Source: Rhodospirillales bacterium BBD 1991-14
Lineage (GTDB): Bacteria; Pseudomonadota; Alphaproteobacteria; Kiloniellales; Kiloniellaceae
Assembly: GCA_001657395.1 (NCBI GenBank)
Contig: LYSY01000002.1
Location: forward strand, 372,001-436,000
Direction of reading: 5' to 3'
Length of the DNA stretch: 64,000 bases
The position numbers were made by a program, and so were the translations under genes. Shown piece after piece: positions 1 through 64,000 of this stretch. The notes beneath the pieces are model-generated. The model searched no databases. It worked only from the letters and a program-made list of their open reading frames with translations, and was not told where the DNA came from. The stretch's first letter is position 1. Every line of letters starts with the position of its first letter.

Positions 1-248
1 TACCCCCCCTGCTTGTCCGAGTACCAGCCGTGGCTGCCGGCGTTGGTCATGCGCACAGACATCGGCTGCCCGCTGCGCGGCATGCGCGGCTGATAGAGGG
101 GGGCCGCGCGGACAACGCGGCGCAGGTCCTCCAGCAGGCTCTGCTGTTCGGCCGCGTTCAGATAGCCGGGCAGGTAGCGGAAGCCGGCGGGCGCGGCGCG
201 GCTTTGCGTCTTGGGCGGGGGCTTGGTCCCGGGCGGAGACTTGGTCAC
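1..248 (-). CDS. alkB: Alpha-ketoglutarate-dependent dioxygenase AlkB, N-terminal part (cut by window edge)
   Basis: Reading leftwards from a GTG at 248, the frame stays open for about 82 codons to the window edge. The peptide contains FRYLPGYL, an APLYQPRMPRSG segment, MSVRMTNAG and GWYSDKQGG. These match the N-terminal half of AlkB, which oxidatively demethylates 1-methyladenine and 3-methylcytosine in DNA using Fe(II) and 2-oxoglutarate. The iron-binding HxD...H residues would lie beyond the edge, so catalytic integrity cannot be judged. The start lies 13 bp after the stop of the small membrane protein gene on the same strand, so the two are probably cotranscribed. The N-terminus (about 20 residues) is rich in Pro, Lys and Thr. 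Family identification is confident; the exact start is less so. Confidence 0.8.
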   Translation of the reverse strand, partial: MTKSPPGTKPPPKTQSRAAPAGFRYLPGYLNAAEQQSLLEDLRRVVRAAPLYQPRMPRSGQPMSVRMTNAGSHGWYSDKQGG

Positions 249-261
249 GGGCCGGATCGTC

Positions 262-564
262 TCATTCCGGGGGCGGCCGCTCACCGCGCTCACCCGCCCT
301 GGTTTGGGCCATCCGCCGGGCCGCGGCGCGGGCCTTCAGGCGCAGGCCCCAGTAGGCGATGCCGGCCAGCACCGCCATGCCGAGGCCGACGTTGGCCAGC
401 GGACGGCTGTCGAACAGCATCTCCCCGGTCAGGGTCAGCACGGCGCCGACCATGACCGAGCCCACCAGGACCATCATGATGGCGCGGTAGAGCCCGTCGG
501 CCTCCGGGCCGCCTGCTTCTGACCCGCCCGCTTCTGATCCGCCCGGCGGCTGTTCTCGATCCAT
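262..564 (-). CDS. Small two-helix membrane protein, unknown function
   Basis: This is a 100-residue frame with an ATG at 564. Residues 1-24 are hydrophilic, with a GGSEAGGSEAGG duplication that is also visible in the DNA as a short tandem repeat. Two hydrophobic helices follow, at about 26-47 (LYRAIMMVLVGSVMVGAVL) and 56-73 (LANVGLGMAVLAGIAYWGL). The tail is basic and then Glu/Pro-rich. I do not recognise a family. It is oriented away from dnaK and directly precedes alkB with a 13 bp gap. The clean membrane profile and operon-like spacing favour a real gene; the overlapping plus-strand frames look like GC-rich shadows. Confidence 0.55.
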   Translation of the reverse strand: MDREQPPGGSEAGGSEAGGPEADGLYRAIMMVLVGSVMVGAVLTLTGEMLFDSRPLANVGLGMAVLAGIAYWGLRLKARAAARRMAQTRAGERGERPPPE

Positions 565-697
565 CCCGTCTATCTTCCTCCGCCATTCCGCTATGGCAGC
601 CCCATAGCGGACCGCTTTCCATGAAAATCAAGGCCTTCCGGGCCCCGGCCCCGCAGCCAGACCTAGCGTTTACGTTTAGATTCTCGCCGCTTTGCGC

Positions 698-726
698 CTT
701 GCAGCAAGGCCCATGCTGCTTATATA
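698..726 (+). promoter_or_regulatory. Candidate promoter for dnaK
   Basis: CTTGCA (698-703), a 17 bp spacer and TATATA (721-726) lie about 105 bp before the dnaK start, in an otherwise non-coding stretch. The same bases also read as TTGCAG-N16-TATATA, a normal housekeeping promoter. The CTTG-type -35 resembles heat-shock (RpoH) promoters, but no CCCCAT-type -10 is visible, so the sigma factor is uncertain. I see no CIRCE-type inverted repeat in the leader. Confidence 0.5.
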
Positions 727-830
727 AGCCCAGAACCCATGGTCATGAACTCTCTCTGGCGGAGATCCGCCGGGCGGTGCTGAACTGACAGGCTGCCCAA
801 GGGGTCTGCTGATCGAAGTGAGGAAACGGA

Positions 831-2798
831 ATGAGTAAAGTAATCGGTATCGATCTCGGCACCACCAACTCCTGTGTCGCGGTCATGGATGGCAAGGATG
901 CCAAGGTCATCGAAAACGCCGAGGGCGCGCGCACAACCCCCTCGATGGTCGCTTTCAGCGACTCCGACGAACGCCTCGTCGGCCAGCCGGCCAAGCGCCA
1001 GGCTGTCACCAATCCGGAAAACACCCTTTTCGCCATCAAGCGCCTGATCGGCCGGCGCTACGACGATCCCATGACCAAGAAGGACATGGACCTCGTCCCC
1101 TACAAGATCATCAATCACGATGGCGACGCCTGGGTCGAAGCCCACGGCAAGGAATACAGCCCCAGCCAGATCTCGGCCTTCATCCTGCAGAAGATGAAGG
1201 AAACCGCCGAGAGCTTCCTGGGCGAGCCGGTCAAGGAAGCGGTCATCACCGTGCCGGCCTACTTCAACGACTCCCAGCGCCAGGCCACCAAGGACGCCGG
1301 CAAGATCGCCGGCCTGGACGTGCTGCGCATCATCAACGAGCCGACCGCCGCGGCGCTGGCCTACGGCCTGGACAAAAAGGGCTCCGGCACCATCGTGGTC
1401 TATGACCTGGGTGGCGGCACCTTCGACGTCTCGGTGCTGGAAATCGGCGACGGCGTCTTCGAGGTGAAGTCGACCAACGGCGACACCTTCCTGGGCGGCG
1501 AGGACTTCGACGCGCGGATCATCAGCTACCTGGCCGACGAGTTCAAAAAGGAACAGGGCATCGACCTGCGCCAGGACAAGCTGGCCCTGCAGCGTCTGAA
1601 GGAAGAGGCGGAGAAGGCCAAGATCGAGCTCTCCTCGGCCAACCAGACCGAGATCAACCTGCCTTTCATCACCGCCGACGCCTCCGGGCCGAAGCACCTG
1701 AACATCAAGCTCACCCGCGCCAAGCTGGAAGCCCTGGTGGAAGACCTTGTCGAGCGCACCATGGGGCCCGTGAAGTCGGCCCTGAAGGACGCCGGCGTCT
1801 CCCCGGGCGAGATCGAAGACATCATCATGGTCGGCGGCATGACCCGCATGCCGAAGGTCTTTGAGACCGTGAAGAGCTTCTTCGGCAAGGACCCGCACCG
1901 CGGCGTCAACCCCGACGAGGTGGTGGCCATCGGCGCCGGCATTCAGGGCGGCGTGCTGAAGGGCGACGTGAAGGACGTCCTGCTGCTGGACGTGACCCCG
2001 CTGTCGCTGGGCATCGAGACCCTGGGCGGCGTGATGACCCGCCTTATCGACCGCAACACCACCATCCCCACCAAGAAGAGCCAGACCTTCTCCACTGCCG
2101 AGGACAACCAGCAGGCGGTGACCATCCGGGTCTTCCAGGGTGAGCGCGAGATGGCGGCGGACAACAAGCTGCTCGGCCAGTTCGACCTGGTCGGCATTCC
2201 CGGCGCGCCGCGCGGGGTGCCGCAGATCGAGGTGACCTTCGATATCGACGCCAACGGCATCGTCAACGTCGGCGCCAAGGACAAGGCCACGGGCAAGGAG
2301 CAGACCATCCGCATCCAGGCCTCCGGCGGTCTCAGCGACGACGAGATCGACACCATGGTCAAGGATGCCGAGGCCAATGCCGAGAAGGACAAGGCGCGCC
2401 GTGCCCTGGTCGAAGCCAAGAACCAGGCGGAATCGCTGATCCACACCACCGAGAAGACCCTGGCCGATGCCGGCGACAAGGTGCCGGCGGACGACAAGAC
2501 CGCGGTCGAGGCGGCCATCGCCGAACTGAAGACCGCCGCCGAAGGCGAGGACACCGAGGCCATCCAGGCCAAGACCCAGGCCCTGGCTGAGGTTTCCATG
2601 AAGCTCGGCCAGGCGCTCTACGAGCAGGGCCAGGCCGGGGACGGTGCTGGCGACGGTCCCGGTGACGGTCCCGACGGCGGCGCCGCCAACGGGGCGGGCG
2701 CCGACGACCAGGCCGCCGGCTCCGCAGGCGGTGACGACAAGGTCGTGGATGCCGACTTCGAGGAAGTCGATGACGACAAGAAGGGCCAGTCGGCGTAA
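831..2798 (+). CDS. dnaK: Molecular chaperone DnaK (Hsp70)
   Basis: This 655-residue Hsp70 binds exposed hydrophobic peptide segments in an ATP-dependent cycle with DnaJ and GrpE. The ATPase signatures are present: [14 protein letters not shown] at residues 5-18, a [14 protein letters not shown] segment near 194 and [11 protein letters not shown] near 333. The substrate-binding domain begins around [16 protein letters not shown]. The last 60 residues are a Gly/Asp/Ala-rich linker ending in the usual acidic EEVDDD motif. The linker is somewhat longer than in E. coli DnaK (638 aa) and carries GDGPGDGP-type repeats. The start is supported by a GAGGAAACGGA ribosome-binding site directly before the ATG. 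dnaJ follows after 168 bp, the usual chaperone operon. Confidence 0.98.
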
Positions 2799-2966
2799 GC
2801 GCAGACAACCAAAGAGCCTGACCATGAACCAAGGGGTCGGACAAAGGCAGTGGGGCGCAGCCGGCGCCGGCCTTTTCCGGCCCCCTTCTCGTGCGGTCCC
2901 TGTCTCTGGCGCCGCCGTGCCGGGTAAAGGCATTGAGGGCCGCGGGGGCAAGCGGCGGTCGAAAGC

Positions 2967-4094
2967 ATGAAAGACTATTACGAAACACTGGGCGTTTCGC
3001 GTGACGCCGATGGCGCGGCCCTTAAGTCCGCCTATCGCAAGCTGGCCATGAAGTTCCACCCGGACCGCAATCCGGGCGACAGCGAGGCCGAGCACCGCTT
3101 CAAGGAAATCAACGAAGCCTACGAAATCCTGAAGGACGAGCAGAAGCGCGCCGCCTACGACCGCTTCGGCCACGAGGCCTTCACCAACGGCGGCGGCGGC
3201 CCGGGTCAGGGTGGCTTTGGTGGCTTCTCCGCCGGCGGCTTCGCCGACATCTTCGATGAGATGTTCGGCGACTTCATGGGCGGGCGCCGCGGCAACACCG
3301 CAGCGCGCGGCTCCGACCTGCGCTACAACATGGAGATCTCGCTGGACGAGGCCTTCGCCGGCAAGACCGCGCAGATCCGGGTGCCGACCGCGGCGACCTG
3401 CGATGCCTGCGACGGTAGTGGCGCCGAGGGCGGCGCCCAGCCGGCGACCTGCCAGACCTGCCAGGGCCGCGGCCGGGTCCGCGCCCAGCAGGGCTTTTTC
3501 ACTATCGAGCGCACCTGCCCCACCTGCCACGGCGCCGGGCGGGTGATCGACGATCCCTGCCGCGCCTGCGACGGCCAGGGCCGGGTCCACCGCGAAAAGT
3601 CGCTGCAGGTGAACATTCCCGCCGGGGTCGAGGACGGCACGCGCATCCGCCTGGCGGGTGAGGGCGAGGCCGGCCTGCGCGGCGCGCCCGCGGGCGACCT
3701 CTACATCTTCCTCTCGGTGGCGCCGCACCGCCTGTTCCAGCGCGACGGGGCCAACATCTACTGCCGGGTGCCGATCCCCATGACCACCGCGGCGCTGGGC
3801 GGCTCCGTGGAGGTGCCCACCATCGACGGCGGTCGCGCCAAGATCACCGTGCCCGCCGGCACCCAGGCCAACCAGCAGTTCCGCCTGAAGGCCAAGGGCA
3901 TGCCGGTGCTGCGTTCGACGGCGGTCGGCGACATGTACGTCGAGGTCGGCATCGAAACGCCGGTCAACCTCACAAAGCGCCAGAAAGAACTGCTGCGCGA
4001 GTTCGAGGACGCCGGCAAGGGCCGCAAGACCAACCCGGAATCCGAAGGCTTCTTCGCCCGCGTAAAGGAATTCTGGGAAGACCTGACGGAGTAG
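2967..4094 (+). CDS. dnaJ: Co-chaperone DnaJ (Hsp40, type I)
   Basis: This 375-residue type I J-protein stimulates DnaK ATP hydrolysis and delivers substrates. The J domain (about 1-70) starts [16 protein letters not shown] and contains the invariant HPD in [11 protein letters not shown] Gly/Phe-rich linker follows (about 75-110). The zinc-binding domain has all four CxxCxGxG-type repeats: [24 protein letters not shown] and CRACDGQG. The C-terminal substrate-binding region contains the usual [19 protein letters not shown] segment. Length is normal for the family. It lies 168 bp downstream of dnaK on the same strand and is probably cotranscribed, since the gap has no convincing terminator. Confidence 0.97.
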
Positions 4095-4226
4095 GGATCG
4101 GGTCTGCCACGGCAAACAGGCTCTCAAGATCTCCTTTCCGATCCGCTCGAAGTTGCTTTCGGGACGCCAGCAGGACTGTCACAAAAGCGGAATAGTCTTG
4201 CGGGCGAATCCTGCCCGGAAGAGTCC

Positions 4227-5393
4227 ATGGTAAGCCTCCCCCAGCCGATCCTGCGTGCCCGCCATCTGCTTGCAGCCGTCCCTCTCTTCGGCCTGGCGAC
4301 CGGGGCGCTGTTCCCCTTGGTCGCGCTCAATCTGGCCGCCATGGAGGTTTCCAGCAGTTTCATCGGCTCGGTCACCTCCCTCTACTATGCCGGTTCGTTT
4401 CTGGGGGCTGTGTCGTTCGGCTTTGTGGTCCGCCGTCTGGGCTATCGCCGCGGCTTTGCGGTCGCGGCGCTGATCGCCGCGCTGGCCACCTACGCCCTGA
4501 CCCTCACCGACAACCCCTCTCTCTGGCTGCTTCTGCGCTTTGCCGGCGGCTATGCCCTGGGTGCCTACTACATTGTGGTGGACAGCTGGTTTCAGGCCCT
4601 TGGCCGGCGGGACACCCGCGGCAAACTCTTCGCGGTTTACGAGACCCTGCGGCTGGCGGCGACCGCACTGGGGCCCTTCCTGCTGGTTCTCGGGGCCATC
4701 GAGAGCAACCTGGTTCTGATCGCTCTTGCCTATCTGCTTTCCATCGCGCCGGCCTCGTTCAACGAGCCGCCGAAGGGCGGTGCAGCCAAGGAATTCAGCT
4801 TTTCCGGCATGACGGATCTTGCGCGCTGTTTTCCCTTCGCCCTGATCGTCGGTTTCTGCGGCGGCGCCGCCAATGCCAGCTTCTATGGTCTCAGCGCGGT
4901 CTACGCCGCCCAGGTGAACTTCGACCGTGCCGAGATTGCCTTCTTCGTGGCCTTTGTGCTGGTTGCTCCGGCGATCAGTCAGATCCCGCTCGGAGCCGGG
5001 GCCGACAGATCAAAACGCATGACGCTGGCTTTGGGCTGCGCGATTACAGCCTTGCTTGCCTGTATCTCGATGGCCGCCCTCGCGCAGCCGTCCCTCTGGA
5101 TGGCTTGTCTTGGCGGCGCTCTTGTCGGCGGTTGCCTGGTCCCGCTCTATGCCTTCGGATTGAGCCGGATTGTCGATACGGTCGGCGAAGACGACGCTGT
5201 GAGCGCGGCCACAGTGGTTTTGCTGGCCTACAATCTCGGCGCGTTCGTCGCTCCGGCCGGGGCCGGCCTGGCAATGGATGCCCTTGGTTCCGGCGGGCTC
5301 TATCTTTTCCTCGGTGCGATCGCGCTTCTTGCTCTTGTCGCGGCAAAGTCGGATGCGGTGTTTTCGAACTGCTGTCCGGAATCATCCCGTTAG
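4227..5393 (+). CDS. MFS transporter, YcaD-like
   Basis: This 388-residue integral membrane protein has about 12 hydrophobic helices and a hydrophilic break near residue 185 (NEPPKGGAAKEF) separating two six-helix halves, as in the major facilitator superfamily. The loop after helix 2 carries a VVRRLGYRRGF segment resembling the MFS motif A region. The N-terminal half (IGSVTSLYYAGSFLGAVSFG, YYIVVDSWFQALGRR) resembles the YcaD/putative multidrug efflux subgroup. The substrate cannot be read from sequence. A GGAAGAG ribosome-binding site precedes the ATG. The gap to dnaJ is 132 bp, so it may have its own promoter. Confidence 0.8.
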   Translation: MVSLPQPILRARHLLAAVPLFGLATGALFPLVALNLAAMEVSSSFIGSVTSLYYAGSFLGAVSFGFVVRRLGYRRGFAVAALIAALATYALTLTDNPSLWLLLRFAGGYALGAYYIVVDSWFQALGRRDTRGKLFAVYETLRLAATALGPFLLVLGAIESNLVLIALAYLLSIAPASFNEPPKGGAAKEFSFSGMTDLARCFPFALIVGFCGGAANASFYGLSAVYAAQVNFDRAEIAFFVAFVLVAPAISQIPLGAGADRSKRMTLALGCAITALLACISMAALAQPSLWMACLGGALVGGCLVPLYAFGLSRIVDTVGEDDAVSAATVVLLAYNLGAFVAPAGAGLAMDALGSGGLYLFLGAIALLALVAAKSDAVFSNCCPESSR

Positions 5394-5415
5394 ATCAGAC
5401 CCCGCCCGCGTCACC

Positions 5416-5451
5416 GTTCATCGCCCCGTTCATCGCCCCGTTCATCGCCTC
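5416..5451 (+). repeat. Three tandem copies of a 12-bp unit
   Basis: GTTCATCGCCCC occurs at 5416-5427 and 5428-5439, with a third copy at 5440-5451 differing in its last two bases. It sits just after the MFS gene in a 245 bp stretch with no convincing gene before the next start at 5639. The minus-strand frame across it reads a repeated Met-Asn-Gly-Ala and is judged spurious. Confidence 0.8.
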
Positions 5452-5638
5452 GGTCGCTCTCTTCCGCTTCGCCGGCAGGGCCGGGGCTTCCCCTTCGCCC
5501 GCCGATCCTCTACACCTGTCCTGAAGCTTTTGCGGCCTCATGCGCTTACCGCCGGCGCCGCCGCAATCCTGGTGACAATGCGACATTCGGTGCTGCGCAA
5601 TGGCCCGTGTCGCGCGACAGCACGTGAAAGGCGGCCCG

Positions 5639-6421
5639 ATGATCCCACGTGACCCTCCCATTGTTCTTCTCCACGGCCTGATCGGCAGGCTGGGCGACCC
5701 TGAGATTCTCGCACCCTTCGGCGCGCGGGACGTGCACGCCCCCGATCTTCTGGGCTACGGCCGGAACCGCGATGCCGACACCTCCTCCCTGTCTTTGGAG
5801 GATCAGGCGCGCCATGTCGCGGGCTTCATCGCCGCGCTGGATCGCGGGCCGGTCCACCTGGCCGGCCACTCGGTCGGCGGTGCTGTCGCCGTGCTCGTCG
5901 CGCAGCGCTTTCCCGACCATGTCCGCTCGCTCATCAGCATCGAAGGGAACTTCACCCTGAAGGATGCCTTCTGGTCGGCGCAGCTTGCCGACAAGAGCGA
6001 TGCCGAGGTCGCGGACATCTTCGCCGGCTACATCGCCGATCCCGCTGCCTGGATTGCCGGTGCCGGCGTCCCCGTCACGCCCTGGACCACCGCTCTTGCC
6101 CGCGACTGGCTCGTCCACCAGCCGGCCGCCACCGTCAAGGCCCAGGCCCGCGCGGTCGTCGCCGCCACCGAGGCGGCGGAGTATCTGAAGACGCTGCGCA
6201 GGCTCATGGCTTCGGACCTGCCGGTCTCTCTGATCGCCGGGGGACGCTCGGCGGCGGGCTGGGACGTGCCCGACTGGGCCAACCGGGCCTGCAGGCTGCG
6301 GATCAACATCCCGCAGGTCGGACATCTGATGATGGCCGAGAACCCGGAGGCCCATGCCCGGGCGATCCTCACCTGCCTGGACAACGGCGAAACGCAGCCG
6401 CACCGCCAGGCCGCCGCATAG
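5639..6421 (+). CDS. Alpha/beta hydrolase
   Basis: This 260-residue alpha/beta-hydrolase-fold enzyme has the oxyanion-hole region PPIVLLHGLIG near the N-terminus, the nucleophile elbow GHSVGG with Ser78, and a C-terminal QVGHLMM holding the likely catalytic His229. An in-frame ATG 39 bp upstream exists, but the one at 5639 has GAAAGGCGG immediately before it and removes a non-conserved leader. Similar folds include C-C bond hydrolases of meta-cleavage pathways, lipases and epoxide hydrolases. The neighbouring hydratase-like gene (convergent, 36 bp away) makes a catabolic C-C hydrolase possible, but sequence alone does not settle the substrate. Confidence 0.8.
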   Translation: MIPRDPPIVLLHGLIGRLGDPEILAPFGARDVHAPDLLGYGRNRDADTSSLSLEDQARHVAGFIAALDRGPVHLAGHSVGGAVAVLVAQRFPDHVRSLISIEGNFTLKDAFWSAQLADKSDAEVADIFAGYIADPAAWIAGAGVPVTPWTTALARDWLVHQPAATVKAQARAVVAATEAAEYLKTLRRLMASDLPVSLIAGGRSAAGWDVPDWANRACRLRINIPQVGHLMMAENPEAHARAILTCLDNGETQPHRQAAA

Positions 6422-6457
6422 CCTTGAGGGGCTGAGGAACCCGACAGGATCCGCGCA

Positions 6458-7282
6458 TTAGATGAATGTCACGGTCAATCCTTCGAGGCCAAGCTCGCCG
6501 TAGCCGGAGGACCAAGTCTCGCCGGGCTTGACCGGCCAGGCGTCGGTCAGGGTACCGGTGGTGACGATCTCGCCGGCGGCGAGCGGCGGGAACTGCGGCT
6601 GGCCGGACAGCACGCGGGCCAGATGGACGAGGGCCAGGGCGGGGCTGTCCAGCACGTTGGCGCCACAGCCGCGCTCGACGAGATGGCCGCCGCGGGAAAG
6701 GCTCGCCGTGAAGACCGGCAACGTCTCGGCAATCTCCGCCCGATTGGCGTCGGTCACCGGCAGCGGCGTTCCGACCACCAGGGCGCCGTGCAGCCCGAAG
6801 GCCGCGGTGCAGTCCGCGGCGGTGAAGCGCCAGTCCGGGAAGTGGCTCTGCACGATCTCGAAGCCGGCGGCGATCCACTCCACGCTTTCCAGCACTTCAA
6901 AGGGGTTTTCGCTGATCGCGACAGGCGCCTTCAGTTTGAACACCACCTCAGGCTCGATGCGCGGCTGCACGAAGGGCCGCCGCGCCAGGCTTGCCCGCCC
7001 CTGCTTTGCGATGTGAACCGTGCGGTCCCAGACATGGGCCCACATCGGCTGCCAGACGCCGTAGCGATCCCAGAGCGTCCGGTTGGTGAAGCCGATCTTG
7101 CGCCCGAGCGGCCGCCAGCCGGCCGCGCGCCGCCGCGCCTCGATCTCGCCCAGCACGGCGTAGGCCTCGTCGACGCTGAACCCGGGCCGTGACGCTGTGA
7201 TCGGCGCCAGCGTCGCGGCGGTGTCGTAGGCTGCGATCAGCCGCTCGGCGATGGCCGAGAGGTCTGAGCCATTCTCTTTCAT
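6458..7282 (-). CDS. FAH-family protein, 2-keto-4-pentenoate hydratase-like
   Basis: This 274-residue protein of the fumarylacetoacetate hydrolase/MhpD superfamily adds water to 2-hydroxypenta-2,4-dienoate or performs related decarboxylase chemistry in meta-cleavage catabolism. Visible signatures are GRKIGFTN near residue 60, the metal-ligand segment IEPEVVFKL (Glu110 and Glu112), GFEIVQSHF with FTAADCTAAFGLHGALVVG, and the late LAAGEIVTTGTLTDAWPV. The length (about 260-275) is typical of MhpD/XylJ. It starts 10 bp after the stop of the oxygenase gene on the same strand, so the two probably form an operon. The true substrate is unknown. Confidence 0.82.
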   Translation of the reverse strand: MKENGSDLSAIAERLIAAYDTAATLAPITASRPGFSVDEAYAVLGEIEARRRAAGWRPLGRKIGFTNRTLWDRYGVWQPMWAHVWDRTVHIAKQGRASLARRPFVQPRIEPEVVFKLKAPVAISENPFEVLESVEWIAAGFEIVQSHFPDWRFTAADCTAAFGLHGALVVGTPLPVTDANRAEIAETLPVFTASLSRGGHLVERGCGANVLDSPALALVHLARVLSGQPQFPPLAAGEIVTTGTLTDAWPVKPGETWSSGYGELGLEGLTVTFI

Positions 7283-7292
7283 GTTTCCCTTC

Positions 7293-7937
7293 TCACCCCT
7301 GGTCCGGCAGGTAAGCGTCCGACCACTTGAGGACGGCGTTGAAGGAGATGGAGATGCGTGCCGCGTCCGAAAGGTTGGGATGGACGAAGTGGGTGAGGAA
7401 GGCGGGCCAGAGCAGGATGTCGCCGGCCTTGGGACGGTGGGTGAACTCCGCCTCGATCTGGCGGTCGCCGCGGATCGCGGTCATGTTGGCCGCGCCGCGC
7501 GGGTCGTAGAAGGAGATCGCCCCCGGCCTGACGTCGCTGCGGTTTTCCCTGGGCGGGCTTTCCATGTCGGGCACCTGCACGTAGTAGGTGCCGCTCAGGT
7601 AGGCGTGGGGGTGGTTGTGCGGGTCGTGATAGTCGCCGCGCCGGTTCACGTTGGCCCAGCCCTGCAGGTGCCAGTTCACGGCATAGTCCAGCCCCGCCCG
7701 CTTCAGGTAGTCGATCACCGTCTTGTTGATGCAGTCGCGCAGCCAGGACACGGCGGGGTTCTCCACCGTCAGCAGGTTGCCGCCGCGATAGTCGGTGGTG
7801 AGGTCCGCGTGCTGGCGCTCCATCGCCTGGATAAGCCGCGCCAGTTCCGCATTGGCGATGTCGTGCCCCGGCAGGCTGCGCCGCAGCAGGGTGGTCGGCC
7901 AGAGATCGAGGAAGCCGTCTGAATCGTTTGGGGGCAT
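7293..7937 (-). CDS. 2OG-Fe(II) oxygenase (TIGR02466-type)
   Basis: This 214-residue putative 2-oxoglutarate/Fe(II) dioxygenase resembles the small bacterial and phage family with a His-rich core. The segment around residues 104-111 reads HDPHNHPH and leads into AYLSGTYYVQVP. A distal FVHPN gives a His at about 186, and an Arg at about 194 would bind 2-oxoglutarate; this is the expected iron facial triad plus cosubstrate contact. The frame extends further upstream, but the ATG at 7937 is preceded by CAAGGCCGCC, and the extra 43 residues look non-conserved. It is divergent from dapB (174 bp gap) and heads a two-gene operon with the hydratase-like gene. The substrate is unknown. Confidence 0.78.
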   Translation of the reverse strand: MPPNDSDGFLDLWPTTLLRRSLPGHDIANAELARLIQAMERQHADLTTDYRGGNLLTVENPAVSWLRDCINKTVIDYLKRAGLDYAVNWHLQGWANVNRRGDYHDPHNHPHAYLSGTYYVQVPDMESPPRENRSDVRPGAISFYDPRGAANMTAIRGDRQIEAEFTHRPKAGDILLWPAFLTHFVHPNLSDAARISISFNAVLKWSDAYLPDQG

Positions 7938-8111
7938 GGCGGCCTTGCAGGTCTTTCGGAAGACCGAGCAAGCCAGAGCCGCCCCCTCGGCGTCAAGGTC
8001 CGCCGTCACGCCGCGATGATGCCGCGGCTTTTGCGCGGTCGCCTTTTGCGCCCCCAGGTTTTGCACTGCAGCCCGGGCATGCTACACCGGCGCCGGAACA
8101 AGGAGAGGCGC

Positions 8112-8918
8112 ATGGAACCCTACAGGATCGGCATCGTCGGCTGCGGCGGGCGCATGGGGCGCATGAATCTGGCCACCATCGCGGCGGCGGAGGGCTGCGT
8201 CATCGGCGGCGGCACGGACCGGCCCGACAGTCCGATCATCGGCAGCGACCTCGGCCTGCTGGCCGGCGGGGAGGCGCTGGGCCTCACCGTGGGCGACGAC
8301 CCGGTGGAGCTCTTCGCCGCTGTAGATTCAGTGATCGACTTCACGACGCCGGCGGCCTGCCGGCGCCATGCCGAGCTGGCGGCCCAGGCGGAGATTGTCT
8401 ACGTGGTCGGCACCACGGGGCTCGCAGAGGCCGACCAGGCTGCGATCGATCAGGCTGCGATCCAGACCGTGGTGATCCAGGCCGCGAACATGAGCCTCGG
8501 CGTGAACCTGCTGCAGGCGGTCACCGAACAGGTCGCCCGCGCCCTCGATGCCGACTACGACATCGAGATCGTCGAGATGCACCACCGCCACAAGGTGGAC
8601 GCCCCTTCCGGCACGGCCCTGATGTTGGGCGAAGCGGCGGCTGAGGGCCGCGGCGTCGCGCTGAACGATGTCGCCTGCCGGGCCCGTGACGGCCAGGTGG
8701 GCGCCAGGCCGCGCGGCGAGATCGGCTTCGCCACCCTGCGCGGCGGCGACGTTGCCGGCGAGCACTCGGTGATTTTCGCCGCCGAGGGCGAACGCCTGGT
8801 GCTGACCCACAAGGCCAGCAGCCGCGAGGTCTTCGCCCAGGGCGCGGTGAAGGCAGCGCTCTGGGGCCGCGGTAAACCCTCCGGGCTGTACTCGATGCGC
8901 GATGTGCTTGGGATTTAG
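8112..8918 (+). CDS. dapB: 4-hydroxy-tetrahydrodipicolinate reductase
   Basis: This 268-residue enzyme catalyses the NAD(P)H-dependent reduction step of diaminopimelate/lysine synthesis, needed for peptidoglycan. The N-terminal dinucleotide fold reads IGIVGCGGRMGRM. The substrate and catalytic signature EIVEMHHRHKVDAPSGTAL, with the catalytic His and Lys, lies near residues 150-170, and GEHSVIFAAEGERLVLTHKA follows near the C-terminus. The frame is open upstream, but the ATG at 8112 has a strong AAGGAGAGGCGC site and gives the normal DapB N-terminus. Length is typical. Confidence 0.96.
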   Translation: MEPYRIGIVGCGGRMGRMNLATIAAAEGCVIGGGTDRPDSPIIGSDLGLLAGGEALGLTVGDDPVELFAAVDSVIDFTTPAACRRHAELAAQAEIVYVVGTTGLAEADQAAIDQAAIQTVVIQAANMSLGVNLLQAVTEQVARALDADYDIEIVEMHHRHKVDAPSGTALMLGEAAAEGRGVALNDVACRARDGQVGARPRGEIGFATLRGGDVAGEHSVIFAAEGERLVLTHKASSREVFAQGAVKAALWGRGKPSGLYSMRDVLGI

Positions 8919-8968
8919 TTGTGCTGGGGCTTTAGGGTCTCGGCTTGCGCCGATCCTGCGCGGCCGGC

Positions 8969-9463
8969 CTAACCCGGGAGGCGCGCCTCGTTGAGCGCGC
9001 GGCGCAGGGCATCGGCCAGTTCGGCGCGTTCGTGCTTGGTGAGAAAAGAGCCCACCGCGAGGCTGCGTCCGTGGGAGCGCAGCACCAGGGGGCTGTCATG
9101 CTGCGGCGGGTCGTCCAGCAGCACCTGCAGCCAGGTGGTCTGAAACTGCCAGGAGCGGCTCTTGCCGCCGGGCCAGGTCCGCGTCACGGTCAGGTCATCC
9201 GGGGTGAGCTGCAGGCGTTCGGTCAGGCGGCCTTGCCGATAGCTCGCCTTGAAGGCCAGGTAGATGACCAGGACATCGGCGCCGAGGAAGCCGACGACGG
9301 GCCAGGCCCCGGCCAGGAAAAAGGCCAGCCCGGCGCAGAAACTGATCGCGCAGATCCCCGCCATCAGCAGCAGGAAGCCGCGCGGCGGCAGACTGCGGTG
9401 CGGTGTCAACTCCGCATCGAACAGGAAACTGTTCTCTTCGCCTATGTCTCTGCTGTCGCTCAA
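8969..9463 (-). CDS. DUF2244 family membrane protein
   Basis: This is a 164-residue protein if translated from the TTG at 9463. It has two adjacent hydrophobic helices (FLLLMAGICAISFCAGLAFF and VVGFLGADVLVIYLAF), then a cytosolic domain with LQLTPDDLTVTRTWPGGKS, WLQVLLDD and LVLRSHGRSLAVGSFLT. This is the pattern of DUF2244 proteins common in alphaproteobacteria, whose function is unknown. The frame extends upstream to an ATG at 9586, but a good promoter (9489-9517) would initiate near 9482, downstream of that ATG. The TTG has GGGGACGG just before it. The gene converges on dapB with a 50 bp gap. Confidence 0.75.
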   Translation of the reverse strand: MSDSRDIGEENSFLFDAELTPHRSLPPRGFLLLMAGICAISFCAGLAFFLAGAWPVVGFLGADVLVIYLAFKASYRQGRLTERLQLTPDDLTVTRTWPGGKSRSWQFQTTWLQVLLDDPPQHDSPLVLRSHGRSLAVGSFLTKHERAELADALRRALNEARLPG

Positions 9464-9488
9464 ACCGTCCCCACTAAGCGTTTCGATC

Positions 9489-9517
9489 AATATAGAGCTT
9501 CGGCCAGCTTCCTTCAA
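9489..9517 (-). promoter_or_regulatory. Promoter for the DUF2244 gene
   Basis: On the minus strand TTGAAG (9517-9512), exactly 17 bp, and TATATT (9494-9489) form a near-consensus sigma70-type promoter in a locally AT-rich stretch. Transcription would begin near 9482, giving a leader of about 19 nt to the proposed TTG start at 9463. Confidence 0.6.
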
Positions 9518-9561
9518 ACGTGCCCGTTGTCGCTGCCCGGCGGCCTGTGCGATACACAGGC

Positions 9562-9975
9562 ATGCCTTGGGAACGCGTCGTTGCAATTCGTGACTTCCAT
9601 GATGGCCCGAGGGGCGGCGTGGCCTTTCTTGACGGCCAACTGCACGTCTTTCAGTCGGTGTGGGATGATGCGAAGGACGATTACGCCGACGAATTCGATC
9701 TGATGCCGATTGACAAAGCGCTATTGCCGCTCATCGAGGAACAAGAGCGCATTTGGCAGAGGTGGTTGGCGGCGTCCAAACGAGGCGAGGTATCGCCTTA
9801 CACTGATCCACATATGACCTTGCCTGCAGACAGGCACCGCTCTGATGAACTGGCGGCACAGCTCGGCTCAAAGCTCGAAGCTCATCCTGAAAAGTCGGTG
9901 CGCAGACTGGCCGAGTTTCGATTAGTCGACGATGACGCTCATGCCGAAGTTCGGTGGTCATCACCAAAAAGTTAG
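9562..9975 (+). CDS. Hypothetical protein, lower-GC orphan
   Basis: This 137-residue protein starts MPWERVVAIRDFHDGPRGG. The segment RDFHDGPRGGVAFLDGQLHVFQ...DLMPID resembles a scattered family of small bacterial proteins with a YYDGPRxG-like start, for which I know no function. The rest is acidic and Trp-rich (EEQERIWQRWLAASKRGE). By my count G+C is about 55-57% across the body, against about two-thirds in the neighbours, suggesting later acquisition or weak codon selection. An in-frame ATG at 9520 would overlap the divergent promoter, so 9562 is preferred, though its ribosome-binding site is poor. nth starts 20 bp downstream. Confidence 0.6.
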   Translation: MPWERVVAIRDFHDGPRGGVAFLDGQLHVFQSVWDDAKDDYADEFDLMPIDKALLPLIEEQERIWQRWLAASKRGEVSPYTDPHMTLPADRHRSDELAAQLGSKLEAHPEKSVRRLAEFRLVDDDAHAEVRWSSPKS

Positions 9976-9995
9976 TAAGTAGTCTGTGGGGCCCC

Positions 9996-10754
9996 ATGAA
10001 AAAAGCTGATGTCGTCACCTTCTTCGACCGCCTTGCCACGGCCATGCCCGAGCCCAAGGGCGAGTTGGACTACGTCAATCCCTACACCCTGCTGGTGGCC
10101 GTCGCGCTCTCCGCCCAGGCCACCGACGTCAGCGTCAACAAGGCCACCGGTCCGCTGTTCAAGACGGTGACCACGCCCGAGGCCATGCTGGAACTCGGCG
10201 AAAGCCGGCTGAAGGATCACATCAAAACCATCGGCCTCTATAACTCCAAGGCCAAGAACGTGATCGCCCTTTCGCAGATCCTGATTGCCGAGCACGGCGG
10301 GGAGGTGCCGCGCGACCGCGACGCCCTGGAGAAGCTGCCGGGGGTCGGGCGCAAGACCGCCAACGTGGTTCTCAACATCGCCTTTGGCGAGCCCACCATC
10401 GCGGTCGACACCCATATCTTCCGGGTCGGCAACCGCACCGGTCTCGCCCCGGGCAAGACGCCGCTGGCGGTGGAACTGAAGCTGGAAAAGGTGGTGCCGG
10501 CGGACCGCAGGCTGCACGCCCACCACTGGCTGATCCTGCACGGACGCTATGTCTGCAAGGCGCGCAGTCCCGACTGCCCGGCCTGCGTGGTGCACGATCT
10601 TTGCGCCTTCAAGGGCAAGACCACGCTGGAAGGGCCGCCGGCCGGGAAGAAACCAGCGGCCAAGAAAACCGTGAAGAAGAAAGCGACAGCGAAGAAGAGC
10701 GCCGCCGCCGGGAAGCCTGCGGCCAGGGCGAAGACGCGGCGAAAGGCCGGTTAG
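9996..10754 (+). CDS. nth: Endonuclease III with lysine/alanine-rich C-terminal tail
   Basis: This 252-residue base-excision repair DNA glycosylase/AP lyase acts on oxidised pyrimidines. The helix-hairpin-helix LPGVGRKTANVVL carries catalytic Lys120 and the following VDTHIFRV carries Asp138, the same numbering as the E. coli enzyme when the ATG at 9996 is used. The [4Fe-4S] cluster loop CKARSPDCPACVVHDLC has the required Cx6Cx2Cx5C spacing. About 45 residues then follow the normal end (E. coli Nth is 211 aa): a basic, histone-H1-like tail of KKPAAKK, KKKATAKK and KAKTRRKAG type. The tail may add non-specific DNA binding (inference). An alternative upstream ATG at 9954 overlaps the preceding gene. 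Confidence 0.95.
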   Translation: MKKADVVTFFDRLATAMPEPKGELDYVNPYTLLVAVALSAQATDVSVNKATGPLFKTVTTPEAMLELGESRLKDHIKTIGLYNSKAKNVIALSQILIAEHGGEVPRDRDALEKLPGVGRKTANVVLNIAFGEPTIAVDTHIFRVGNRTGLAPGKTPLAVELKLEKVVPADRRLHAHHWLILHGRYVCKARSPDCPACVVHDLCAFKGKTTLEGPPAGKKPAAKKTVKKKATAKKSAAAGKPAARAKTRRKAG

Positions 10755-10873
10755 CGCGTTGTCGACGTGCGTCGAGGCGGTTCCAGCCCGCTCCCCCTCC
10801 CGGCCACCCATAGGATACTGGTGCTGGGTGGCCGGGAGGGGGAGCGGGCCGGTGCCGGAAAACCCAAAGAAGC
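10755..10873. repeat. Palindromic intergenic element, copy 1
   Basis: This fills the whole gap between the convergent stops of nth and the lipoprotein gene. A perfect 25-bp inverted repeat (10786-10810 with 10825-10849) encloses a 14-base loop containing TAGGATACTGG. An imperfect extension (CGGttCCa against tGCCGgtG-type pairing) lengthens the stem. A small hairpin TCGACG-tg-CGTCGA lies at 10762-10775. A second copy in the opposite orientation is at 35344-35477 and shares the stem, loop motif, side hairpin and flanks (GGTTCCAGCC and GCCGGTGCCG). It may work as a bidirectional terminator, but no T-run directly follows the stem. Confidence 0.9.
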
Positions 10874-11392
10874 CTAGCTGACCGGCACCGTCTGGCGCTC
10901 GCGCAGCAGGCGGTTGAGGCAGGGCCGGGGGGCCAGGCGGTCGGCGGCATCGTCGCGCGCTTCCAGATAGGTCACGCGATAGCGGCTGCCGCTGTCGTAG
11001 AGCACCACATCGAAGACGCAGCCAGCGGTCACATACTGCCAGATTTCCGCCGGATTTTCGCGGCGCACCAGATCGGGCTCGCCGAGCAGCGCGGAGACGC
11101 CGCCCCGGTCGAGGCCCATCAGTTGGTTCGGGTCGTCGTTGATCGGCGGCGGGGCGGGCGGCCGTGCGGTGATCTGCGGCACCGGTTGTGGCGCGGGCGC
11201 TGCCCCGGCCGGTGCGACGCCCGGTGCCCCGCCCTCGGCGTTCTGCACCGCGGGTTCGGCGGCCCCGGTCTGGCCGGCGGAGGGACCGCTCTGGGATGTG
11301 GTGCCGGTGGTCTGGCAGGCGGCCAGCGCGAGCCCGCCCAACAGCAGGGCCAACGTAGTCCGGAACTGACGGCGCATCCTGCGGAAGACCAT
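10874..11392 (-). CDS. Putative outer-membrane/periplasmic lipoprotein
   Basis: A 172-residue protein beginning MVFRRMRRQF, then a hydrophobic stretch and the lipobox LALAAC with the lipidated Cys at 26. Residues about 30-85 are a low-complexity Ala/Pro/Gln/Gly linker. The C-terminal half is a small folded domain: NQLMGLDRGGVSALLGEPDLVRRE, AEIWQYVTAGCVFDVVLYD and CLNRLLRER. It resembles a conserved alphaproteobacterial lipoprotein whose small domain is loosely like the SmpA/BamE arrangement (LLGEPDxxRxE...WxY), but I would not assign BamE. The frame continues upstream into bactofilin. The ATG at 11392, 5 bp after the bactofilin stop, is the sensible start and implies an operon. Confidence 0.7.
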   Translation of the reverse strand: MVFRRMRRQFRTTLALLLGGLALAACQTTGTTSQSGPSAGQTGAAEPAVQNAEGGAPGVAPAGAAPAPQPVPQITARPPAPPPINDDPNQLMGLDRGGVSALLGEPDLVRRENPAEIWQYVTAGCVFDVVLYDSGSRYRVTYLEARDDAADRLAPRPCLNRLLRERQTVPVS

Positions 11393-11397
11393 GGCGG

Positions 11398-12057
11398 TCA
11401 GCCGGCCTGGGACTGCGAGGTATGCCCGCCCGGGGCGGCATCGCTGCTGTGGGCCAGCTTTGGCCCCTCGCCCTGCAGGCGGCTGCGGAAAGACGCTTCC
11501 AGAACGTCGACATCGCCGCTCAGGCGGCCGCCTTTCAGGATTTCGATGTCGGCGTAGCGGATCTTGCCGATGACCCGGCCGCCGGGGTGGATCACCAGGC
11601 GGCCGGTGACGGTGAGATCGCCCTCGAAGGTGCCGTGCACGATGCACTCTTCCACGATGGCCTGGCCTTTGAACAGGCCGGGCTCGCTGATTTCCAGGCT
11701 CTGGCTGTCGTTGAGATCGGCCTCGACCCGGCCCTCGACCACCAGGGTCTCGCAGGTCTTGATCTCGCCGGACAGGCAGATTTCCCGCCCGACCACCAGC
11801 TTGCGGCCTTCGACGGCGCTGGGGGCCGCGGGAACGCGCGGCTCGGGGCGCCGCGGTGCCGCCTTGAGACCGGAAGGGCTGTTCGTCTGGGCTGCGCTTT
11901 CTGCCCCCAGCGCCCCGGGATCCCCGATGCCGGGCTGCCCTTCTCCGGCCGCGCCGGGCGCTTCGGGGTGGGCGTTCAGGGGCAGCGGGGCGGTGGGGGC
12001 GGGACTGGAGCCGTGGTTGGAGGAAGCCGTCGAGGGGGTCTTGCGCTTACCAAACAT
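11398..12057 (-). CDS. Bactofilin family cytoskeletal protein
   Basis: This is a 219-residue protein. The first ~95 residues are a low-complexity Pro/Ala/Ser region. A compact bactofilin (DUF583) beta-helix follows from about 98 to 195, with characteristic repeated short strands: LVVGREICLSGEIKTCETLVVEG, LFKGQAIVEECIVHGTFEGDLTVTG, LVIHPGGRVIGKIRYADIEI and GGRLSGDVDVL. Bactofilins polymerise without nucleotide and act as membrane-associated scaffolds for cell-wall enzymes, stalks or polar proteins. The gene is followed directly by the lipoprotein gene and preceded by the EI24-like gene on the same strand, a plausible envelope operon. The N-terminal extension is longer than in BacA/BacB. Confidence 0.88.
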   Translation of the reverse strand: MFGKRKTPSTASSNHGSSPAPTAPLPLNAHPEAPGAAGEGQPGIGDPGALGAESAAQTNSPSGLKAAPRRPEPRVPAAPSAVEGRKLVVGREICLSGEIKTCETLVVEGRVEADLNDSQSLEISEPGLFKGQAIVEECIVHGTFEGDLTVTGRLVIHPGGRVIGKIRYADIEILKGGRLSGDVDVLEASFRSRLQGEGPKLAHSSDAAPGGHTSQSQAG

Positions 12058-12124
12058 TCTCGTTCCTTTCCGGCTCCCGCCGTTTCCGCCTCACCCGCCG
12101 CTTCCGACTCAAAGGTCCGGGCCT

Positions 12125-12841
12125 TCAGGCCTCCTGCCGGCGCAGCTGCTCGAAGATGTGCAGCATAAAGGCGGTTGCGATAATCGGTGTCGCCAAATTT
12201 ACCAAGGGAATGGTTAGCAGGAAGGTAACGACCGCCCCGGCCAGGATCAGCCGTCCGCGGTTGCGCCGGCGCATGCGGCGGCTGTCGGGCAGCATCATGC
12301 GCCGGACCGAGACCAGCTCGAAGTATTCGCGGCCCAGCAGATAGCCGTTCAGCAGGTAGAACAAAACCAGATTGAGCGGCGGAATCCATATAAGTATCAA
12401 GTACAAAGGAAGAACCAGCAGGTTCAGCACCAGGGTCACGGCGACGAAGATCAGGTTGCCGAAGATGGCCTCGCCCAGGGGCTGTTCGCGGGCCGGCGCC
12501 AGCTCCGGATAGTGGCGCCGCTCCACCGCCGCGGCGATGTCGTCCAGCAGCAGCGCCATGATGGAGACCATGACCGCCGGAAACAGAAAGAAAGACACCA
12601 CGGCGATGGCGCCGATGCTGGCGGCGCTGACCAGCCAGTCCACAACATCGACCCAGAAGCCCTCGCCGCTCCAGTCCCGGAGCCAGGCCACCAGCCATTC
12701 GCCGGCCCATTCCAGGGCGAACCAGGCGCCAAGCCAGAGCAGGACGAAAGTCACGAGGGAGTAAAGCAGCGAACGGTTGAAGACGCGGCGGAACGCCGGA
12801 TCGAAAGACTGGCCGATGGCACGGGAAAGGGCTTGAAACAT
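12125..12841 (-). CDS. EI24/CysZ-like integral membrane protein
   Basis: This 238-residue membrane protein starts MFQALSRAIGQSFDPAFRRV. Four or more long hydrophobic segments lie at about residues 22-45, 68-105, 135-175 and 205-235, with a hydrophilic loop PELAPAREQPLGEAIFGN and a short NGYLLGREYFE motif near 175-185. This arrangement and the GYLLGREYF motif are typical of the EI24/CysZ superfamily; CysZ itself is a sulfate uptake channel, but many alphaproteobacterial members sit outside sulfur loci. No sulfur genes are near, so the substrate is open. The frame continues about 280 bp upstream through low-complexity sequence and the tandem repeat, so the ATG at 12841 is chosen. Confidence 0.8.
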   Translation of the reverse strand: MFQALSRAIGQSFDPAFRRVFNRSLLYSLVTFVLLWLGAWFALEWAGEWLVAWLRDWSGEGFWVDVVDWLVSAASIGAIAVVSFFLFPAVMVSIMALLLDDIAAAVERRHYPELAPAREQPLGEAIFGNLIFVAVTLVLNLLVLPLYLILIWIPPLNLVLFYLLNGYLLGREYFELVSVRRMMLPDSRRMRRRNRGRLILAGAVVTFLLTIPLVNLATPIIATAFMLHIFEQLRRQEA

Positions 12842-13028
12842 GGCCGGATATGTAGCCTGCCGGCCTTGCCGCCACAAGGGAACAGCACCGAAAGCGGGCT
12901 TGCCGCCGTTGCCAAGGCGCACTACAAGGGGCCGCGAAAGCGTATCCCGGCCGGCCAGTGGCTTCATGGGCGGGATCTGTGACGGGCGGACGTACCGCAG
13001 GAGTGACCGTAGCCGACTGAATGGCGGC

Positions 13029-13067
13029 CCCCGTAAGTGACGGACCCCGTAAGTGACGGACCCCGTA
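13029..13067 (+). repeat. 2.4 tandem copies of a 16-bp unit
   Basis: CCCCGTAAGTGACGGA occurs at 13029-13044 and 13045-13060, followed by a partial third copy (CCCCGTA). It lies in the 302 bp divergent gap (12842-13143) between the EI24-like gene and the adenosine kinase gene. A degenerate relative of the unit (GTACCGCAGGAGTGAC) is visible about 35 bp upstream. Apart from this repeat and presumptive promoters I see nothing else in the gap. Confidence 0.8.
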
Positions 13068-13143
13068 CCGGTGGCAGAGGACAGGACCTCGCCGGACCCG
13101 CGCCGTAAGCGGGCGTTTACCAAACCATGATAACGGAAGCCTC

Positions 13144-14157
13144 ATGACCGCACCGCGCCTCGACGTTGTCTGTATCGGCAATGCCCTTGTCGATATTCTC
13201 GCCAAGACCGATGACGCCTTTCTGGAGGCCATGGAGATTCCCAAAGGCGGCATGATCCTCATCGACCAGGACCGTGCCGTGCAGCTCTATGACGCCATGG
13301 GCCCGGCGGTGGAGGTCTCCGGCGGATCGGCGGGCAACACCGCGACCGGCATCGCCTCGCTCGGCGGCCAGGCGGTCTTCTTCGGCAAGGTGCGCGACGA
13401 CCAGCTCGGCGGCATCTTCACCCACGACATCCGCGCCGCCGGGGTCGGCTTCGACACGCCCCATGCCACCAGCGGGCCGGCCACCGGCCGCTCGATGATC
13501 CTGGTGACGCCGGATGCCGCGCGTTCCATGAATACCTTCCTGGGTGCGGCCGTCGATTTCGGGCCGGAGGATCTGAACGAGGCGCAGCTGCAGGCCGCGG
13601 CGGTGACCTATATGGAGGGCTATCTCTGGGACTCGCCCTCGGCCAAGGCGGCCTTCCTGCGGGCGGCCCGTCTCTGCCATGCGGCGGGGGGCAAGATCTC
13701 CCTCACCCTCTCCGATCCCTTCCTCGTCGACCGCTACAAGGACGAACTCAAGGACTTCGTCGCCAAGCACGTCGACATCGTCTTCGCCAACGAGGAAGAG
13801 GTCTGCGGCCTCTTCGATGCCGACAACTTCGACGCCGCCCTGCAGCAGGTGCGCGAGCACTGCGACGTGGCGGCCCTGACCCGCAGCGAGAAGGGCGCGG
13901 TAATTGTCAGCGGCGAGGAGGTGCACGTGGTGGACGCGGCGCCGGTTGCCAAGGTGGTGGACACCACCGGCGCCGGCGATCTCTTTGCCGCCGGCTTCCT
14001 CTACGGCATGACCAGCGGCCACTCGCTCTACGACAGCGGGCGCATCGGCGCGCTGGCGGCGGCGGAGGTGATCTCCCACGTCGGCGCGCGCCCGGAACAG
14101 AAGCTCGCCGAGCTGGTCGCGGCCGAGCTCGGTCTTCAACAGGCACAGCGGGCCTGA
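13144..14157 (+). CDS. Adenosine kinase (PfkB family sugar kinase)
   Basis: This is a 337-residue ribokinase-fold enzyme. PfkB signatures are the N-terminal VCIGNALVDILA, the substrate-binding GGSAGNTATGIASLGG with VRDDQLGG, and the C-terminal anion-hole/catalytic VVDTTGAGDLFAAGFLYG near residue 277, in which the Asp of GAGD is the base. The GSAGNTA and YLWDSP segments match the alphaproteobacterial adenosine kinase subgroup, which phosphorylates adenosine to AMP in purine salvage, rather than fructokinases. Length is normal. The final specificity would need an assay. typA follows after 19 bp on the same strand. Confidence 0.88.
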   Translation: MTAPRLDVVCIGNALVDILAKTDDAFLEAMEIPKGGMILIDQDRAVQLYDAMGPAVEVSGGSAGNTATGIASLGGQAVFFGKVRDDQLGGIFTHDIRAAGVGFDTPHATSGPATGRSMILVTPDAARSMNTFLGAAVDFGPEDLNEAQLQAAAVTYMEGYLWDSPSAKAAFLRAARLCHAAGGKISLTLSDPFLVDRYKDELKDFVAKHVDIVFANEEEVCGLFDADNFDAALQQVREHCDVAALTRSEKGAVIVSGEEVHVVDAAPVAKVVDTTGAGDLFAAGFLYGMTSGHSLYDSGRIGALAAAEVISHVGARPEQKLAELVAAELGLQQAQRA

Positions 14158-14176
14158 CGGCTTTTCCAGCAGGACA

Positions 14177-16027
14177 GTGACAGAGACCATGACGGTTCAG
14201 GCAAAAGACATCCGCAACATCGCGATCATCGCCCACGTCGACCACGGCAAGACGACGCTGGTGGACGAGCTCCTGAAGCAGTCGGGCACCTACCGCAGCA
14301 ACCAGCAGGTGGCCGAGCGCGCGATGGACTCCAACGACCTGGAGCGCGAGCGCGGCATCACCATCCTCGCCAAATGCACGGCGGTGACCTGGAACGACAC
14401 CAAGATCAACATCGTCGACACGCCGGGCCACGCCGACTTCGGTGGCGAGGTGGAGCGCATCCTCTCCATGGTGGACGGCGTGCTGCTGCTGGTGGACGCC
14501 GCCGAAGGGCCGATGCCGCAGACCAAGTTCGTCACCGCCAAGGCGCTGGCGCGCGGCCTGAAGCCCATCGTTGTGGTCAACAAGGCCGACAAGCCCGATG
14601 CCCGCCCGCACTGGGTGCACGACCAGGTCTTCGACCTCTTCGTGGCCCTGGAGGCCAGTGACGAACAGCTCGACTTCCCGACCCTCTTCGCCTCGGCCAA
14701 GCAGGGCTGGTCGGTCGCCGACCTGGACGACGAGCGCAAGGATCTGCACAGCCTCTTCGACCTCATCGTCGAGCATGTCGCGCCGCCGGAGGCCGATGCC
14801 GATGGACCCTTTGCCATGCTGGCGACGACGCTGGAGGCGGACAACTTCCTGGGCCGCATCCTGACCGGTCGCATCCACAGCGGCACGGCCAAGCTCAACA
14901 TGCCGGTGAAGGTGCTGCGCCGCGACGGCACGACACTGACCGGCGGACGGCTGACCAAGCTGCTGTCCTTCCGCGGGCTGAAGCGCGAACCCATCGAGGA
15001 GGCGGCGGCCGGCGACATCGTCGCCGTGGCGGGCCTCAGCGATGCGACCGTGGCCGACACCATCTGCGCGCCGGAGGCGGAGGCCGCCCTGGCCGCCCAG
15101 CCCATCGACCCGCCGACACTCGCCATGACCTTTTCGGTGAACGATTCCCCGCTGGCCGGGCAAGAGGGCGACAAGGTCACCTCGCGCATGATCCGCGACC
15201 GCCTGGACCGCGAGGCCGAAGGCAACGTCGCCATCCGCATCACCGAGACCGAGGACAAGGACGCCTTCGAGGTGGCCGGCCGCGGCGAACTGCAGCTCGG
15301 CGTGCTGATCGAGACCATGCGCCGCGAGGGCTTCGAGCTTTCCATCTCGCGCCCCCGGGTGCTGTTCCGCAGCGACCCCGAGAGCGACCAGCGCATGGAG
15401 CCCATCGAGGAGGTGCAGGTCGACGTCGACGACGACTACGCCGGCGTCGTGGTCGAGAAGATGGGTCAGCGCAAGGCGGAGATGACCGACATGCGCCCCT
15501 CTGGCGGCGGCAAGACGCGGGTCACCTTTCTGGCGCCGGCCCGCGGCCTGATCGGCTATCACGGCGAGTTCCTGACCGACACCCGCGGCACCGGCATCAT
15601 GCACCGCGTGTTCCACAGCTACGCCCCCTACAAGGGGCCGATCCAGGGCCGCCGCAACGGGGTTCTGATCTCCAACGGCAACGGCAAGGCGGTGGCCTAT
15701 GCCCTGTGGAACCTGGAAGAGCGCGGCGAGATCTTTGTCGAACCGAACAAACCGGTCTATGAAGGCATGGTGATCGGCGAGCACAGCCGCGGCAACGACC
15801 TGGAAGTCAACCCGATGAAGGCCAAGCAGCTCACCAACATCCGCGCCTCCGGCAAGGACGAGGCGGTGCGGCTGACGCCGCCGCGCGTCATGGCGCTGGA
15901 GGAGGCACTGGCCTACATCGCCGACGACGAGCTCGTGGAGGTGACGCCCAAGTCGATCCGCCTGCGCAAGCGTCTGCTCGACCCGCATGCGCGCAAGAAG
16001 CAAAGCCGGATCAAGGATGCCGTCTGA
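14177..16027 (+). CDS. typA: Ribosome-associated GTPase TypA/BipA
   Basis: This 616-residue translational GTPase of the EF-G/LepA superfamily is needed for ribosome assembly and stress or low-temperature growth. G-domain motifs: G1 [11 protein letters not shown]2 [10 protein letters not shown]3 DTPGHADF and G4 NKADKPDAR. The C-terminal half contains EF-G-like domains and the TypA-specific region with [19 protein letters not shown]. The GTG at 14177 has AGGA just before it, while an in-frame ATG at 14189 would shorten the protein by four residues; both are possible. The 3' end overlaps the next gene by 11 bp, indicating coupling. Confidence 0.96.
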
Positions 16028-17585
16028 GGCAACAGACGAAAGCGTAAGGAACGCACGCCGCTCCTGGGGAGAGGCCTTCGCTGTCTACCGGCACCCGCGT
16101 GTCATCGGCATGCTGTTTCTGGGTTTCTCTGCGGGTCTGCCCTTTCTGCTCGTGTTCGGAACGCTGTCGTTGTGGCTGCGGGAGGCTGGTATCAGTCTCT
16201 CGGCCATCGGCCTGATCAGCTGGGTCGGCATCACCTATTCCATAAAGGTGTTCTGGGCCCCGGTGGTCGACCGCCTGGCGGTGCCGCCCTTCACCACGCT
16301 GCTCGGCAAGCGGCGCGGCTGGATGCTGCTGGCTCAGATCGGCATTGCGGCGGGACTGCTCGGCATTGCCTACAGCGATCCGGCGACCAATCTGGAAATC
16401 ACCGTCTACTTTGCGCTCCTGGTCGCATTTGCGTCGGCGACGCAGGATATCTCCATCGACGCCTACCGCATCGAAGCCGTCGACAAGAGCCTGCAGGGTG
16501 CCATGGCCGGCACCTACCAGGTCGGCTACCGCTTCGGGCTCATGGCCGCCGGCGCCGGCGCGCTCAACATTGTTCCCCTGACGTCCTGGCCTACGGCGTA
16601 CACCGTCATGGCGGCGCTGGTTGGCGTCGGTATGGTGACCGTGCTGATCATTCGCGAGCCCGAAGTGGAACGCGACGAGGCAACGCTGCAGCGCGAAGCG
16701 GAAATTGCGAAACTGGTGCAGGGGAAGGCCGATGAGCATAACCCCTATCTGGGGCCCATCAAGCAGGCCCTGCGCGTTCTGCTGGCAGTCGTCGTAGTCT
16801 GCCTGGCGGGCGCCTGGTTTGCCGGCCTTAACATTGTCTACGCACTGGTTCCGTTCGGCGTCATCGCCGCCGCCGTCGCGGCGATCAGGCTCACCGGGTC
16901 GGCTGGCCGGTTCTCCCTGTGGTTTTCCAGCGCCGTGGTCAGCCCGCTGATCGACTTCTTCGCGCGAAACGGCACCTTTGCCGTTGTGATCCTGGCCTTC
17001 GTCGGGCTTTTCCGGCTTTCCGATATCACGCTTGGTGTGATGGCCAATCCCTTCTACATCGATCTCGGCTTCAGCGTCGATGTCATCGGCAACATCGCCA
17101 AGGCCTACGGCATTGTTGCAACGCTCGTCGGTGCCTTGCTTGGCGGCATCCTGGTGGTGCGGTTCGGGATGCTCAGGACATTGCTGCTGGGTGCGGTGAT
17201 GGTGGCAGCGACGAACCTGGTTTTCGTGGTGCTCGCCCTGACAGGTCCGGACAAGTACATGCTGGCGGCTGCCATCACCGCCGACAACGTGTCGGGCGGT
17301 CTGGCCGGCTCCGCCTTTATCGCCTACCTCTCCAGCCTCACCAACACTGCCTACACGGCCACGCAGTACGCCCTCTTCTCCTCGCTCTTCACCCTGCCGG
17401 GCAAGATTGTCGCGGGCGGCTCCGGCTTCGTGGTCGAAGCCGTCGGCTACGTGCATTTCTTCTTCTACGCCTCGGCGCTCGGCATTCCGGCGATTTTGCT
17501 GGTGCTCTATCTGATGTACCATTACCGGCAGGAGAGAAGGTCTTCCTCCCCAGCCGGTGAGGCGGTGCGTGAGCAAAGCGACTGA
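16017..17585 (+). CDS. AmpG-like MFS permease
   Basis: This 522-residue polytopic membrane protein has AmpG hallmarks: GFSAGLPFLLVFGTLSLWLR in the first helix, YSIKVFWAPVVDRL before a KRRGWMLLAQ loop, and SATQDISIDAYRIE. AmpG imports GlcNAc-anhydroMurNAc peptides from the periplasm for cell-wall recycling. The central cytosolic region (about 215-300, REPEVERDEATLQREAEI...) is larger than usual and includes extra hydrophobic helices. The ATG at 16017 overlaps the typA 3' end, and the gene's own end overlaps the macro-domain gene by 17 bp. G+C is slightly lower than in typA. Muropeptide specificity is inferred from family only. Confidence 0.8.
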   Translation: MPSEATDESVRNARRSWGEAFAVYRHPRVIGMLFLGFSAGLPFLLVFGTLSLWLREAGISLSAIGLISWVGITYSIKVFWAPVVDRLAVPPFTTLLGKRRGWMLLAQIGIAAGLLGIAYSDPATNLEITVYFALLVAFASATQDISIDAYRIEAVDKSLQGAMAGTYQVGYRFGLMAAGAGALNIVPLTSWPTAYTVMAALVGVGMVTVLIIREPEVERDEATLQREAEIAKLVQGKADEHNPYLGPIKQALRVLLAVVVVCLAGAWFAGLNIVYALVPFGVIAAAVAAIRLTGSAGRFSLWFSSAVVSPLIDFFARNGTFAVVILAFVGLFRLSDITLGVMANPFYIDLGFSVDVIGNIAKAYGIVATLVGALLGGILVVRFGMLRTLLLGAVMVAATNLVFVVLALTGPDKYMLAAAITADNVSGGLAGSAFIAYLSSLTNTAYTATQYALFSSLFTLPGKIVAGGSGFVVEAVGYVHFFFYASALGIPAILLVLYLMYHYRQERRSSSPAGEAVREQSD

Positions 17586-18090
17586 CTCAAAGATCGAGAT
17601 CCAGCCCGGCGACATCACGCAGTTGGATGTCGATGCCATCGTCAATGCGGCCAATGCCCAGTTGAGGCCGGGCGGCGGCGTCTGCGGAGCGATCCACCGC
17701 GCCGCGGGCAGGAACCTGCGCGAAGCCTGCGCGGCCATCGGCGGCTGTGAGACGGGGCATTCGGTGCATACCGACGGCTTTGAGCTGAAGGCAAAGTACG
17801 TCATCCATACCGTCGGCCCGGTCTGGCGCGGCGGCGGAGAGAACGAGGAGGCCCTGCTCGCCTCCTGCTACCGCACTTCGCTCAAGATCGCCAAGCAGAT
17901 CGGTGCGCGCTCCCTCGCCTTTCCGGCCATCTCCACCGGCGTCTACGGCTTCCCGCTGGAGCGCGCGACGGAGATCGCCGTCGAGACCGTGCGCGCCTTG
18001 CTGGCCGAGGAGGACGCGGTCGAGCTGGTGGTTTTCTCTGTGTTCGGCGCGGAGGCGGAGGCCGCCTATCGCCGGGAACTGGGACGGTAA
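17569..18090 (+). CDS. Macro-domain protein (O-acetyl-ADP-ribose deacetylase-like)
   Basis: This 173-residue single macro domain resembles YmdB/MacroD proteins, which bind ADP-ribose, hydrolyse O-acetyl-ADP-ribose and remove mono-ADP-ribose from proteins. The signatures are all present: IEIQPGDITQLDVDAIVNAAN, GGGVCGAIHRAAG, a HTVGPVWRGG loop and the second ligand loop FPAISTGVYGFPLERA. The frame opens at a GTG at 17557, but the GTG at 17569 has GAGG at proper distance and is preferred; it lies inside the ampG-like 3' end. The O-acetyl-ADP-ribose link to sirtuin-type deacetylation is notable beside the acetyltransferase-like gene downstream. Confidence 0.9.
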   Translation: MSKATDSKIEIQPGDITQLDVDAIVNAANAQLRPGGGVCGAIHRAAGRNLREACAAIGGCETGHSVHTDGFELKAKYVIHTVGPVWRGGGENEEALLASCYRTSLKIAKQIGARSLAFPAISTGVYGFPLERATEIAVETVRALLAEEDAVELVVFSVFGAEAEAAYRRELGR

Positions 18091-18358
18091 TCCTGCAAGG
18101 TTGATGGCGCTCTCTGCCCGCCGTCATCGCGGGCGGAAGCACCTGTTGCGCCGATGAAAACCGGCCGGCGGCTGCTTACATGGTTGCTTGAACGGTTCCA
18201 CTGGAAAGCCTGAAGGCGCCGGGATCATCAGCGCAGCCGCGCGGCCGCTTCCCAGACGTTTTGGCTGATCCAGATCATCGTTCCGTCATCTGGGCATGCT
18301 AGTCTGAGGGTTGACGGAAAGCTTTGTTTTCAAACAAAAAAAGACAGGTTGACGCGAC
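18091..18358. other. Non-coding gap with an AT-rich dyad
   Basis: This 268 bp stretch between the macro-domain and Pat-like genes has no plausible gene. Near its end TTTGTTT (18323-18329), TC, AAACAAA (18332-18338) form a perfect 7-bp inverted repeat in a locally AT-rich patch 20 bp before the downstream GTG start. It could be an operator or leader hairpin; a TTGACG lies at 18311-18316 but without a matching -10 element. Confidence 0.5.
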
Positions 18359-21094
18359 GTGACCATTCGCAATCTGGATGCGCTTTTCGAACCCAAGTCG
18401 GTCGCCGTGGTGGGGGCCAGCCGGCGTCCGGGCTCCCTGGGTTCGGTGCTTGCCCGCAACCTCTTCAACGGGGGGTTCCAGGGCCCCATCATGCCGGTGC
18501 ATCCGCGGCACGAGGCGATCGAAGGCGTGCTTGCCTATCCCTCCGTGGAGGCGCTGCCGCAGACCCCGGACCTGGCTGTGATCGCCACGCCGCCGGACAG
18601 CGTGGCGGAGCTTGTTGCGGCCTTCGGCAAGCGCGGCACCCGCGCGGCCGTCGTCATCACCGCCGGCTTCGGCGAGGGCGGGGACGGGCAGGGCGCCGGG
18701 CGGCGCCAGGCCATCCTCGATGCCGCCAAGCCGAACCTGCTGCGGGTTGTCGGGCCCAACTGCCTGGGAATGATGGTCCCGGGCATCGGCCTCGATGCCA
18801 GTTTTTCCCATGTCGCGCCGCTGCCCGGAAACCTCGCCTTCGTCACCCAGTCCGGCGCCATGGTGACGGCAATGCTCGACTGGGCGACGCCGCGCGGCAT
18901 CGGCTTTTCGAAGGTGGTGTCGCTGGGCGACAAGGCTGACGTCGACTTCGGCGACCTGCTGGACTACCTGGCCATGGATGTGCAGACCCGGGCCATCCTG
19001 CTGTACATCGAGTCCGTCGCCCATGCGCGCAAGTTTCTCTCGGCCGCGCGCATCGCCGCCCGCAACAAGCCGGTGATCGTCGTCAAGGGCGGCCGCCATG
19101 CCGAGGGGGCAAAGGCCGTAGCGTCTCATACCGGTGCGCTGGCCGGGGCCGATGCGGTCTACAACGCCGTCTTCTCACGGGCCGGCATGCTGCGGGTCTA
19201 CAGTCTGGAGGAACTCTTCGATGCGGCGGAGACGCTGTCCCGCCTCTCGGTCGCACGGCGCCACCCGGACGGCCGTGCCCGCCTGGCGATCCTCACCAAC
19301 GGCGGCGGCCTCGGCATTCTGGCGACCGATGCGCTGATCGACCACGGCGGAAAGCTGGCGGAGCTCTCCGCCTCGACCAAGGCGGCGCTGGACGCCTGCC
19401 TGCCGGTGACCTGGAGCGGCGGCAACCCGGTCGACATCATCGGCGACGCGCCGGGCGTACGCTATCGGGCCGCGCTGGAGGTGCTGCTGCAGGAACGGGA
19501 GGCCGACGCCACCCTGGTGATGCACTGCCCCACCGCCGTCGCCTCCGCCACCGAGGCCGCCAAGGCGGTGGTGGAGGCCCTGGGGGCCACGCCCGCCAAG
19601 GACCGACCCGTTCTTGCCGCCTGGGTCGGCGACCAGGCCGTTGAGGACGCCCGGCGGCTTTTTGCCCGCCACGGCATCGCCAGCTACGAGACGCCGGAGC
19701 AGGCGGTGCAGGGCTTCATGCATCTTGAGAACTATCGCCGCAACCAGGCGCTGCTGATGCGCGTTCCCCATCCCGAGCGCGACGTGGTGGAGCCGGACCG
19801 CGCCGCGGCCCGGGCGGTTCTGGAACCGGCGCTGGCGGACGGCCGCGAGTGGTTGAGCGAGGCCGAGGCCAAGACCCTGATGCAGGCCTACGGTATTCCT
19901 GTGGTGGCGACCCAGGTGGTGGCCAGCCCCGCTGAAGCCGGAGCGGCGGCGGCGGCGCTCGGCGGACCGGTGGCGCTGAAGATTCTCTCGCGGGATCTGA
20001 CTCACAAAAGCGATCTGGGCGGTGTCGCCCTGGACCTGGAGGGCAAAGCGGCGGTGACAGCCGCCGCCGAGGCGATGCTTCAGCGCATTGCCGCCGCGGC
20101 GCCCCATGCGAAGCTGGAGGGCTTCACCGTTCAGGCCATGTGCCGGCGCCCGCGGGCCGAGGAGCTGATCCTGGGCGTGGTCGACGATCCGCAGTTCGGC
20201 CCGGTGATGCTGTTCGGTCACGGCGGCACCGCCGTCGAGGTGATCGCGGACAAGGCCCTCGCCCTGCCGCCGCTCGACCCCATGCTCGCCGAGGCGATGA
20301 TGGCGGAGACCAACGTCTATCGGCTGCTGCAGGGCTACCGCGACCGCCCGCCGGCGGCGATCAAGGAGGTCGCCGACTGTCTCGTGCGCCTGTCGCAGAT
20401 CGTCAGCGACATGCCGGAGATCACCGAGGTCGACGTCAATCCCCTTCTGGCCGACGCCGAGGGCGTCATCGCGCTGGATGCCAGGGTGCGCATCGCCGCC
20501 CGCCGCGATCCCCTGGCGGCCCCGACGGCACGCCTGGCGATCCGGCCCTATCCGCGCGAACTCGAGCAGACCGTTGCGATGCCGGACGGCAGCGAGATCT
20601 TCATCAGGCCGCTGCGGCCGACCGATGCCGCCGGGCTGCGCCATGCTTTCCGCCAGTTGGATCCGGAAGACGTGCGCATGCGTTTCTTCGCCACCATCAA
20701 GGACCTCTCGGACGACATGTTGGCGCGGCTGACACAGCTCGACTACGACCGCGAGATGGCCCTGGCCGCCTTCACCTCGCAGGATTCAGGGCACCAGGGG
20801 CTGGGCGTGGTGCGCCTGGCCGCCGACCCGGATAACCGGCGCGCGGAGTTCGCGGTCCTGGTGCGCTCCGACATCAAACGCCAGGGGGTCGGCTCGATCC
20901 TGATGGAGGCCATTCTCGATTACGCCCGCGAGCGCGGGATCGGCGAGATCTGCGGCTCCGTCCTGGCTGAGAATGCCGCCATGCTGGCCCTCTGCCGCAA
21001 GCTCGGCTTTGCGGCGACGCCGGCGGGCGAGGGTACGGTGGCGGTCAGGCTGAACCTCGCCGAGCAGACGGCGGAGGGCCTGAAGACGGCCTGA
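18359..21094 (+). CDS. Pat-like fusion: NDP-forming acyl-CoA synthetase plus GNAT acetyltransferase
   Basis: This is a 911-residue protein. Order of domains: CoA-binding Rossmann domain (about 1-130; SVAVVGASRRPGS), two succinyl-CoA-synthetase-like domains (about 145-455; GNLAFVTQSGAM, ILTNGGGLGILATD), an ATP-grasp domain (about 480-700; YGIPVVATQVV, LKILSRDLTHKSDLGGV), and a C-terminal GNAT domain (about 730-895; RPLRPTDAAGLR, RQGVGSILMEAILDYARERG, NAAMLALCRKLGF). This is the architecture of protein lysine acetyltransferase Pat/YfiQ, which acetylates and inactivates AMP-forming acetyl-CoA synthetase in enteric bacteria. Start is a GTG with AGG about 10 bp before it. Whether the synthetase half is active needs testing. 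Confidence 0.88.
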   Translation: MTIRNLDALFEPKSVAVVGASRRPGSLGSVLARNLFNGGFQGPIMPVHPRHEAIEGVLAYPSVEALPQTPDLAVIATPPDSVAELVAAFGKRGTRAAVVITAGFGEGGDGQGAGRRQAILDAAKPNLLRVVGPNCLGMMVPGIGLDASFSHVAPLPGNLAFVTQSGAMVTAMLDWATPRGIGFSKVVSLGDKADVDFGDLLDYLAMDVQTRAILLYIESVAHARKFLSAARIAARNKPVIVVKGGRHAEGAKAVASHTGALAGADAVYNAVFSRAGMLRVYSLEELFDAAETLSRLSVARRHPDGRARLAILTNGGGLGILATDALIDHGGKLAELSASTKAALDACLPVTWSGGNPVDIIGDAPGVRYRAALEVLLQEREADATLVMHCPTAVASATEAAKAVVEALGATPAKDRPVLAAWVGDQAVEDARRLFARHGIASYETPEQAVQGFMHLENYRRNQALLMRVPHPERDVVEPDRAAARAVLEPALADGREWLSEAEAKTLMQAYGIPVVATQVVASPAEAGAAAAALGGPVALKILSRDLTHKSDLGGVALDLEGKAAVTAAAEAMLQRIAAAAPHAKLEGFTVQAMCRRPRAEELILGVVDDPQFGPVMLFGHGGTAVEVIADKALALPPLDPMLAEAMMAETNVYRLLQGYRDRPPAAIKEVADCLVRLSQIVSDMPEITEVDVNPLLADAEGVIALDARVRIAARRDPLAAPTARLAIRPYPRELEQTVAMPDGSEIFIRPLRPTDAAGLRHAFRQLDPEDVRMRFFATIKDLSDDMLARLTQLDYDREMALAAFTSQDSGHQGLGVVRLAADPDNRRAEFAVLVRSDIKRQGVGSILMEAILDYARERGIGEICGSVLAENAAMLALCRKLGFAATPAGEGTVAVRLNLAEQTAEGLKTA

Positions 21095-21143
21095 GGGAAG
21101 ATGCCGCTGTCGCGGAGGACCGCAGCACGGCTCAATCAAGACT

Positions 21144-21211
21144 GGGGGCAGTCAGGACTTGGGGGCAGTCAGGACTTGGGGGCAGTCAGGACTTGGGGGC
21201 AGTCAGGACTG
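21144..21211 (+). repeat. Four tandem copies of a 17-bp unit
   Basis: GGGGGCAGTCAGGACTT repeats exactly at 21144-21160, 21161-21177 and 21178-21194. A fourth copy at 21195-21211 differs only in its last base. Each unit contains the small dyad AGTC-AG-GACT. The block sits in the 124 bp convergent gap between the Pat-like gene and phoB. Confidence 0.92.
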
Positions 21212-21218
21212 GAGGCCT

Positions 21219-21911
21219 TTAGGGGCCGGGCCGGTCCAACGAGTAACCGGCGGAACGCACGGTGCGGATCAGGTCTTCGCTGCCGTTCTGGTTCAGGGCC
21301 TTGCGCAGCCGGCGGATATGCACGTCGACCGTGCGCGGCTCCACATAGACATCGCGCCCCCAGACCGAATCGAGAAGCTGCTCGCGGGTGAACACCCGGC
21401 CCGGGTTCTGCATCAGGTGGCGCAGCAGGCGGAACTCGGTGGGCCCGAGGTGGACGTCGTGGCCGTTGCGGCGGACTCGGTGGGCCGCCAGATCCATGGC
21501 CAGATCCTCGAAGGCCAGCATTTCGCTGCTGAGTTCCGGCTTGCTGCGGCGCAGGACCGCATTGATGCGCGCGATCAGCTCAGCCGGCGAGAAAGGCTTG
21601 GTCATGTAATCGTCGCAACCGCTGTCGAGGCCGCGCAGCTTGTCGCTCTCTTCCCCGCGCGCCGTCAGCATGATGATCGGCACACGCTTGGTGTCCGGCT
21701 TGCTGCGCAGTTGGCGGCAGACTTCGATGCCGGACATCAGCGGCAGCATCCAGTCGAGCAGGATGAGGTCCGGCACTTCTTCCGCCGCGACCACAAGCGC
21801 TTCTTCGCCGTCGCTCGCGGTGTTCACCCGGAAGCCGGCGCCCTCAAGGTTGTAGCGCAGCATGGTGACCAGGGCTTCCTGGTCCTCGATAATCAGAACA
21901 AGAGGTCTCAC
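21219..21911 (-). CDS. phoB: Phosphate regulon response regulator PhoB
   Basis: This is a 230-residue OmpR-family regulator. The receiver domain (1-120) has acidic pocket Glu9/Asp10, phospho-acceptor Asp53 in LLDWMLP and Lys105 in YMTKPF. The C-terminal winged helix (about 132-228) contains LGPTEFRLLRHLMQNPGRVFTREQLLDSVWG and VDVHIRRLRKAL. Phosphorylated by PhoR, it binds Pho boxes and recruits sigma70 when phosphate is scarce. It is the last gene of the pst block; its ATG overlaps the phoU stop by 4 bp. The WGRDVYVEPRTVDVHIRRLR recognition region is typical of PhoB rather than other OmpR members. Confidence 0.96.
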   Translation of the reverse strand: MRPLVLIIEDQEALVTMLRYNLEGAGFRVNTASDGEEALVVAAEEVPDLILLDWMLPLMSGIEVCRQLRSKPDTKRVPIIMLTARGEESDKLRGLDSGCDDYMTKPFSPAELIARINAVLRRSKPELSSEMLAFEDLAMDLAAHRVRRNGHDVHLGPTEFRLLRHLMQNPGRVFTREQLLDSVWGRDVYVEPRTVDVHIRRLRKALNQNGSEDLIRTVRSAGYSLDRPGP

Positions 21912-22660
21912 GCGCCCTCCTTCTCCTTCCCGTCTTGGGCGGCCTCTTCGCCTTCAGGTTCGACGACCTGGAAGCTCGTGGTGTCGCTCTTCGGGCGTCC
22001 ACCTTCTATGCGCTCGCCCGTTGCAAGGTAGTACGTTGTCTCGGCGATGTTCGTGGCGTGGTCGCCGATGCGCTCCACATTCTTGGCGATGAACAGCAGA
22101 TGGGTGCAGGGCGTGATGTTGCGCGGGTCTTCCATCATGTAGGTCAGCAACTCGCGGAACAGTGCCGTATACATTTCGTCGACCTCTTCATCGCGATGCC
22201 AGACGTCGAGAGCACGGTTGGCATCGTGATTGGCATAGGCGTCGAGCACGTCCTTGATGATCGCCTGCACCAGCTTGGCCATGCGCGGAATGGAGCGCAC
22301 GGCTTCGTGGTGGGCCAGCTGGTTCAGCGCGATGGTGCGCTTGGCAATGTTCTTGGCGTAGTCGCCGATGCGCTCCAGGTCACTGGAGATCTTCAGTGCC
22401 GAGATCACCTCGCGCAGGTCGTTGGCCATGGGCTGGCGCAGTGCCAGGGTGCGGATCGCGTCCTCGTCCAGCTCCAGGTCCATCTGGTCAATGGCTTCGT
22501 CGCCTTTGACGACCTTCTCCGCCAGTGCCGAATCGCGCCGCACCATGGCGTCGATCGCGCCGGCAAACTGCGCTTCAGCCACACCGCCCATGCGCAGCAC
22601 CACGGTGTTCAGCTGCTGCAGTTCTTCGTCGAAGGATTTGACGATGTGTTCGCTGTTCAT
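21908..22660 (-). CDS. phoU: Phosphate signalling protein PhoU
   Basis: This 250-residue all-helical protein has two tandem three-helix PhoU repeats. It opens with SFDEELQQLNTVVLRMGGVAE. The metal-binding acidic motif appears as DEAIDQMDLELDEDAIRTL in repeat 1 and DEEVDEMYTALFRELLTYM in repeat 2. PhoU links the PstSCAB transporter to PhoR and keeps the regulon off in high phosphate. It lies 68 bp after pstB and overlaps phoB by 4 bp. The last ~25 residues are an acidic low-complexity tail. Confidence 0.96.
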   Translation of the reverse strand: MNSEHIVKSFDEELQQLNTVVLRMGGVAEAQFAGAIDAMVRRDSALAEKVVKGDEAIDQMDLELDEDAIRTLALRQPMANDLREVISALKISSDLERIGDYAKNIAKRTIALNQLAHHEAVRSIPRMAKLVQAIIKDVLDAYANHDANRALDVWHRDEEVDEMYTALFRELLTYMMEDPRNITPCTHLLFIAKNVERIGDHATNIAETTYYLATGERIEGGRPKSDTTSFQVVEPEGEEAAQDGKEKEGA

Positions 22661-22728
22661 GTCTGCCGGTCCTTCGGCTTTGCGAGAGTGGTCAGGCTAT
22701 GATGCATCCGTTGCGGCGGTCCCCGGGA

Positions 22729-23544
22729 TCACCCGAAGCGGCCGGTGATGTAGCCCTGGGTCCGCTCGTCGCGCGGATTGGTGAAAAGCTGTTCGGTATC
22801 GCCCACCTCGACCAGATTGCCGAGGTGGAAGAAGGCGGTCTTCTGCGAAACGCGCGCCGCCTGCTGCATGGAGTGGGTGACGATCACGATGGTGAAGTTC
22901 TGCCGCAGCTCATCGATCAGTTCCTCGATCTTCGCCGTGGCGATCGGGTCGAGGGCCGAGCAGGGCTCGTCCATCAGGATCACTTCCGGATTGACCGCGA
23001 TGGCGCGGGCGATGCAGAGGCGCTGCTGCTGGCCGCCGGAAAGACCGGTGCCGGGGGAGGTGAGACGGTCCTTCACCTCTTCCCAGAGGCCGGCGCGCGA
23101 AAGGCTCAGCTCGACGATGTCGTCGAGCTCGGTCTTGCTCTCGGCGATGCCGTGCAACCGCGGGCCATAGGCGATGTTGTCGTAGATCGACTTGGGGAAG
23201 GGGTTGGGTTTCTGAAACACCATTCCCACCCGCGCACGCAACTGCACCACGTCCAATCCGCTGCGGTAGATGTCGGTGCCGTCCAGAGTGATCTCGCCCT
23301 CCACCCGGCAGCCGTCGATGACGTCGTTCATCCGGTTCAGGCAGCGCAGAAAGGTGGACTTGCCGCAGCCGGAGGGGCCGATCAGCGACGTCACCTGGTT
23401 CTCGCCGATATCAAGATCGACATCGCGCAGGGCCTGGCTCTCGCCGTAATAGACGGCATTGTTGCGCGCCGTCATCTTCGGCGAATTCCTGAGGGCCGGG
23501 CTTGGCGCGGTGGCTTCTGCGACTGCTTCCATTGCGGTCTCCAC
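22729..23544 (-). CDS. pstB: Phosphate ABC transporter ATP-binding protein PstB
   Basis: This 271-residue ABC ATPase powers phosphate uptake. The Walker A motif GPSGCGKST holds Lys62, followed by [10 protein letters not shown], which is typical of PstB. The signature [14 protein letters not shown] is followed by a Walker B region [13 protein letters not shown]. An N-terminal extension of about 20 residues precedes the conserved core. The chosen ATG has GTGGAGACCGCA upstream. It is 25 bp downstream of pstA and 68 bp before phoU. Confidence 0.97.
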
Positions 23545-23569
23545 TATCGTTCGGTCCCGCCGTCCTTCG

Positions 23570-24874
23570 CTACCACTGGCGCTCGAAGCGCTTGCGCAGC
23601 AGAACGGCGAGGGCGTTCATGAGGATAAGGAAGCCCAGCAGCACCATAATGGCACCGTTGGTCTTCTCGACAAAGGCGCGCTCGGGCGCGTCGGCCCAGA
23701 GGAAGATCTGCACCGGCAGCACGGTCGCCGGGTCGGTGACGCCGCCGGGAATGTCGACGATGAAGGCGACCATGCCGATCATCAGCAGCGGCGCCGTCTC
23801 GCCCAGGGCCTGGGCCATGCCGATGATGGTGCCGGTCATGATGCCCGGCAGCGCCAGCGGCAGCACGTGATGGGTCACCACCTGCAGGCGCGAGGCGCCG
23901 ACGCCCAGGGCTGCTTCGCGGATAGAGGGCGGAACGGCCTTCAGGGCGGCGCGCGCGGCGATGATGATGGTCGGCAGGGTCATCAGCGCGAGCACCATGC
24001 CGCCGACCAGCGGCGCCGAGCGGGGCAGCCCGAAGATGCTGAGGAACACCGCCAGGCCCAGCAGACCGAAGATGATCGAAGGCACCGCCGCGAGGTTGTT
24101 GATGTTCACCTCGATCAGGTCCGTCCACTTGTTCTTCGGCGCGAACTCCTCCAGGTAGACCGCGGACAGCACGCCGATGGGGAAGGTCAGGGCCAGGGTG
24201 ATGAGCAGGGTGTAGAACGACCCGACTACGGCGCCCCAGATACCCGCCTGCTCCGGCTCTCGCGAGTCGCCGGCGGTGAAGAAGGTGGTGTTGAACTGTG
24301 TCTCGATCGCGCCATCTGCTTCCAGTGCCTCGATCCAGACGATTTCGTTGTCCTTCACCCGCCGGTCGGACTCCGGCAGGGTGCGGTCGATGTAGCCTTT
24401 CACCAGACTGTCGATATCGTCGGAGGACTTGACCCAGAGGGTTTGTGTCGTGCCGATGATCGACGGGTCGGAGAGCACCGCATCGCGCACCTCGAGCCCG
24501 GCACCGTTGGAGAGGATGCCGTAAAGCTTGATGCGGTCGCGGCGTCCGCTCACGTCGGGAAAGCGCTCGCGCAGGCTCGTCCGCAACAGGCCCTGATAGT
24601 CGGCGCGCCCCATGATCTGCGGGTCGTTCGTGTCCTGCGGGTCGATGACCTGCGGGTCCAGGTAGACCGGAATGGAAATGTGGGTCTGGACAAAGGCGGT
24701 ATAGCCGTTCAGCACGATGGTGCCGATCAGCAGCCCGAGGATCGCCAGGGCGGCGAAAATCGCCAGCAGGCCGTAGGCGCGGAAGCGCTTCTCTGCGGCG
24801 TAGCGGCGGCCCAGCCGTTCGTCCGAGAGGTCGGCGCGGCGCAGAGCCGGGACGGGTGCCGTGCTGTCAGTCAT
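23570..24874 (-). CDS. pstA: Phosphate ABC transporter permease PstA
   Basis: This 434-residue permease has an N-terminal helix (about 32-55) followed by a long periplasmic domain (about 60-205), the extension usual in alphaproteobacterial PstA, and then the conserved permease core with about five helices. The EAA-loop motif lies in [26 protein letters not shown]. With PstC it forms the membrane channel of the high-affinity phosphate importer. Its first codons overlap the pstC stop by 8 bp. The core aligns in order with E. coli PstA, but the protein is about 140 residues longer because of the inserted periplasmic domain. Confidence 0.95.
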
Positions 24875-26249
24875 ATTTCTCTCGGTACCTCCGGACCACG
24901 TTCAAGGCGATCACGTTCAGCGTGAGTGTAACGGCGAAGAGCACCAGCCCCAGGGCGAAGGCCGCCAGGGTCTTGGCGCTGTCGAATTCCTGGTCGCCGA
25001 CCAGCAGGGTGACGATCTGCACCGTCACGGTGGTAACCGCTTCCAGCGGATCGGCGGTCAGGTTGGCCGCCAGGCCCGCAGCCATGACGACGATCATGGT
25101 CTCACCGATGGCGCGGCTCATGGCAAGCAGAAGGCTGCCGACGATGCCGGGCAGGGCGGCCGGGAAGATCACCTGCTTGATGGTCTCCGACTTGGTCGCG
25201 CCGAGGGCAAAGGCGCCGTCGCGCAGTGCGCGCGGCACCGCGTTCATGACATCGTCGCTCAGCGAGGAGACGAAGGGGATGATCATGATCCCCATGACCA
25301 CGCCCGCGGCCAGCGCCGATTCAGAGGAGACGGTCATGCCAAGCGATTCGCCGGTGCGGCGAATGAAGGGGGCCACGGTCAGGGCGGCGAAGAAGCCGTA
25401 GACCACCGTCGGCACGCCGGCCAGGATCTCCAGCATCGGCTTGACGATGGCGCGCATGCGCTGCGGCGCGTACTCCGACATATAGATGGCCGAGAACAGG
25501 CCGATCGGCACCGCCACGCACATCGCGATAAAGGTGATCAGCAGCGTACCGGCGAAGAGCGGAATGGCACCGAAGGCGCCGGAGGCGCCGACCTGGTCCG
25601 CGCGCAGCGCGGTCTGCGGGCTCCACTCCAGGCCGAAGAGGAACTCATACCAGGGAACCCGCGCGAAGAAGCGCATGGCCTCGAACAGCAGCGACATCAC
25701 GATGCCGATGGTGGTGAGGATTGCGATGGTCGAAGCGATGATCATCAGCACGCTGACCGTGCGCTCCACCAGATTGCGGGCGCGCAGTTCCGGCGAGATG
25801 CGCTTGCGCGCGAATGCCAGGCCGAGCACGGCAATGGCGATGGCCACCACCGTCATGGCGGCATTGCCGATCTGGCGCACCGAAGCGTAACCGTCTGCGG
25901 CGGCCTGCAGCGAGGCATCGACCTCGCGGCTGACGATGTTGCCGGAAGCCAGGTTCTTGACGTCGTTCAGGAGCAGCGAAAGCCTGTCTTCCGGCAGGCT
26001 CTGGATGTCTTCCGGCAGGTTGGAGATCAGCATCCACTCGGCGACATGCGGCTCCAGGATCAGCCAGAGCGCCATCAGCAGAACGCTCGGGATGCCGCAC
26101 CAGAGCGCGACGTAGAAGCCGTAGTATTGGGGCCGCGAATGGAGCGTCGACGGGTGGCCGCCGCTCACAGAACGGGCGCGCCGTTGTCCGAATTGGTAGC
26201 CGACGGAGGCCAGTACCAGCAGGATCGCGATAAGGAGAAAGCTGTTCAT
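24867..26249 (-). CDS. pstC: Phosphate ABC transporter permease PstC
   Basis: This is a 460-residue permease. An N-terminal hydrophobic helix (MNSFLLIAILLVLASVGYQF) and a second helix precede a periplasmic stretch (about 75-130), and the permease core starts near 150. Conserved segments include PTVVYGFFAALTVAPFIRR and the EAA-type loop PRALRDGAFALGATKSETIKQV. The frame opens 48 bp further upstream, but the ATG at 26249 gives the standard alphaproteobacterial PstC start. The 213 bp gap from pstS contains a strong hairpin and no obvious promoter, so pstC is probably translated from a processed or attenuated pst transcript. Confidence 0.95.
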   Translation of the reverse strand: MNSFLLIAILLVLASVGYQFGQRRARSVSGGHPSTLHSRPQYYGFYVALWCGIPSVLLMALWLILEPHVAEWMLISNLPEDIQSLPEDRLSLLLNDVKNLASGNIVSREVDASLQAAADGYASVRQIGNAAMTVVAIAIAVLGLAFARKRISPELRARNLVERTVSVLMIIASTIAILTTIGIVMSLLFEAMRFFARVPWYEFLFGLEWSPQTALRADQVGASGAFGAIPLFAGTLLITFIAMCVAVPIGLFSAIYMSEYAPQRMRAIVKPMLEILAGVPTVVYGFFAALTVAPFIRRTGESLGMTVSSESALAAGVVMGIMIIPFVSSLSDDVMNAVPRALRDGAFALGATKSETIKQVIFPAALPGIVGSLLLAMSRAIGETMIVVMAAGLAANLTADPLEAVTTVTVQIVTLLVGDQEFDSAKTLAAFALGLVLFAVTLTLNVIALNVVRRYREKYD

Positions 26250-26407
26250 GGCGGCCCATCGGATCTCGAGGAAGGAGCCCGCCTGCGCCCTTCCCAACGC
26301 ACCCTTCGCGGTCGAAGGGCCGGGGCGCCGGCTTTGTCACACCTTGGCGGTGGTTGCTCCGACCGGGTCTGTGATTGCAGGTTTCATTGGCATTTTTCTT
26401 GGGGAGC

Positions 26408-26441
26408 GGGTCCGGCGGAGACCTTGTTTTCCGCCGGACCC
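26408..26441 (-). promoter_or_regulatory. Intercistronic 12-bp hairpin between pstS and pstC
   Basis: GGGTCCGGCGGA (26408-26419) and its exact complement (26430-26441) form a 12-bp stem with a 10-base loop, starting 22 bp beyond the pstS stop. No T-run follows in the transcribed direction, so this is not a classical terminator. Such hairpins after binding-protein genes commonly protect the upstream message and lower permease expression; that role here is inference. Confidence 0.7.
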
Positions 26442-26462
26442 TTACCCGGTTACATGCCCCGA

Positions 26463-27485
26463 TTACATGCTCAGGGGGGCCATGCCGTTCGCCGACTCCA
26501 TCATCGACTTACGGTCGCCGGTGGGCAGCGGGATCAGCCCCTTTTCCATCAGGTAACCCTCGTCGCCCCAGGCCTTGTCGGAGGTGAACTCGGCCACGAA
26601 CTCCTTGATGCCGGGGATGGTGCCGACATGCTCCTGCTTCACATAGAAGTAGAGCGAGCGGGAGATGCCGTACTCACCGGAAGCGATGTTCTCGAACTCC
26701 GGCGCCACGCCACCGACGGTCGCACCCTGCAGCTTGTCGGCGTTCTGGTCGAGGAAGCTGAAGCCGAAGATGCCGAGTGCATTCGGATTGGCTTCCAGCT
26801 TCTGGACGATCAGATTGTCGTTTTCGCCGGCCTCGACGAAAGCGCCGTCTTCACGCACGGAATGCGCAGCGGCCTTGAAAGCATTCTTGTCCAGAGCCTT
26901 GATCTCCGGGAACTCCTCGGCGGCGGCTTCCATCACCAGCTCGACGAAGGCGTCGCGGGTGCCGCTGGTCGGCGGCGGGCCCAGAACCTCGATGCGCTCG
27001 GCGGGCAGCGAAAGGTCGATGTCGCTCCAGAGCTTGTTGGGGTTGGCAACCAGCTTGCCGTCGACCGGGATCTCCTTGGCCAGGGCCAGGAAGATCTGCT
27101 TCTTGGTCAGGGCGAAGGGCGAGTGCGCCTTGGAGTTGGCCAGGACGATGCCGTCAAAGCCGATCTTCACCTCGGTGATGGTGATGCCGTTTTCGCCGCA
27201 CATCTCGAACTCGGACTGCTTGATGCGCCGCGAGGCGTTGGTGATGTCCGGATGCTCGGTGCCCACGCCGGCGCAGAACAGCTTCATGCCGCCGCCCGAA
27301 CCGGTGCTCTCGACGACCGGGGTCTTGAAGCCGCTGGTGCGGCCGAAGTTCTCGGCCACTGCCGTGGAGAAGGGGAAAACGGTCGAAGACCCGACGATGC
27401 GGATCTGATCACGCGCCTCGGCCAAAGCCGGCGCGACCATGACAAAGCCGGCAACGGCCGCCACGGCTAGCGTTCTTTTGCTCAC
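26463..27485 (-). CDS. pstS: Phosphate-binding periplasmic protein PstS
   Basis: This 340-residue exported protein begins with a GTG at 27485, which has GGAGG at good spacing. The signal peptide SKRTLAVAAVAGFVMVAPALAEA probably ends after Ala-Glu-Ala. The mature part shows IRIVGSSTVFPFSTAVAENF, ESTGSGGGMKLFCAGVG, DITNASRRIK and PPPTSGTRDAFVELVM, phosphate-contacting loops of the PstS-like family. It captures phosphate in the periplasm for PstCAB. The gene follows a clear Pho box promoter (27635-27668). The frame remains open upstream, but that region is the promoter leader. Confidence 0.96.
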   Translation of the reverse strand: MSKRTLAVAAVAGFVMVAPALAEARDQIRIVGSSTVFPFSTAVAENFGRTSGFKTPVVESTGSGGGMKLFCAGVGTEHPDITNASRRIKQSEFEMCGENGITITEVKIGFDGIVLANSKAHSPFALTKKQIFLALAKEIPVDGKLVANPNKLWSDIDLSLPAERIEVLGPPPTSGTRDAFVELVMEAAAEEFPEIKALDKNAFKAAAHSVREDGAFVEAGENDNLIVQKLEANPNALGIFGFSFLDQNADKLQGATVGGVAPEFENIASGEYGISRSLYFYVKQEHVGTIPGIKEFVAEFTSDKAWGDEGYLMEKGLIPLPTGDRKSMMESANGMAPLSM

Positions 27486-27634
27486 GGGGAGTACCTCCGC
27501 TGAATGCCCATTGGTGATGTTGTCTCGATGTTGCCTTCCGGCGATTTCCCTTCGGGCCTGTCGAGGCCCAAGCCGGGAACAACGTTCGCGCCGACCTCTC
27601 GTCGGCGGGCCCAAACTAAGGTCGCTCGGCGATG

Positions 27635-27668
27635 GTATTACTGCATTTTTGTGACAGTTAAATGACAG
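27635..27668 (-). promoter_or_regulatory. Pho box and -10 element of the pstS promoter
   Basis: On the minus strand CTGTCAT (27668-27662), four bases TTAA, and CTGTCAC (27657-27651) give two Pho half-sites at the standard 11-bp period. Ten bases later lies TAATAC (27640-27635), a good -10, with no -35 hexamer. This is the canonical PhoB-activated promoter layout. Transcription would start near 27628, about 140 nt before pstS. The rest of the 272 bp phoR-pstS gap shows no gene. Confidence 0.88.
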
Positions 27669-27757
27669 ACACGGAAATTCTCGATATTTCCACTGTAAAT
27701 TAACCTTTTCCCGGGCGAGGGGCCCCCGCGGCGCACTCCCGAGGGCAAAGAACGCCT

Positions 27758-29245
27758 TCAGGAGGCCTTGGACTGCGTGGGCGCAAGGCCGGCCTCAGCC
27801 GGCACGGCGGAGGGCAGATAGACGGAGAAGGTCGCCCCCTCGTCAGGGCGGCTCTCGATCTCCAGGACGCCGCGGTGGCGGTTGACGATGTGCTTGACGA
27901 TCGCCAGTCCCAGGCCGGTCCCGCCAAGGCGCCGCGAACGGCCGCTGTCGACACGATAGAAGCGCTCGGTGAGGCGCGGGATGTGCTCGCGCTCGATCCC
28001 TTCCCCCTCGTTGAAAACCGAAATCTTCACCCCGGCGCGGCCCAGGCGGCGCTCCCCGGCGCCGCCCTTGGACAGCGGCCGGGCCGCGACCCGGATTACG
28101 GTGTTCTCGTAGCCGTACTTCAGCGCGTTATCCAACAGGTTCTGGACCACCTGGGTCAGCTCGTCGTAGACGCCCACCACCGGCGGCAGAGGCTCGCAGG
28201 CGAGGTCGATGCGCATGCCGTAGCGCGCTGCCTCCAGCTCCAGGGTGGAGCTGACCGAGTGCAGGATCTCCGCGACATCGCATTCGCTGTCCGGCGGGGT
28301 GTGCTCCTGCAGTTCGATGCGCGACAGCGACAGCAGGTCGTCCACCAGGCGCGACATGCGGTGCGCCTGCTCTTCCATGATCTTCAGGAAGCGGATCTGC
28401 GCCTCCTGGTCTTCCAGCGCCGGCCCGCGCAGGGTCTCGATGAAGCCGATCAGGCTGCTGAGCGGCGTGCGCAGTTCATGGCTGACGTTGGCGACGAAGT
28501 CGGCGCGCATGCGCTCGGTCTGCTTGACGCCGGTCAGGTCGTAGAGCGCGATCATCAGCCGCGCCTGCTGCGGTGCGGCCGCCGGCAGGCGCAGCACCCG
28601 CGCGGCGATGCTGCGCTCGACCTTGCCGGGGATGGAAAACTCCACCGCTTCCTGCTCGCCGCCCTGCAGGACCGCGTCGACGGCGGCCAGCAGGTCCGGG
28701 TTGCGCAGGCCGAGCGCCAGGTCGCGGCCGGCGAGGTCCTGTCCCAGGAGGGCCTCGGCGGCCGGGTTCAGGCGCAGCACCCTGCGGTTTTCGGCCACCA
28801 GGATCAGGGGGTCGGGCAGGCCCGCCAGCACCGCGGCGTTCATCGCCATGGTGTCCTGCAGGTCGTTGCGCCTTGCCCGCTGCTCGCGCGCTGTCTCGGC
28901 GATGGCGTCCACCAGCCCCGGCGACAGCAGGTCGCCGCCGGAGGGCGCCGGCGGCAGCGGGCTGTCGTCGCCCGCCTCGCGCAGCCGGCCGAGGTAGCGG
29001 GTCAGGGTCCGTACGCGGCGAAAGTGCTGGTTCAGCATCACCGCCATCAGTGCCAGGATTGCCGCCGCGCCGACGACAGCGGCCGTCATTGTAAGCTGCC
29101 CGCCCAGCACGAAGGCCCCCAGGATCAGCGCCACCGGCACGCAGAGCACCACGGTGGCCAGCACCACCCGTCCATAGAACGGCGGCGGCGCATCGGCCTC
29201 AGGCGGCGCTGCCCGGGCCGGACGGTCTGAAGGCTCTTCGATCAT
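27758..29245 (-). CDS. phoR: Phosphate regulon sensor histidine kinase PhoR
   Basis: This is a 495-residue membrane kinase. Two transmembrane helices (about 26-47 and 53-72) have almost no periplasmic loop, as in PhoR proteins that sense through the transporter. A PAS domain (about 130-235; LPDPLILVAENRRVLRLNPAA) precedes HisKA with FVANVSHELRTPLSS (His256). The ATPase domain has the N box NLLDNALKYG, EGEGIERE, and the G2 box GGTGLGLAIVKHI near 441. It autophosphorylates in phosphate limitation and phosphorylates PhoB. It precedes pstS on the same strand, so phoR and phoB bracket the pst genes. I see no Pho box before phoR. Confidence 0.95.
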   Translation of the reverse strand: MIEEPSDRPARAAPPEADAPPPFYGRVVLATVVLCVPVALILGAFVLGGQLTMTAAVVGAAAILALMAVMLNQHFRRVRTLTRYLGRLREAGDDSPLPPAPSGGDLLSPGLVDAIAETAREQRARRNDLQDTMAMNAAVLAGLPDPLILVAENRRVLRLNPAAEALLGQDLAGRDLALGLRNPDLLAAVDAVLQGGEQEAVEFSIPGKVERSIAARVLRLPAAAPQQARLMIALYDLTGVKQTERMRADFVANVSHELRTPLSSLIGFIETLRGPALEDQEAQIRFLKIMEEQAHRMSRLVDDLLSLSRIELQEHTPPDSECDVAEILHSVSSTLELEAARYGMRIDLACEPLPPVVGVYDELTQVVQNLLDNALKYGYENTVIRVAARPLSKGGAGERRLGRAGVKISVFNEGEGIEREHIPRLTERFYRVDSGRSRRLGGTGLGLAIVKHIVNRHRGVLEIESRPDEGATFSVYLPSAVPAEAGLAPTQSKAS

Positions 29246-29406
29246 GAATGCTTGGTCGGCATGGACGGCTTGTCGGCTTCGATCACCTGCAGGTCAACGC
29301 GCATATTAGCATGTGCCTGCGCGCGGGGTCGTGAAGGTTTTGCAATGGTCCCAGCGTTTTGGGCGGGCGCATCGCTTCGTGTGGCGGCGCGGCGGCAGCC
29401 GCCGGT

Positions 29407-31680
29407 TCAGAGCAGCTCGCCGGTGGTCTGAGACTCATAGGCGGCCAGGGCCGCGGCGGTGACCAGGTCGTTCACCGTGGCGCCGAGCTGCACCACCTGG
29501 GCGGGCTTCGAGAGACCGATGAGGACCGGTCCGATAACCGTGCCGCCGCCGCCCTGCTGGACCAGCTTGGCGGTGATGTTGGCCGAATGCAGCCCCGGCA
29601 TCACCAGCACGTTGGCCGGCCCCGAGAGGCGCGAGACGGGGTAGTGGTTCTGCATCAGGTCATAGTTCAGCGCCACGTTGGCCTGCATCTCGCCGTCGTA
29701 TTCGAAGTCGGGCTCGCGCAGGTCGAGCAGCTGCACCGCATCGCGGATGCGCTGGGCCGCCGGGTGCCAGGGGTTGCCGAAGTTGGAGTAGGACAGCAGG
29801 GCGACCCGCGGCTCGTGACCCATGGCGCGCGCCTGGGCGGCGGCCTGCATGGCGATGTCGGCCAGCTGCTCGGCGTTGGGCAGTTCGTGCACCGAGGTGT
29901 CGGCGATGAAGACGGAGCGCCCGCGCATGACCATGATCGAAAGGCCGAAGACGCGCTGCTTGGGCAGCGGATCGATGGCGCGGCGGATGTCTTCGTAGGC
30001 GACGCCGAAGCTGCGCGTCAGACCCGTCACCATGGCATCGGCCTCGCCGCAGGCCACCATGCAGGCGGCGAAGACGTTGCGGTTCTGGTTGGCCATGCGC
30101 TGGCAGTCGCGCCGCAGGGAGCCGCGCCGTCCCAGGCGCTTATAAAGATAGTCGACGTAGCGCGCGTTGTTGCTCGACAGCCGCGCGTTGTGAATCTCGA
30201 GCTGGCTTTTCTCCAGGCCGATGGACTTCATGGTCGCGCGCACGATCTCCTCGCGCCCCACCAGCACCGGCGTGCCGTAACCGGCCTGCTGAAAGGCCAG
30301 GGCGGCACGGATGCTGCGCTCCTCCTCGCCTTCGGCGAAGACCACCCGCTTGGGGTTCTGGCGCACCTTGTCGAAGATCCGCTGGAGGCTGGAGGCGGTG
30401 GGGTCGAGCCGGGCGGAGAGCTGCTGCTCGTAAGCCGCCATGTCCTCGATGGGCCTCCGCGCCACGCCGCTGTCCATCGCCGCCTTGGCCACCGCCTTGG
30501 GCACGGCCACGATAAGGCGCGGATCGAAAGGTGCCGGAATGATGTAGGCGCGCCCATAGCGCAGGGCCTTGCTGTGATAGGCCTGGGCCACCTCGTCCGG
30601 CACGTCCTCGCGGGCCAGTTCGGCCAGGGCCTGGGCTGCTGCGATCTTCATCTCCATGTTGATGGTCGAAGCGCGCACGTCCAGCGCGCCGCGGAAGATG
30701 TAGGGAAAGCCGAGGACGTTGTTGATCTGGTTCGGATAGTCGGACCGCCCGGTGGCGACGATGGCATCGTCGCGCAGTTCGGCCACCTCCTCCGGCGTGA
30801 TCTCCGGGTCCGGGTTGGCCATGGCGAAGATGATCGGCTGGTCGGCCATGGAGCGGATCATCTCCGGCGTGAACGCGCCCTTCACCGAAAGCCCCATGCA
30901 GACGTCGGTGCCCTCGAAGGCCTCTTCCAGGCTGCGCGCCTTGGTATCGACGGCATGGGCCGACTTCCACTGGTTCATACCGTCTTCGCGGCCCTGATAG
31001 ATGACGCCGCGGGTGTCGCAGAGCACCACCAGGTCATGCGGCACCCCCATGGCCTTGATCAGCTCGGCGCAGGCGATGCCGGCGGCACCGGCGCCGTTGA
31101 TCACCACCTTGGTTTTTTCGATGGAGCGGCCGGTGAGTGCCAGAGCGTTGAGGAAGCCGGCGGCGGTGATGATGGCGGTTCCGTGCTGGTCGTCGTGGAA
31201 CACGGGAATGTCCATCAGCTCCTTCAGCCGCTCCTCGATGATGAAGCACTCCGGCGCCTTGATGTCCTCCAGGTTGATGCCGCCCCAGGACTTGCCGAGA
31301 AAGCGCACGCAGTTGACGAAGTCGTCGACCTCGCGGGTGTCGACCTCCAGGTCGATGCCGTCGACATCGGCGAAGCGCTTGAAGAGAACGGCCTTGCCCT
31401 CCATCACCGGCTTGGCGGCCTGGGCGCCGAGGTCGCCGAGCCCCAGCACGGCGGTCCCGTTGGAGATGATGGCGACGATGTTGCCCTTGGCCGTGTAGTC
31501 GTAGGCCTTGGCCTCGTCGGCGGCGATCTTCAGGCAGGGGACGGCGACGCCGGGGGAATAGGCCAGCGAGAGGTCGCGCTGGGTGGTCAGCGGCTTGGTC
31601 GCCTGGATCTCGAACTTGCCGGGCCGGCCGGAGGCATGCAGATCCAGCGCCTCTTCCTCGGTGATGCGGGTTCTGTCCAT
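29407..31680 (-). CDS. maeB: NADP-dependent malic enzyme, MaeB type with phosphotransacetylase domain
   Basis: This is a 757-residue enzyme. The N-terminal malic domain (about 10-150; FEIQATKPLTTQRDLSLAYSPGVAVPC) and NAD(P)-binding domain (about 160-400; FHDDQHGTAIITAAGFLNAL, VVINGAGAAGIA) oxidatively decarboxylate malate to pyruvate. The C-terminal ~320 residues are a phosphotransacetylase-like domain (PNPKRVVFAEGEEERSIRAA..., NVLVMPGLHSANITAKLVQQ) that binds acetyl-CoA and regulates activity in MaeB proteins. The ATG at 31680 is preferred over one 54 bp upstream because GGGGAGGACAAG precedes it directly. A near-consensus promoter lies at 31817-31845. Confidence 0.95.
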   Translation of the reverse strand: MDRTRITEEEALDLHASGRPGKFEIQATKPLTTQRDLSLAYSPGVAVPCLKIAADEAKAYDYTAKGNIVAIISNGTAVLGLGDLGAQAAKPVMEGKAVLFKRFADVDGIDLEVDTREVDDFVNCVRFLGKSWGGINLEDIKAPECFIIEERLKELMDIPVFHDDQHGTAIITAAGFLNALALTGRSIEKTKVVINGAGAAGIACAELIKAMGVPHDLVVLCDTRGVIYQGREDGMNQWKSAHAVDTKARSLEEAFEGTDVCMGLSVKGAFTPEMIRSMADQPIIFAMANPDPEITPEEVAELRDDAIVATGRSDYPNQINNVLGFPYIFRGALDVRASTINMEMKIAAAQALAELAREDVPDEVAQAYHSKALRYGRAYIIPAPFDPRLIVAVPKAVAKAAMDSGVARRPIEDMAAYEQQLSARLDPTASSLQRIFDKVRQNPKRVVFAEGEEERSIRAALAFQQAGYGTPVLVGREEIVRATMKSIGLEKSQLEIHNARLSSNNARYVDYLYKRLGRRGSLRRDCQRMANQNRNVFAACMVACGEADAMVTGLTRSFGVAYEDIRRAIDPLPKQRVFGLSIMVMRGRSVFIADTSVHELPNAEQLADIAMQAAAQARAMGHEPRVALLSYSNFGNPWHPAAQRIRDAVQLLDLREPDFEYDGEMQANVALNYDLMQNHYPVSRLSGPANVLVMPGLHSANITAKLVQQGGGGTVIGPVLIGLSKPAQVVQLGATVNDLVTAAALAAYESQTTGELL

Positions 31681-31816
31681 CTTGTCCTCCCCTTGGGCAC
31701 GTGTCTCGGGCGCCTGCATTACGGTCTCGCCCAAAACGCCGGGGTACCCTGGGGCGGAGCGGCGGACCCTCCGCTTTCCCTCGGCACAGTTGGCTTAGGG
31801 CCTTGTTTTTCCGGAA

Positions 31817-31845
31817 ATCTTAGAGAGACGCCATGCAAGCGTCAA
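31817..31845 (-). promoter_or_regulatory. Promoter for maeB
   Basis: On the minus strand TTGACG (31845-31840), exactly 17 bp, and TAAGAT (31822-31817) form a strong sigma70-type promoter, giving a leader of about 130 nt before the maeB start at 31680. The 218 bp gap to the upstream gene holds no other obvious feature. Confidence 0.6.
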
Positions 31846-31898
31846 AGATCATGACGAAGGATCGCGGGCAGGGGGCCGGGCGCGAAGCGGCCTGCTCC

Positions 31899-32414
31899 CT
31901 AGTGGGCCCGGACATGGCGGTGGATGTCGGCGCCCCCGGCCTTGCCGAGGATTTCCTCCGCCTTCTCGGCCGCGGACGGGTCTACAGTCCGTACCCACAG
32001 CAGGATCGCTCCGGCCTCCAGCGCGCGTGCGAAGGCCTCCGTATGCGGGGTCGCGCGGAGCTTTTCCAGCAGCTCCACCACCGCGGCGACGCTGATGCCG
32101 GCGGCCAGTGCGCCGGCCACCGCCGCGCCCACCGGGCCGGTCGCGATGGCGATCAGGCCGGCAGCGGTCAGCGGGCCGACGTAGTTGATCTCGCCGACGA
32201 GGCCGGCGAGGGACTCCTGCCAGGCCTCCCCGGGTGAGCCGCTGGCGCTGAGCGATTCGTGGGTATCGAGGACGGACAGGTCGTCGCGGGCAAAGCCCGC
32301 CGCGAGCAGCGCCTCGACCGCCTCGGTAAAGGCGACGCGCTGGGAAAAGCGTCCGACCACCTCGACGGGCTGGCCGGCGGCGAAGACGCCGCTGTCTGAA
32401 CTCTGGTCCTGCAT
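31899..32414 (-). CDS. Hypothetical protein with general-stress-protein-like fold
   Basis: This 171-residue protein begins MQDQSSDSGVFAAGQPVEVV; the ATG at 32414 has GGGAGAACGGA before it. Pattern: an N-terminal beta-alpha unit (VGRFSQRVAFTEAVEALLAAGFARDDLSVLD), a Gly/Ala-rich hydrophobic hairpin (about 85-115; GPLTAAGLIAIATGPVGAAVAGAL) and a C-terminal unit (AFARALEAGAILLWVRT) that repeats the first fold. This two-half arrangement with a central membrane-like hairpin is seen in YflT/general-stress-17M-like and DUF1269-type proteins, but I make no functional claim. It is divergent from mutS with a 145 bp gap. Confidence 0.7.
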   Translation of the reverse strand: MQDQSSDSGVFAAGQPVEVVGRFSQRVAFTEAVEALLAAGFARDDLSVLDTHESLSASGSPGEAWQESLAGLVGEINYVGPLTAAGLIAIATGPVGAAVAGALAAGISVAAVVELLEKLRATPHTEAFARALEAGAILLWVRTVDPSAAEKAEEILGKAGGADIHRHVRAH

Positions 32415-32559
32415 TCCGTTCTCCCTTTTTCCCATTTTGACCGCTGCGGCGAGGCTTGCCCAGACCCGTGGTTCATGCGCTGCCGCGCTCCATCGCCCGG
32501 CTTGCCCCCGATGCCCTCGCCTGTGATAACCTGCGCCCCCGCACTCACCCCTTGGATCG

Positions 32560-35343
32560 ATGACCGCAAAGCCCGCCCCCCAGCAGGATCAGAACCAGCA
32601 GGACCAGGATCCGCAGACCGCTGCAGCGCAGCCTGCCCCGGCGGTCCAAGCGACCCGCTCGGCCCAGCCCGCCAAGGCGGCTGCCGTGACCCCGATGATG
32701 GCCCAATACCTGGAGATCAAGGCTGAGCACCCGGGCGTCCTGCTGTTCTATCGCATGGGGGACTTCTACGAACTGTTTTTCGAGGACGCGCAACAGGCTT
32801 CCGCCGCCCTGGACATCGCGCTGACCAAGCGCGGCCAGCACCAGGGCGCGGACATCCCCATGTGCGGCGTGCCGGTCCATTCCGCGGACGGCTATCTTGC
32901 GCGCCTGATCCGCAAGGGCTTCAAGGTCGCGGTCTGCGAACAGACCGAGGACCCGGCGGAGGCCAAGAAGCGCGGCAGCAAGTCGGTGGTGCGCCGGGCG
33001 GTGGTGCGCATCGTCACGCCCGGCACCCTGACCGAAGATGCGTTGCTGGACGCACGGGCCCACAACTACCTGGCCGCGCTGGCGAGCGCCGGCGGCGGAC
33101 TGGCGCTGGCCTGGGTCGACATCTCGACCGGCGATTTCCAGACCCAGGCGCTCGGCGCCGGAGATCTGGCCGCGGCCCTGGCGCGCCTCGATCCCGGCGA
33201 GATCATTCTGCCGGAAAGCCTGCTGGCCCAGCCTGTCCTCGCGGAGGCCCTGGCCGACCTGCGGGAGCGGCTGAGCCCGCTGCCGGCGCCACGCTTCGAC
33301 AGCGGCAACGCCCGCCGCCGACTGGAGGAGGTGTTTCAGGTCAGGGCGCTGGAGGCCTTCGGCGCCTTCGGCCGCGCCGAACTGGCCGCCGCGGGCGCGC
33401 TGATCGATTACCTGGCGCTCACCCAGAAGGGGAAGATGCCCCGCCTGCAGCCACCGCGGCATCTGGCCGGCGGTGCGGTGATGGAGATCGATGCCGCCAC
33501 GCGGCGCAACCTGGAACTGACCGAGTCCCTCTCCGGCGGGCGCGACGGCACCCTGCTCGCCACCATCGACCGCAGCGTTACCGGCGCCGGTGCCCGGCTG
33601 CTGGCGACCCGCCTCGCCGCGCCGCTCACCGACCCCGGGGTCATCGCGGCGCGCCACGACCAGCTCGCCTGGCTTATCGAGGACGGCGGACTGCGGGCCG
33701 ACCTGCGTACAGCGCTGCGGCGCTGTCCGGACATCGAACGGGCCCTGTCCCGCCTCAGTCTCGGCCGCGGCGGGCCGCGCGACCTCGCTGCCGTCCGCGG
33801 CGCGCTTGCGGTGGCCGGGGATCTGGCGCGGCTCGTCGTCGCCCGCGCCGGCCTTGCGCCGCCGAGCCTGGAGGCCGGCGATCTGGAAAGTCTCGGCGGC
33901 CACGCAGACCTCGTTGCGATTCTGGATGCGGCCCTGGCGGCGGAACCGCCGTTTCAGGCCCGCGACGGCGGCTGCATCGCCGCCGGTTACGACACGGCCC
34001 TCGACGAGCTGCGCAGCCTGCGCGACGACAGCCGCAAGCTGATGGCCGGGCTGCAGAGCCGCTATGCCGAAGAGGCCGGCGTGCCCAGCCTCAAGGTCAA
34101 GCACAACAACGTGCTCGGCTATTTCATCGAGGTGACGCCGACCCACGCCGGCAAGATCAAGACCGGCGCCGAGGGCCCCTTCATCCATCGCCAGACCCTG
34201 GCCTCGGCCATGCGCTTCACCACGGTGGAACTGTCCGAGCTGGAGCAGAAGATCGCCTCGGCGGCGGAGCGCGCCCTGGCGCTGGAACTGGAGATCTTTC
34301 AGCGCCTGGTGGCCGAGGTTCTGGGTCAGGCCGAAGCCATCGCGCACAGCGCACGGGTGCTGGCGGCGCTGGATGTCGCCGCCGGCCTCGCCGAGCTGGC
34401 GGTGGAACAGCGCTGGTGCCGCCCGCGCATCGACGACAGCACAGCCTTCGACATCCGCGGGGGGCGCCACCCGGTGGTGGAGGCCGCGCTTGCCCAGGCG
34501 CAGGAAGGCGGCTTCGTCGCCAACGACTGCCGCCTTGAGGACGACCCCGATCCCGACTCGGGTGTCGGCCGCATCTGGCTGATCACCGGCCCCAACATGG
34601 CGGGCAAGAGCACCTTCCTGCGCCAGAACGCGCTGATCGCCGTGCTCGCCCAGATGGGCAGCTATGTGCCCGCCGCTTCCGCGCACATCGGGCTGGTCGA
34701 CCGCCTGTTCAGCCGCGTCGGTGCCGCCGACGACCTGGCGCGGGGCCGCTCGACCTTCATGGTCGAGATGGTGGAAACCGCCGCCATCCTCAATCAGGCG
34801 GGGCCGCGCGCGCTGGTGATCCTGGATGAGATCGGCCGCGGCACGGCCACTTTCGACGGGCTCTCCATCGCCTGGGCCTGCATCGAACACCTGGACCAGG
34901 TGAACCGCTGCCGCGCCCTCTTCGCCACCCACTACCACGAGCTGACCGCGCTGGCCGCCAAGCTGGACTCCCTGTCCTGCCATGCCATGCGGGTGAAGGA
35001 ATGGCAGGACGACGTGGTGTTCCTGCACGAGGTGGTGGCCGGGGCCGCCGACCGCTCCTACGGCATCCATGTCGCCAAGCTGGCCGGCCTGCCCAAGGCC
35101 GCCATCGACCGGGCCGAGGCGGTGCTGGCGACCCTGGAGCAGGGCGAACAGGCCGGTGCCCTCTCGCGCCTGGCCGACGACCTGCCGCTCTTCGCGGCCA
35201 CGCTCAGCCAGCCGACAGCCGCGCCCGAGCCCTCCCCCGTCGAGACGGCGCTTTCCGGGGTCGCGCCGGACAGCCTCAGCCCGCGCGAAGCGCTGGAGCT
35301 GATCTATCGTCTGAAAGAACTCATAGGGCCAAGTGATCGCTAG
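32560..35343 (+). CDS. mutS: DNA mismatch repair protein MutS
   Basis: This 927-residue protein recognises mismatches and recruits MutL. The mismatch-reading Phe and Glu are in [14 protein letters not shown] near residue 68, and [21 protein letters not shown] follows. The ATPase has Walker [10 protein letters not shown] near 680, Walker B-like [17 protein letters not shown] and a FATHYHEL segment. About 45 Gln/Pro/Ala-rich residues precede the conserved start, making it longer than E. coli MutS (853 aa). The C-terminal linker is Pro/Ala-rich and ends in a short helical segment [16 protein letters not shown] that could be the tetramerisation region. The gene is followed immediately by palindromic element copy 2. 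Confidence 0.97.
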
Positions 35344-35477
35344 ACGTTTTCTTGGTTTGACGGCACCGGCCTGCTCCCCCTCCCGGCCACCCCCCAAGTT
35401 GCTCCAGGGGCCAGTATCCTATGGGTGGCCGGGAGGGGGAGCAGGCTGGAACCGATTCGACGTCAGTCGAAAACGTT
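35344..35477. repeat. Palindromic intergenic element, copy 2
   Basis: This fills the entire gap between the convergent stops of mutS and a lipoprotein gene. The stem is a perfect 24-bp inverted repeat (35369-35392 with 35423-35446) enclosing a 30-base loop, which on the minus strand includes the TAGGATACTGG motif of copy 1. The loop itself holds a CCCC...GGGG pairing absent from copy 1. A side hairpin TTCGAC-gtca-GTCGAA lies at 35456-35471. An outer inverted repeat ACGTTTTC/GAAAACGT (35344-35351, 35469-35476) bounds the element. Orientation is opposite to copy 1. Confidence 0.9.
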
Positions 35478-35975
35478 TTAAAGCGGCGGCGCCGCCAGGG
35501 TGAGCAGACCGTCGCGGCCTTCCGGGTCGCGGTAGCGCACCTCGATACGCCAGTCGCGGTAGCCGCTGCGGTAGCGCTGCGGCTCTTCCACGGGAATCTC
35601 GGCCGTCAGATACTGGCTGCGCCGTTCTTCGCGGCTGCCGCGGAAGAGGTAACCGAGAGAAATGTACGGCCTGATGCCGCTGGAGGAACCGCCGGTCGCG
35701 CCCACGCCGATGCCGGGGCCGGAGGCGCCGCCGCTGCCGGTCTGGCGGGTGACGACCTCGCGGTCGCGGGCCGGGGTTTCGCCGCCCTGGGGATCGACCA
35801 GCACCAGCGCCAGGATCTGGCGCCCCGGCGGAATGTCGTCGACCCGGAGCTTCAGCGTCTCGGCCTCGGCGCTCGCGCTGGCACGCATCAGCGGCGGGTC
35901 GGCCGGGCTTGCGCAGGCGCCGAGGATCGCCAGTACACAGACGGTCTTTAGGACCGTGCCAAGGATTCGTGCCAT
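35478..35975 (-). CDS. Putative lipoprotein
   Basis: This 165-residue protein starts MARILGTVLKTVC and carries the lipobox LAILGAC with lipidated Cys21. The mature part has LKLRVDDIPPGRQILALVLVDPQGG, a Gly/Ser-rich linker around 80-100, ISLGYLFRGSREERRSQYLTA, and a C-terminal YRDWRIEVRYRDPEGRDGLLTL beta-rich end. I do not recognise a named family. The frame continues far upstream antisense to glnD; that part is a GC-rich shadow, and the ATG at 35975 with a lipoprotein signal is the credible start. It is divergent from glnD and convergent with mutS. Confidence 0.65.
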   Translation of the reverse strand: MARILGTVLKTVCVLAILGACASPADPPLMRASASAEAETLKLRVDDIPPGRQILALVLVDPQGGETPARDREVVTRQTGSGGASGPGIGVGATGGSSSGIRPYISLGYLFRGSREERRSQYLTAEIPVEEPQRYRSGYRDWRIEVRYRDPEGRDGLLTLAAPPL

Positions 35976-36005
35976 ACTCTCGCTCTCGGCCCTCTGTTCT
36001 CTAAT

Positions 36006-36050
36006 GGCCAGTCTCTTGGGGGCCAGTCTCTTGGGGGCCAGTCTCTTGGG
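36006..36050 (+). repeat. Three tandem copies of a 15-bp unit
   Basis: GGCCAGTCTCTTGGG occurs exactly at 36006-36020, 36021-36035 and 36036-36050, with a further partial GGCCAG after it. It lies in the 111 bp divergent gap between the lipoprotein gene and glnD, where promoters for both must lie. The unit resembles the 17-bp repeat at 21144 (both read GGGGG then CAGTC) but is not identical. Confidence 0.92.
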
Positions 36051-36086
36051 GGCCAGGGACTGGACAGGGCCGCCGCAAAGGGCGAT

Positions 36087-39059
36087 GTGAAGGATAGCAT
36101 GCCTGCAAGCCTTGACATAACCGTGCCCGGACGGGCCGCAAAACCGGGCAAGACGCCGCCGAAAGCCTCGGATCCGGGCCCCAGTGAGGATGGGTTCGAG
36201 GACGACCTGCGGGTCGAGGACCGGCGCGCCATCGTCTCCCGGCGGCGCCTGCTGGCGGCGATCGACGACCTGGCCGAGCGGCAGGCTCCGGGCCCGGCGC
36301 TGCGCGCCGCGGTGCTCGACCTCCTGAAACAGGCGCTGAAGGACGGCCGCGCCGAGGTGCGCCGGCGGCTGGAGGCCGGCGCCTCGGGCACGGCGACGGT
36401 GCGCGCCGAATCCTACCTGGTCGACCAGGTCCTGCGGGTGATCTACGACCACGTCGGCCAGCGGCTCTATCCCCTCGCCAACCCCTCGACCGGCGAGCGT
36501 CTCTGCCTGGTCGCCCTCGGCGGCTACGGCCGCGGCGAGCTGGCGCCGCATTCCGACATCGATCTTCTCTTCCTGCTGCCCTACAAGCTGACCCCGCGCA
36601 GCGAGCAGGTGGTCGAGGAGATGCTCTATTTCCTCTGGGATCTCGGCTTCAAGGTCGGCCACGCGACCCGCTCGGTGCGCGAGTGCCTGCGTCTTGCCAA
36701 GGACGACATCACCATCTGCACGGCGCTGCTGGAGGCGCGCTGGCTGTGGGGTGATCAGGAGCTTTACCGCGAACTGCGCCGGCGTTTCGCAAAGGACGTG
36801 CAGAACGGCGGCGGGGCGAAGTTCATCGAGGCCAAGCTGAAGGAACGGGCCGGCCGCCACAGGCGCTTCGGCGGCTCGCGCTACACGCTGGAGCCCAACA
36901 TCAAGGAAGGCAAGGGCGGGCTGCGCGACCTGCACACGCTGTTCTGGATCGCCAAGTATCTCTACAACGTCGACGACATCGCCAAGCTGGTGGAGCGCAA
37001 GGTCTTTACCGCGGCCGAGGTGCGGCGTTTCGAAAAGGCGCAGAACTACCTCTGGACGCTGCGCTGCTACATGCACTACAGCTCCGGCCGCGCCGAGGAG
37101 CGCCTGACCTTCGACATGCAGAAACAGCTGGCGCCGCTCATGGGCTTTACCGCCCATGCCGGACTGATGGATGTCGAGCGTTTCATGAAGCGCTACTTCC
37201 TGGTCGCCAAGGAGGTCGGCGACCTGACGCGCATCTTCTGCTCGGCGATCGAGGCCGAGCACGACCGGCGCTCGCGCTTTCGCCTGCCCAGCCTGCGTCG
37301 CCGCCGCAAGGTCGAAGGCTTCGCGCTTGAGGGCGACCGCCTGAGCGTCCCCTCCGGCGAGGTCTTCGCCGAGGACCCGGTGGAGATGCTGCGCATCTTC
37401 CGGGTCGCCCAGAAGCACGAACTGGACATCCACCCCGATGCGCTGCGCTGGATCACGCGCAATCTGAAGCGGGTGAACAAGGCGCTGCACGCCGATGAGC
37501 GCGCCAACGAGATCTTCATGGAGATGCTGACGTCCAAGCACGACCCGGAGACCACGCTGAGGCGCCTCAACGAGGCCGGGGTCTTCGGGCGCTTCCTGCC
37601 GGACTTCGGGCGCGTCGTCGCGCAGATGCAGTACAACATGTACCACCACTACACCGTGGACGAGCACACCATCTTCGCCATCGGCGTGCTGCATGCCATC
37701 GAAGAGGGGCGGCTGGCCACCGAGGCGCCGATCGCCAGCGACGTGGTGCACAAGGTGCTGTCGCGGCGCGTGCTCTTCATGGCGGTTCTGCTGCACGACA
37801 TCGCCAAGGGCCGCCAGGGCGATCACTCCATCCTCGGCGCGAAGGTGGCCGGGAAGGTCTGTCCGCGCTTCGGCTTCAGCGAGGCGGAGACCGAGACCGT
37901 GGCCTGGCTGGTGCTGCACCACCTGGCGATGAGCGACACCGCCTTCAAACGCGACATCAACGATCCCAAGACCCTGCAGGACTTCGCCGACCTGGTGCAG
38001 TCGCCGGAGCGCCTGCGCCTGCTGCTGGTCCTGACGGTGGCCGACATCCGCGCCGTCGGTCCGGGGGTCTGGACGGCCTGGAAGGCGGCGCTGCTGCGCG
38101 ATCTCTACTGGGGCACCGAAGCGCTGCTGTCCGGCGGGCTGGCCGCAGACAGCCGCGATGCGCGGGTCAAGGCGGCCAAGGCCGGGCTGCGCGAGCGGCT
38201 GCAGCAGGCCGGCTGGAGCGCCAAGGCGATCACCGCCCATCTGCGCCGCGGCTACCCGCCCTACTGGACCGGGCTGGACGCCGACACCCACCTGCGCCAC
38301 GCCAGCCTGCTGCGCGAGGCGGACCAGAGCGGGCGGCCGCTGACCATCGACACCCGGGTCGACCGCTACCGCGAGGCGACGGAGGTGACGGTCTATGCCG
38401 CCGACCACCCCGGGCTGTTCAGCCGCATCGCCGGAGCCATGGCCGTTGCCGGCGCCTCCATCACCGCGGCACGGATCTTCACCCTGCGCAACGGCATGGC
38501 GCTGGATTCCTTTTACGTGGAGGACGCCAGCGGTGGCCCCTTCGACCAGCCGGGCAAGCTGGCGCGTCTCTCGGCGGCGATCGAGCAGAGCCTCGCCGGG
38601 CGGCTGAAGCCGCTGCAGGAACTGGAGGCCCAGAAGTCGCCCATTCCCAGCCGCCTGAGGGTCTTCAAGGTCTCCCCGCAGGTGCTGATCGACAACAAGG
38701 CGAGCCGCAACCACACCGTGGTCGAGGTGAACGGGCGCGACCGGCCCGGGCTGCTCTACCAAGTGACCCAGGCGCTCACCCGCCTCAACCTGATCATCAA
38801 GTCGGCGCGCATCGCCACCTTCGGCGAGCGGGCGGTCGACGTCTTCTATGTGCAGGACGCCCTCGGCGGCAAGATCGAGAACAAGGTGAAGCTGCGCAAC
38901 ATCGAGAAGAAGCTGATCGCCGCCCTGCAGGACGGCGACTGCAGCCTGGTCAAGAAACCGCCCAGGGCCGTCGACGCCAAGGCAAAGGCCAAACCCGCCG
39001 CCAAGCCGGCATCCAAATCCGCGAAGCCGGCTAAAGCCGCCAAGGAGGTGCGAAAGTAG
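36087..39059 (+). CDS. glnD: Bifunctional PII uridylyltransferase/uridylyl-removing enzyme GlnD
   Basis: This 990-residue nitrogen sensor uridylylates PII proteins when glutamine is low and deuridylylates them when it is high. Domain order: nucleotidyltransferase with GGYGRGELAPHSDIDLLFL near residue 145, linker domain with EPNIKEGKGGLRDLHTLFWI near 270, HD hydrolase domain (DEHTIFAIGVLH and LLHDIAKGRQGDHS near 530-575), and two C-terminal ACT domains (about 770-840; 875-945) that sense glutamine. A Lys/Ala/Pro-rich basic tail of about 35 residues follows. The GTG at 36087 and the ATG at 36099 are both possible; the latter has AAGGA at 4 bp. Confidence 0.97.
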   Translation: MKDSMPASLDITVPGRAAKPGKTPPKASDPGPSEDGFEDDLRVEDRRAIVSRRRLLAAIDDLAERQAPGPALRAAVLDLLKQALKDGRAEVRRRLEAGASGTATVRAESYLVDQVLRVIYDHVGQRLYPLANPSTGERLCLVALGGYGRGELAPHSDIDLLFLLPYKLTPRSEQVVEEMLYFLWDLGFKVGHATRSVRECLRLAKDDITICTALLEARWLWGDQELYRELRRRFAKDVQNGGGAKFIEAKLKERAGRHRRFGGSRYTLEPNIKEGKGGLRDLHTLFWIAKYLYNVDDIAKLVERKVFTAAEVRRFEKAQNYLWTLRCYMHYSSGRAEERLTFDMQKQLAPLMGFTAHAGLMDVERFMKRYFLVAKEVGDLTRIFCSAIEAEHDRRSRFRLPSLRRRRKVEGFALEGDRLSVPSGEVFAEDPVEMLRIFRVAQKHELDIHPDALRWITRNLKRVNKALHADERANEIFMEMLTSKHDPETTLRRLNEAGVFGRFLPDFGRVVAQMQYNMYHHYTVDEHTIFAIGVLHAIEEGRLATEAPIASDVVHKVLSRRVLFMAVLLHDIAKGRQGDHSILGAKVAGKVCPRFGFSEAETETVAWLVLHHLAMSDTAFKRDINDPKTLQDFADLVQSPERLRLLLVLTVADIRAVGPGVWTAWKAALLRDLYWGTEALLSGGLAADSRDARVKAAKAGLRERLQQAGWSAKAITAHLRRGYPPYWTGLDADTHLRHASLLREADQSGRPLTIDTRVDRYREATEVTVYAADHPGLFSRIAGAMAVAGASITAARIFTLRNGMALDSFYVEDASGGPFDQPGKLARLSAAIEQSLAGRLKPLQELEAQKSPIPSRLRVFKVSPQVLIDNKASRNHTVVEVNGRDRPGLLYQVTQALTRLNLIIKSARIATFGERAVDVFYVQDALGGKIENKVKLRNIEKKLIAALQDGDCSLVKKPPRAVDAKAKAKPAAKPASKSAKPAKAAKEVRK

Positions 39060-39158
39060 GTTCTTGGGCAGCCGCAAGGCTGTCACGATGCCTGCGCTGG
39101 CCGCCGCCGGAACCCCAAGGCTTTCTAAGCCCGCCGCAATTCTCTAGAAGGAGCGGAC

Positions 39159-40724
39159 ATGAGCCTTGTTCGTTCCGTTGCGACCGTCGGGGGTTACACC
39201 GGCATCAGCCGGGTCCTCGGCTTTCTCCGCGATATCCTGATCGCCAACGTGGTCGGCGCCAGCCCGGTGGCCGATGCCTTCTTCGCCGCCTTCCGTCTGC
39301 CCAACCTGTTCCGCCGCCTCTTCGCCGAGGGCGCCTTCAATGCCGCCTTCGTGCCACTCTTCGCCCGCCGCCTGGAGCAGGAGGGCGAGGCCGCCGCCCG
39401 GCGCTTCGCGGAACAGGCGCTCTCGGTGCTCATCACCGGCCTCCTGGTGTTTTCCGCCGCCGCCATGGCGGGCATGCCGTGGTTCATCTACGTGATCGGC
39501 TCCGGCTTCTCCCAGGACCCGGAGAAGCTGGCCCTGGCCGTCGAGCTGTCGCGCATCACCTTTCCCTATCTCCTCTTCATGGCCGTGGTGGCCCTGCTCT
39601 CCGGCGTCCTCAACTCGCTTTACCGTTTCGCGGCGGCTGCGGCTGCGCCGATCCTGCTGAACATCCTTTTCATCCTGGCGCTGGTCGTGGTGCTGCCCTT
39701 CACCGGCGCCCCGGGCCACCTGATGGCCTGGACCGTCTGCCTCGCCGGGGCCGCGCAGATGATCTTCCTGGCGGTGGCCGCGGCGCGCGCCGGCATGGCG
39801 CTGCGCCTGCCGCGCCCGCGCCTCACCCCCGGGGTGCGCCGCCTCCTGGTGCTGCTGGTGCCCGGCTTGCTCTCCGCCGGTGCGCTGCAGATCAACATCT
39901 TCGTCGGCTCCTCCATCGCCAGCTGGCAGGAGGGCGCCTTCTCCTACCTCTACTATGCCGACCGGGTCTATCAGCTGCCCCTGGGGCTGATCGGGATCGC
40001 CATCGGCATCGTCCTGCTGCCGGACATGGCGCGCAAGCTGCGCGGCGGCGCCGAGGCGGCGGCCATGCAGAGCCTCAACCGCGGCCTGGAGTTCGCGCTG
40101 CTGTTGACCCTGCCGGCGACCCTCGCGCTGCTGGTCATCCCCGGCGCCATCGTCGGCGGGCTGTTCCAGCACGGCGCTTTCGGGCCCGACGCCGCCGCCG
40201 CCACCGCTGCCGCCCTGGCGGCCTTTGCCGGCGGCCTGCCGGCCTATGTGCTGGTGAAGATCCTGCAGCCCGCCTTTTACGCGCGCGAAGATACGGTGAC
40301 GCCGTTCCGCTTCTCCGTCGTTTCGGTGGTCGCCAACATCGTGCTCAGCCTGCTGCTGTTCCTGACCCTCGCCCATGTCGGGATCGCGCTGGCGACCGCG
40401 CTCGCGGCCTGGCTGAACACCCTGCTGCTGGTGGTCTCGCTCCGGCGCCGCGGCTTCTGGGCGCTGGACGATCGCTTTCGCCAGCGCCTGCCGCGCATCG
40501 CCGCCGCGGCCGTGGTCATGGCGCTCGTCCTCTGGGGGCTGCAGACCCTGTTGGCCGGCTGGCTGGGCGGCGGCTTCTCCGAGCGTGTGCTGGCGCTGGT
40601 GGTGCTGGTGGCTGCAGGGCTGGCGGTCTATGCCGCCGCGGCCTTCGCGCTCGGCGCCGTGTCCCGCAGCGAGCTGCGCGCCGCGCTGCGCCGCCGGCCC
40701 AAGGGTGGCGAGACCGCCGACTGA
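39159..40724 (+). CDS. murJ: Lipid II flippase MurJ
   Basis: This 521-residue polytopic protein has about 14 hydrophobic helices and moves lipid II across the inner membrane for peptidoglycan synthesis. MurJ/MviN hallmarks are SVATVGGYTGISRVLGFLRD at the start, ADAFFAAFRLPNLFRRLFAEGAFNAAFVP, and the IFVGSSIASWQEGAFSYLYYADRVYQLPLGLIGIAIG segment. A strong AGAAGGAGCGGAC site precedes the ATG. It follows glnD by 99 bp, a linkage common in alphaproteobacteria. Confidence 0.97.
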   Translation: MSLVRSVATVGGYTGISRVLGFLRDILIANVVGASPVADAFFAAFRLPNLFRRLFAEGAFNAAFVPLFARRLEQEGEAAARRFAEQALSVLITGLLVFSAAAMAGMPWFIYVIGSGFSQDPEKLALAVELSRITFPYLLFMAVVALLSGVLNSLYRFAAAAAAPILLNILFILALVVVLPFTGAPGHLMAWTVCLAGAAQMIFLAVAAARAGMALRLPRPRLTPGVRRLLVLLVPGLLSAGALQINIFVGSSIASWQEGAFSYLYYADRVYQLPLGLIGIAIGIVLLPDMARKLRGGAEAAAMQSLNRGLEFALLLTLPATLALLVIPGAIVGGLFQHGAFGPDAAAATAAALAAFAGGLPAYVLVKILQPAFYAREDTVTPFRFSVVSVVANIVLSLLLFLTLAHVGIALATALAAWLNTLLLVVSLRRRGFWALDDRFRQRLPRIAAAAVVMALVLWGLQTLLAGWLGGGFSERVLALVVLVAAGLAVYAAAAFALGAVSRSELRAALRRRPKGGETAD

Positions 40725-40818
40725 CCCGCATCATCTTCGGCGGGCTTGACCCCCGGCGGCGGTCCAGCGATAACCGCGCCTCACCCCCAGAACGGCATTT
40801 CTGAACAGAACCCTCGCG

Positions 40819-41847
40819 ATGAAACGCATCTTTTCCGGCGTCCAGCCCTCCGGCAACCTTCACCTCGGCAACTACCTCGGGGCGATCCGCAGATTCGTGG
40901 ATCTGCAGGCCGACAACGACTGCATCTACTGCGTCGTCGATCTGCACGCGATCACGATGTGGCAAGACCCGGCCGAGTTGCGGCAGCGCACGCGCGAGGT
41001 GACCGCCGGCTATCTGGCCGCCGGCATCGATCCGAAAAAGTCGATCATCTTCAACCAGTCCCAGGTTCCTGCCCACGCCGAGCTGGCCTGGGTCTTCAAT
41101 TGCGTGGCCCGCATTGGCTGGCTGAACCGCATGACCCAGTTCAAGGACAAGGCCGGCAAGAACCGGGAAAAGGCGTCCTCCGGGCTTTATGTCTATCCCA
41201 ACCTCATGGCCGCCGACATTCTGGTCTACAAGGGCACTCACGTGCCGGTCGGCGAGGACCAGAAGCAGCACCTGGAGCTGACCCGCGACATCGCCCAGAA
41301 GTTCAACAACGACTTCGGCGTCGACTTCTTTCCCATCGTCGAACCCTTGATCCAGGGCACGGCCACCCGGGTCATGTCGCTGCGCGACGGAACCAAGAAG
41401 ATGAGCAGCTCCGATCCCTCGGACGCGGCGCGCATCAACATGACCGACGATGCCGACGCGGTGGCCAAGAAGGTCCGCCGCGCGACCAGCGATTCCGAGC
41501 TGCTGCCCGACGCCTCCGTGGTCGGCGCGGAAGGCCAGTTCACCGCGGCATTCCGGGAGGCACGTCCGGAGGCGGCCAACCTGCTGACCATCTTCGCCGC
41601 CCTCACCAACCGGGACCTGGCCGCGGTGGTGACGGAATTCGAGGGCAAGGGTTTCGCCGACTTCAAACAGGCCATGACCGAGGTGGCCGTGGCCGGCCTC
41701 GGCCACATGGGGGCGGAGATGAAGCGCATGGTCGACGATCCGGGCTACGTCGATTCGGTGTTGCGTGACGGCGCCGAGCGGGCCCGTGCCCTGGCCGATC
41801 CGGTCCTGGCCGAAGTCTATGACATCGTCGGGTTTCTGCGGCCCTGA
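40819..41847 (+). CDS. trpS: Tryptophanyl-tRNA synthetase
   Basis: This is a 342-residue class Ic aminoacyl-tRNA synthetase. The N-terminus [23 protein letters not shown] contains the HIGH-type signature (HLGN), and [10 protein letters not shown] is the KMSKS-type loop near residue 193. The [19 protein letters not shown] segment is typical of bacterial TrpRS. Length is normal. It lies 94 bp after murJ on the same strand. I see no trp-type attenuator in the gap. Confidence 0.97.
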
Positions 41848-42046
41848 GGCGCCCCCGGGGCGACCCCGGGGCGACCCTGGACGCGGTGGCACGAATTCTC
41901 CCCCAAATCGTGGGAAAAAGGCGGCGATTGCGTGGCCCAGCCGGGTAGTGGCAGGGTTCAGGTGATCGGGGCCGCGGAGGGCTGCGGGCAGGCTGGCGAC
42001 CGCCCGGCTGCGTCCCGGTGCCGGCACCGCGCAAGAGGGATCTGCC

Positions 42047-42556
42047 ATGTCTGAGGCGCAGGAAACACAGGGTCAGGAAGCACCGCGGGAAGCGAACAAC
42101 CGGGTCTTTCTGGTCGTCGTCGACGAAACCGAGGAGATGCGCGTGGCGCTGCGTTTCGCGGCTCTCCGCGCCCGGCGCACCGGGGGCAAGGTGGCCATGC
42201 TCTATGTGGTGGAACCCTCCGAGTTTCAGCACTGGATGGCGGTCGGCGACATCATGCGCGAGGAGGCGCGCACCGAGGCCGAACAGGTCCTGCAGCGCAT
42301 GGCCGCCGAGGTCAGCGAGCTTTCGGGCTCTCTGCCGATCCTCTATGTCCGCGAGGGCGACCGCCGGGACGAACTCCTGGCCCTGCTGGACGAGGAGCCC
42401 AACATCTCCATCCTGGTTCTGGGCGCAGCTACGCAGAAACGCGGCCCCGGGCCCCTGGTTTCCGCCATGACCGGCAAGTTCCTGGGGCGCCTGCACATTC
42501 CCGTCACCGTTGTCCCGGATTCGATGACCGTCGAGGAAATCGACGCGGTGACCTAG
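42047..42556 (+). CDS. Universal stress protein (UspA family)
   Basis: This 169-residue protein has an N-terminal acidic leader, then RVFLVVVDETEEMRVALRFAALRARRTGGKVAMLYVVE, a helix-rich middle (EARTEAEQVLQRMAAEVSE) and the C-terminal ISILVLGAATQKRGPGPLVSAMTGKFLGRLHIPVTVVP. The last part carries the G-x2-x9-G-type nucleotide loop of ATP-binding USPs in a degenerate form. Such proteins affect stress survival; a specific role is not visible. The 199 bp gap before it carries a short duplicated CCCCGGGGCGA block near 41861 and no gene. Confidence 0.85.
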   Translation: MSEAQETQGQEAPREANNRVFLVVVDETEEMRVALRFAALRARRTGGKVAMLYVVEPSEFQHWMAVGDIMREEARTEAEQVLQRMAAEVSELSGSLPILYVREGDRRDELLALLDEEPNISILVLGAATQKRGPGPLVSAMTGKFLGRLHIPVTVVPDSMTVEEIDAVT

Positions 42557-42615
42557 CGCGCGCCTGGCCGGGAAACCGGGCCCTTGCCAGAGCCGGCCGA
42601 TCAGGGTAAGGAAAT

Positions 42616-42634
42616 CCTGAGTAATTCGGTCAGG
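42616..42634 (+). promoter_or_regulatory. Candidate Rrf2-type (RirA/IscR) operator, TGA-N9-TCA
   Basis: CCTGAGTAATTCGGTCAGG is an inverted repeat (CCTGA and TCAGG) around nine bases, matching the TGA-N9-TCA form described for iron-responsive Rrf2 regulators in alphaproteobacteria. It lies about 165 bp upstream of an Fe-S scaffold gene in a 241 bp intergenic region with no other gene. Function is inferred from motif and context only. Confidence 0.5.
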
Positions 42635-42797
42635 TTTGGTGGATAGCGCTTGAAGGCCGGGGCCGAGGGCGCCACATTGAACCCAAGATCGGAAACCCGA
42701 GATTGGGAGAAAACCTCCCCGATACCCACAGGTTTAGCAGGGCTATGGCCATGGTCATGGCCCCGGCCTTGGGGCGAAGACCAAGGAGTGATCTGCG

Positions 42798-43358
42798 ATG
42801 TTCATCCAAACCGAACAGACGCCGAACCCGGCGACTTTGAAGTTCCTGCCCGGGCGCGCGGTGCTGGAAAGCGGAACCGCGAACTTTCCCGACGCCGAGT
42901 CGGCCGGGCGCTCGCCGTTGGCTGAGCGCCTCTTCGAGGTCGAGGGCGTGGTCGGCGTGTTCTTCGGCACCGACTTCGTCTCCGTCACCAAGGAAGACCA
43001 GCGCGAGTGGTATCTGATGAAGCCGGCGATCCTCGGCGTCATCATGGAGCACTTCACCGCCGGCCGTCCGGTGCTGAATGCCGATGCCGGTGCCGGCGAC
43101 GAGGGCCACAGCGGCGATGCCGAGGACGACGAGGTCGTCAGCCAGATCAAGGAACTGCTCGACACCCGTGTGCGCCCGGCGGTGGCCCAGGACGGCGGCG
43201 ATATCGTGTTCCGCGGTTTCGACAAGGGTGTGGTCTACCTGCACATGCAGGGGGCCTGCTCCGGCTGCCCCAGCTCGACGGCGACCCTGAAGATGGGCAT
43301 CGAGAACATGCTGCGGCATTACATCCCCGAAGTCGTCGAGGTCCGCCCCGTCGTCTGA
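42798..43358 (+). CDS. NifU-like Fe-S scaffold/carrier protein (Nfu type)
   Basis: This 186-residue protein has two domains. The N-terminal Nfu_N domain (about 1-88) reads [19 protein letters not shown] and [25 protein letters not shown]. After an acidic linker (about 95-112), the C-terminal NifU domain (about 113-186) has [20 protein letters not shown] and the cluster-binding CxxC in [20 protein letters not shown]. These proteins carry or assemble [4Fe-4S] clusters for client enzymes. A possible Rrf2-type site lies upstream and a clear terminator follows (43420). Length and domain order match eukaryotic NFU1 and alphaproteobacterial homologues. Confidence 0.93.
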
Positions 43359-43419
43359 CGATGGTCTGACGGCCTTAAGGGCCGCGGCGGCGGGCTTCTT
43401 TCTTCTGCAGAGACAAAGG

Positions 43420-43448
43420 GCCGGAAAGCTTCCTTGCTTTCCGGCTTT
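43420..43448 (+). terminator. Rho-independent terminator after the Nfu gene
   Basis: GCCGGAAAGC (43420-43429), loop ttcctt, and its exact complement GCTTTCCGGC (43436-43445) form a 10-bp stem followed by TTTCTGTGT. It sits 62 bp after the stop. Confidence 0.8.
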
Positions 43449-43476
43449 CTGTGTCATTTCCCGCTGTGTCATTTCC
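43449..43476 (+). repeat. Direct repeat of 13 bp at 15-bp period
   Basis: CTGTGTCATTTCC occurs at 43449-43461 and again at 43464-43476, directly after the terminator and about 105 bp before the glucosaminidase-like start. The period (15) differs from the 11 bp of a Pho box, so despite the GTGTCAT core I do not call it one. Confidence 0.8.
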
Positions 43477-43582
43477 GGGCCCGCCCGGCCTGCGGGCCGG
43501 TGATAACGAATTCTTGGGGAAGGCGCCGCTATCTTCACCGCCGTCGGGGCTACGTTGCACTCTATCGGGAGGCCTTGAGGCA

Positions 43583-44587
43583 ATGGTGGCACGGATGCCG
43601 AATGCAATCCTGCAACACTGGCGCAGATGGCAGCCCAGGCTGCTCCATCACGGCGCGCGCGTGAACCGCAGCCTGCTGGGCCGGACGACGGTCCTGGGCG
43701 GTGCGCTCGGGATCTTTCTGGTCCTCGGGCTGTGGCAGGGCGCGCAGCCGCTGCCGCCCTCGGCCTGGCAGGAACTGGGGCTGCTGGCGGAGGGGCCGGC
43801 CCTGCGCCGTCTGCCGCCGCGCGACGCAGACGACCTCGCTGCCTTCTTCGATTCCAACGGCTACACCCTGGCGCGTCTTCAGAACGGCGCGGCGGTGCCG
43901 CGCCTGGCGGTGGCCCGCCTGCCGCGTGACATGGATGACCTGGCGGACAGCGACCGGCGCAAGGCGCTGTTTCTGCGCAGCCTTCTGCCGCTGGTCCTGC
44001 AGGCCAATGCCGAGATCGCCCGCATCCGCGGCCAGGTGATCGCCGCCCTGGATGCCAAGGCGGCCGGCCGGCTGGGCGCCACCGACGCGTTGTGGCTGGA
44101 GCAGGTGGCAGACTGGTACGGTGCGGCGCCCGGCGATGCCGCCGACCTGCTGAGCCGTATCGATCAGGTGCCGCCCAGCCTCGCCCTCGCCCAGGCGGCG
44201 CAGGAGAGCGGCTGGGGCCGCTCGCGTTTCGCACGCGATGCCAATGCGCTGTTCGGCCAGAGGGTCTGGAGCGACCACCAGCCGGGCCTGGCACCCAAGG
44301 AGGTGGACCAGGCGAACTTCCGTGTGCGCGCTTTTCCCGATTTGATGACCGGCGTGCGGTCCTACCTGCACAACCTCAACAGCCACCGCGCCTACCAGCG
44401 CTTCCGTGAACTGCGGGCGCAATCCCGCGCCGGCGGGCAGCGCGCCGATGCCATCGATCTGGCCGGCTCACTCTCTCAGTACTCGGAGGAAGGGGCGGAC
44501 TACGTGACGGCGCTTCGGCGCCTGATCTCCCGCAACGATCTGCGCGCCCTCGACGGGCTGCGGCTGGAGCGGCTTACTCGCTCGTAG
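43583..44587 (+). CDS. Bax-like glucosaminidase-domain protein (membrane anchored)
   Basis: This 334-residue protein has a short cytosolic N-terminus, one transmembrane helix (about 34-52; TTVLGGALGIFLVLGLWQ), a linker, and a C-terminal glucosaminidase-type domain (about 200-320). The catalytic Glu is most likely in SLALAQAAQESGWGRSRFA. Nearby are NALFGQRVW, FPDLMTGVRSYLHNLNSH and LSQYSEEGADYVTALRRLI, as in Bax/FlgJ-type peptidoglycan hydrolases. It would cleave glycan strands in the periplasm. The ATG at 43583 has GAGG close by; upstream codons in the open frame look non-coding. Its 3' end overlaps the convergent deacetylase gene by 14 bp. Confidence 0.82.
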   Translation: MVARMPNAILQHWRRWQPRLLHHGARVNRSLLGRTTVLGGALGIFLVLGLWQGAQPLPPSAWQELGLLAEGPALRRLPPRDADDLAAFFDSNGYTLARLQNGAAVPRLAVARLPRDMDDLADSDRRKALFLRSLLPLVLQANAEIARIRGQVIAALDAKAAGRLGATDALWLEQVADWYGAAPGDAADLLSRIDQVPPSLALAQAAQESGWGRSRFARDANALFGQRVWSDHQPGLAPKEVDQANFRVRAFPDLMTGVRSYLHNLNSHRAYQRFRELRAQSRAGGQRADAIDLAGSLSQYSEEGADYVTALRRLISRNDLRALDGLRLERLTRS

Positions 44588-45803
44588 CGGTCGCAGGTGC
44601 GGCAGCGGGGGCAGCAGCAGGGGCCGGCGGAACGACCGCGGCCTCGCTGCTCACCACGAACTGCGTCCCGAACCAGCGCCAGCGCCCGTTGTCGGCCCTG
44701 AGCGTGCAGTTGATGCGCGCCCGGCCGGCGGCCAGGGGCCGGGACAGCCGAAGCTCGATGCGATTGTCCAGCAGCGTGAGCGCCGGCTCGTCGCCGCGGG
44801 CAAAGCAGTTCAGGTTGCGCAGATCCTCGACCGGCCCGGCAACGGTGAAACCGAAGCTCGGCGGGTTCTGCGATGCCGTGCGCAGGAAGAGGTCGTTCGG
44901 CGTCACCTCGCGCACCGGCAGCGGCAGGGTGTTGGCAACCAGGCGGAAGCGCTCCATGTCGCCGTAAGCCTCGTTGATGGGAAAGCGCGGCAGGGCGAGG
45001 TGGTCGCCCATCGGCCCGGCGGCGCCGGAGTGCTGCCCGAACGCCGCCTCGAAGCCGGCATCGCGCACCGCTGTCCGCAGCTCGGTCGAGATCTCGCCGT
45101 AGGGATAGGCGAAGATCTCCGGCGCGGCCCCCAGTTCGGCAAACAGCCGGACGGCGGCCTTGTCGATGTTGGCGCGCTGCTCCTCGGCGCTCAGGCGCAC
45201 CATGTGCGAATGGCGGTGGCCGTGGTTGCCGATCGTCACGCCGCCGCCCTGCACCATCTCCCGCAATTCGCCCCAGGAGACATAGCCGGGCAGCCCCCGG
45301 TCCAGCGGCTCGGTGGAGATGAAGATCGTGAACGGCAGGTTGCGGGCCCGCAGGCGCGGCCAGGCCTCCTCGTAGACCGAACGCACGCCGTCATCGATGG
45401 TGATGGCGACGCTGCGGTCCGGCAGCGCGCGCCCCTCGCGCAGGGCGCTGACGATCTCCGGCAGCGGCAGCACGCGGTAGCCGCCGTTCACCAACTCGTC
45501 GAGATGCGCTTCGAACTGGCTCAGCCGGACGCTGGTGGAGGGCAGGTGATCCTCGCCGAAGCGGTGGTACATCAGGATAACCGCCCCGCCGTCGGCGCTG
45601 TGGGTGATGCCGCTGAGGTTCGTATCCCGGACCGGCTTGGCTTCCTGGGCGCTGGCCGCTCCCACCAGGCCGATGGCAAGCAAGCCGATGCCAAGCAGGG
45701 CGGCGGTCAGCGCTACGCAGGCACCAGCCGCGGGCAGCTTTCTCAGCGGCCGCAGGCCGCGGTCCGACAGAGCTGCTCTCGAGATCACCATGTCATCCAC
45801 CAT
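44574..45803 (-). CDS. Polysaccharide deacetylase family protein (exported)
   Basis: This is a 409-residue carbohydrate-esterase-4 (NodB) protein. A long signal or anchor helix lies at about 26-52 (ACVALTAALLGIGLLAIGLVG). The NodB motifs are present: ILMYHRFG, the metal/catalytic Asp pair in VAITIDDGV, the metal-binding histidines in IGNHGHRHSHM and EIFAYPYGE. The C-terminal ~110 residues form a beta-rich extra domain ending in an Ala/Pro tail. It would deacetylate N-acetylglucosamine-containing polymers in the periplasm; the exact polymer is unknown. A strong AGGAGG precedes the ATG. The gene is divergent from the nitroreductase across 268 bp of gene-free sequence. Confidence 0.85.
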   Translation of the reverse strand: MVDDMVISRAALSDRGLRPLRKLPAAGACVALTAALLGIGLLAIGLVGAASAQEAKPVRDTNLSGITHSADGGAVILMYHRFGEDHLPSTSVRLSQFEAHLDELVNGGYRVLPLPEIVSALREGRALPDRSVAITIDDGVRSVYEEAWPRLRARNLPFTIFISTEPLDRGLPGYVSWGELREMVQGGGVTIGNHGHRHSHMVRLSAEEQRANIDKAAVRLFAELGAAPEIFAYPYGEISTELRTAVRDAGFEAAFGQHSGAAGPMGDHLALPRFPINEAYGDMERFRLVANTLPLPVREVTPNDLFLRTASQNPPSFGFTVAGPVEDLRNLNCFARGDEPALTLLDNRIELRLSRPLAAGRARINCTLRADNGRWRWFGTQFVVSSEAAVVPPAPAAAPAAAPATATSE

Positions 45804-46071
45804 GACAGCATCCTCCTATGCTCTCCCCGGCGGGCGCCTTGCCGGCCGGGGAACGCTTGCGGGGTTTTCCAAGGTGTCTGGGGCGGCAAGCTGGCGGCTG
45901 CGGCGTTCCGCATCCCGGATCTGGGGCCTCGGTCGCCTCGCGGCAGCCACCGCCGTCCCATGGACTTGCCCCCATGACGCCTAGAGGCCAAGGTATGGCC
46001 CGACGCGTCCGGCAGGGGCGGTTCCCGCAAGGGTAGAGGGTGGCGGTCGGAGCTTAAGAAAGGGATAAGCC

Positions 46072-46662
46072 GTGAATGAAATCTTGAGCGATGCGGGCCT
46101 GGATCAGATCTTCCGTAACGCCAGAACCCATTCGGCCTGGAAGGACGCGGAAATCAGCGATGTGCTGCTGGAGGCCATCTACGATCTCGCCAAGATGGGC
46201 CCCACAAGTGCGAATTGCAGTCCAATGCGGGTTTTATTCCTGCGCAGTGCGGAAGCCAAGGAACGCCTGCGCCCGGCGCTCGACAAGGGCAACGTGGACA
46301 AGACCATGGTCGCCCCGGCGACAGCGATCATCGCCTACGACCTGGAGTTTTACGAGCATCTGCCGAAGCTCTTTCCCCATGCCGACGCGCGGGCCTGGTT
46401 CGCCGGCAATGCGGCCAAGATCGAAGAGACGGCCTGGCGCAACGGCAGCCTGCAGGGCGCCTACTTCATCGTTGCCGCCCGCGCCCTTGGGCTGGACTGC
46501 GGGCCGATGTCGGGCTTCGACCGGGCCAAGGTCGACGCCGAGTTCTTCGCCGGCAAGCCCTGGCGCTCGAACTTTCTGTGCAACCTCGGCCACGGCGATT
46601 CCGACGCGTTGTTCCCGCGCTCGCCGCGGCTTGAATTCGATGAGGCCTGTCAGCTGCTGTGA
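46072..46662 (+). CDS. Nitroreductase family protein, RutE/HadB-like
   Basis: This 196-residue FMN-dependent NAD(P)H oxidoreductase starts from a GTG with AAAGGGATAAG upstream. Features: [40 protein letters not shown], the FMN-contacting region of the RutE subgroup, [26 protein letters not shown], and LCNLGHGD near the end. Family members reduce malonic semialdehyde (RutE, uracil catabolism) or act as nitro/quinone reductases. There are no other rut genes here, so malonic semialdehyde reductase activity is only a possibility. Confidence 0.85.
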
Positions 46663-46693
46663 GGGCGCGAACGGGCCTGAGCCCGCTGTTGGC

Positions 46694-47278
46694 CTATTGG
46701 GCGGCTTCGCGATCGGGCGCCGGCGTCATCATCGGCAGGGGCGCGGCGGCGTCGCACAACAGCGGATAGCGCTGCGAATCGAAGAGTTGGTAGTGCCACC
46801 ATTCATAGCGATACCAATCCCAACCGGCGGCGGTCATCAACCCCAGCAGGATCGCCCGGTTGCGCTGGACCTCGGCCGAGAGGTCGGGATGGCCGTGGTG
46901 GGCCGCGGGCGTAAAATCGTCGAAGGGCGTGCCCATGTCCAGCGCCGTCCCGCTTGCCCCATCGATCAGCGTCAGGTCGACGGCGATGCCGCGGGAATGG
47001 TTGGAGCCACGCTGCGGATCGGCGATGAACTGCGGGTCGGGATAGGCTTCCCAGAGACGCCACTGCGCCTCGACCGGCCGGAAGGCGTCGAAAACCCTGA
47101 AGCGCAGGCCCAGGGCGGCAGCCAGCCCGATCGCCCGCGTCAGGGCGGTGGCGGCTTCAGGGTGCAGCTGCGCAACCGCCCGTCCGTAGATCGGTTCTCC
47201 GGTGAAGTTCTGCGTCGTGGCGTAGGCCAGATCGATGTCGACATCGAAGGCGGGCGGAGCGATCGCGATCAGGCTCAT
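46694..47278 (-). CDS. D-alanyl-D-alanine dipeptidase (VanX/DdpX family)
   Basis: This 194-residue zinc dipeptidase of the M15D family has the metal-binding SNHSRGIAVDLTL (SxHxxGxAxD) near residue 92 and the catalytic YEWWHYQL (ExxH) near 160. An Arg-bearing FDAFRPVEAQWRLWEAY segment matches the substrate pocket of VanX-type enzymes. It hydrolyses free D-Ala-D-Ala, for peptide scavenging or wall turnover in Gram-negatives. No signal peptide is visible, so it is probably cytosolic. The stop faces the nitroreductase stop (31 bp gap). Confidence 0.9.
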   Translation of the reverse strand: MSLIAIAPPAFDVDIDLAYATTQNFTGEPIYGRAVAQLHPEAATALTRAIGLAAALGLRFRVFDAFRPVEAQWRLWEAYPDPQFIADPQRGSNHSRGIAVDLTLIDGASGTALDMGTPFDDFTPAAHHGHPDLSAEVQRNRAILLGLMTAAGWDWYRYEWWHYQLFDSQRYPLLCDAAAPLPMMTPAPDREAAQ

Positions 47279-47376
47279 GACGGGGCGGGTCTCGGAAGGC
47301 TGGGTTTTGGCAGGCGGGCTTTGAGCAGAAGGACCCTTGGTAGCACGGCTTTCGCATCGCCGGTAGGCCGGCAGGT

Positions 47377-48162
47377 ATGGCGGTGAAGATCGCCGCGCCC
47401 CGCCTGCTGGCCCTGGAGGCGGCGGGCGCCGCCTGTTCGGCGGCGATCTGGGCCGGCGGGCGGGTTGCCGCGCGGCGCTTCGCGCCCATGCGGCGTGGCC
47501 AGTCGGAACATCTGGTGCCCATGATCGCCGAGGTGATGGCCGAGTGGGGCGGTGGCTTTTCCGCGCTGGATGCGATCGCCGTGACGACGGGGCCTGGCGG
47601 CTTCACCGGCGTGCGAATCGGTCTGGCGACGGCCCGCGGGCTGGCGCTGGCCCGGCGTCTGCCGCTGCTGGGCCTGTCGTCTTTCGAGGTGGCCGCCGCC
47701 GCCGCCACCGAGGCGGAACGGTCCGGCCGTGTGGTGGCGAGCCTCATCGACTCCAAGCGCGCGGACGTCTTCCTCCAGTGCTTCGATCCGGCGCTCGAGC
47801 CGCAGGGCGGGCCGCGCGAGCTGAGCCTGGAGCGCCTGCCCGCAGCGCTGCCCGCAGGCCCCTTGTTGCTGGCCGGCGATGCGGTGGCCAAGGCCGCCGC
47901 CGCGCTGGTTGCCGCCGGGCGCGGCGATGTCGCCGTGGCGGCCGCGGCCGGGCCGGGCGATGCCGGGGTCCTGGCGGCGCGGGCGGCGCAGCGGCTTGCG
48001 GCGGGCGCGGTGGAGGCCGATTCGGCCCAGCCGCTTTATCTGCGTGCACCCGATGTCACGCCGCCCCGCCCTGTTTCCGGCCCCGTTCCTGGCCCCGCCG
48101 CTGCCCCCACGTCCCCAAGCGGCGACCCTGCGGACGGCTCGCAGCCCCGGCGTCGGCGATGA
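47377..48162 (+). CDS. tsaB: tRNA threonylcarbamoyladenosine biosynthesis protein TsaB
   Basis: This 261-residue protein has the ASKHA-like fold. It starts with LLALEAAGAACSAAIW, continues RRGQSEHLVPMIAEVM and has VTTGPGGFTGVRIGLATARGLAL, the best TsaB signature. TsaB forms a complex with TsaD and TsaE for the universal t6A37 tRNA modification. The ~30-residue C-terminus is Pro-rich and low-complexity. Its stop overlaps the rimI ATG (ATGA), the classic tsaB-rimI pairing. Confidence 0.93.
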   Translation: MAVKIAAPRLLALEAAGAACSAAIWAGGRVAARRFAPMRRGQSEHLVPMIAEVMAEWGGGFSALDAIAVTTGPGGFTGVRIGLATARGLALARRLPLLGLSSFEVAAAAATEAERSGRVVASLIDSKRADVFLQCFDPALEPQGGPRELSLERLPAALPAGPLLLAGDAVAKAAAALVAAGRGDVAVAAAAGPGDAGVLAARAAQRLAAGAVEADSAQPLYLRAPDVTPPRPVSGPVPGPAAAPTSPSGDPADGSQPRRRR

Positions 48163-48701
48163 CAGACCTCTCGATTCGCCCGGCAACGGCCTGCGATGTG
48201 GCCCTGCTGTCGGCCTTGCAGGCGGAGTGTTTTCAGCCCGGCGGCGGCGCCGAGAGCGTCGCGGGATCACAAGAGGGCCCCCAAGAGGCGGGCCACGTCG
48301 GGGAGGCCTGGAGCCTGCGCTCCTGGGCGGAGGTCCTGGCGATGCCGGGAAGCTTCGCTCTGCTGGCCGCCCGCCCGGGCAAGGCCGACAACGCAGAGGA
48401 TGAGCCGTTAGGGTTTTTTCTCGCACAGGTCCTCTTTGCCGACGGCGAGCTTCTCAGCTTTGGGGTCGTTCCCGCGTGCCGCCGCTGCGGTTACGGTCGG
48501 TGGCTGCTGGCCGAAGGGCTTGCGGCCGCGCAACGTCAGGGTGCGGAGCGGGTTCAGCTAGAAGTCGCAGAGAACAACCGCCGCGCGCAGAACTTTTACA
48601 TTTCAGCCGGTTTTTCTTTGATCGGGCGGCGGCCCGGCTACTACCGCCTGCGAGACGGCAGAGCCATGGATGCCCTGATTCTGCGGAAATCGCTCACCTG
48701 A
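48159..48701 (+). CDS. rimI: Ribosomal protein S18 alanine N-acetyltransferase-like (RimI)
   Basis: This 180-residue GNAT protein starts MTDLSIRPATACDVALLSAL. The core acetyl-CoA-binding motif is PACRRCGYGRWLLAEGLAAAQRQGAERVQLEV, and NRRAQNFYISAGFSLIGRRPGYYR is the usual late RimI motif. RimI acetylates the N-terminal Ala of ribosomal protein S18. An insertion around residues 32-50 (GGGAESVAGSQEGPQEAGH) is longer than in E. coli RimI. It overlaps tsaB by 4 bp. A 6-bp hairpin with a 3-base loop (48704-48718) follows the stop without a T-run. Confidence 0.88.
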   Translation: MTDLSIRPATACDVALLSALQAECFQPGGGAESVAGSQEGPQEAGHVGEAWSLRSWAEVLAMPGSFALLAARPGKADNAEDEPLGFFLAQVLFADGELLSFGVVPACRRCGYGRWLLAEGLAAAQRQGAERVQLEVAENNRRAQNFYISAGFSLIGRRPGYYRLRDGRAMDALILRKSLT

Positions 48702-48910
48702 GCCGCAGGAGTCCTGCGATTCCCGGTCCCCTCCGCCCACTGCTGCCGCCCTGCGGCCCTTGACGGGCGCGGCACGGCGGTGCCGGGCCCGGAACCGGCG
48801 GATCTTGGCGCAATTGGCGCGTCTTTGATGTATATCTTCTGGGTCATTAGGAAAAGAGAAGTCAACGCCTTGCCAGTTCGGTTATTTATTATTTTCGTAT
48901 TGAATAATTG

Positions 48911-48939
48911 TTGATTCTCTTTCGAAGAATTTTTATATA
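48911..48939 (+). promoter_or_regulatory. Promoter for mucR in an AT-rich region
   Basis: TTGATT (48911-48916), 17 bp, and TATATA (48934-48939) lie in the most AT-rich stretch near here (about 48830-48945). Transcription would start near 48946, too close to the GTG at 48952 but leaving a ribosome-binding site for the ATG at 48973. MucR-type regulators usually bind T/A-rich sites in their own promoters, so autoregulation is likely (inference). Confidence 0.6.
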
Positions 48940-48972
48940 GGCCACAGCAATGTGGAGGAGTTCAAGAGGTCA

Positions 48973-49383
48973 ATGTCTGAGCAAGCGAAGCAAAGCGAAT
49001 TGCTTTCCTTGACGACGAACATCGTCGCTGCGCACGTCTCCAACAACTCGGTTGCGGTTACCGACCTGCCGATGATCATTCGTGACGTCTATGAGACGCT
49101 GTCGAACGTCGGGACCGCGCGGGAGCGTGAACCGGAACGGCCGTCGCCGGCCGTGCCGATCAAGAAGTCGGTGACGCCGGACCATATCGTCTGCCTCGAA
49201 GACGGCAAGAAGCTGAAGATGCTGAAGCGGCATCTGAAGACCGCTTACGACATGTCGCCGGAAGACTATCGCGAGCGTTGGGGCTTGCCGGCCGATTATC
49301 CCATGGTGGCGCCCAACTACGCCAAGCAGCGCAGCAAACTGGCCAAGCAGATTGGCTTGGGTACGCGCGCGCGCCGAAAGTAA
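48973..49383 (+). CDS. mucR: MucR/Ros family transcriptional regulator
   Basis: This 136-residue regulator has an N-terminal helical oligomerisation region (about 5-48; LLSLTTNIVAAHVSNNSVAV), a linker, and the C-terminal Ros/MucR DNA-binding domain (about 64-136; VTPDHIVCLEDGKKLKMLKRHL, SPEDYRERWGLPADYPMVAPNYA). MucR proteins control exopolysaccharide, motility and cell-cycle-linked genes and behave as H-NS-like silencers of AT-rich DNA. The zinc ligands look incomplete: Cys74 and His87 are present, but the second Cys position is Asp77 and the second His position reads TAYD. The ATG at 48973 has AGAGG upstream; a GTG at 48952 is the alternative. Confidence 0.92.
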   Translation: MSEQAKQSELLSLTTNIVAAHVSNNSVAVTDLPMIIRDVYETLSNVGTAREREPERPSPAVPIKKSVTPDHIVCLEDGKKLKMLKRHLKTAYDMSPEDYRERWGLPADYPMVAPNYAKQRSKLAKQIGLGTRARRK

Positions 49384-49644
49384 GCGCTGTGCCCGCAGCG
49401 GTTCGGCTTCGCTGCACTGCGCGGCGCTGCCGGGCGCTGAAGCGGTTTTCCCAATTGGATATCTCTATGAAAGAAGGCGCCTCCGCCTATTAGGTGGGTG
49501 GCGTCTCTTCCGTTATACTGGTTGGTTAGGGACAGGGCTCGGGTGCGCAAATGAGGGTGTTCCGTCAAACCGCGCTGCGGACCGTAGAGCGAACGGCCGC
49601 CGGGCTCTGCGACGCCTGGTGGCCGATTAAGGGTTGGGGAAAGT

Positions 49645-50097
49645 ATGCCGGATCGCCTGGAAAAACTGTGTATTGAAAAAGGTCTGAAGATGACCGAGCA
49701 GCGGCGCGTGATCGCGCGCGTCCTGTCGGAATCCACCGACCATCCGGACGTGGAAATGGTCTACCAACGCGCCGTGGAGCGCGACCCGCGGATCTCCATC
49801 GCGACGGTCTACCGCACCGTCAAGCTGTTCGAGGAAGCGAGTATCCTGGAACGCCACGATTTCGGCGACGGGCGTGCGCGCTACGAAGAGCGTCCGGACG
49901 AGCATCATGACCATCTGATCGATGTGAAGACCGGCGAGGTTGTCGAGTTCACCAATGAAGAGATCGAGCGCCTGCAGAACGAGGTTGCCAGGGCGCTGGG
50001 CTACCGGCTGGTGGACCACCGTCTTGAACTCTATGGCGTGCGCCTGAACGGCGAAGAGGAAAAGGACGCCCCCAAGTCGTCCGAATCCAAGGGCTAG
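49645..50097 (+). CDS. fur: Fur family iron/manganese-responsive regulator
   Basis: This 150-residue metalloregulator has a winged helix (about 1-80; LKMTEQRRVIARVL, ISIATVYRTVKLFEEASILERHDFGDGRARYEE) and a dimerisation domain with the regulatory metal-site motif HHDHL near 90. The usual Cys pairs for structural zinc are absent (HLIDVKTGEVVEF), as in many alphaproteobacterial Fur/Mur proteins, so it may respond to Mn or Fe; sequence does not decide. A TATACT -10-like element lies at 49514-49519. The 261 bp gap after mucR includes an imperfect hairpin around 49476-49504 that may terminate mucR. Confidence 0.93.
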   Translation: MPDRLEKLCIEKGLKMTEQRRVIARVLSESTDHPDVEMVYQRAVERDPRISIATVYRTVKLFEEASILERHDFGDGRARYEERPDEHHDHLIDVKTGEVVEFTNEEIERLQNEVARALGYRLVDHRLELYGVRLNGEEEKDAPKSSESKG

Positions 50098-50188
50098 GGG
50101 CTGCGTCGAGACCCCGGCGGAAGCCGCATCGCGCGGCACAGGCGGATGAGTCTTTGCCAGCGTTAACGCATAGTTGTATGGGTGTTGC

Positions 50189-51064
50189 ATGAGCCTTGCG
50201 GAATCAAAAGCCGATCGCCCGGTCGACGTCGCCGTCGGCAATCTGCGTATCCGCCTGGCGGAAGACCCTGCCGAGATCCGCGCGGCGCAGGCGTTGCGAT
50301 ACCGTATCTTCTACGAGCAGATGGCCGCCCAGCCGACGGCGGAGATGCGCGCGGCCCGGCGCGACTTCGATTCCTTCGACGACTTCTGCGATCATCTTCT
50401 GGTGTTCGACGAGGAGCGCGGCAGCGGGCCGGAGTCGGTGGTCGGGACCTACCGGGTGATGCGCCGCGAGGGTGCGGCCCGGCGCGGACAGTTCTATTCG
50501 GTCGACGAGTACGACATCGCCGCAATCGAGTCCTACCCCGGCGAGATCCTGGAACTCGGGCGGTCCTGCGTCGATCCCACCTGCCGCAGCGGTGCGGCCA
50601 TGCAACTGCTCTGGCGCGGCATTGCAGAGTATGTCTTCTACCACAACATCAGCATCATGTTCGGCTGCGCCAGCCTGCCGGGAGTCGACCCCCAGGAGCT
50701 GAAGCTGCCGCTGTCCTATCTCTACCATCACCACCTGGCGCCACCGGCGCTGCGGGCAAGGGCGGTGGACGACCGGCGGGTGGCCATGGATCTGCTGCCC
50801 ATCGAAGAGGTCCAGATTTCCGAGGCGCGGCAGGCCCTGCCGCCGCTGATCAAGGGATACCTGCGGCTCGGCGGCTTCGTCGGCGATGGCGCGGTGGTCG
50901 ACCACGACTTCGGCACCACCGATGTCTGTATCGTCGTAAAGACCGACTGGGTCACCGAAAAGTACCTGCGCCACTACAAGCGCGAGGAGCCCGCTTCCTC
51001 GGCCGGCGCCCTGGCACAGGGCGTATCCCCCGGCGCTGGGCAGGGCCCCGGAAGCGCCCGCTAG
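50189..51064 (+). CDS. olsB: GNAT acyltransferase, OlsB-like (L-ornithine N-alpha-acyltransferase)
   Basis: This 291-residue protein is related to the OlsB/hemolysin acyl-homoserine-lactone-synthase-like GNAT family. Features: IRLAEDPAEIRAAQALRYRIFYEQM, FDDFCDHLLVFDE, VVGTYRVMRREGA, ILELGRSCVDPTCRSGAAMQLLWRGIAEYVF and FGCASLPGVDP. OlsB attaches a 3-hydroxyacyl group from acyl-ACP to ornithine, the first step of ornithine lipids. Downstream is an acyltransferase that would do the second step. The upstream gap holds the perfect palindrome GCGTTAACGC (50160-50169). A TTG further upstream is a poorer start than the ATG at 50189. Confidence 0.85.
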   Translation: MSLAESKADRPVDVAVGNLRIRLAEDPAEIRAAQALRYRIFYEQMAAQPTAEMRAARRDFDSFDDFCDHLLVFDEERGSGPESVVGTYRVMRREGAARRGQFYSVDEYDIAAIESYPGEILELGRSCVDPTCRSGAAMQLLWRGIAEYVFYHNISIMFGCASLPGVDPQELKLPLSYLYHHHLAPPALRARAVDDRRVAMDLLPIEEVQISEARQALPPLIKGYLRLGGFVGDGAVVDHDFGTTDVCIVVKTDWVTEKYLRHYKREEPASSAGALAQGVSPGAGQGPGSAR

Positions 51065-51079
51065 GACCTCACTGGTTCC

Positions 51080-51123
51080 ATGACCGCCTCCTAGCCCATA
51101 CCTAGCCCATGACGGCCCCCTAG
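51080..51123 (+). other. Two mini-cistrons repeating the olsA start
   Basis: ATG ACC GCC TCC TAG (51080-51094) and ATG ACG GCC CCC TAG (51109-51123) each encode four residues (MTAS, MTAP) and stop. The real olsA start is ATG ACT GCC CCG (MTAP) at 51127. The units look like tandem duplications of the start region with intervening CCTAGCCCAT. No Shine-Dalgarno sequence precedes 51127. Confidence 0.6.
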
Positions 51124-51126
51124 CCT

Positions 51127-51951
51127 ATGACTGCCCCGAACTTCGGCTCGCCGACGACCGCCATCGGCCGCATGCTGGTCTACTTCACCTTTACCGCGGC
51201 CGTAATGCCGGTCCAGTGGTTGGCGGTGAGCCTGCGCTGGCCGCTGCGCAAGACGCTGCCGCACTGGTACCATCGCCATTCCTGCCGGATTCTGGGCATC
51301 CGGATCGAGGCGCGCGGCGAGGTCTCCCGGGCGCATCCGACGCTCTTCGTCGCCAACCACGTCTCCTACCTCGACGTGGAAATCCTGGGGGCCCTCTCCA
51401 AGGTTTCCTTCGTCGCGAAGGCGGAGGTCGCCACCTGGCCATTCTTCTCCTGGCTCGCCAGGTTGCAGGAGACCGTCTTCGTCGAACGCCGCGCCCAGCG
51501 CACCGCCGAGCACCGCGACGAAATCGCCAGACGGCTGGAGGAGGGCGACGATCTGGTGCTCTTCGCCGAGGGCACCTCCGGTGACGGCAACGGTATTCTG
51601 CCGTTCAAGAGCGCCCTCTTCTCGGTTGCCGAGCGCCGTCCGCGCGGGCAGGCCCTCACCATCCAACCGGTTTCCATCAGCTATACGAGACTCGACGGCG
51701 TGCCTCTGGGGCGCTATCTAAGGCCATTTTTCGCCTGGTACGGCGATATGGAGCTTGGCCCCCACCTCTGGCATGCGCTGGGCCTCGGCTATGTGACGGT
51801 GGTTGTGGAGTATCACGAGCCGGTGACCATTGAGGGCTTCGGCTCCCGCAAGGCGCTCTGCGACCACTGTCATGCCGTGGTCTCCGGCGGTGTGGCCTCG
51901 GCGCTGTCCGGGCGCCCGCAGCGCCCCGAGGGCCTGCTGGAGGCGGGATGA
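51127..51951 (+). CDS. olsA: 1-acyl-sn-glycerol-3-phosphate-type acyltransferase, OlsA-like
   Basis: This 274-residue PlsC-family membrane acyltransferase has an N-terminal hydrophobic helix (about 17-34), the catalytic HX4D in FVANHVSYLDVE, KVSFVAKAEVATWPFFSWLARLQETVFVERR and the substrate-binding LFAEGTSGDGN. In the OlsB-OlsA pathway this enzyme adds the second acyl chain to lyso-ornithine lipid; phosphatidic acid synthesis is the alternative. Adjacency to the OlsB-like gene (62 bp) supports the former. The start is unusual because the ATG has no ribosome-binding site and is preceded by two mini-cistrons. Confidence 0.85.
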   Translation: MTAPNFGSPTTAIGRMLVYFTFTAAVMPVQWLAVSLRWPLRKTLPHWYHRHSCRILGIRIEARGEVSRAHPTLFVANHVSYLDVEILGALSKVSFVAKAEVATWPFFSWLARLQETVFVERRAQRTAEHRDEIARRLEEGDDLVLFAEGTSGDGNGILPFKSALFSVAERRPRGQALTIQPVSISYTRLDGVPLGRYLRPFFAWYGDMELGPHLWHALGLGYVTVVVEYHEPVTIEGFGSRKALCDHCHAVVSGGVASALSGRPQRPEGLLEAG

Positions 51952-52112
51952 GCGCCGGTTTGCGCCGCTTTAGGCGGGGGTTCGCCGGGGCGAAATATGG
52001 TATTGTAGAGAGGCTTATCGGCTCAGGCCGCGTGTCGTGGGCCGCAGCTTCCGGGCGGCGCGGACGATCTGCAGGGTCGGGCCGGATATAGGACGCCAGA
52101 TATAGGACGAGT

Positions 52113-53618
52113 GTGACGCAGAACCGCAAAAAACGCCTCTTCATCAAGACCTACGGCTGTCAGATGAACGTCTACGATTCCGCAAGGATGGCCGACGTCC
52201 TGGCGCCGCTCGGCTATGCGCCGGCCGACAGCCCGCGCGGCGCCGACATGGTGATCCTCAACACCTGCCACATCCGCGAGAAGGCCTCGGAAAAGGTGTT
52301 CTCCGAGCTGGGCCGGCTGCGCGCCTTCAAGGAGGAGCGCCGTTCCGAGGGTGGCGAGATGGTGTTGGCGGTGGCCGGTTGCGTGGCCCAGGCCGAGGGC
52401 GAGGAGATTCTGCGCCGGGCCCCGCAGGTGGATCTCGTCTTCGGTCCGCAGACCTATCACCGCCTGCCCGAGATGGTGGCCCGGGCCGCGCGCGCCGGCG
52501 GCCATCTGGATATCGACTTTCCCGTCGAGTCGAAGTTCGATCACCTGCCGGAAGAAAGTGCTGATCCCGGAGCCGCCGCCTTCCTGTCGATCCAGGAGGG
52601 CTGCGACAAGTTCTGCAGCTTCTGCGTGGTGCCCTATACCCGTGGGGCGGAGTTCTCGCGGCCGGTCGCCGCAGTGCTGGCGGAGGCCCGGCGCCTCGCC
52701 GCTGCCGGCGCGCAGGAAATCACGCTGCTCGGCCAGAACGTCAACGCCTATCACGGCGAGGCCGCCGACGGCGGAACCTGGGGTCTCGGCCGGCTGCTGC
52801 GGGCGGTCGCCGCGATCGAAGGCATCACCCGCCTGCGGTACACCACCTCGCACCCGCGTGACATGGACGACGAACTGATCGCCGCCCACGGCGACGAGGC
52901 CAAGGTCATGCCCTATCTACATCTGCCGGTGCAGTCCGGCTCCGACCGGGTTCTGGCCGCCATGAACCGGCAGCACAGCGCCGACGACTATCTGCGCATC
53001 GTCGAGCGGCTGCGGCGGGCGCGGCCCGACATTGCCCTGTCGTCGGACTTCATCGTCGGCTTTCCCGGCGAAACCGATGCCGACTTTGCCGCGACCCTGC
53101 GCTTGGTCACCGAGGTCGGTTACGCCCAGGCCTACTCCTTCAAGTACAGCCCGCGCCCGGGCACCCCGGCGGCGGTCGAGGCCGATCAGGTGCCCGAAGA
53201 GGTCAAAACCGAACGCCTGGCGGCCTTGCAGCAACTGCTCGGCGCCCAAGCCACGGCCTTCAACCGGGCTTGCGTCGGCAAGACGCTTCCGGTGCTGCTG
53301 GAGAGGCCGGGGCGCAAGGCCGGCCAGCTGGTCGGCCGCAGCCCCTACATGCAATCCGTCCATGTGCCGGTTTCCTCTGTCGGACAGGGGCGTCTGACCG
53401 GTGCGCTGCTTGATGTCGCCATCGAGGGCGCCACCGCCAACTCCCTCTCCGGCCGCCTGGTGATGGCCGAGGACTTGATGGCCGAGGACTTGACGGCGGA
53501 GGCCCCGATAGCGGAGGACGGGCGGCCTTCCGAAGCCGCCGCCGTGGTGGACTCTTTGGCGGAAGGCCCCGCACAAGCCCCCGCACAGGCCCCGACAAGC
53601 GCAAGGATCTCAGCTTGA
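52113..53618 (+). CDS. miaB: tRNA-2-methylthio-N6-dimethylallyladenosine synthase MiaB
   Basis: This 501-residue radical-SAM methylthiotransferase modifies i6A37 of tRNAs. The auxiliary cluster Cys residues lie in [18 protein letters not shown] and [10 protein letters not shown]; the radical-SAM Cx3Cx2C is [18 protein letters not shown]-terminal TRAM domain (about 385-450) follows. The last ~50 residues are an acidic Ala/Pro tail with [12 protein letters not shown] and [10 protein letters not shown] repeats absent from typical MiaB (about 440-475 aa). The GTG start has AGGACGAGT upstream, where GATATAGGACG is present twice. It overlaps phoH by 4 bp. Confidence 0.95.
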
Positions 53619-54661
53619 GCTCAGACAGTCTCAGCGGCGCGGCCGAGGGCCGCAAGGGTGAGCCGATCTTCCTGCAGTTCGATGACAACAGTCTTCTGCC
53701 GCTGCTCTACGGCGAGCACGATCAGAACCTGCTGCGCATCGAGCAACAGCTCGGCGTGAGCCTTGCCTCGCGTGGCAACCGCCTGGCGATCACCGGTCCG
53801 GCGGATTCCGTGGAGGCCGCCAACGCCGCCCTCACCGCGCTTTACGAACGGCTGCGCAAGGGTCTCGACGTCGGCGACGGCGAGGTCGATGCGGTGATCC
53901 GCATGGCGGTCCAGGCGCCCGATCACGAAAGCGGGCACCATGCCGCGGCAGCGGTGCATTCCGACGAGCTGGCCATCGTGACCCGCAAGCGGCGCCTGAC
54001 GCCGCGCTCGCCGGGGCAGAAGGCCTACGTTCAGGCCCTGCGCAGCCATGAAATGGTCTTCGGCATCGGGCCGGCCGGCACCGGGAAGACCTATCTGGCC
54101 GCGGCGATGGCGATCTCAATGCTGATCGACGGCGTGGTCGAGCGGATCATCCTCTCGCGCCCGGCCGTCGAAGCCGGCGAGCGCCTTGGCTTCCTGCCCG
54201 GCGATCTGACCGAGAAGGTGGATCCCTATCTACGGCCGCTCTACGACGCGCTTTACGACATGCTGCCCGCCAATCAGGTCGCCAGCCGTCTGTCGAACGG
54301 CGAGATCGAAGTGGCGCCGCTCGCCTTCATGCGGGGCCGCACACTCTCCAACGCCTTCATCATTCTCGACGAGGCGCAGAACACCACGCCGGTGCAGATG
54401 AAGATGGCACTGACACGCTTGGGCGAGAACAGCCGCATGGTGATCACCGGCGATCTCTCGCAGATCGACCTGCCCAAGGGTGCGCCCTCGGGCCTTCGCG
54501 AGGCCGCCGGCATCCTGGCCGATATGGAAGGCGTCGCCTTCGTCCAGTTCACGGCAGCAGATGTCGTGCGCCATTCCCTGGTGACACGCATCGTGCGGGC
54601 CTACGCCGCCTACGACGCCAGCAGATCCGGGGAGGGAGATCTTTTCGGTCGGCAGCGATAG
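53615..54661 (+). CDS. PhoH-like ATPase
   Basis: This 348-residue protein has an N-terminal KH-like region (about 15-85) and a P-loop domain with Walker [19 protein letters not shown] near residue 150 and [21 protein letters not shown] (Walker B). [14 protein letters not shown] follows. The PhoH/YbeZ family is linked to RNA metabolism and works beside YbeY, encoded next. Translation would begin at the TTG at 53615 overlapping the miaB stop (TTGA), with AAGGA 8 bp upstream. Despite the PhoH name, no Pho box is present here. Confidence 0.93.
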
Positions 54662-54728
54662 CAATGGCCCTCCCTGGGACCTTATCTGGGGGGCCGGGGA
54701 TCACGCCGCCGGACCGATAGCCGAGACA

Positions 54729-55445
54729 ATGAACGAAACACCTGGCAACGACGCATCTGGGAACGCCTTAAACGGAACGGACCGGCTGGAGATCGCCATC
54801 ATCGTCCAGGACGAGGCTTGGAAAGAGCATGTCGCCGGACTGGAGGCGATCGCCCGGCGGTCGATCGAGGCGGGGCTGCAGGGCGCGGCGCTGCGCGATC
54901 CCGGGCATACGTCTGGCGGGCGGCTTGAAGTGAGCCTGGTCTTCGCCGACGACGCCGCCGTCGCCGCCCTGAACAAGGGCTACCGCGGGCGCGAAGGCCC
55001 GACCAACGTTCTGTCTTTTCCGAACATGGACGGGGATCCGGACATGGACGGACCTGATATGGAGGGGGAGGCCCTGCCGGCCCGGGACCCGGCAGGCGCG
55101 CCGCCGCGCCTGCTGGGCGATATCGTGCTGGCCCGTGAAACGGTGCTGCGCGAAGCCGCGGAGCAGCGCAAGAGCGTCGCCGATCACAGCACGCATCTGC
55201 TCGTGCACGGCTTCCTGCATCTGCTCGGCTACGATCACACCACCGACGCTGAAGCCGACGCCATGGAGTCCCTGGAGGTGGCCGTGCTGGCCGGCCTGGG
55301 GGTGGCGGACCCCTACACCCCCGCAGACCCGCTCGCGCCGTCGCCGGACGGGCCGGACGGGGGGCCGGTGGATCAGGGTGTCCCCGGTCAGGATGTTCCC
55401 GCGCATTCCGCCTCCGGTCATTCTGTCTCTGGCGGCGGGAGCTGA
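54729..55445 (+). CDS. ybeY: Endoribonuclease/rRNA maturation factor YbeY
   Basis: This is a 238-residue metal-dependent RNase involved in 16S rRNA 3' maturation and ribosome quality control. The zinc-binding HGFLHLLGYDH (Hx3Hx5H) lies near residue 162, and NKGYRGREGPTNVLSFP near 82 is typical. Two additions are unusual: an acidic insertion at about 98-125 built from DGDPDMDGPDMEGE repeats, and a ~45-residue Pro/Gly/Asp-rich C-terminal tail, making it longer than E. coli YbeY (155 aa). The 67 bp gap from phoH contains no obvious promoter. Confidence 0.93.
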   Translation: MNETPGNDASGNALNGTDRLEIAIIVQDEAWKEHVAGLEAIARRSIEAGLQGAALRDPGHTSGGRLEVSLVFADDAAVAALNKGYRGREGPTNVLSFPNMDGDPDMDGPDMEGEALPARDPAGAPPRLLGDIVLARETVLREAAEQRKSVADHSTHLLVHGFLHLLGYDHTTDAEADAMESLEVAVLAGLGVADPYTPADPLAPSPDGPDGGPVDQGVPGQDVPAHSASGHSVSGGGS

Positions 55446-55448
55446 GCC

Positions 55449-56381
55449 ATGGCCGAACCTTCCGGCAACGGACGAAGTCCGCGGGGCAACGGCCAGAACG
55501 GCATGGGGCTCTGGCAGCGTCTGCGCGGTCTGGTGAAGTCGCGGCAGAGCGAAGCCCAGCTGCGCGAAACCCTCGAAGAGATTATCGACGAGATCAAGGA
55601 GGTCGAGGGCGAGGAGGAGGTCGTTGCGCCGATCAGCAGCGACGAGCGGGTGATGCTGTCCAACATCCTGCGGCTGCGCCACCTCACCGCCTATGACGTC
55701 ATGGTGCCGCGCGCGGATATCGTCGCGGTCGATCTCGACACGCCCATCGAGGCGCTCATCGATGTGATGAGCGAGGCCGGCCACTCGCGCCTGCCGGTCT
55801 ACCGCGAGACCCTGGACGAGGTGGTCGGCATCGTCCACATCAAGGACGTGCTGACCTACATGAAGGGCGAGCGCACCTTCGATCTGGTCGATCTCGTGCG
55901 CCGCATTCTCGTCGTCGCACCCTCCATGCGCGTGCTCGACCTGCTCCTGGAGATGCGCCTCTCGCGCGTTCACATGGCGCTGGTGGTGGACGAGTTCGGC
56001 GGGATCGACGGGCTGGTGACCATCGAAGACCTCGTCGAGGAGATCGTCGGCGAAATCGAAGACGAGCACGATGTCGCCGAAGGGCCGAAGCTGATCGAAC
56101 GCGCGGACGGCAGCCTGCTGGCCGATGCCCGGGCCACCATCGAGGAGTTCGAGGCCAAGATCGGCCCGGTGCTGTCGGAAGAGGAACGCGAAGAGGACAT
56201 CGACACCCTGGGCGGGCTGCTGTTCTCTCTTGCCGGGCGTGTCCCCGGCCGTGGCGAGTTGGTCGAACACGAAAGCAGCGGTGTCAGCTTCGAGGTTCTG
56301 GAGGCCGATCCGCGTCGGGTGAAGCGTCTGCGCGTTCACAATGTCGCTGACCGTCTTGCCCGTCACGGCAATGACGACTGA
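55449..56381 (+). CDS. CBS-domain protein, CorC/TlyC-like
   Basis: This 310-residue soluble protein carries two CBS domains (about 70-185; LRHLTAYDVMVPRADIVAVD, GHSRLPVYRETLDEVVGIVHIKDVL, MALVVDEFGGIDGLVTIEDLVEEIVGEIEDEHD) and a C-terminal CorC_HlyC domain (about 215-300; LLADARATIEEFEAKIG, DTLGGLLFSLAGRVPGRGELVEH). Homologues are linked to Mg/Co homeostasis and lie beside ybeY and lnt. The N-terminus is Gly/Asn-rich and no membrane helix is visible. It begins 3 bp after the ybeY stop, and its stop lies inside the lnt start region. Confidence 0.92.
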   Translation: MAEPSGNGRSPRGNGQNGMGLWQRLRGLVKSRQSEAQLRETLEEIIDEIKEVEGEEEVVAPISSDERVMLSNILRLRHLTAYDVMVPRADIVAVDLDTPIEALIDVMSEAGHSRLPVYRETLDEVVGIVHIKDVLTYMKGERTFDLVDLVRRILVVAPSMRVLDLLLEMRLSRVHMALVVDEFGGIDGLVTIEDLVEEIVGEIEDEHDVAEGPKLIERADGSLLADARATIEEFEAKIGPVLSEEEREEDIDTLGGLLFSLAGRVPGRGELVEHESSGVSFEVLEADPRRVKRLRVHNVADRLARHGNDD

Positions 56382-57984
56382 GACCGGCGCCGGCGGTCCG
56401 CAGGGCGAAGCCCGGGCCTGGCCGCAGCGCTTGGCCGCGCTCAGCGGGTGGCGCCGCCTGGGCCTGGCCGCGGTCTGCGGCGGACTTGCATCCCTGGCGA
56501 TGCCGCCACTCTATCTCCTGCCGCTCCTGGTGCCGGCTTTCGTGGGGGCGTTCTGGCTTCTCGAAGGCGCGAAGACGGGGCGTCAGGCGGCGCTCACCGG
56601 CTGGGCTTTCGGCACCGGTCATTTCGCCGTCGGTCTCTACTGGGTGGGTCACGCCTTTCTGGTGGATGCGGAGCGCTTCGGCTTTGCCATGCCGTTTGCG
56701 GTCGGCGGCCTGGCGGCCGGCCTGGCGCTCTTTCCCGCCCTGGCATTCTGGATCACCGCGCGCAGCAGTTTGACGGGGCCGGCCCGCGTCGTCTGTTTCG
56801 CGACCGCCTGGCTGCTGGGCGAAGGTCTGCGCAGCTGGGTGCTCACCGGCTTTCCCTGGAACCTGATGGGGTCGGTCTGGGCCTTTTCGTCCGAGACGAT
56901 ACAGCTCACCGCTTTGGGGGGCGTCTGGCTGCTCAGCCTGATCACGGTGACAGCGGCGACGGCGCCGGCGCTGCTGGCCGGGCGGCCGGCGCGCCGCCAC
57001 CGTATCCGGGGCTTTGTCGCCGTTGCGCTGCTGCTGCCCGCCCTCTCCTGGGGCTACGGTGCGTGGCGCCTGGACGGCGCGCCGGCCGCCGGGACGGCGG
57101 TGGTGGAGGAGGTGCGCCTGCGCCTGGTGCAGCCGAGCATTCCTCAGGCTCTGAAATGGCGCCGCGATCTGCGCGCCGAGCATGTCCGCACCCAGATGCG
57201 CATGTCGCTGGCCCCGGGCTTCGAGGACCGCACCCACGTCATCTGGGCGGAGACCGCGATCCCCTATCTGTTGTCTGCCGAGCCGGTGCTGCAGCGCGAA
57301 CTGACCGCCGTGGTGCCGCCGGGCGGCTTCCTCATTGCCGGCGCCCCGCGGGTCGAGCCGGACAGGCCGGAGGGGCGGATCTGGAACTCCCTCTACGCGC
57401 TCGACGACAGCGGGCGGATCGCGGCGACCTTCGACAAGGTGCACCTGGTGCCCTTCGGCGAGTACACCCCGCTGCGCGATCTCCTGGGCCTCGCCAAGCT
57501 CACCGCCGGCAGCCGCGACTTCTCACCCGGCCCGGGACTGCAGACCATCGACCTGCCCGGGCTGCCGGCCTTCAGCCCGCTGATCTGTTACGAGATCATC
57601 TTTCCGGGCAAGGTCACCGCCCCGACCGCGCAAGGTGGTGCAGAGGAGGACAGGGCCGCGCCGCGCTGGCTGCTCAATGTGACTAACGATGCCTGGTTCG
57701 GCGACTCCAGCGGCCCCTATCAACACTTTGCCTCTGCGCGAATGCGTGCAGTTGAAGAAGGAATACCTCTCATTCGTGTTGCCAATAACGGAATTTCGGC
57801 AGTGGTGGACTCTTACGGTCGAATTCTCGATCAAATTAATCTCAATGATCGAGGTATTATTGATACAGAACTACCCGAGGCTGCTACCGGTCGAACCATT
57901 TATTCCCATGCGGGTAATTGGCTCTACTTGGTAGAATTGTTTCTATCTACTTGTGTTATATTTGTGTTGCGGCGTTTCGTTTAA
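56371..57984 (+). CDS. lnt: Apolipoprotein N-acyltransferase
   Basis: This 537-residue inner-membrane enzyme adds the third acyl chain to lipoproteins. About six hydrophobic helices occupy the first 220 residues (LGLAAVCGGLASLAMPPLYLLPLLVP onward). The nitrilase domain follows: the catalytic Glu in VIWAETAIPYLL, Lys in FDKVHLVPFGEYTP and Cys in FSPLICYEIIFPG, then LNVTNDAWFGDSSGPYQH. The final helix is at the C-terminus. An alternative ATG lies at 56341. From about 57720 to the stop, G+C falls to about 44% (my count) while the protein stays in frame and conserved. Confidence 0.94.
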   Translation: MTTETGAGGPQGEARAWPQRLAALSGWRRLGLAAVCGGLASLAMPPLYLLPLLVPAFVGAFWLLEGAKTGRQAALTGWAFGTGHFAVGLYWVGHAFLVDAERFGFAMPFAVGGLAAGLALFPALAFWITARSSLTGPARVVCFATAWLLGEGLRSWVLTGFPWNLMGSVWAFSSETIQLTALGGVWLLSLITVTAATAPALLAGRPARRHRIRGFVAVALLLPALSWGYGAWRLDGAPAAGTAVVEEVRLRLVQPSIPQALKWRRDLRAEHVRTQMRMSLAPGFEDRTHVIWAETAIPYLLSAEPVLQRELTAVVPPGGFLIAGAPRVEPDRPEGRIWNSLYALDDSGRIAATFDKVHLVPFGEYTPLRDLLGLAKLTAGSRDFSPGPGLQTIDLPGLPAFSPLICYEIIFPGKVTAPTAQGGAEEDRAAPRWLLNVTNDAWFGDSSGPYQHFASARMRAVEEGIPLIRVANNGISAVVDSYGRILDQINLNDRGIIDTELPEAATGRTIYSHAGNWLYLVELFLSTCVIFVLRRFV

Positions 57985-58004
57985 CCGACTAAGACATAGA
58001 GCGC

Positions 58005-58043
58005 TTGACGAATCAACCGGCTGTTGGCATACAGGCGTATGCC
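58005..58043 (+). promoter_or_regulatory. Promoter with overlapping dyad operator for the XRE regulator
   Basis: TTGACG (58005-58010), 17 bp, and CATACA (58028-58033) form a plausible promoter. Overlapping the -10 is the perfect inverted repeat GGCATAC-AGGC-GTATGCC (58026-58043). Such a placement suits a repressor site, most simply autoregulation by the XRE protein encoded 48 bp downstream. Confidence 0.55.
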
Positions 58044-58090
58044 TAAAGTCCTACGGTTCTGTTGATTCCTGAAACTAAGGTAAGGTGCGA

Positions 58091-58558
58091 ATGGCGCGAC
58101 AGGGTGCGGCGCTGGGTGACCGCCGGACAGGCGGGCCAAATCCGGTCGATGTGCATGTGGGGGGCCGGGTTCGCCTAAGGCGGACACTCCTTGGCATGAG
58201 TCAGGAGAAGCTCGGCGAAGCGATCGGGCTGACATTCCAGCAGGTTCAAAAATACGAGCGGGGCGCGAACCGTGTGGGCGCAAGCCGCCTCTTCGATCTG
58301 TCGCGTGTGCTCGACGTGCCGGTGGGTTTCTTCTTCGATGAGATGCCCAGCGACGTCGCCGCGAGTTCGCCGGCGCAGCGTCCGGGTGTGACCCAACCTC
58401 CCGAGCAGGAACTCGATCCTCTCGTGAAGCGGGAGACCCTGGAACTGGTCAGGGCCTACTACAAGATCGAAGATCCCAGTGTGCGCAAACGCCTTTTCGA
58501 GATGACGAAGGCCCTGGCCGCTGCCGCCAGCAAGGACTCCGCCAAAGAGGACGAGTAG
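58091..58558 (+). CDS. XRE-family helix-turn-helix regulator
   Basis: This is a 155-residue protein. An N-terminal HTH (about 22-82) reads VGGRVRLRRTLLGMSQEKLGEAIGLTFQQVQKYERGANRVGASRLFDLSRVL, the standard XRE/SinR-like fold, followed by DVPVGFFFDEMPSD. The C-terminal part (about 105-155) is a helical dimerisation-like segment (VKRETLELVRAYYKIEDPSVRKRLFEMTKALA). It is a common alphaproteobacterial gene beside metK. The ATG at 58091 has AAGGTGCGA upstream. A dyad overlapping its promoter suggests autoregulation. Confidence 0.88.
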   Translation: MARQGAALGDRRTGGPNPVDVHVGGRVRLRRTLLGMSQEKLGEAIGLTFQQVQKYERGANRVGASRLFDLSRVLDVPVGFFFDEMPSDVAASSPAQRPGVTQPPEQELDPLVKRETLELVRAYYKIEDPSVRKRLFEMTKALAAAASKDSAKEDE

Positions 58559-58649
58559 CGCGCCTTTCCCACGGCGCCTGCGCAAAGGTCTTTCGATACA
58601 AAGCAGAACCACTGTCTTTTTCGATCTGTGATGCTTTGGTGTCGCTGAG

Positions 58650-58666
58650 GCCGCCCAGCGGCTTTT
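58650..58666 (+). terminator. Possible terminator before metK
   Basis: GCCGC-CCA-GCGGC (58650-58662) followed by TTTT forms a short intrinsic-terminator-like hairpin 92 bp after the regulator's stop. The stem is only 5 bp. The rest of the 240 bp gap to metK shows no gene and no riboswitch I can recognise. Confidence 0.4.
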
Positions 58667-58798
58667 GCCTGCCGGCTAACCCGTGTCGGATACCTTCCTT
58701 CCAAGGCTCTTCAGCTTGTTTCTTGCAATTGCCTGAAGGCATCGCTATTCCCAGCGGGCTGTAATGGTCTTAGGGCCCGAACGAGCGGGAGCAAAACA

Positions 58799-59971
58799 GT
58801 GCGTAACGGCAGCTATCTCTTCACAAGCGAATCGGTTTCGGAAGGTCACCCCGATAAGGTCTGCGACCGGGTCTCCGATGCCATTGTCGATACTTTCCTC
58901 ACCCACGATCCGTTTTCTCGCGTCGCCGTTGAAACACTGTCCACGACAAATCGCATCGTCCTTGCCGGCGAGGTGCGCGGCCCCGCCGCGGTCACCAGCG
59001 ACCTCATCGAGCAGGTCGCCCGCCATGCGGTCAAGGAAATCGGTTACGAGCAGGAGGGCTTCCACTGGGACCGCATGACGGTGGAAAACTTCATCCACGA
59101 GCAGTCGGCCGACATCGCCCAGGGCGTCGATGCCGCCGGCAACAAGGATGAAGGGGCCGGCGACCAGGGCATCATGTTCGGCTATGCCTGCCGTGAAACC
59201 GAAGAACTCATGCCCGCCCCGATCTATCTCTCCCACAACATCCTGCGATCCCTGGCCGAGGCGCGCCATTCCGGCGCAGAGCCGGGGCTGCTGCCGGACT
59301 CCAAGAGTCAGGTCACGCTGGAGTACGTCGAAGGCAAGCCGGTGCGCGCCACCTCTATCGTTGTGTCCACGCAACACAGCGGCGACCTGGATCAGGATCA
59401 GGTGCGCGAGATCGTGCGGCCCCACGTGGTCAACGTTCTGCCGGACGGCTGGATGTGCGCGGAGGAAGACTTCTACGTCAATCCGACAGGCCGCTTCGTG
59501 ATCGGCGGACCGGACGGCGATGCGGGCCTGACCGGGCGCAAGATCATCGTCGACACCTACGGCGGTGCCGCACCGCACGGTGGTGGCGCCTTCTCGGGCA
59601 AGGACCCCACCAAGGTCGACCGCTCGGCGGCCTATGCCGCGCGCTATCTGGCCAAGAACGTGGTCGCCGCCGAGCTCGCCGACCGCTGCGTGATCCAGCT
59701 CTCCTACGCCATCGGCGTTTCCAAGCCGCTGTCGGTCTACGTCGACGGCCAGGGCACGGCCCGGGTTGACGAAGCGAAGCTCTCAAAGGCCCTGCAGGAT
59801 CTGATGGACCTTTCTCCGCGCGGCATCCGCGAACACCTCTCGCTGTCGCGACCGATCTATGCCCGCACCGCCGCCTACGGCCATTTCGGGCGCGCGCCGG
59901 ACGCCGACGGCGGCTTCTCCTGGGAGCGTACCGATCTCGTCGATCCGCTGCGCAGCGCCTTCGGCCTGTAG
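58799..59971 (+). CDS. metK: S-adenosylmethionine synthetase
   Basis: This 390-residue enzyme makes SAM from methionine and ATP. It starts from a GTG with GGGAGCAAAACA upstream. Signatures: [25 protein letters not shown] with the catalytic His of [28 protein letters not shown] (the methionine-binding GAGDQG), and the late [25 protein letters not shown] hexapeptide-type loop. Length is normal for the alphaproteobacterial group. trmB follows after 42 bp. Confidence 0.97.
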
Positions 59972-60013
59972 CGGTTTCTGCGGGCGCTCCCTTCCGAGGG
60001 TTTGAGGGCGTCG

Positions 60014-60733
60014 ATGGCGCGCGACGGCCAGCGGCGCAACCTCTATGGCCGCCGGCAGGGGCGCCCTCTGCGTGCCGGCCGGCGGGCGCTTCTGGAAGCG
60101 CGCCTGCCGGACCTGCAGGTCGCGCTTCCCGACCCGCCGGGCCGGCTGGCTGCCGGGGCCCTGTTCGACCCGCTGCCGGACCGCCTGTTTCTGGAGATCG
60201 GTTTCGGCGGCGGCGAGCATCTGGCCTGGCAGATGGGGCGGCATCCTGACGCCGGCTTCATAGCGGCCGAGTACTTCATCACCGGCGTCGCCAGCCTGCT
60301 CGACCAGCTGCCGGCGGAGCCGCCGCCGCACCTGCGGCTCTACATCGGCGATGCGCGGGACCTCATGGAGTGCCTGCCGGATGCCCTGTTCGATAAGATT
60401 TTCATCCTCTTTCCCGATCCCTGGCCGAAGCGCCGTCACCACAAGCGCCGCCTGATCCAGGCGGCCACGGTCGACCTTCTGGCCCGCCTCCTGAAAGACG
60501 GCGGCGCGCTGCGGTTTGCCAGCGACGATCCGAGCTACCTCGCCTGGGCGCTGCAGCGGCTGACCGCCCACCCGGCCCTGCAGTGGCAGGCCCGGCGGCC
60601 GGCCGACTGGCGCCAGCGCCCGGAAGACTGGCCGGCGACCCGCTATGAACAGAAGGCCCTTGCGGCCGGACGCAGGCCGGCCTTTCTGCGCTTTCGGCGG
60701 CGGCCCCGCCGGGAGGCAGAGACCGGCGGTTAA
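60014..60733 (+). CDS. trmB: tRNA (guanine-N7-)-methyltransferase
   Basis: This 239-residue Rossmann-fold methyltransferase makes m7G46 in tRNA using SAM, which fits its position right after metK. Motif I is FLEIGFGGGEHLAWQMG near residue 62; IGDARDLMECLPDALFDKIFILFPDPWPKRRHHKRRL holds the catalytic region; and the C-terminal TRYEQKALAAGRRPAFLRF matches TrmB. The ATG at 60014 has GAGGG upstream; the frame begins at a TTG four codons earlier. The C-terminus is Arg-rich. Confidence 0.95.
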   Translation: MARDGQRRNLYGRRQGRPLRAGRRALLEARLPDLQVALPDPPGRLAAGALFDPLPDRLFLEIGFGGGEHLAWQMGRHPDAGFIAAEYFITGVASLLDQLPAEPPPHLRLYIGDARDLMECLPDALFDKIFILFPDPWPKRRHHKRRLIQAATVDLLARLLKDGGALRFASDDPSYLAWALQRLTAHPALQWQARRPADWRQRPEDWPATRYEQKALAAGRRPAFLRFRRRPRREAETGG

Positions 60734-60901
60734 GCGTGTGCGTGCGGGCGGCCGTTAGAGTGCTTGGCAGGGCTTCTGGAAGGGGAGTTGGCGGGGCACG
60801 GAAACCGGAGAAATGCCTTGCGGGCTGCGGGTTGCGGGCGTAAAGTCCGGCTCTGTCAAAGTGGCGATACCGGAGTAACAGGGATCGCCGGGCTACCGAG
60901 C

Positions 60902-60927
60902 GGTGGGCCTCTGGCCCGCCCTTTTTT
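60902..60927 (+). terminator. Strong intrinsic terminator/attenuator before rimP
   Basis: GGTGGGCC (60902-60909), loop TCT, and GGCCCGCC (60913-60920; one G-T pair) form an 8-bp stem followed by C and six T. It ends only 33 bp before the rimP start. It may end the trmB transcript or attenuate the rimP-nusA operon from a promoter in the 226 bp gap (60734-60959), which otherwise has no gene. Confidence 0.75.
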
Positions 60928-60959
60928 GTTCGAGCATCACGTCGATGGGAGAGTGGGCA

Positions 60960-61523
60960 GTGCCCCAGGCCTTGGAACCGGCCTCCTCAGGGCTGGCCAA
61001 GACCAGCGAAGGCAAGGCTGCGGAAGTCGAAGCCCTGATCGCCCCTGCGTTGCAGGCGATGGGTTACGACATTGTCCGGGTTCTGCTGTCCGGCGGCGAG
61101 CGCCTGCGCCTTCAGATCATGGCCGAGCGCCATGCCGACGGCGGCATGAACGTCGACGACTGCGCCGAAGTCAGCCGCGCGGTGGCGGCGATCCTGGACG
61201 TCGAGGACCCGATCGAGTCGGCCTACACCCTTGAGGTGAGCTCTCCCGGGATCGACCGGCCGCTCACACGGCTGGTGGATTTCGACCGCTTTGCCGGCTT
61301 CGAGGGCCGGGTTGAGATGGTCAATCCGATCGACGGGCGCCGGCGGTTTTCCGGCCGTCTTTTGGGCACCCGCGGCGAGTCGGTGGTGCTGGACTGCGAG
61401 GAGGGCGAGGTCGCCCTGCCCTTTGCGGCCATGCAAAAGGCGAAGCTGGTGCTGACCGACGATCTGATCGCGGCCAGCCGGCACCCGGACACGCCGGCAG
61501 AAGCCTCGGCGGAAAAGAACTAG
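60960..61523 (+). CDS. rimP: Ribosome maturation factor RimP
   Basis: This 187-residue protein is needed for 30S subunit maturation. The N-terminal alpha/beta domain has IAPALQAMGYDIVRVLLSGGERLRLQIMAERHADGGMNVDDCAEVSRAVAAILD and VEDPIESAYTLEVSSPGIDRPL, the RimP signature, followed by an SH3-like C-terminal domain (about 95-165). The GTG at 60960 has GGGAG 9 bp upstream and excludes a leader overlapping the terminator; an ATG at 60945 has no such site. It is followed by nusA after 68 bp, the conserved rimP-nusA-ylxR-infB order. Confidence 0.95.
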   Translation: MPQALEPASSGLAKTSEGKAAEVEALIAPALQAMGYDIVRVLLSGGERLRLQIMAERHADGGMNVDDCAEVSRAVAAILDVEDPIESAYTLEVSSPGIDRPLTRLVDFDRFAGFEGRVEMVNPIDGRRRFSGRLLGTRGESVVLDCEEGEVALPFAAMQKAKLVLTDDLIAASRHPDTPAEASAEKN

Positions 61524-61591
61524 CGGCGGTGCGGCCCTGTCACGGGTTTGCCGCTGACTGACGACAAGACATCTTGGGATAGAGAAACGCG

Positions 61592-63277
61592 ATGGATACC
61601 AGCGCTCTTGCACGAACCGAGCTTCTCCAGGTCGCCGATGCCGTGGCCCGCGAGAAGTCTATCGAGCGGGACGAAGTTCTTGAGGCGATGGAGCAAGCCA
61701 TCTCCAAGGCGGGCCGGGCCAAGTACGGTCACGAGCACGACATCCGCGCCGAGATCGACCGCAAGTCCGGCGAGGTCCGCCTGCGGCGTTACCGCGAGGT
61801 GACCGACGAGGTTGAGAACGAGTTCACGCAGATCCTCACCAAGGACGCCCAGGCGCGCCAGGACGGTATCGGCCCCGGCGACTTCATCATCGAGGAACTG
61901 CCGCCGATCGACCTCGGGCGCATCGCCGCGCAGACCGCCAAGCAGGTCATCGTGCAGAAGGTCCGCGAAGCCGAGCGCAAGCGCCAGTACGACGAGTATC
62001 AGGACCGGGTCGGCGAGGTGGTGAACGGAATCGTCAAGCGCAACGAGTTCGGCAACGTGACCATCGACCTCGGCCGCGCCGAGGCGCTGATGCGCCGCGA
62101 CGAGACGCTGCCGCGGGAGTCCTTCCGCACCGGCGACCGGGTGCGCGGCTACATCTACGACGTGCGCGAGGAACAGCGCGGCCCGCAGATTTTCGTCTCG
62201 CGCAGCCATCCGCAGTTCATGGCCAAGCTCTTCGCCCAGGAAGTTCCTGAAATCTATGACGGAATCATCGAACTGAAGGCCGTCGCCCGCGATCCCGGCA
62301 GCCGCGCCAAGATCGCCGTCATTTCCTACGATTCCTCCATCGATCCGGTGGGCGCCTGCGTGGGCATGCGCGGCAGCCGGGTCCAGGCCGTGGTCAGCGA
62401 GCTGCAGGGCGAGAAGATCGACATCATTCCCTGGTCGGAAGACACCGCGACCTTCGTTGTCAACGCCCTGGCGCCGGCTGAGGTGAGCAAGGTGGTGCTG
62501 GACGAGGACCAGGGTCGGATCGAAGTGGTGGTGCCCGACGATCAGCTCTCGCTGGCCATCGGCCGGCGCGGTCAGAATGTGCGCCTCGCGTCCATTCTCA
62601 CCGGCTGGGACATCGACATCATGACCGAGGAGACGGAGTCGCGCCGCCGCCAGGACGAGTTCCGCGCCCGCTCCCAGATGTTCATCGACGCCCTTGATGT
62701 CGACGACGTGATTGCCCACCTCTTGGTTGCCGAGGGCTTCACGGCCCTGGAGCAGGTGGCCTTCGTGCCGGTCGAGGAGCTGGCGCAGATCGAAGGCTTC
62801 GACGAGGAGGTGGCCGAAGAGCTGCGTGCCCGGGCCCGCTCCTACCTCGAGGAAATGGACCGCATCAACGAGGAACGCCGGCGCGAGCTGGGCGTGACCG
62901 ACGAGCTGACCGAGCTGGAAGGCCTGTCGCCCTCGCTGCTCGTCACGCTCGGCGAGTTGGGCGTGCTGACCCTGGACGACCTTGCCGATCTCTCGGCCGA
63001 CGAGTTGCGCTTCGCGTCTTCGAGCCTGCGGGGCGAGACCACGCTGGAGGGCATGGCCGGGCTTTCCGAGAAGGAAGTCGAAGAGGTGCTGGCCGGCAGC
63101 CCGATGACCCAGGACCAGGCGAACGGCATCATCATGGCCGCGCGCGCCCACTGGTTCGAGGACGAGGAAGACGCCGCCGAGGCTGCCGCTCCAGAGGCTG
63201 TAGCGCCGGAGGGTGAAGAGGCCGCCCAGCCGGAAAGCCAGCCAGAGGTTCAGGCAGAAAATCAGCCGGAAAGCTAA
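61592..63277 (+). CDS. nusA: Transcription termination/antitermination protein NusA
   Basis: This 561-residue RNA-polymerase factor has an N-terminal RNAP-binding domain (about 1-130; LLQVADAVAREKSIERDEVLEAME), an S1 domain (about 138-202; GEVVNGIVKRNEFGNVTIDLGRAEALM), two KH domains (about 205-345; ARDPGSRAKIAVISYDSSIDPVGACVGMRGSR, LSLAIGRRGQNVRLAS), and C-terminal helix-hairpin-helix repeats (about 365-500; AHLLVAEGFTALEQVAFVP). A low-complexity acidic tail follows (about 520-561). It modulates pausing, termination and antitermination. Normal for alphaproteobacteria. Confidence 0.97.
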   Translation: MDTSALARTELLQVADAVAREKSIERDEVLEAMEQAISKAGRAKYGHEHDIRAEIDRKSGEVRLRRYREVTDEVENEFTQILTKDAQARQDGIGPGDFIIEELPPIDLGRIAAQTAKQVIVQKVREAERKRQYDEYQDRVGEVVNGIVKRNEFGNVTIDLGRAEALMRRDETLPRESFRTGDRVRGYIYDVREEQRGPQIFVSRSHPQFMAKLFAQEVPEIYDGIIELKAVARDPGSRAKIAVISYDSSIDPVGACVGMRGSRVQAVVSELQGEKIDIIPWSEDTATFVVNALAPAEVSKVVLDEDQGRIEVVVPDDQLSLAIGRRGQNVRLASILTGWDIDIMTEETESRRRQDEFRARSQMFIDALDVDDVIAHLLVAEGFTALEQVAFVPVEELAQIEGFDEEVAEELRARARSYLEEMDRINEERRRELGVTDELTELEGLSPSLLVTLGELGVLTLDDLADLSADELRFASSSLRGETTLEGMAGLSEKEVEEVLAGSPMTQDQANGIIMAARAHWFEDEEDAAEAAAPEAVAPEGEEAAQPESQPEVQAENQPES

Positions 63278-63305
63278 GCGGCTGAAGGATTTAAGCGAAG
63301 GAGGC

Positions 63306-64000
63306 ATGTTGGCAACGACCGCCGAAAGCAAGCACAGCCGCCGCCCTGCGGGCGGCGCGGGCGCCACCGCCAAGGCGCCGCGGCAACCGCTGCGGCGCTG
63401 TCTGGCCAGTGGTGCCGTCTTGCCCAAGGCGGACTTGTTGCGGTTCGCCGTCGACCCCGAGGGCCAGGTGGTTCCCGATCTTGGCGAGCGTCTGCCCGGC
63501 AGGGGTTTGTGGTTGCAGCCGCGCCGCGATATGATGGAAAAGGCGTGCAAAAAGAACCTTTTTGCCAGGGCGGCGAAAAGGCAGCTTCGTGTGCCTTCCG
63601 ATCTTGTCGAGCAAGTCGAGCTCTTGGCCTTGCGGCGGTGTCTCGATCAGCTTGGGCTGGCACGGCGGGCGGGTTCCGTTGTCGTCGGCTATGAGAAGGT
63701 CAAGGCGGCGCTGAAGGCGGACCGCATCGGGCTGTTGCTGCAGGCCGAAGACGGCGCCGCGGACGGAACCGACAAGCTGCGGGCCCTGGCGCAGGCGGTA
63801 GGCAAAGGAACGGCCGTCCAGTCGTTCTGCGACGCCGCGGCTTTGGGCGCTGCCTTGGGGCGGCCTGCGGCCGTCCATGTCGGTGTGATGCGGGGCCGCT
63901 TTGCGGCGGCCCTGGAGAGGGATGTGGAGCGCCTTGCGGGTCTGCGGGGCGGTCAGGATCGAGGAAACGGGGTTGGGCGCCCAACCGAAGGTGAGCGCTG
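63306..64000 (+). CDS. YlxR (DUF448) RNA-binding protein fused to an L7Ae-like domain (cut by window edge)
   Basis: An ATG at 63306, preceded by GAAGGAGGC, opens a frame that runs to the window edge without a stop (about 231 codons). The N-terminal segment (about 25-95) has RRCLASGAVLPKADLLRFAV, PDLGERLPGRGLWL and KACKKNLFARAAKR, the YlxR/DUF448 signature. The second segment (about 105-190) has LGLARRAGSVVVGYEKVKAAL and IGLLLQAEDGA, an L7Ae/L30e/YlxQ-like RNA-binding fold. Separate ylxR and ylxQ genes follow nusA in Firmicutes; here they are joined, as in other alphaproteobacteria. infB would be expected next. A low-complexity Gly/Arg/Asn region begins near the edge. Confidence 0.88.
   Translation, partial: MLATTAESKHSRRPAGGAGATAKAPRQPLRRCLASGAVLPKADLLRFAVDPEGQVVPDLGERLPGRGLWLQPRRDMMEKACKKNLFARAAKRQLRVPSDLVEQVELLALRRCLDQLGLARRAGSVVVGYEKVKAALKADRIGLLLQAEDGAADGTDKLRALAQAVGKGTAVQSFCDAAALGAALGRPAAVHVGVMRGRFAAALERDVERLAGLRGGQDRGNGVGRPTEGER

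Follow-up and report, generated by a model that had tools for sequence, protein, structure and literature searches.

The two palindromic segments at positions 10755-10873 and 35344-35477 of the window, the 64,000-nucleotide stretch of DNA from Rhodospirillales bacterium BBD 1991-14 that was analysed, probably belong to a family of non-autonomous, MITE-like transposons with CTAG/YTAR as target. As the initial annotation had supposed, the family is dispersed, with 18 intact copies and at least four relics in the genome of this bacterium (G000). The outcome that had been named as contrary to a dispersed family, two copies only and none in relatives, is not what was found.

The window copies and their parts

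The two copies stand at the annotated places and in opposite orientation, as borne out by the sequence and by a repeat finder. Each has a near-identical perfect stem of 24 bp with zero mismatches, and the other parts that had been described, the loop motif TAGGATACTGG, the side hairpin TCGAC..GTCGA and the conserved flanks GGTTCCAGCC and GCCGGTGCCG, are present at both. The loops are unequal as described, with 14 and 30 nt between the arms in the repeat finder, which aligns the copies as two inverted pairs with 89% identity over 65 bp and 87% over 46 bp. The four folds (two copies, two strands) gave z-scores of -8.15 to -8.58 against dinucleotide shuffles, and 0 of 200 shuffles folded equally well.

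The annotated limits of both copies are exactly the gaps from stop codon to stop codon. Copy 1 is bounded on the left by the TAG of an endonuclease III-like (nth-like) gene, identified by Pfam and ending at 10754, and on the right by the CTA of a minus-strand ORF, from 10874. Copy 2 is bounded on one side by the TAG of mutS (Pfam, end 35343) and on the other by the TTA of a minus-strand ORF at 35478. No Pfam match was obtained for either minus-strand ORF. Since the ORF beside copy 2 overlaps the plus-strand glnD and has no Pfam match, the convergent gene next to this copy is only putative.

A typical copy is about 120 bp long. Read from the GGTTCC end, it consists of a YTAR (commonly CTAG), about 23 nt with the side hairpin, the core, a tail of about 17 nt and a second YTAR/CTAG. 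The core is usually 80 bp, and 94 bp in window copy 2 with its long loop; its order is CGGTTCCA, a C-rich 24-nt arm, a loop of about 16 nt, a G-rich 24-nt arm and CGGTGCCG. The parts of the window copies are as follows.

10751-10754, plus strand: copy 1 left end motif TTAG (YTAR), which holds the TAG stop of the nth-like gene (sequence)
10762-10775, plus strand: copy 1 side hairpin TCGAC-GTGC-GTCGA (sequence, fold)
10778-10857, plus strand: copy 1 core, 80 bp, CGGTTCC...GGTGCCG (alignment, covariance model)
10786-10809, plus strand: copy 1 C-rich arm, 24 nt (fold, repeat finder)
10810-10825, plus strand: copy 1 loop ATAGGATACTGGTGCT, 16 nt with 24-nt arms, first and last base able to pair (fold, repeat finder)
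10826-10849, plus strand: copy 1 G-rich arm GGGTGGCCGGGAGGGGGAGCGGGC, 24 nt (fold)
10874-10877, plus strand: copy 1 right end motif CTAG, whose CTA is the stop of the minus-strand ORF 10874-11647 (sequence)
35340-35343, minus strand: copy 2 right end motif CTAG, which contains the mutS TAG stop (sequence, Pfam)
35361-35454, minus strand: copy 2 core, 94 bp, long-loop variant, GGTTCC to GGTGCC on the minus strand
35393-35422, minus strand: copy 2 loop, 30 nt (repeat finder)
35456-35471, minus strand: copy 2 side hairpin TTCGAC-TGAC-GTCGAA, as read on the minus strand (sequence, fold)
35478-35481, minus strand: copy 2 left end motif TTAA (YTAR) (sequence)

The terminal inverted repeats are imperfect in this genus (CTAGAGCGTTTTC / CTAGACTCTTTCAC). 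They are perfect over 10 bp in L061 and read TTTGTCAGA/TCTGACAAA in Parasphingopyxis. Long-loop variants (L001, L002, L003, L168, L222, L223, L251-L254, L261 and L267) form a second size class, with cores of 90-94 bp and loops of about 26-30 nt that contain an extra small palindrome, e.g. CCCC..GGGG. The copies of Parasphingopyxis lamellibrachiae (L269-L287, L180-L213) are mosaics, in which swappable side-hairpin modules surround the core inside the TTTGTCAGA..TCTGACAAA ends; an extra module, GAAGATGACA..TGTCATCGGAG, occurs in four copies, and a fifth (L280) has only its start. Elsewhere in the window, a 17-bp unit, TGGGGGCAGTCAGGACT, is directly repeated in about four copies at 21143-21227, right after a long plus-strand gene (18353-21094, coding score).

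Family size and range

The search of the genome and its relatives with a covariance model, proposed in the annotation, was performed with R1, a model of 18 element cores. It found 18 places in the 5.51-Mb genome, the same 18 that BLASTN with copy 2 recovers, and about 47 in one congener. In the own genome, 150 of 7156 first-look candidates were scored with R1. Over G000, G001, G002 and G006, the model returned 36 to 94 rows, as a rule two rows per place. Only element ends or halves are left at four other places in the own genome. Among members of the genus, the own genome, G001, G002, G003 and G006 are R1 positive, and G004, G005 and G007 are negative.

Over the 58 surrounding genomes, own included, 26 are R1 positive, in 14 of 27 genera; this count includes L071 and L072, which look like other hairpins. 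Two of the weaker positives, G027 and G037, look like other hairpins on reading. A survey of the class, in which 12 candidates were scored per genome, gave 29 positives in 385 genomes and 20 in 277 genera (E <= 1e-6). The genomes reached via named loci (42 of 80 loci taken) were positive in 6 of 42 cases, including Parasphingopyxis lamellibrachiae DSM 26725; a weak single match in Azospirillum canadense (L185) is, by appearance, a different hairpin.

The element was also found on two plasmids, pSA1 of Novosphingobium resinovorum and pSFD01 of Sphingopyxis sp. FD7, and a plasmid of Sphingomonas sanguinis matches a Parasphingopyxis copy. The phage collection searched gave no element match. In IMG/VR, 30 stretches match an exact pattern; the 13 in which both arms match were read, and all 13 have a complete stem-loop. 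On one IMG/VR contig (L473 5556), which carries terminase, portal, head and tail genes, the complete stem-loop follows the major head protein gene. Contigs of about 14-15 kb are among the matches, and those of about 15 kb may be gene transfer agent clusters.

End motifs, occupied and empty sites, and probable turnover

The ends were studied in a set of 103 copies (18 of 18 from G000, 19 of 19 from G001, 41 of about 47 from G002, 23 of about 25 from G006 and 2 of about 40 from G003), of which two are without flanks. YTAR stands in the left end window of 58 of the remaining 101 copies, in the right of 50 and in both of 34, against averages of 1.8 (left) and 1.2 (right) of 101 for six shifted windows. 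CTAG itself is most frequent at -27 (22 copies) and +17 (25 copies). Gene ends were called by coding score, with annotation for one plasmid only. A left gene was called for 71 copies, and in 47 of them 20-24 nt separate its stop from the core (mode 23); on the right, a convergent gene was called for 54, and in 43 the gap between core and stop is 13-20 nt (mode 17). At these distances, the stop is TAG in 37 of 47 cases on the left and 33 of 43 on the right; for comparison, the window as a whole has 34 called genes, counting the two that adjoin the copies, and 11 of them end in TAG. On pSFD01, an oxidoreductase gene has its annotated stop within the element's right CTAG; the gene on the other side stops short of the left CTAG. 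The idea that the element always presents its GGTTCC end to the upstream gene was weakened, with 35 left-only and 18 right-only cases in the 103 copies.

CTAG is avoided in the window, with 16 observed and 63 expected from trinucleotides. Stops of the 34 called genes account for five of the 16, among them the end of copy 2. Four CTAG crowd into 63 bp at 51061-51123, in DNA otherwise poor in this motif, and three of these four lie inside a degenerate short repeat (CCTAGCCCAT / CCTAGCCTATGAC).

The close species G000 and G001 were compared site by site, with probes 82-99% alike. Six sites are occupied in both. For 12 of the 18 own copies, no intact G001 orthologue was found; 10 of these sites were located without one, and 2 were not located. 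Together with 12 of the 13 unshared G001 copies, looked up in G000, these 10 of 12 give 22 comparable sites. At five of the 22, the unoccupied genome has a clean empty site with a single YTAR, four times CTAG and once CTAA. The empty allele of L222 is a CTAG that could stop two convergent genes, and its full allele has an exact CTAG on both sides, the only clean site with two exact copies of the target. The other full alleles read CTAA/CTAG at L217, CTGG/CTAG at L008 and TTAG/CTGA at L016, each with CTAG in the empty allele, and CTAA/CTCG at L004, where the empty allele is CTAA; decay must be assumed at these four sites.

At nine of the 22 sites, the element is absent and the junction is not clean (L160, L220, L224, L218, L006, L001, L011, L221 and L176), which could be explained by deletion or other rearrangement. 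Clear or probable remnants remain at five (L157, L073, L173, L223 and window copy 1), another repeat occupies two (L003 and L009), and one (L012) is of unclear class. Relics without a core recur (L411, L368, L436, L342). For window copy 1, G001 retains the right end of the element, which suggests a loss in G001, not a gain in G000, and that the copy predates the split of the two species. For window copy 2, no clean empty site was found in the G000/G001 comparison. On these alignments, the sites have the look of a mobile element that turns over, its copies decaying by deletion.

The repeat at the sites of L003 and L009 in G001 (L357, L378), seen also at L436, is a different palindrome, CTTCGAGACG...CTCAGGGTGAGG...GCGTCTCGAAG. 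It fills the corresponding gaps between genes in the sister species and resembles CGTC-tagged REPs (PMC3733652).

What would such a stem do in a transcript? Whichever strand is transcribed, it would fold into a very stable hairpin some 17-23 nt past a stop codon. The intrinsic-terminator scan, which covers loops of 3-8 nt, gave no match at either window copy, and no T run follows the stem; since the U-tract is absent, this is no canonical terminator. A block of 3' exonucleases by a stem at this distance would be expected, or else the hairpin would set the mRNA 3' end without a U-tract. Effects on translation are less likely, because E. coli REPs reduce translation only when they lie no more than 15 nt from the stop (PMC12306157).

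These properties could also be read as those of a 3'-end element useful to the host, a bidirectional terminator or mRNA stabiliser selected at convergent and tandem gene ends, whose copy number changes mainly through loss. The constant distance to the stop codon, the very stable fold, the compensated stem changes described below and the six sites at which G000 and G001 both carry a copy are consistent with it. So is a site common to G000, G001 and G002, before a reading frame that we take to be hisA. However, neither window copy has a U-tract or terminator match, 12 of 18 own copies have no intact G001 orthologue that could be found, the five single-YTAR empty sites point to gain, and compensation may also arise mechanically within a hairpin. 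Because only L222 keeps two exact target copies, we have slightly lowered our support for the transposon reading and slightly raised that for selection, which we nevertheless consider unlikely.

Stem-loop, mobiliser and related repeats

The G positions of the G-rich arm are strictly conserved. In a set of 36 copies, each from a different genome or plasmid and mostly best matches, which favours conservation, the 14 G-run positions show 0 differences from the consensus in 504, and the nine linker positions differ in 47 of 324, always at non-G bases. The stems are paired 24/24 in 32 of these 36 replicons, and all 36 arms keep a G-quadruplex motif. Clipped or poor copies (L058, L071, L072, L407 and the G064 and G065 loci) were left out of this set, as was L401, the second copy of one genome; L071 and L072, which resemble other hairpins, do differ at G positions. 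In G069, 29 of 32 compensated changes fall at the 7 non-G positions of the 24 (one of 28 copies, L285, failed the arm criterion), and in the genus, 23 of 29 are at non-G positions, among related copies that are not independent. Of the uncompensated single changes, 18 of 32 in G069 are at G positions, as are 41 of 74 across the genus. Copies mutated at G therefore exist but seldom spread.

The stem-loop inverts in place. Its loop lies one way in 60 copies and the other way in 41, with 2 unclear, and in orthologous pairs that have the same element orientation, the loop orientation differs in 4 of 14 (2 of the 103 copies in the pair and stem-change analyses have gapped arms). At the same-orientation sites shared by G000 and G001, 2 of 5 are inverted (L017/L163 and L020/L216). 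A base difference between the arms of L020/L216 has also swapped sides, so the whole stem-loop has turned and not the loop alone. At the sixth shared site, L013/L215, the whole element is reversed, side hairpin included, possibly by a second insertion. Inversions borne by palindromes are known from plastid genomes (PMC2903610).

Copies concentrate near the origin in the two genomes tested, G069 and G025. The gene hemE adjoins oriC in Sphingomonadaceae (PMC4741004), and it is assumed to mark oriC in the genomes analysed here; it lies about 38 kb before the window. With radii picked after inspection of the data and gene density uncontrolled, 18 of 28 copies in G069 are within 270 kb of hemE (5.3 expected; 0 of 200,000 random draws), and 6 of 16 in G025 are within 160 kb (1.1 expected; p = 0.0004). 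The sampled GC skew has its minimum near hemE in G069 and is uninformative in G025, for which the mean distance to hemE gives p = 0.03. The contig ends of G025 appear redundant (two pairs of equal matches), and those matches were merged.

The core might be a switch between two structures, selected for its G strand beyond pairing. Each strand would form either the 24-bp hairpin or, when the C arm is engaged elsewhere, a G-quadruplex of the 3' arm; the quadruplex form would serve replication forks or transcript ends near the origin, with the stem-loop as an invertible segment. The predicted energies are -75.7 kcal/mol for the hairpin and -9.6 for the quadruplex of the lone G arm. With so large an advantage for the hairpin, a protein that recognises the G strand is no less probable than a quadruplex, and we regard such a switch as quite improbable. 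That each locus expresses a structured regulatory RNA of one family is very improbable: a loop motif like AGGATA/TATCCT occurs in 30 of 36 replicons versus 12% of shuffled loops, but both loop orientations occur (60 to 41), the differing pairs (4/14) mean that no fixed loop strand is presented, and no Rfam match at gathering score lies within the window. A tRNA gene search found nothing.

We return to the MITE-like transposon. The initial annotation had compared the form of the element to REP/ERIC-like or MITE-like repeats, and MITE-like is the better fit: the element is short, non-coding and multicopy in G000, G001, G002 and G006, and its end motifs are duplicated at clean sites. REP-like suits it less, on account of the length, the stem and the lack of a Y1/RAYT match in most carriers. 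A 20-40 bp palindrome with an unpaired GTAG/CGTC tag was not found; CGTC is present in the element but paired, inside the side hairpin. The annotation had also suggested a linked REP-type transposase as mobiliser. The RAYT domain, Y1_Tnp, went undetected in the own genome and in 10 of the 16 further carriers. Since no match was found in 11 of 17 carriers and 6 of 9 non-carriers do have one, RAYT is unlikely to be the mobiliser. That the element is a REP moved by a RAYT (Y1) transposase is therefore barely credible: it is an intergenic palindrome with tens of copies near stop codons, and Y1_Tnp is matched in 6 of 17 carriers, but its end motifs are duplicated at clean sites and it has a 24-bp stem in about 120 bp, versus 20-40 bp for the REPs described in PMC3733652.

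Which enzyme, then, might move the element? A putative transposase acting in trans, most likely of an IS5-family kind targeting YTAR, would insert it at CTAG or a near match. IS711 belongs to the IS5 family. In Brucella, it targets YTAR with duplication of TA and also inserts into Bru-RS1 (PMC3163539). Because YTAR with TA duplication is the target of IS711, an IS5-family helper is our guess, by analogy. The duplicated target would be all four bases or the central TA, with the G and C borne by the element; the data fit both, and CTAG could thus be in part an element-borne end. Since CTAG is rare and able to be a stop on both strands, insertions would tend toward gene ends, and each neighbour would keep its stop. 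Copies decay through stem deletion, and the stem-loop can invert in place. Comparison of copies and genomes shows the family, its end motifs, the clean empty sites, the decay and the inversion; the transposase and the effect on RNA are inferred. In a search for an autonomous partner with the left-end pattern, ten loci were read: known copies (L412, L439), further copies beyond the matches listed for the congeners (L418, L441), relics without a core (L436, L422, L438), ends followed by unrelated DNA (L427, L430) and what looks like a chance match (L428).

The ends of Bru-RS and RIME may resemble CTAGAGC..GCTCTAG ends. Compared by description, the Bru-RS1/2 of Brucella and RIME of Rhizobium are likewise alphaproteobacterial palindromic intergenic repeats; Bru-RS are 103-105 bp long, and Bru-RS1 has a YTAR site used by IS711 (PMC3163539, PMC2267715, PMC2573895). 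Bacterial MITEs such as Correia/NEMIS and RUP resemble the element in being short, non-coding, multicopy, intergenic and hairpin-forming, with a duplicated target at clean sites. Unlike them (PMC2229807, PMC10969869), it has no known parental insertion sequence, its ends are tied to CTAG/YTAR stops, its stem-loop is invertible, and its internal hairpin is longer and more conserved than its ends. The GTAG/CGTC-tagged REPs are also dispersed palindromes near gene ends. CGTC REPs, typical of alphaproteobacteria and without a known transposase (PMC3733652), have 8-9 bp stems with the tag at one end, whereas the present element has a 24-bp stem and YTAR ends. Br-REP1 of Bradyrhizobium is similar in its three consecutive palindromes, which lie where the 3' UTRs of convergent genes overlap, and its central stem CCGGAATCTCGAGATTCCGG differs in sequence from the present element (PMC5082802).

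The element is of a known kind, a MITE-like palindromic repeat. Related repeats were found in the literature searched, which was covered in part, and the letter strings of the element were not found in the paper texts searched, a partial coverage that does not imply absence from print; no joint description was found in it of stop-codon CTAG as a niche, inversion in place, strict G conservation and a broad, patchy range. If the transposon reading is true, this is a short parasite in a nearly harmless niche, the rare CTAG common to two convergent TAG stops, where duplication of CTAG leaves both neighbouring genes intact. The family would then be a natural system for studying the persistence of long perfect palindromes, their flipping in place and the reasons for their gathering near the origin. 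Furthermore, a family of class-wide range could break draft assemblies and mislead searches for small RNAs and terminators in alphaproteobacteria.
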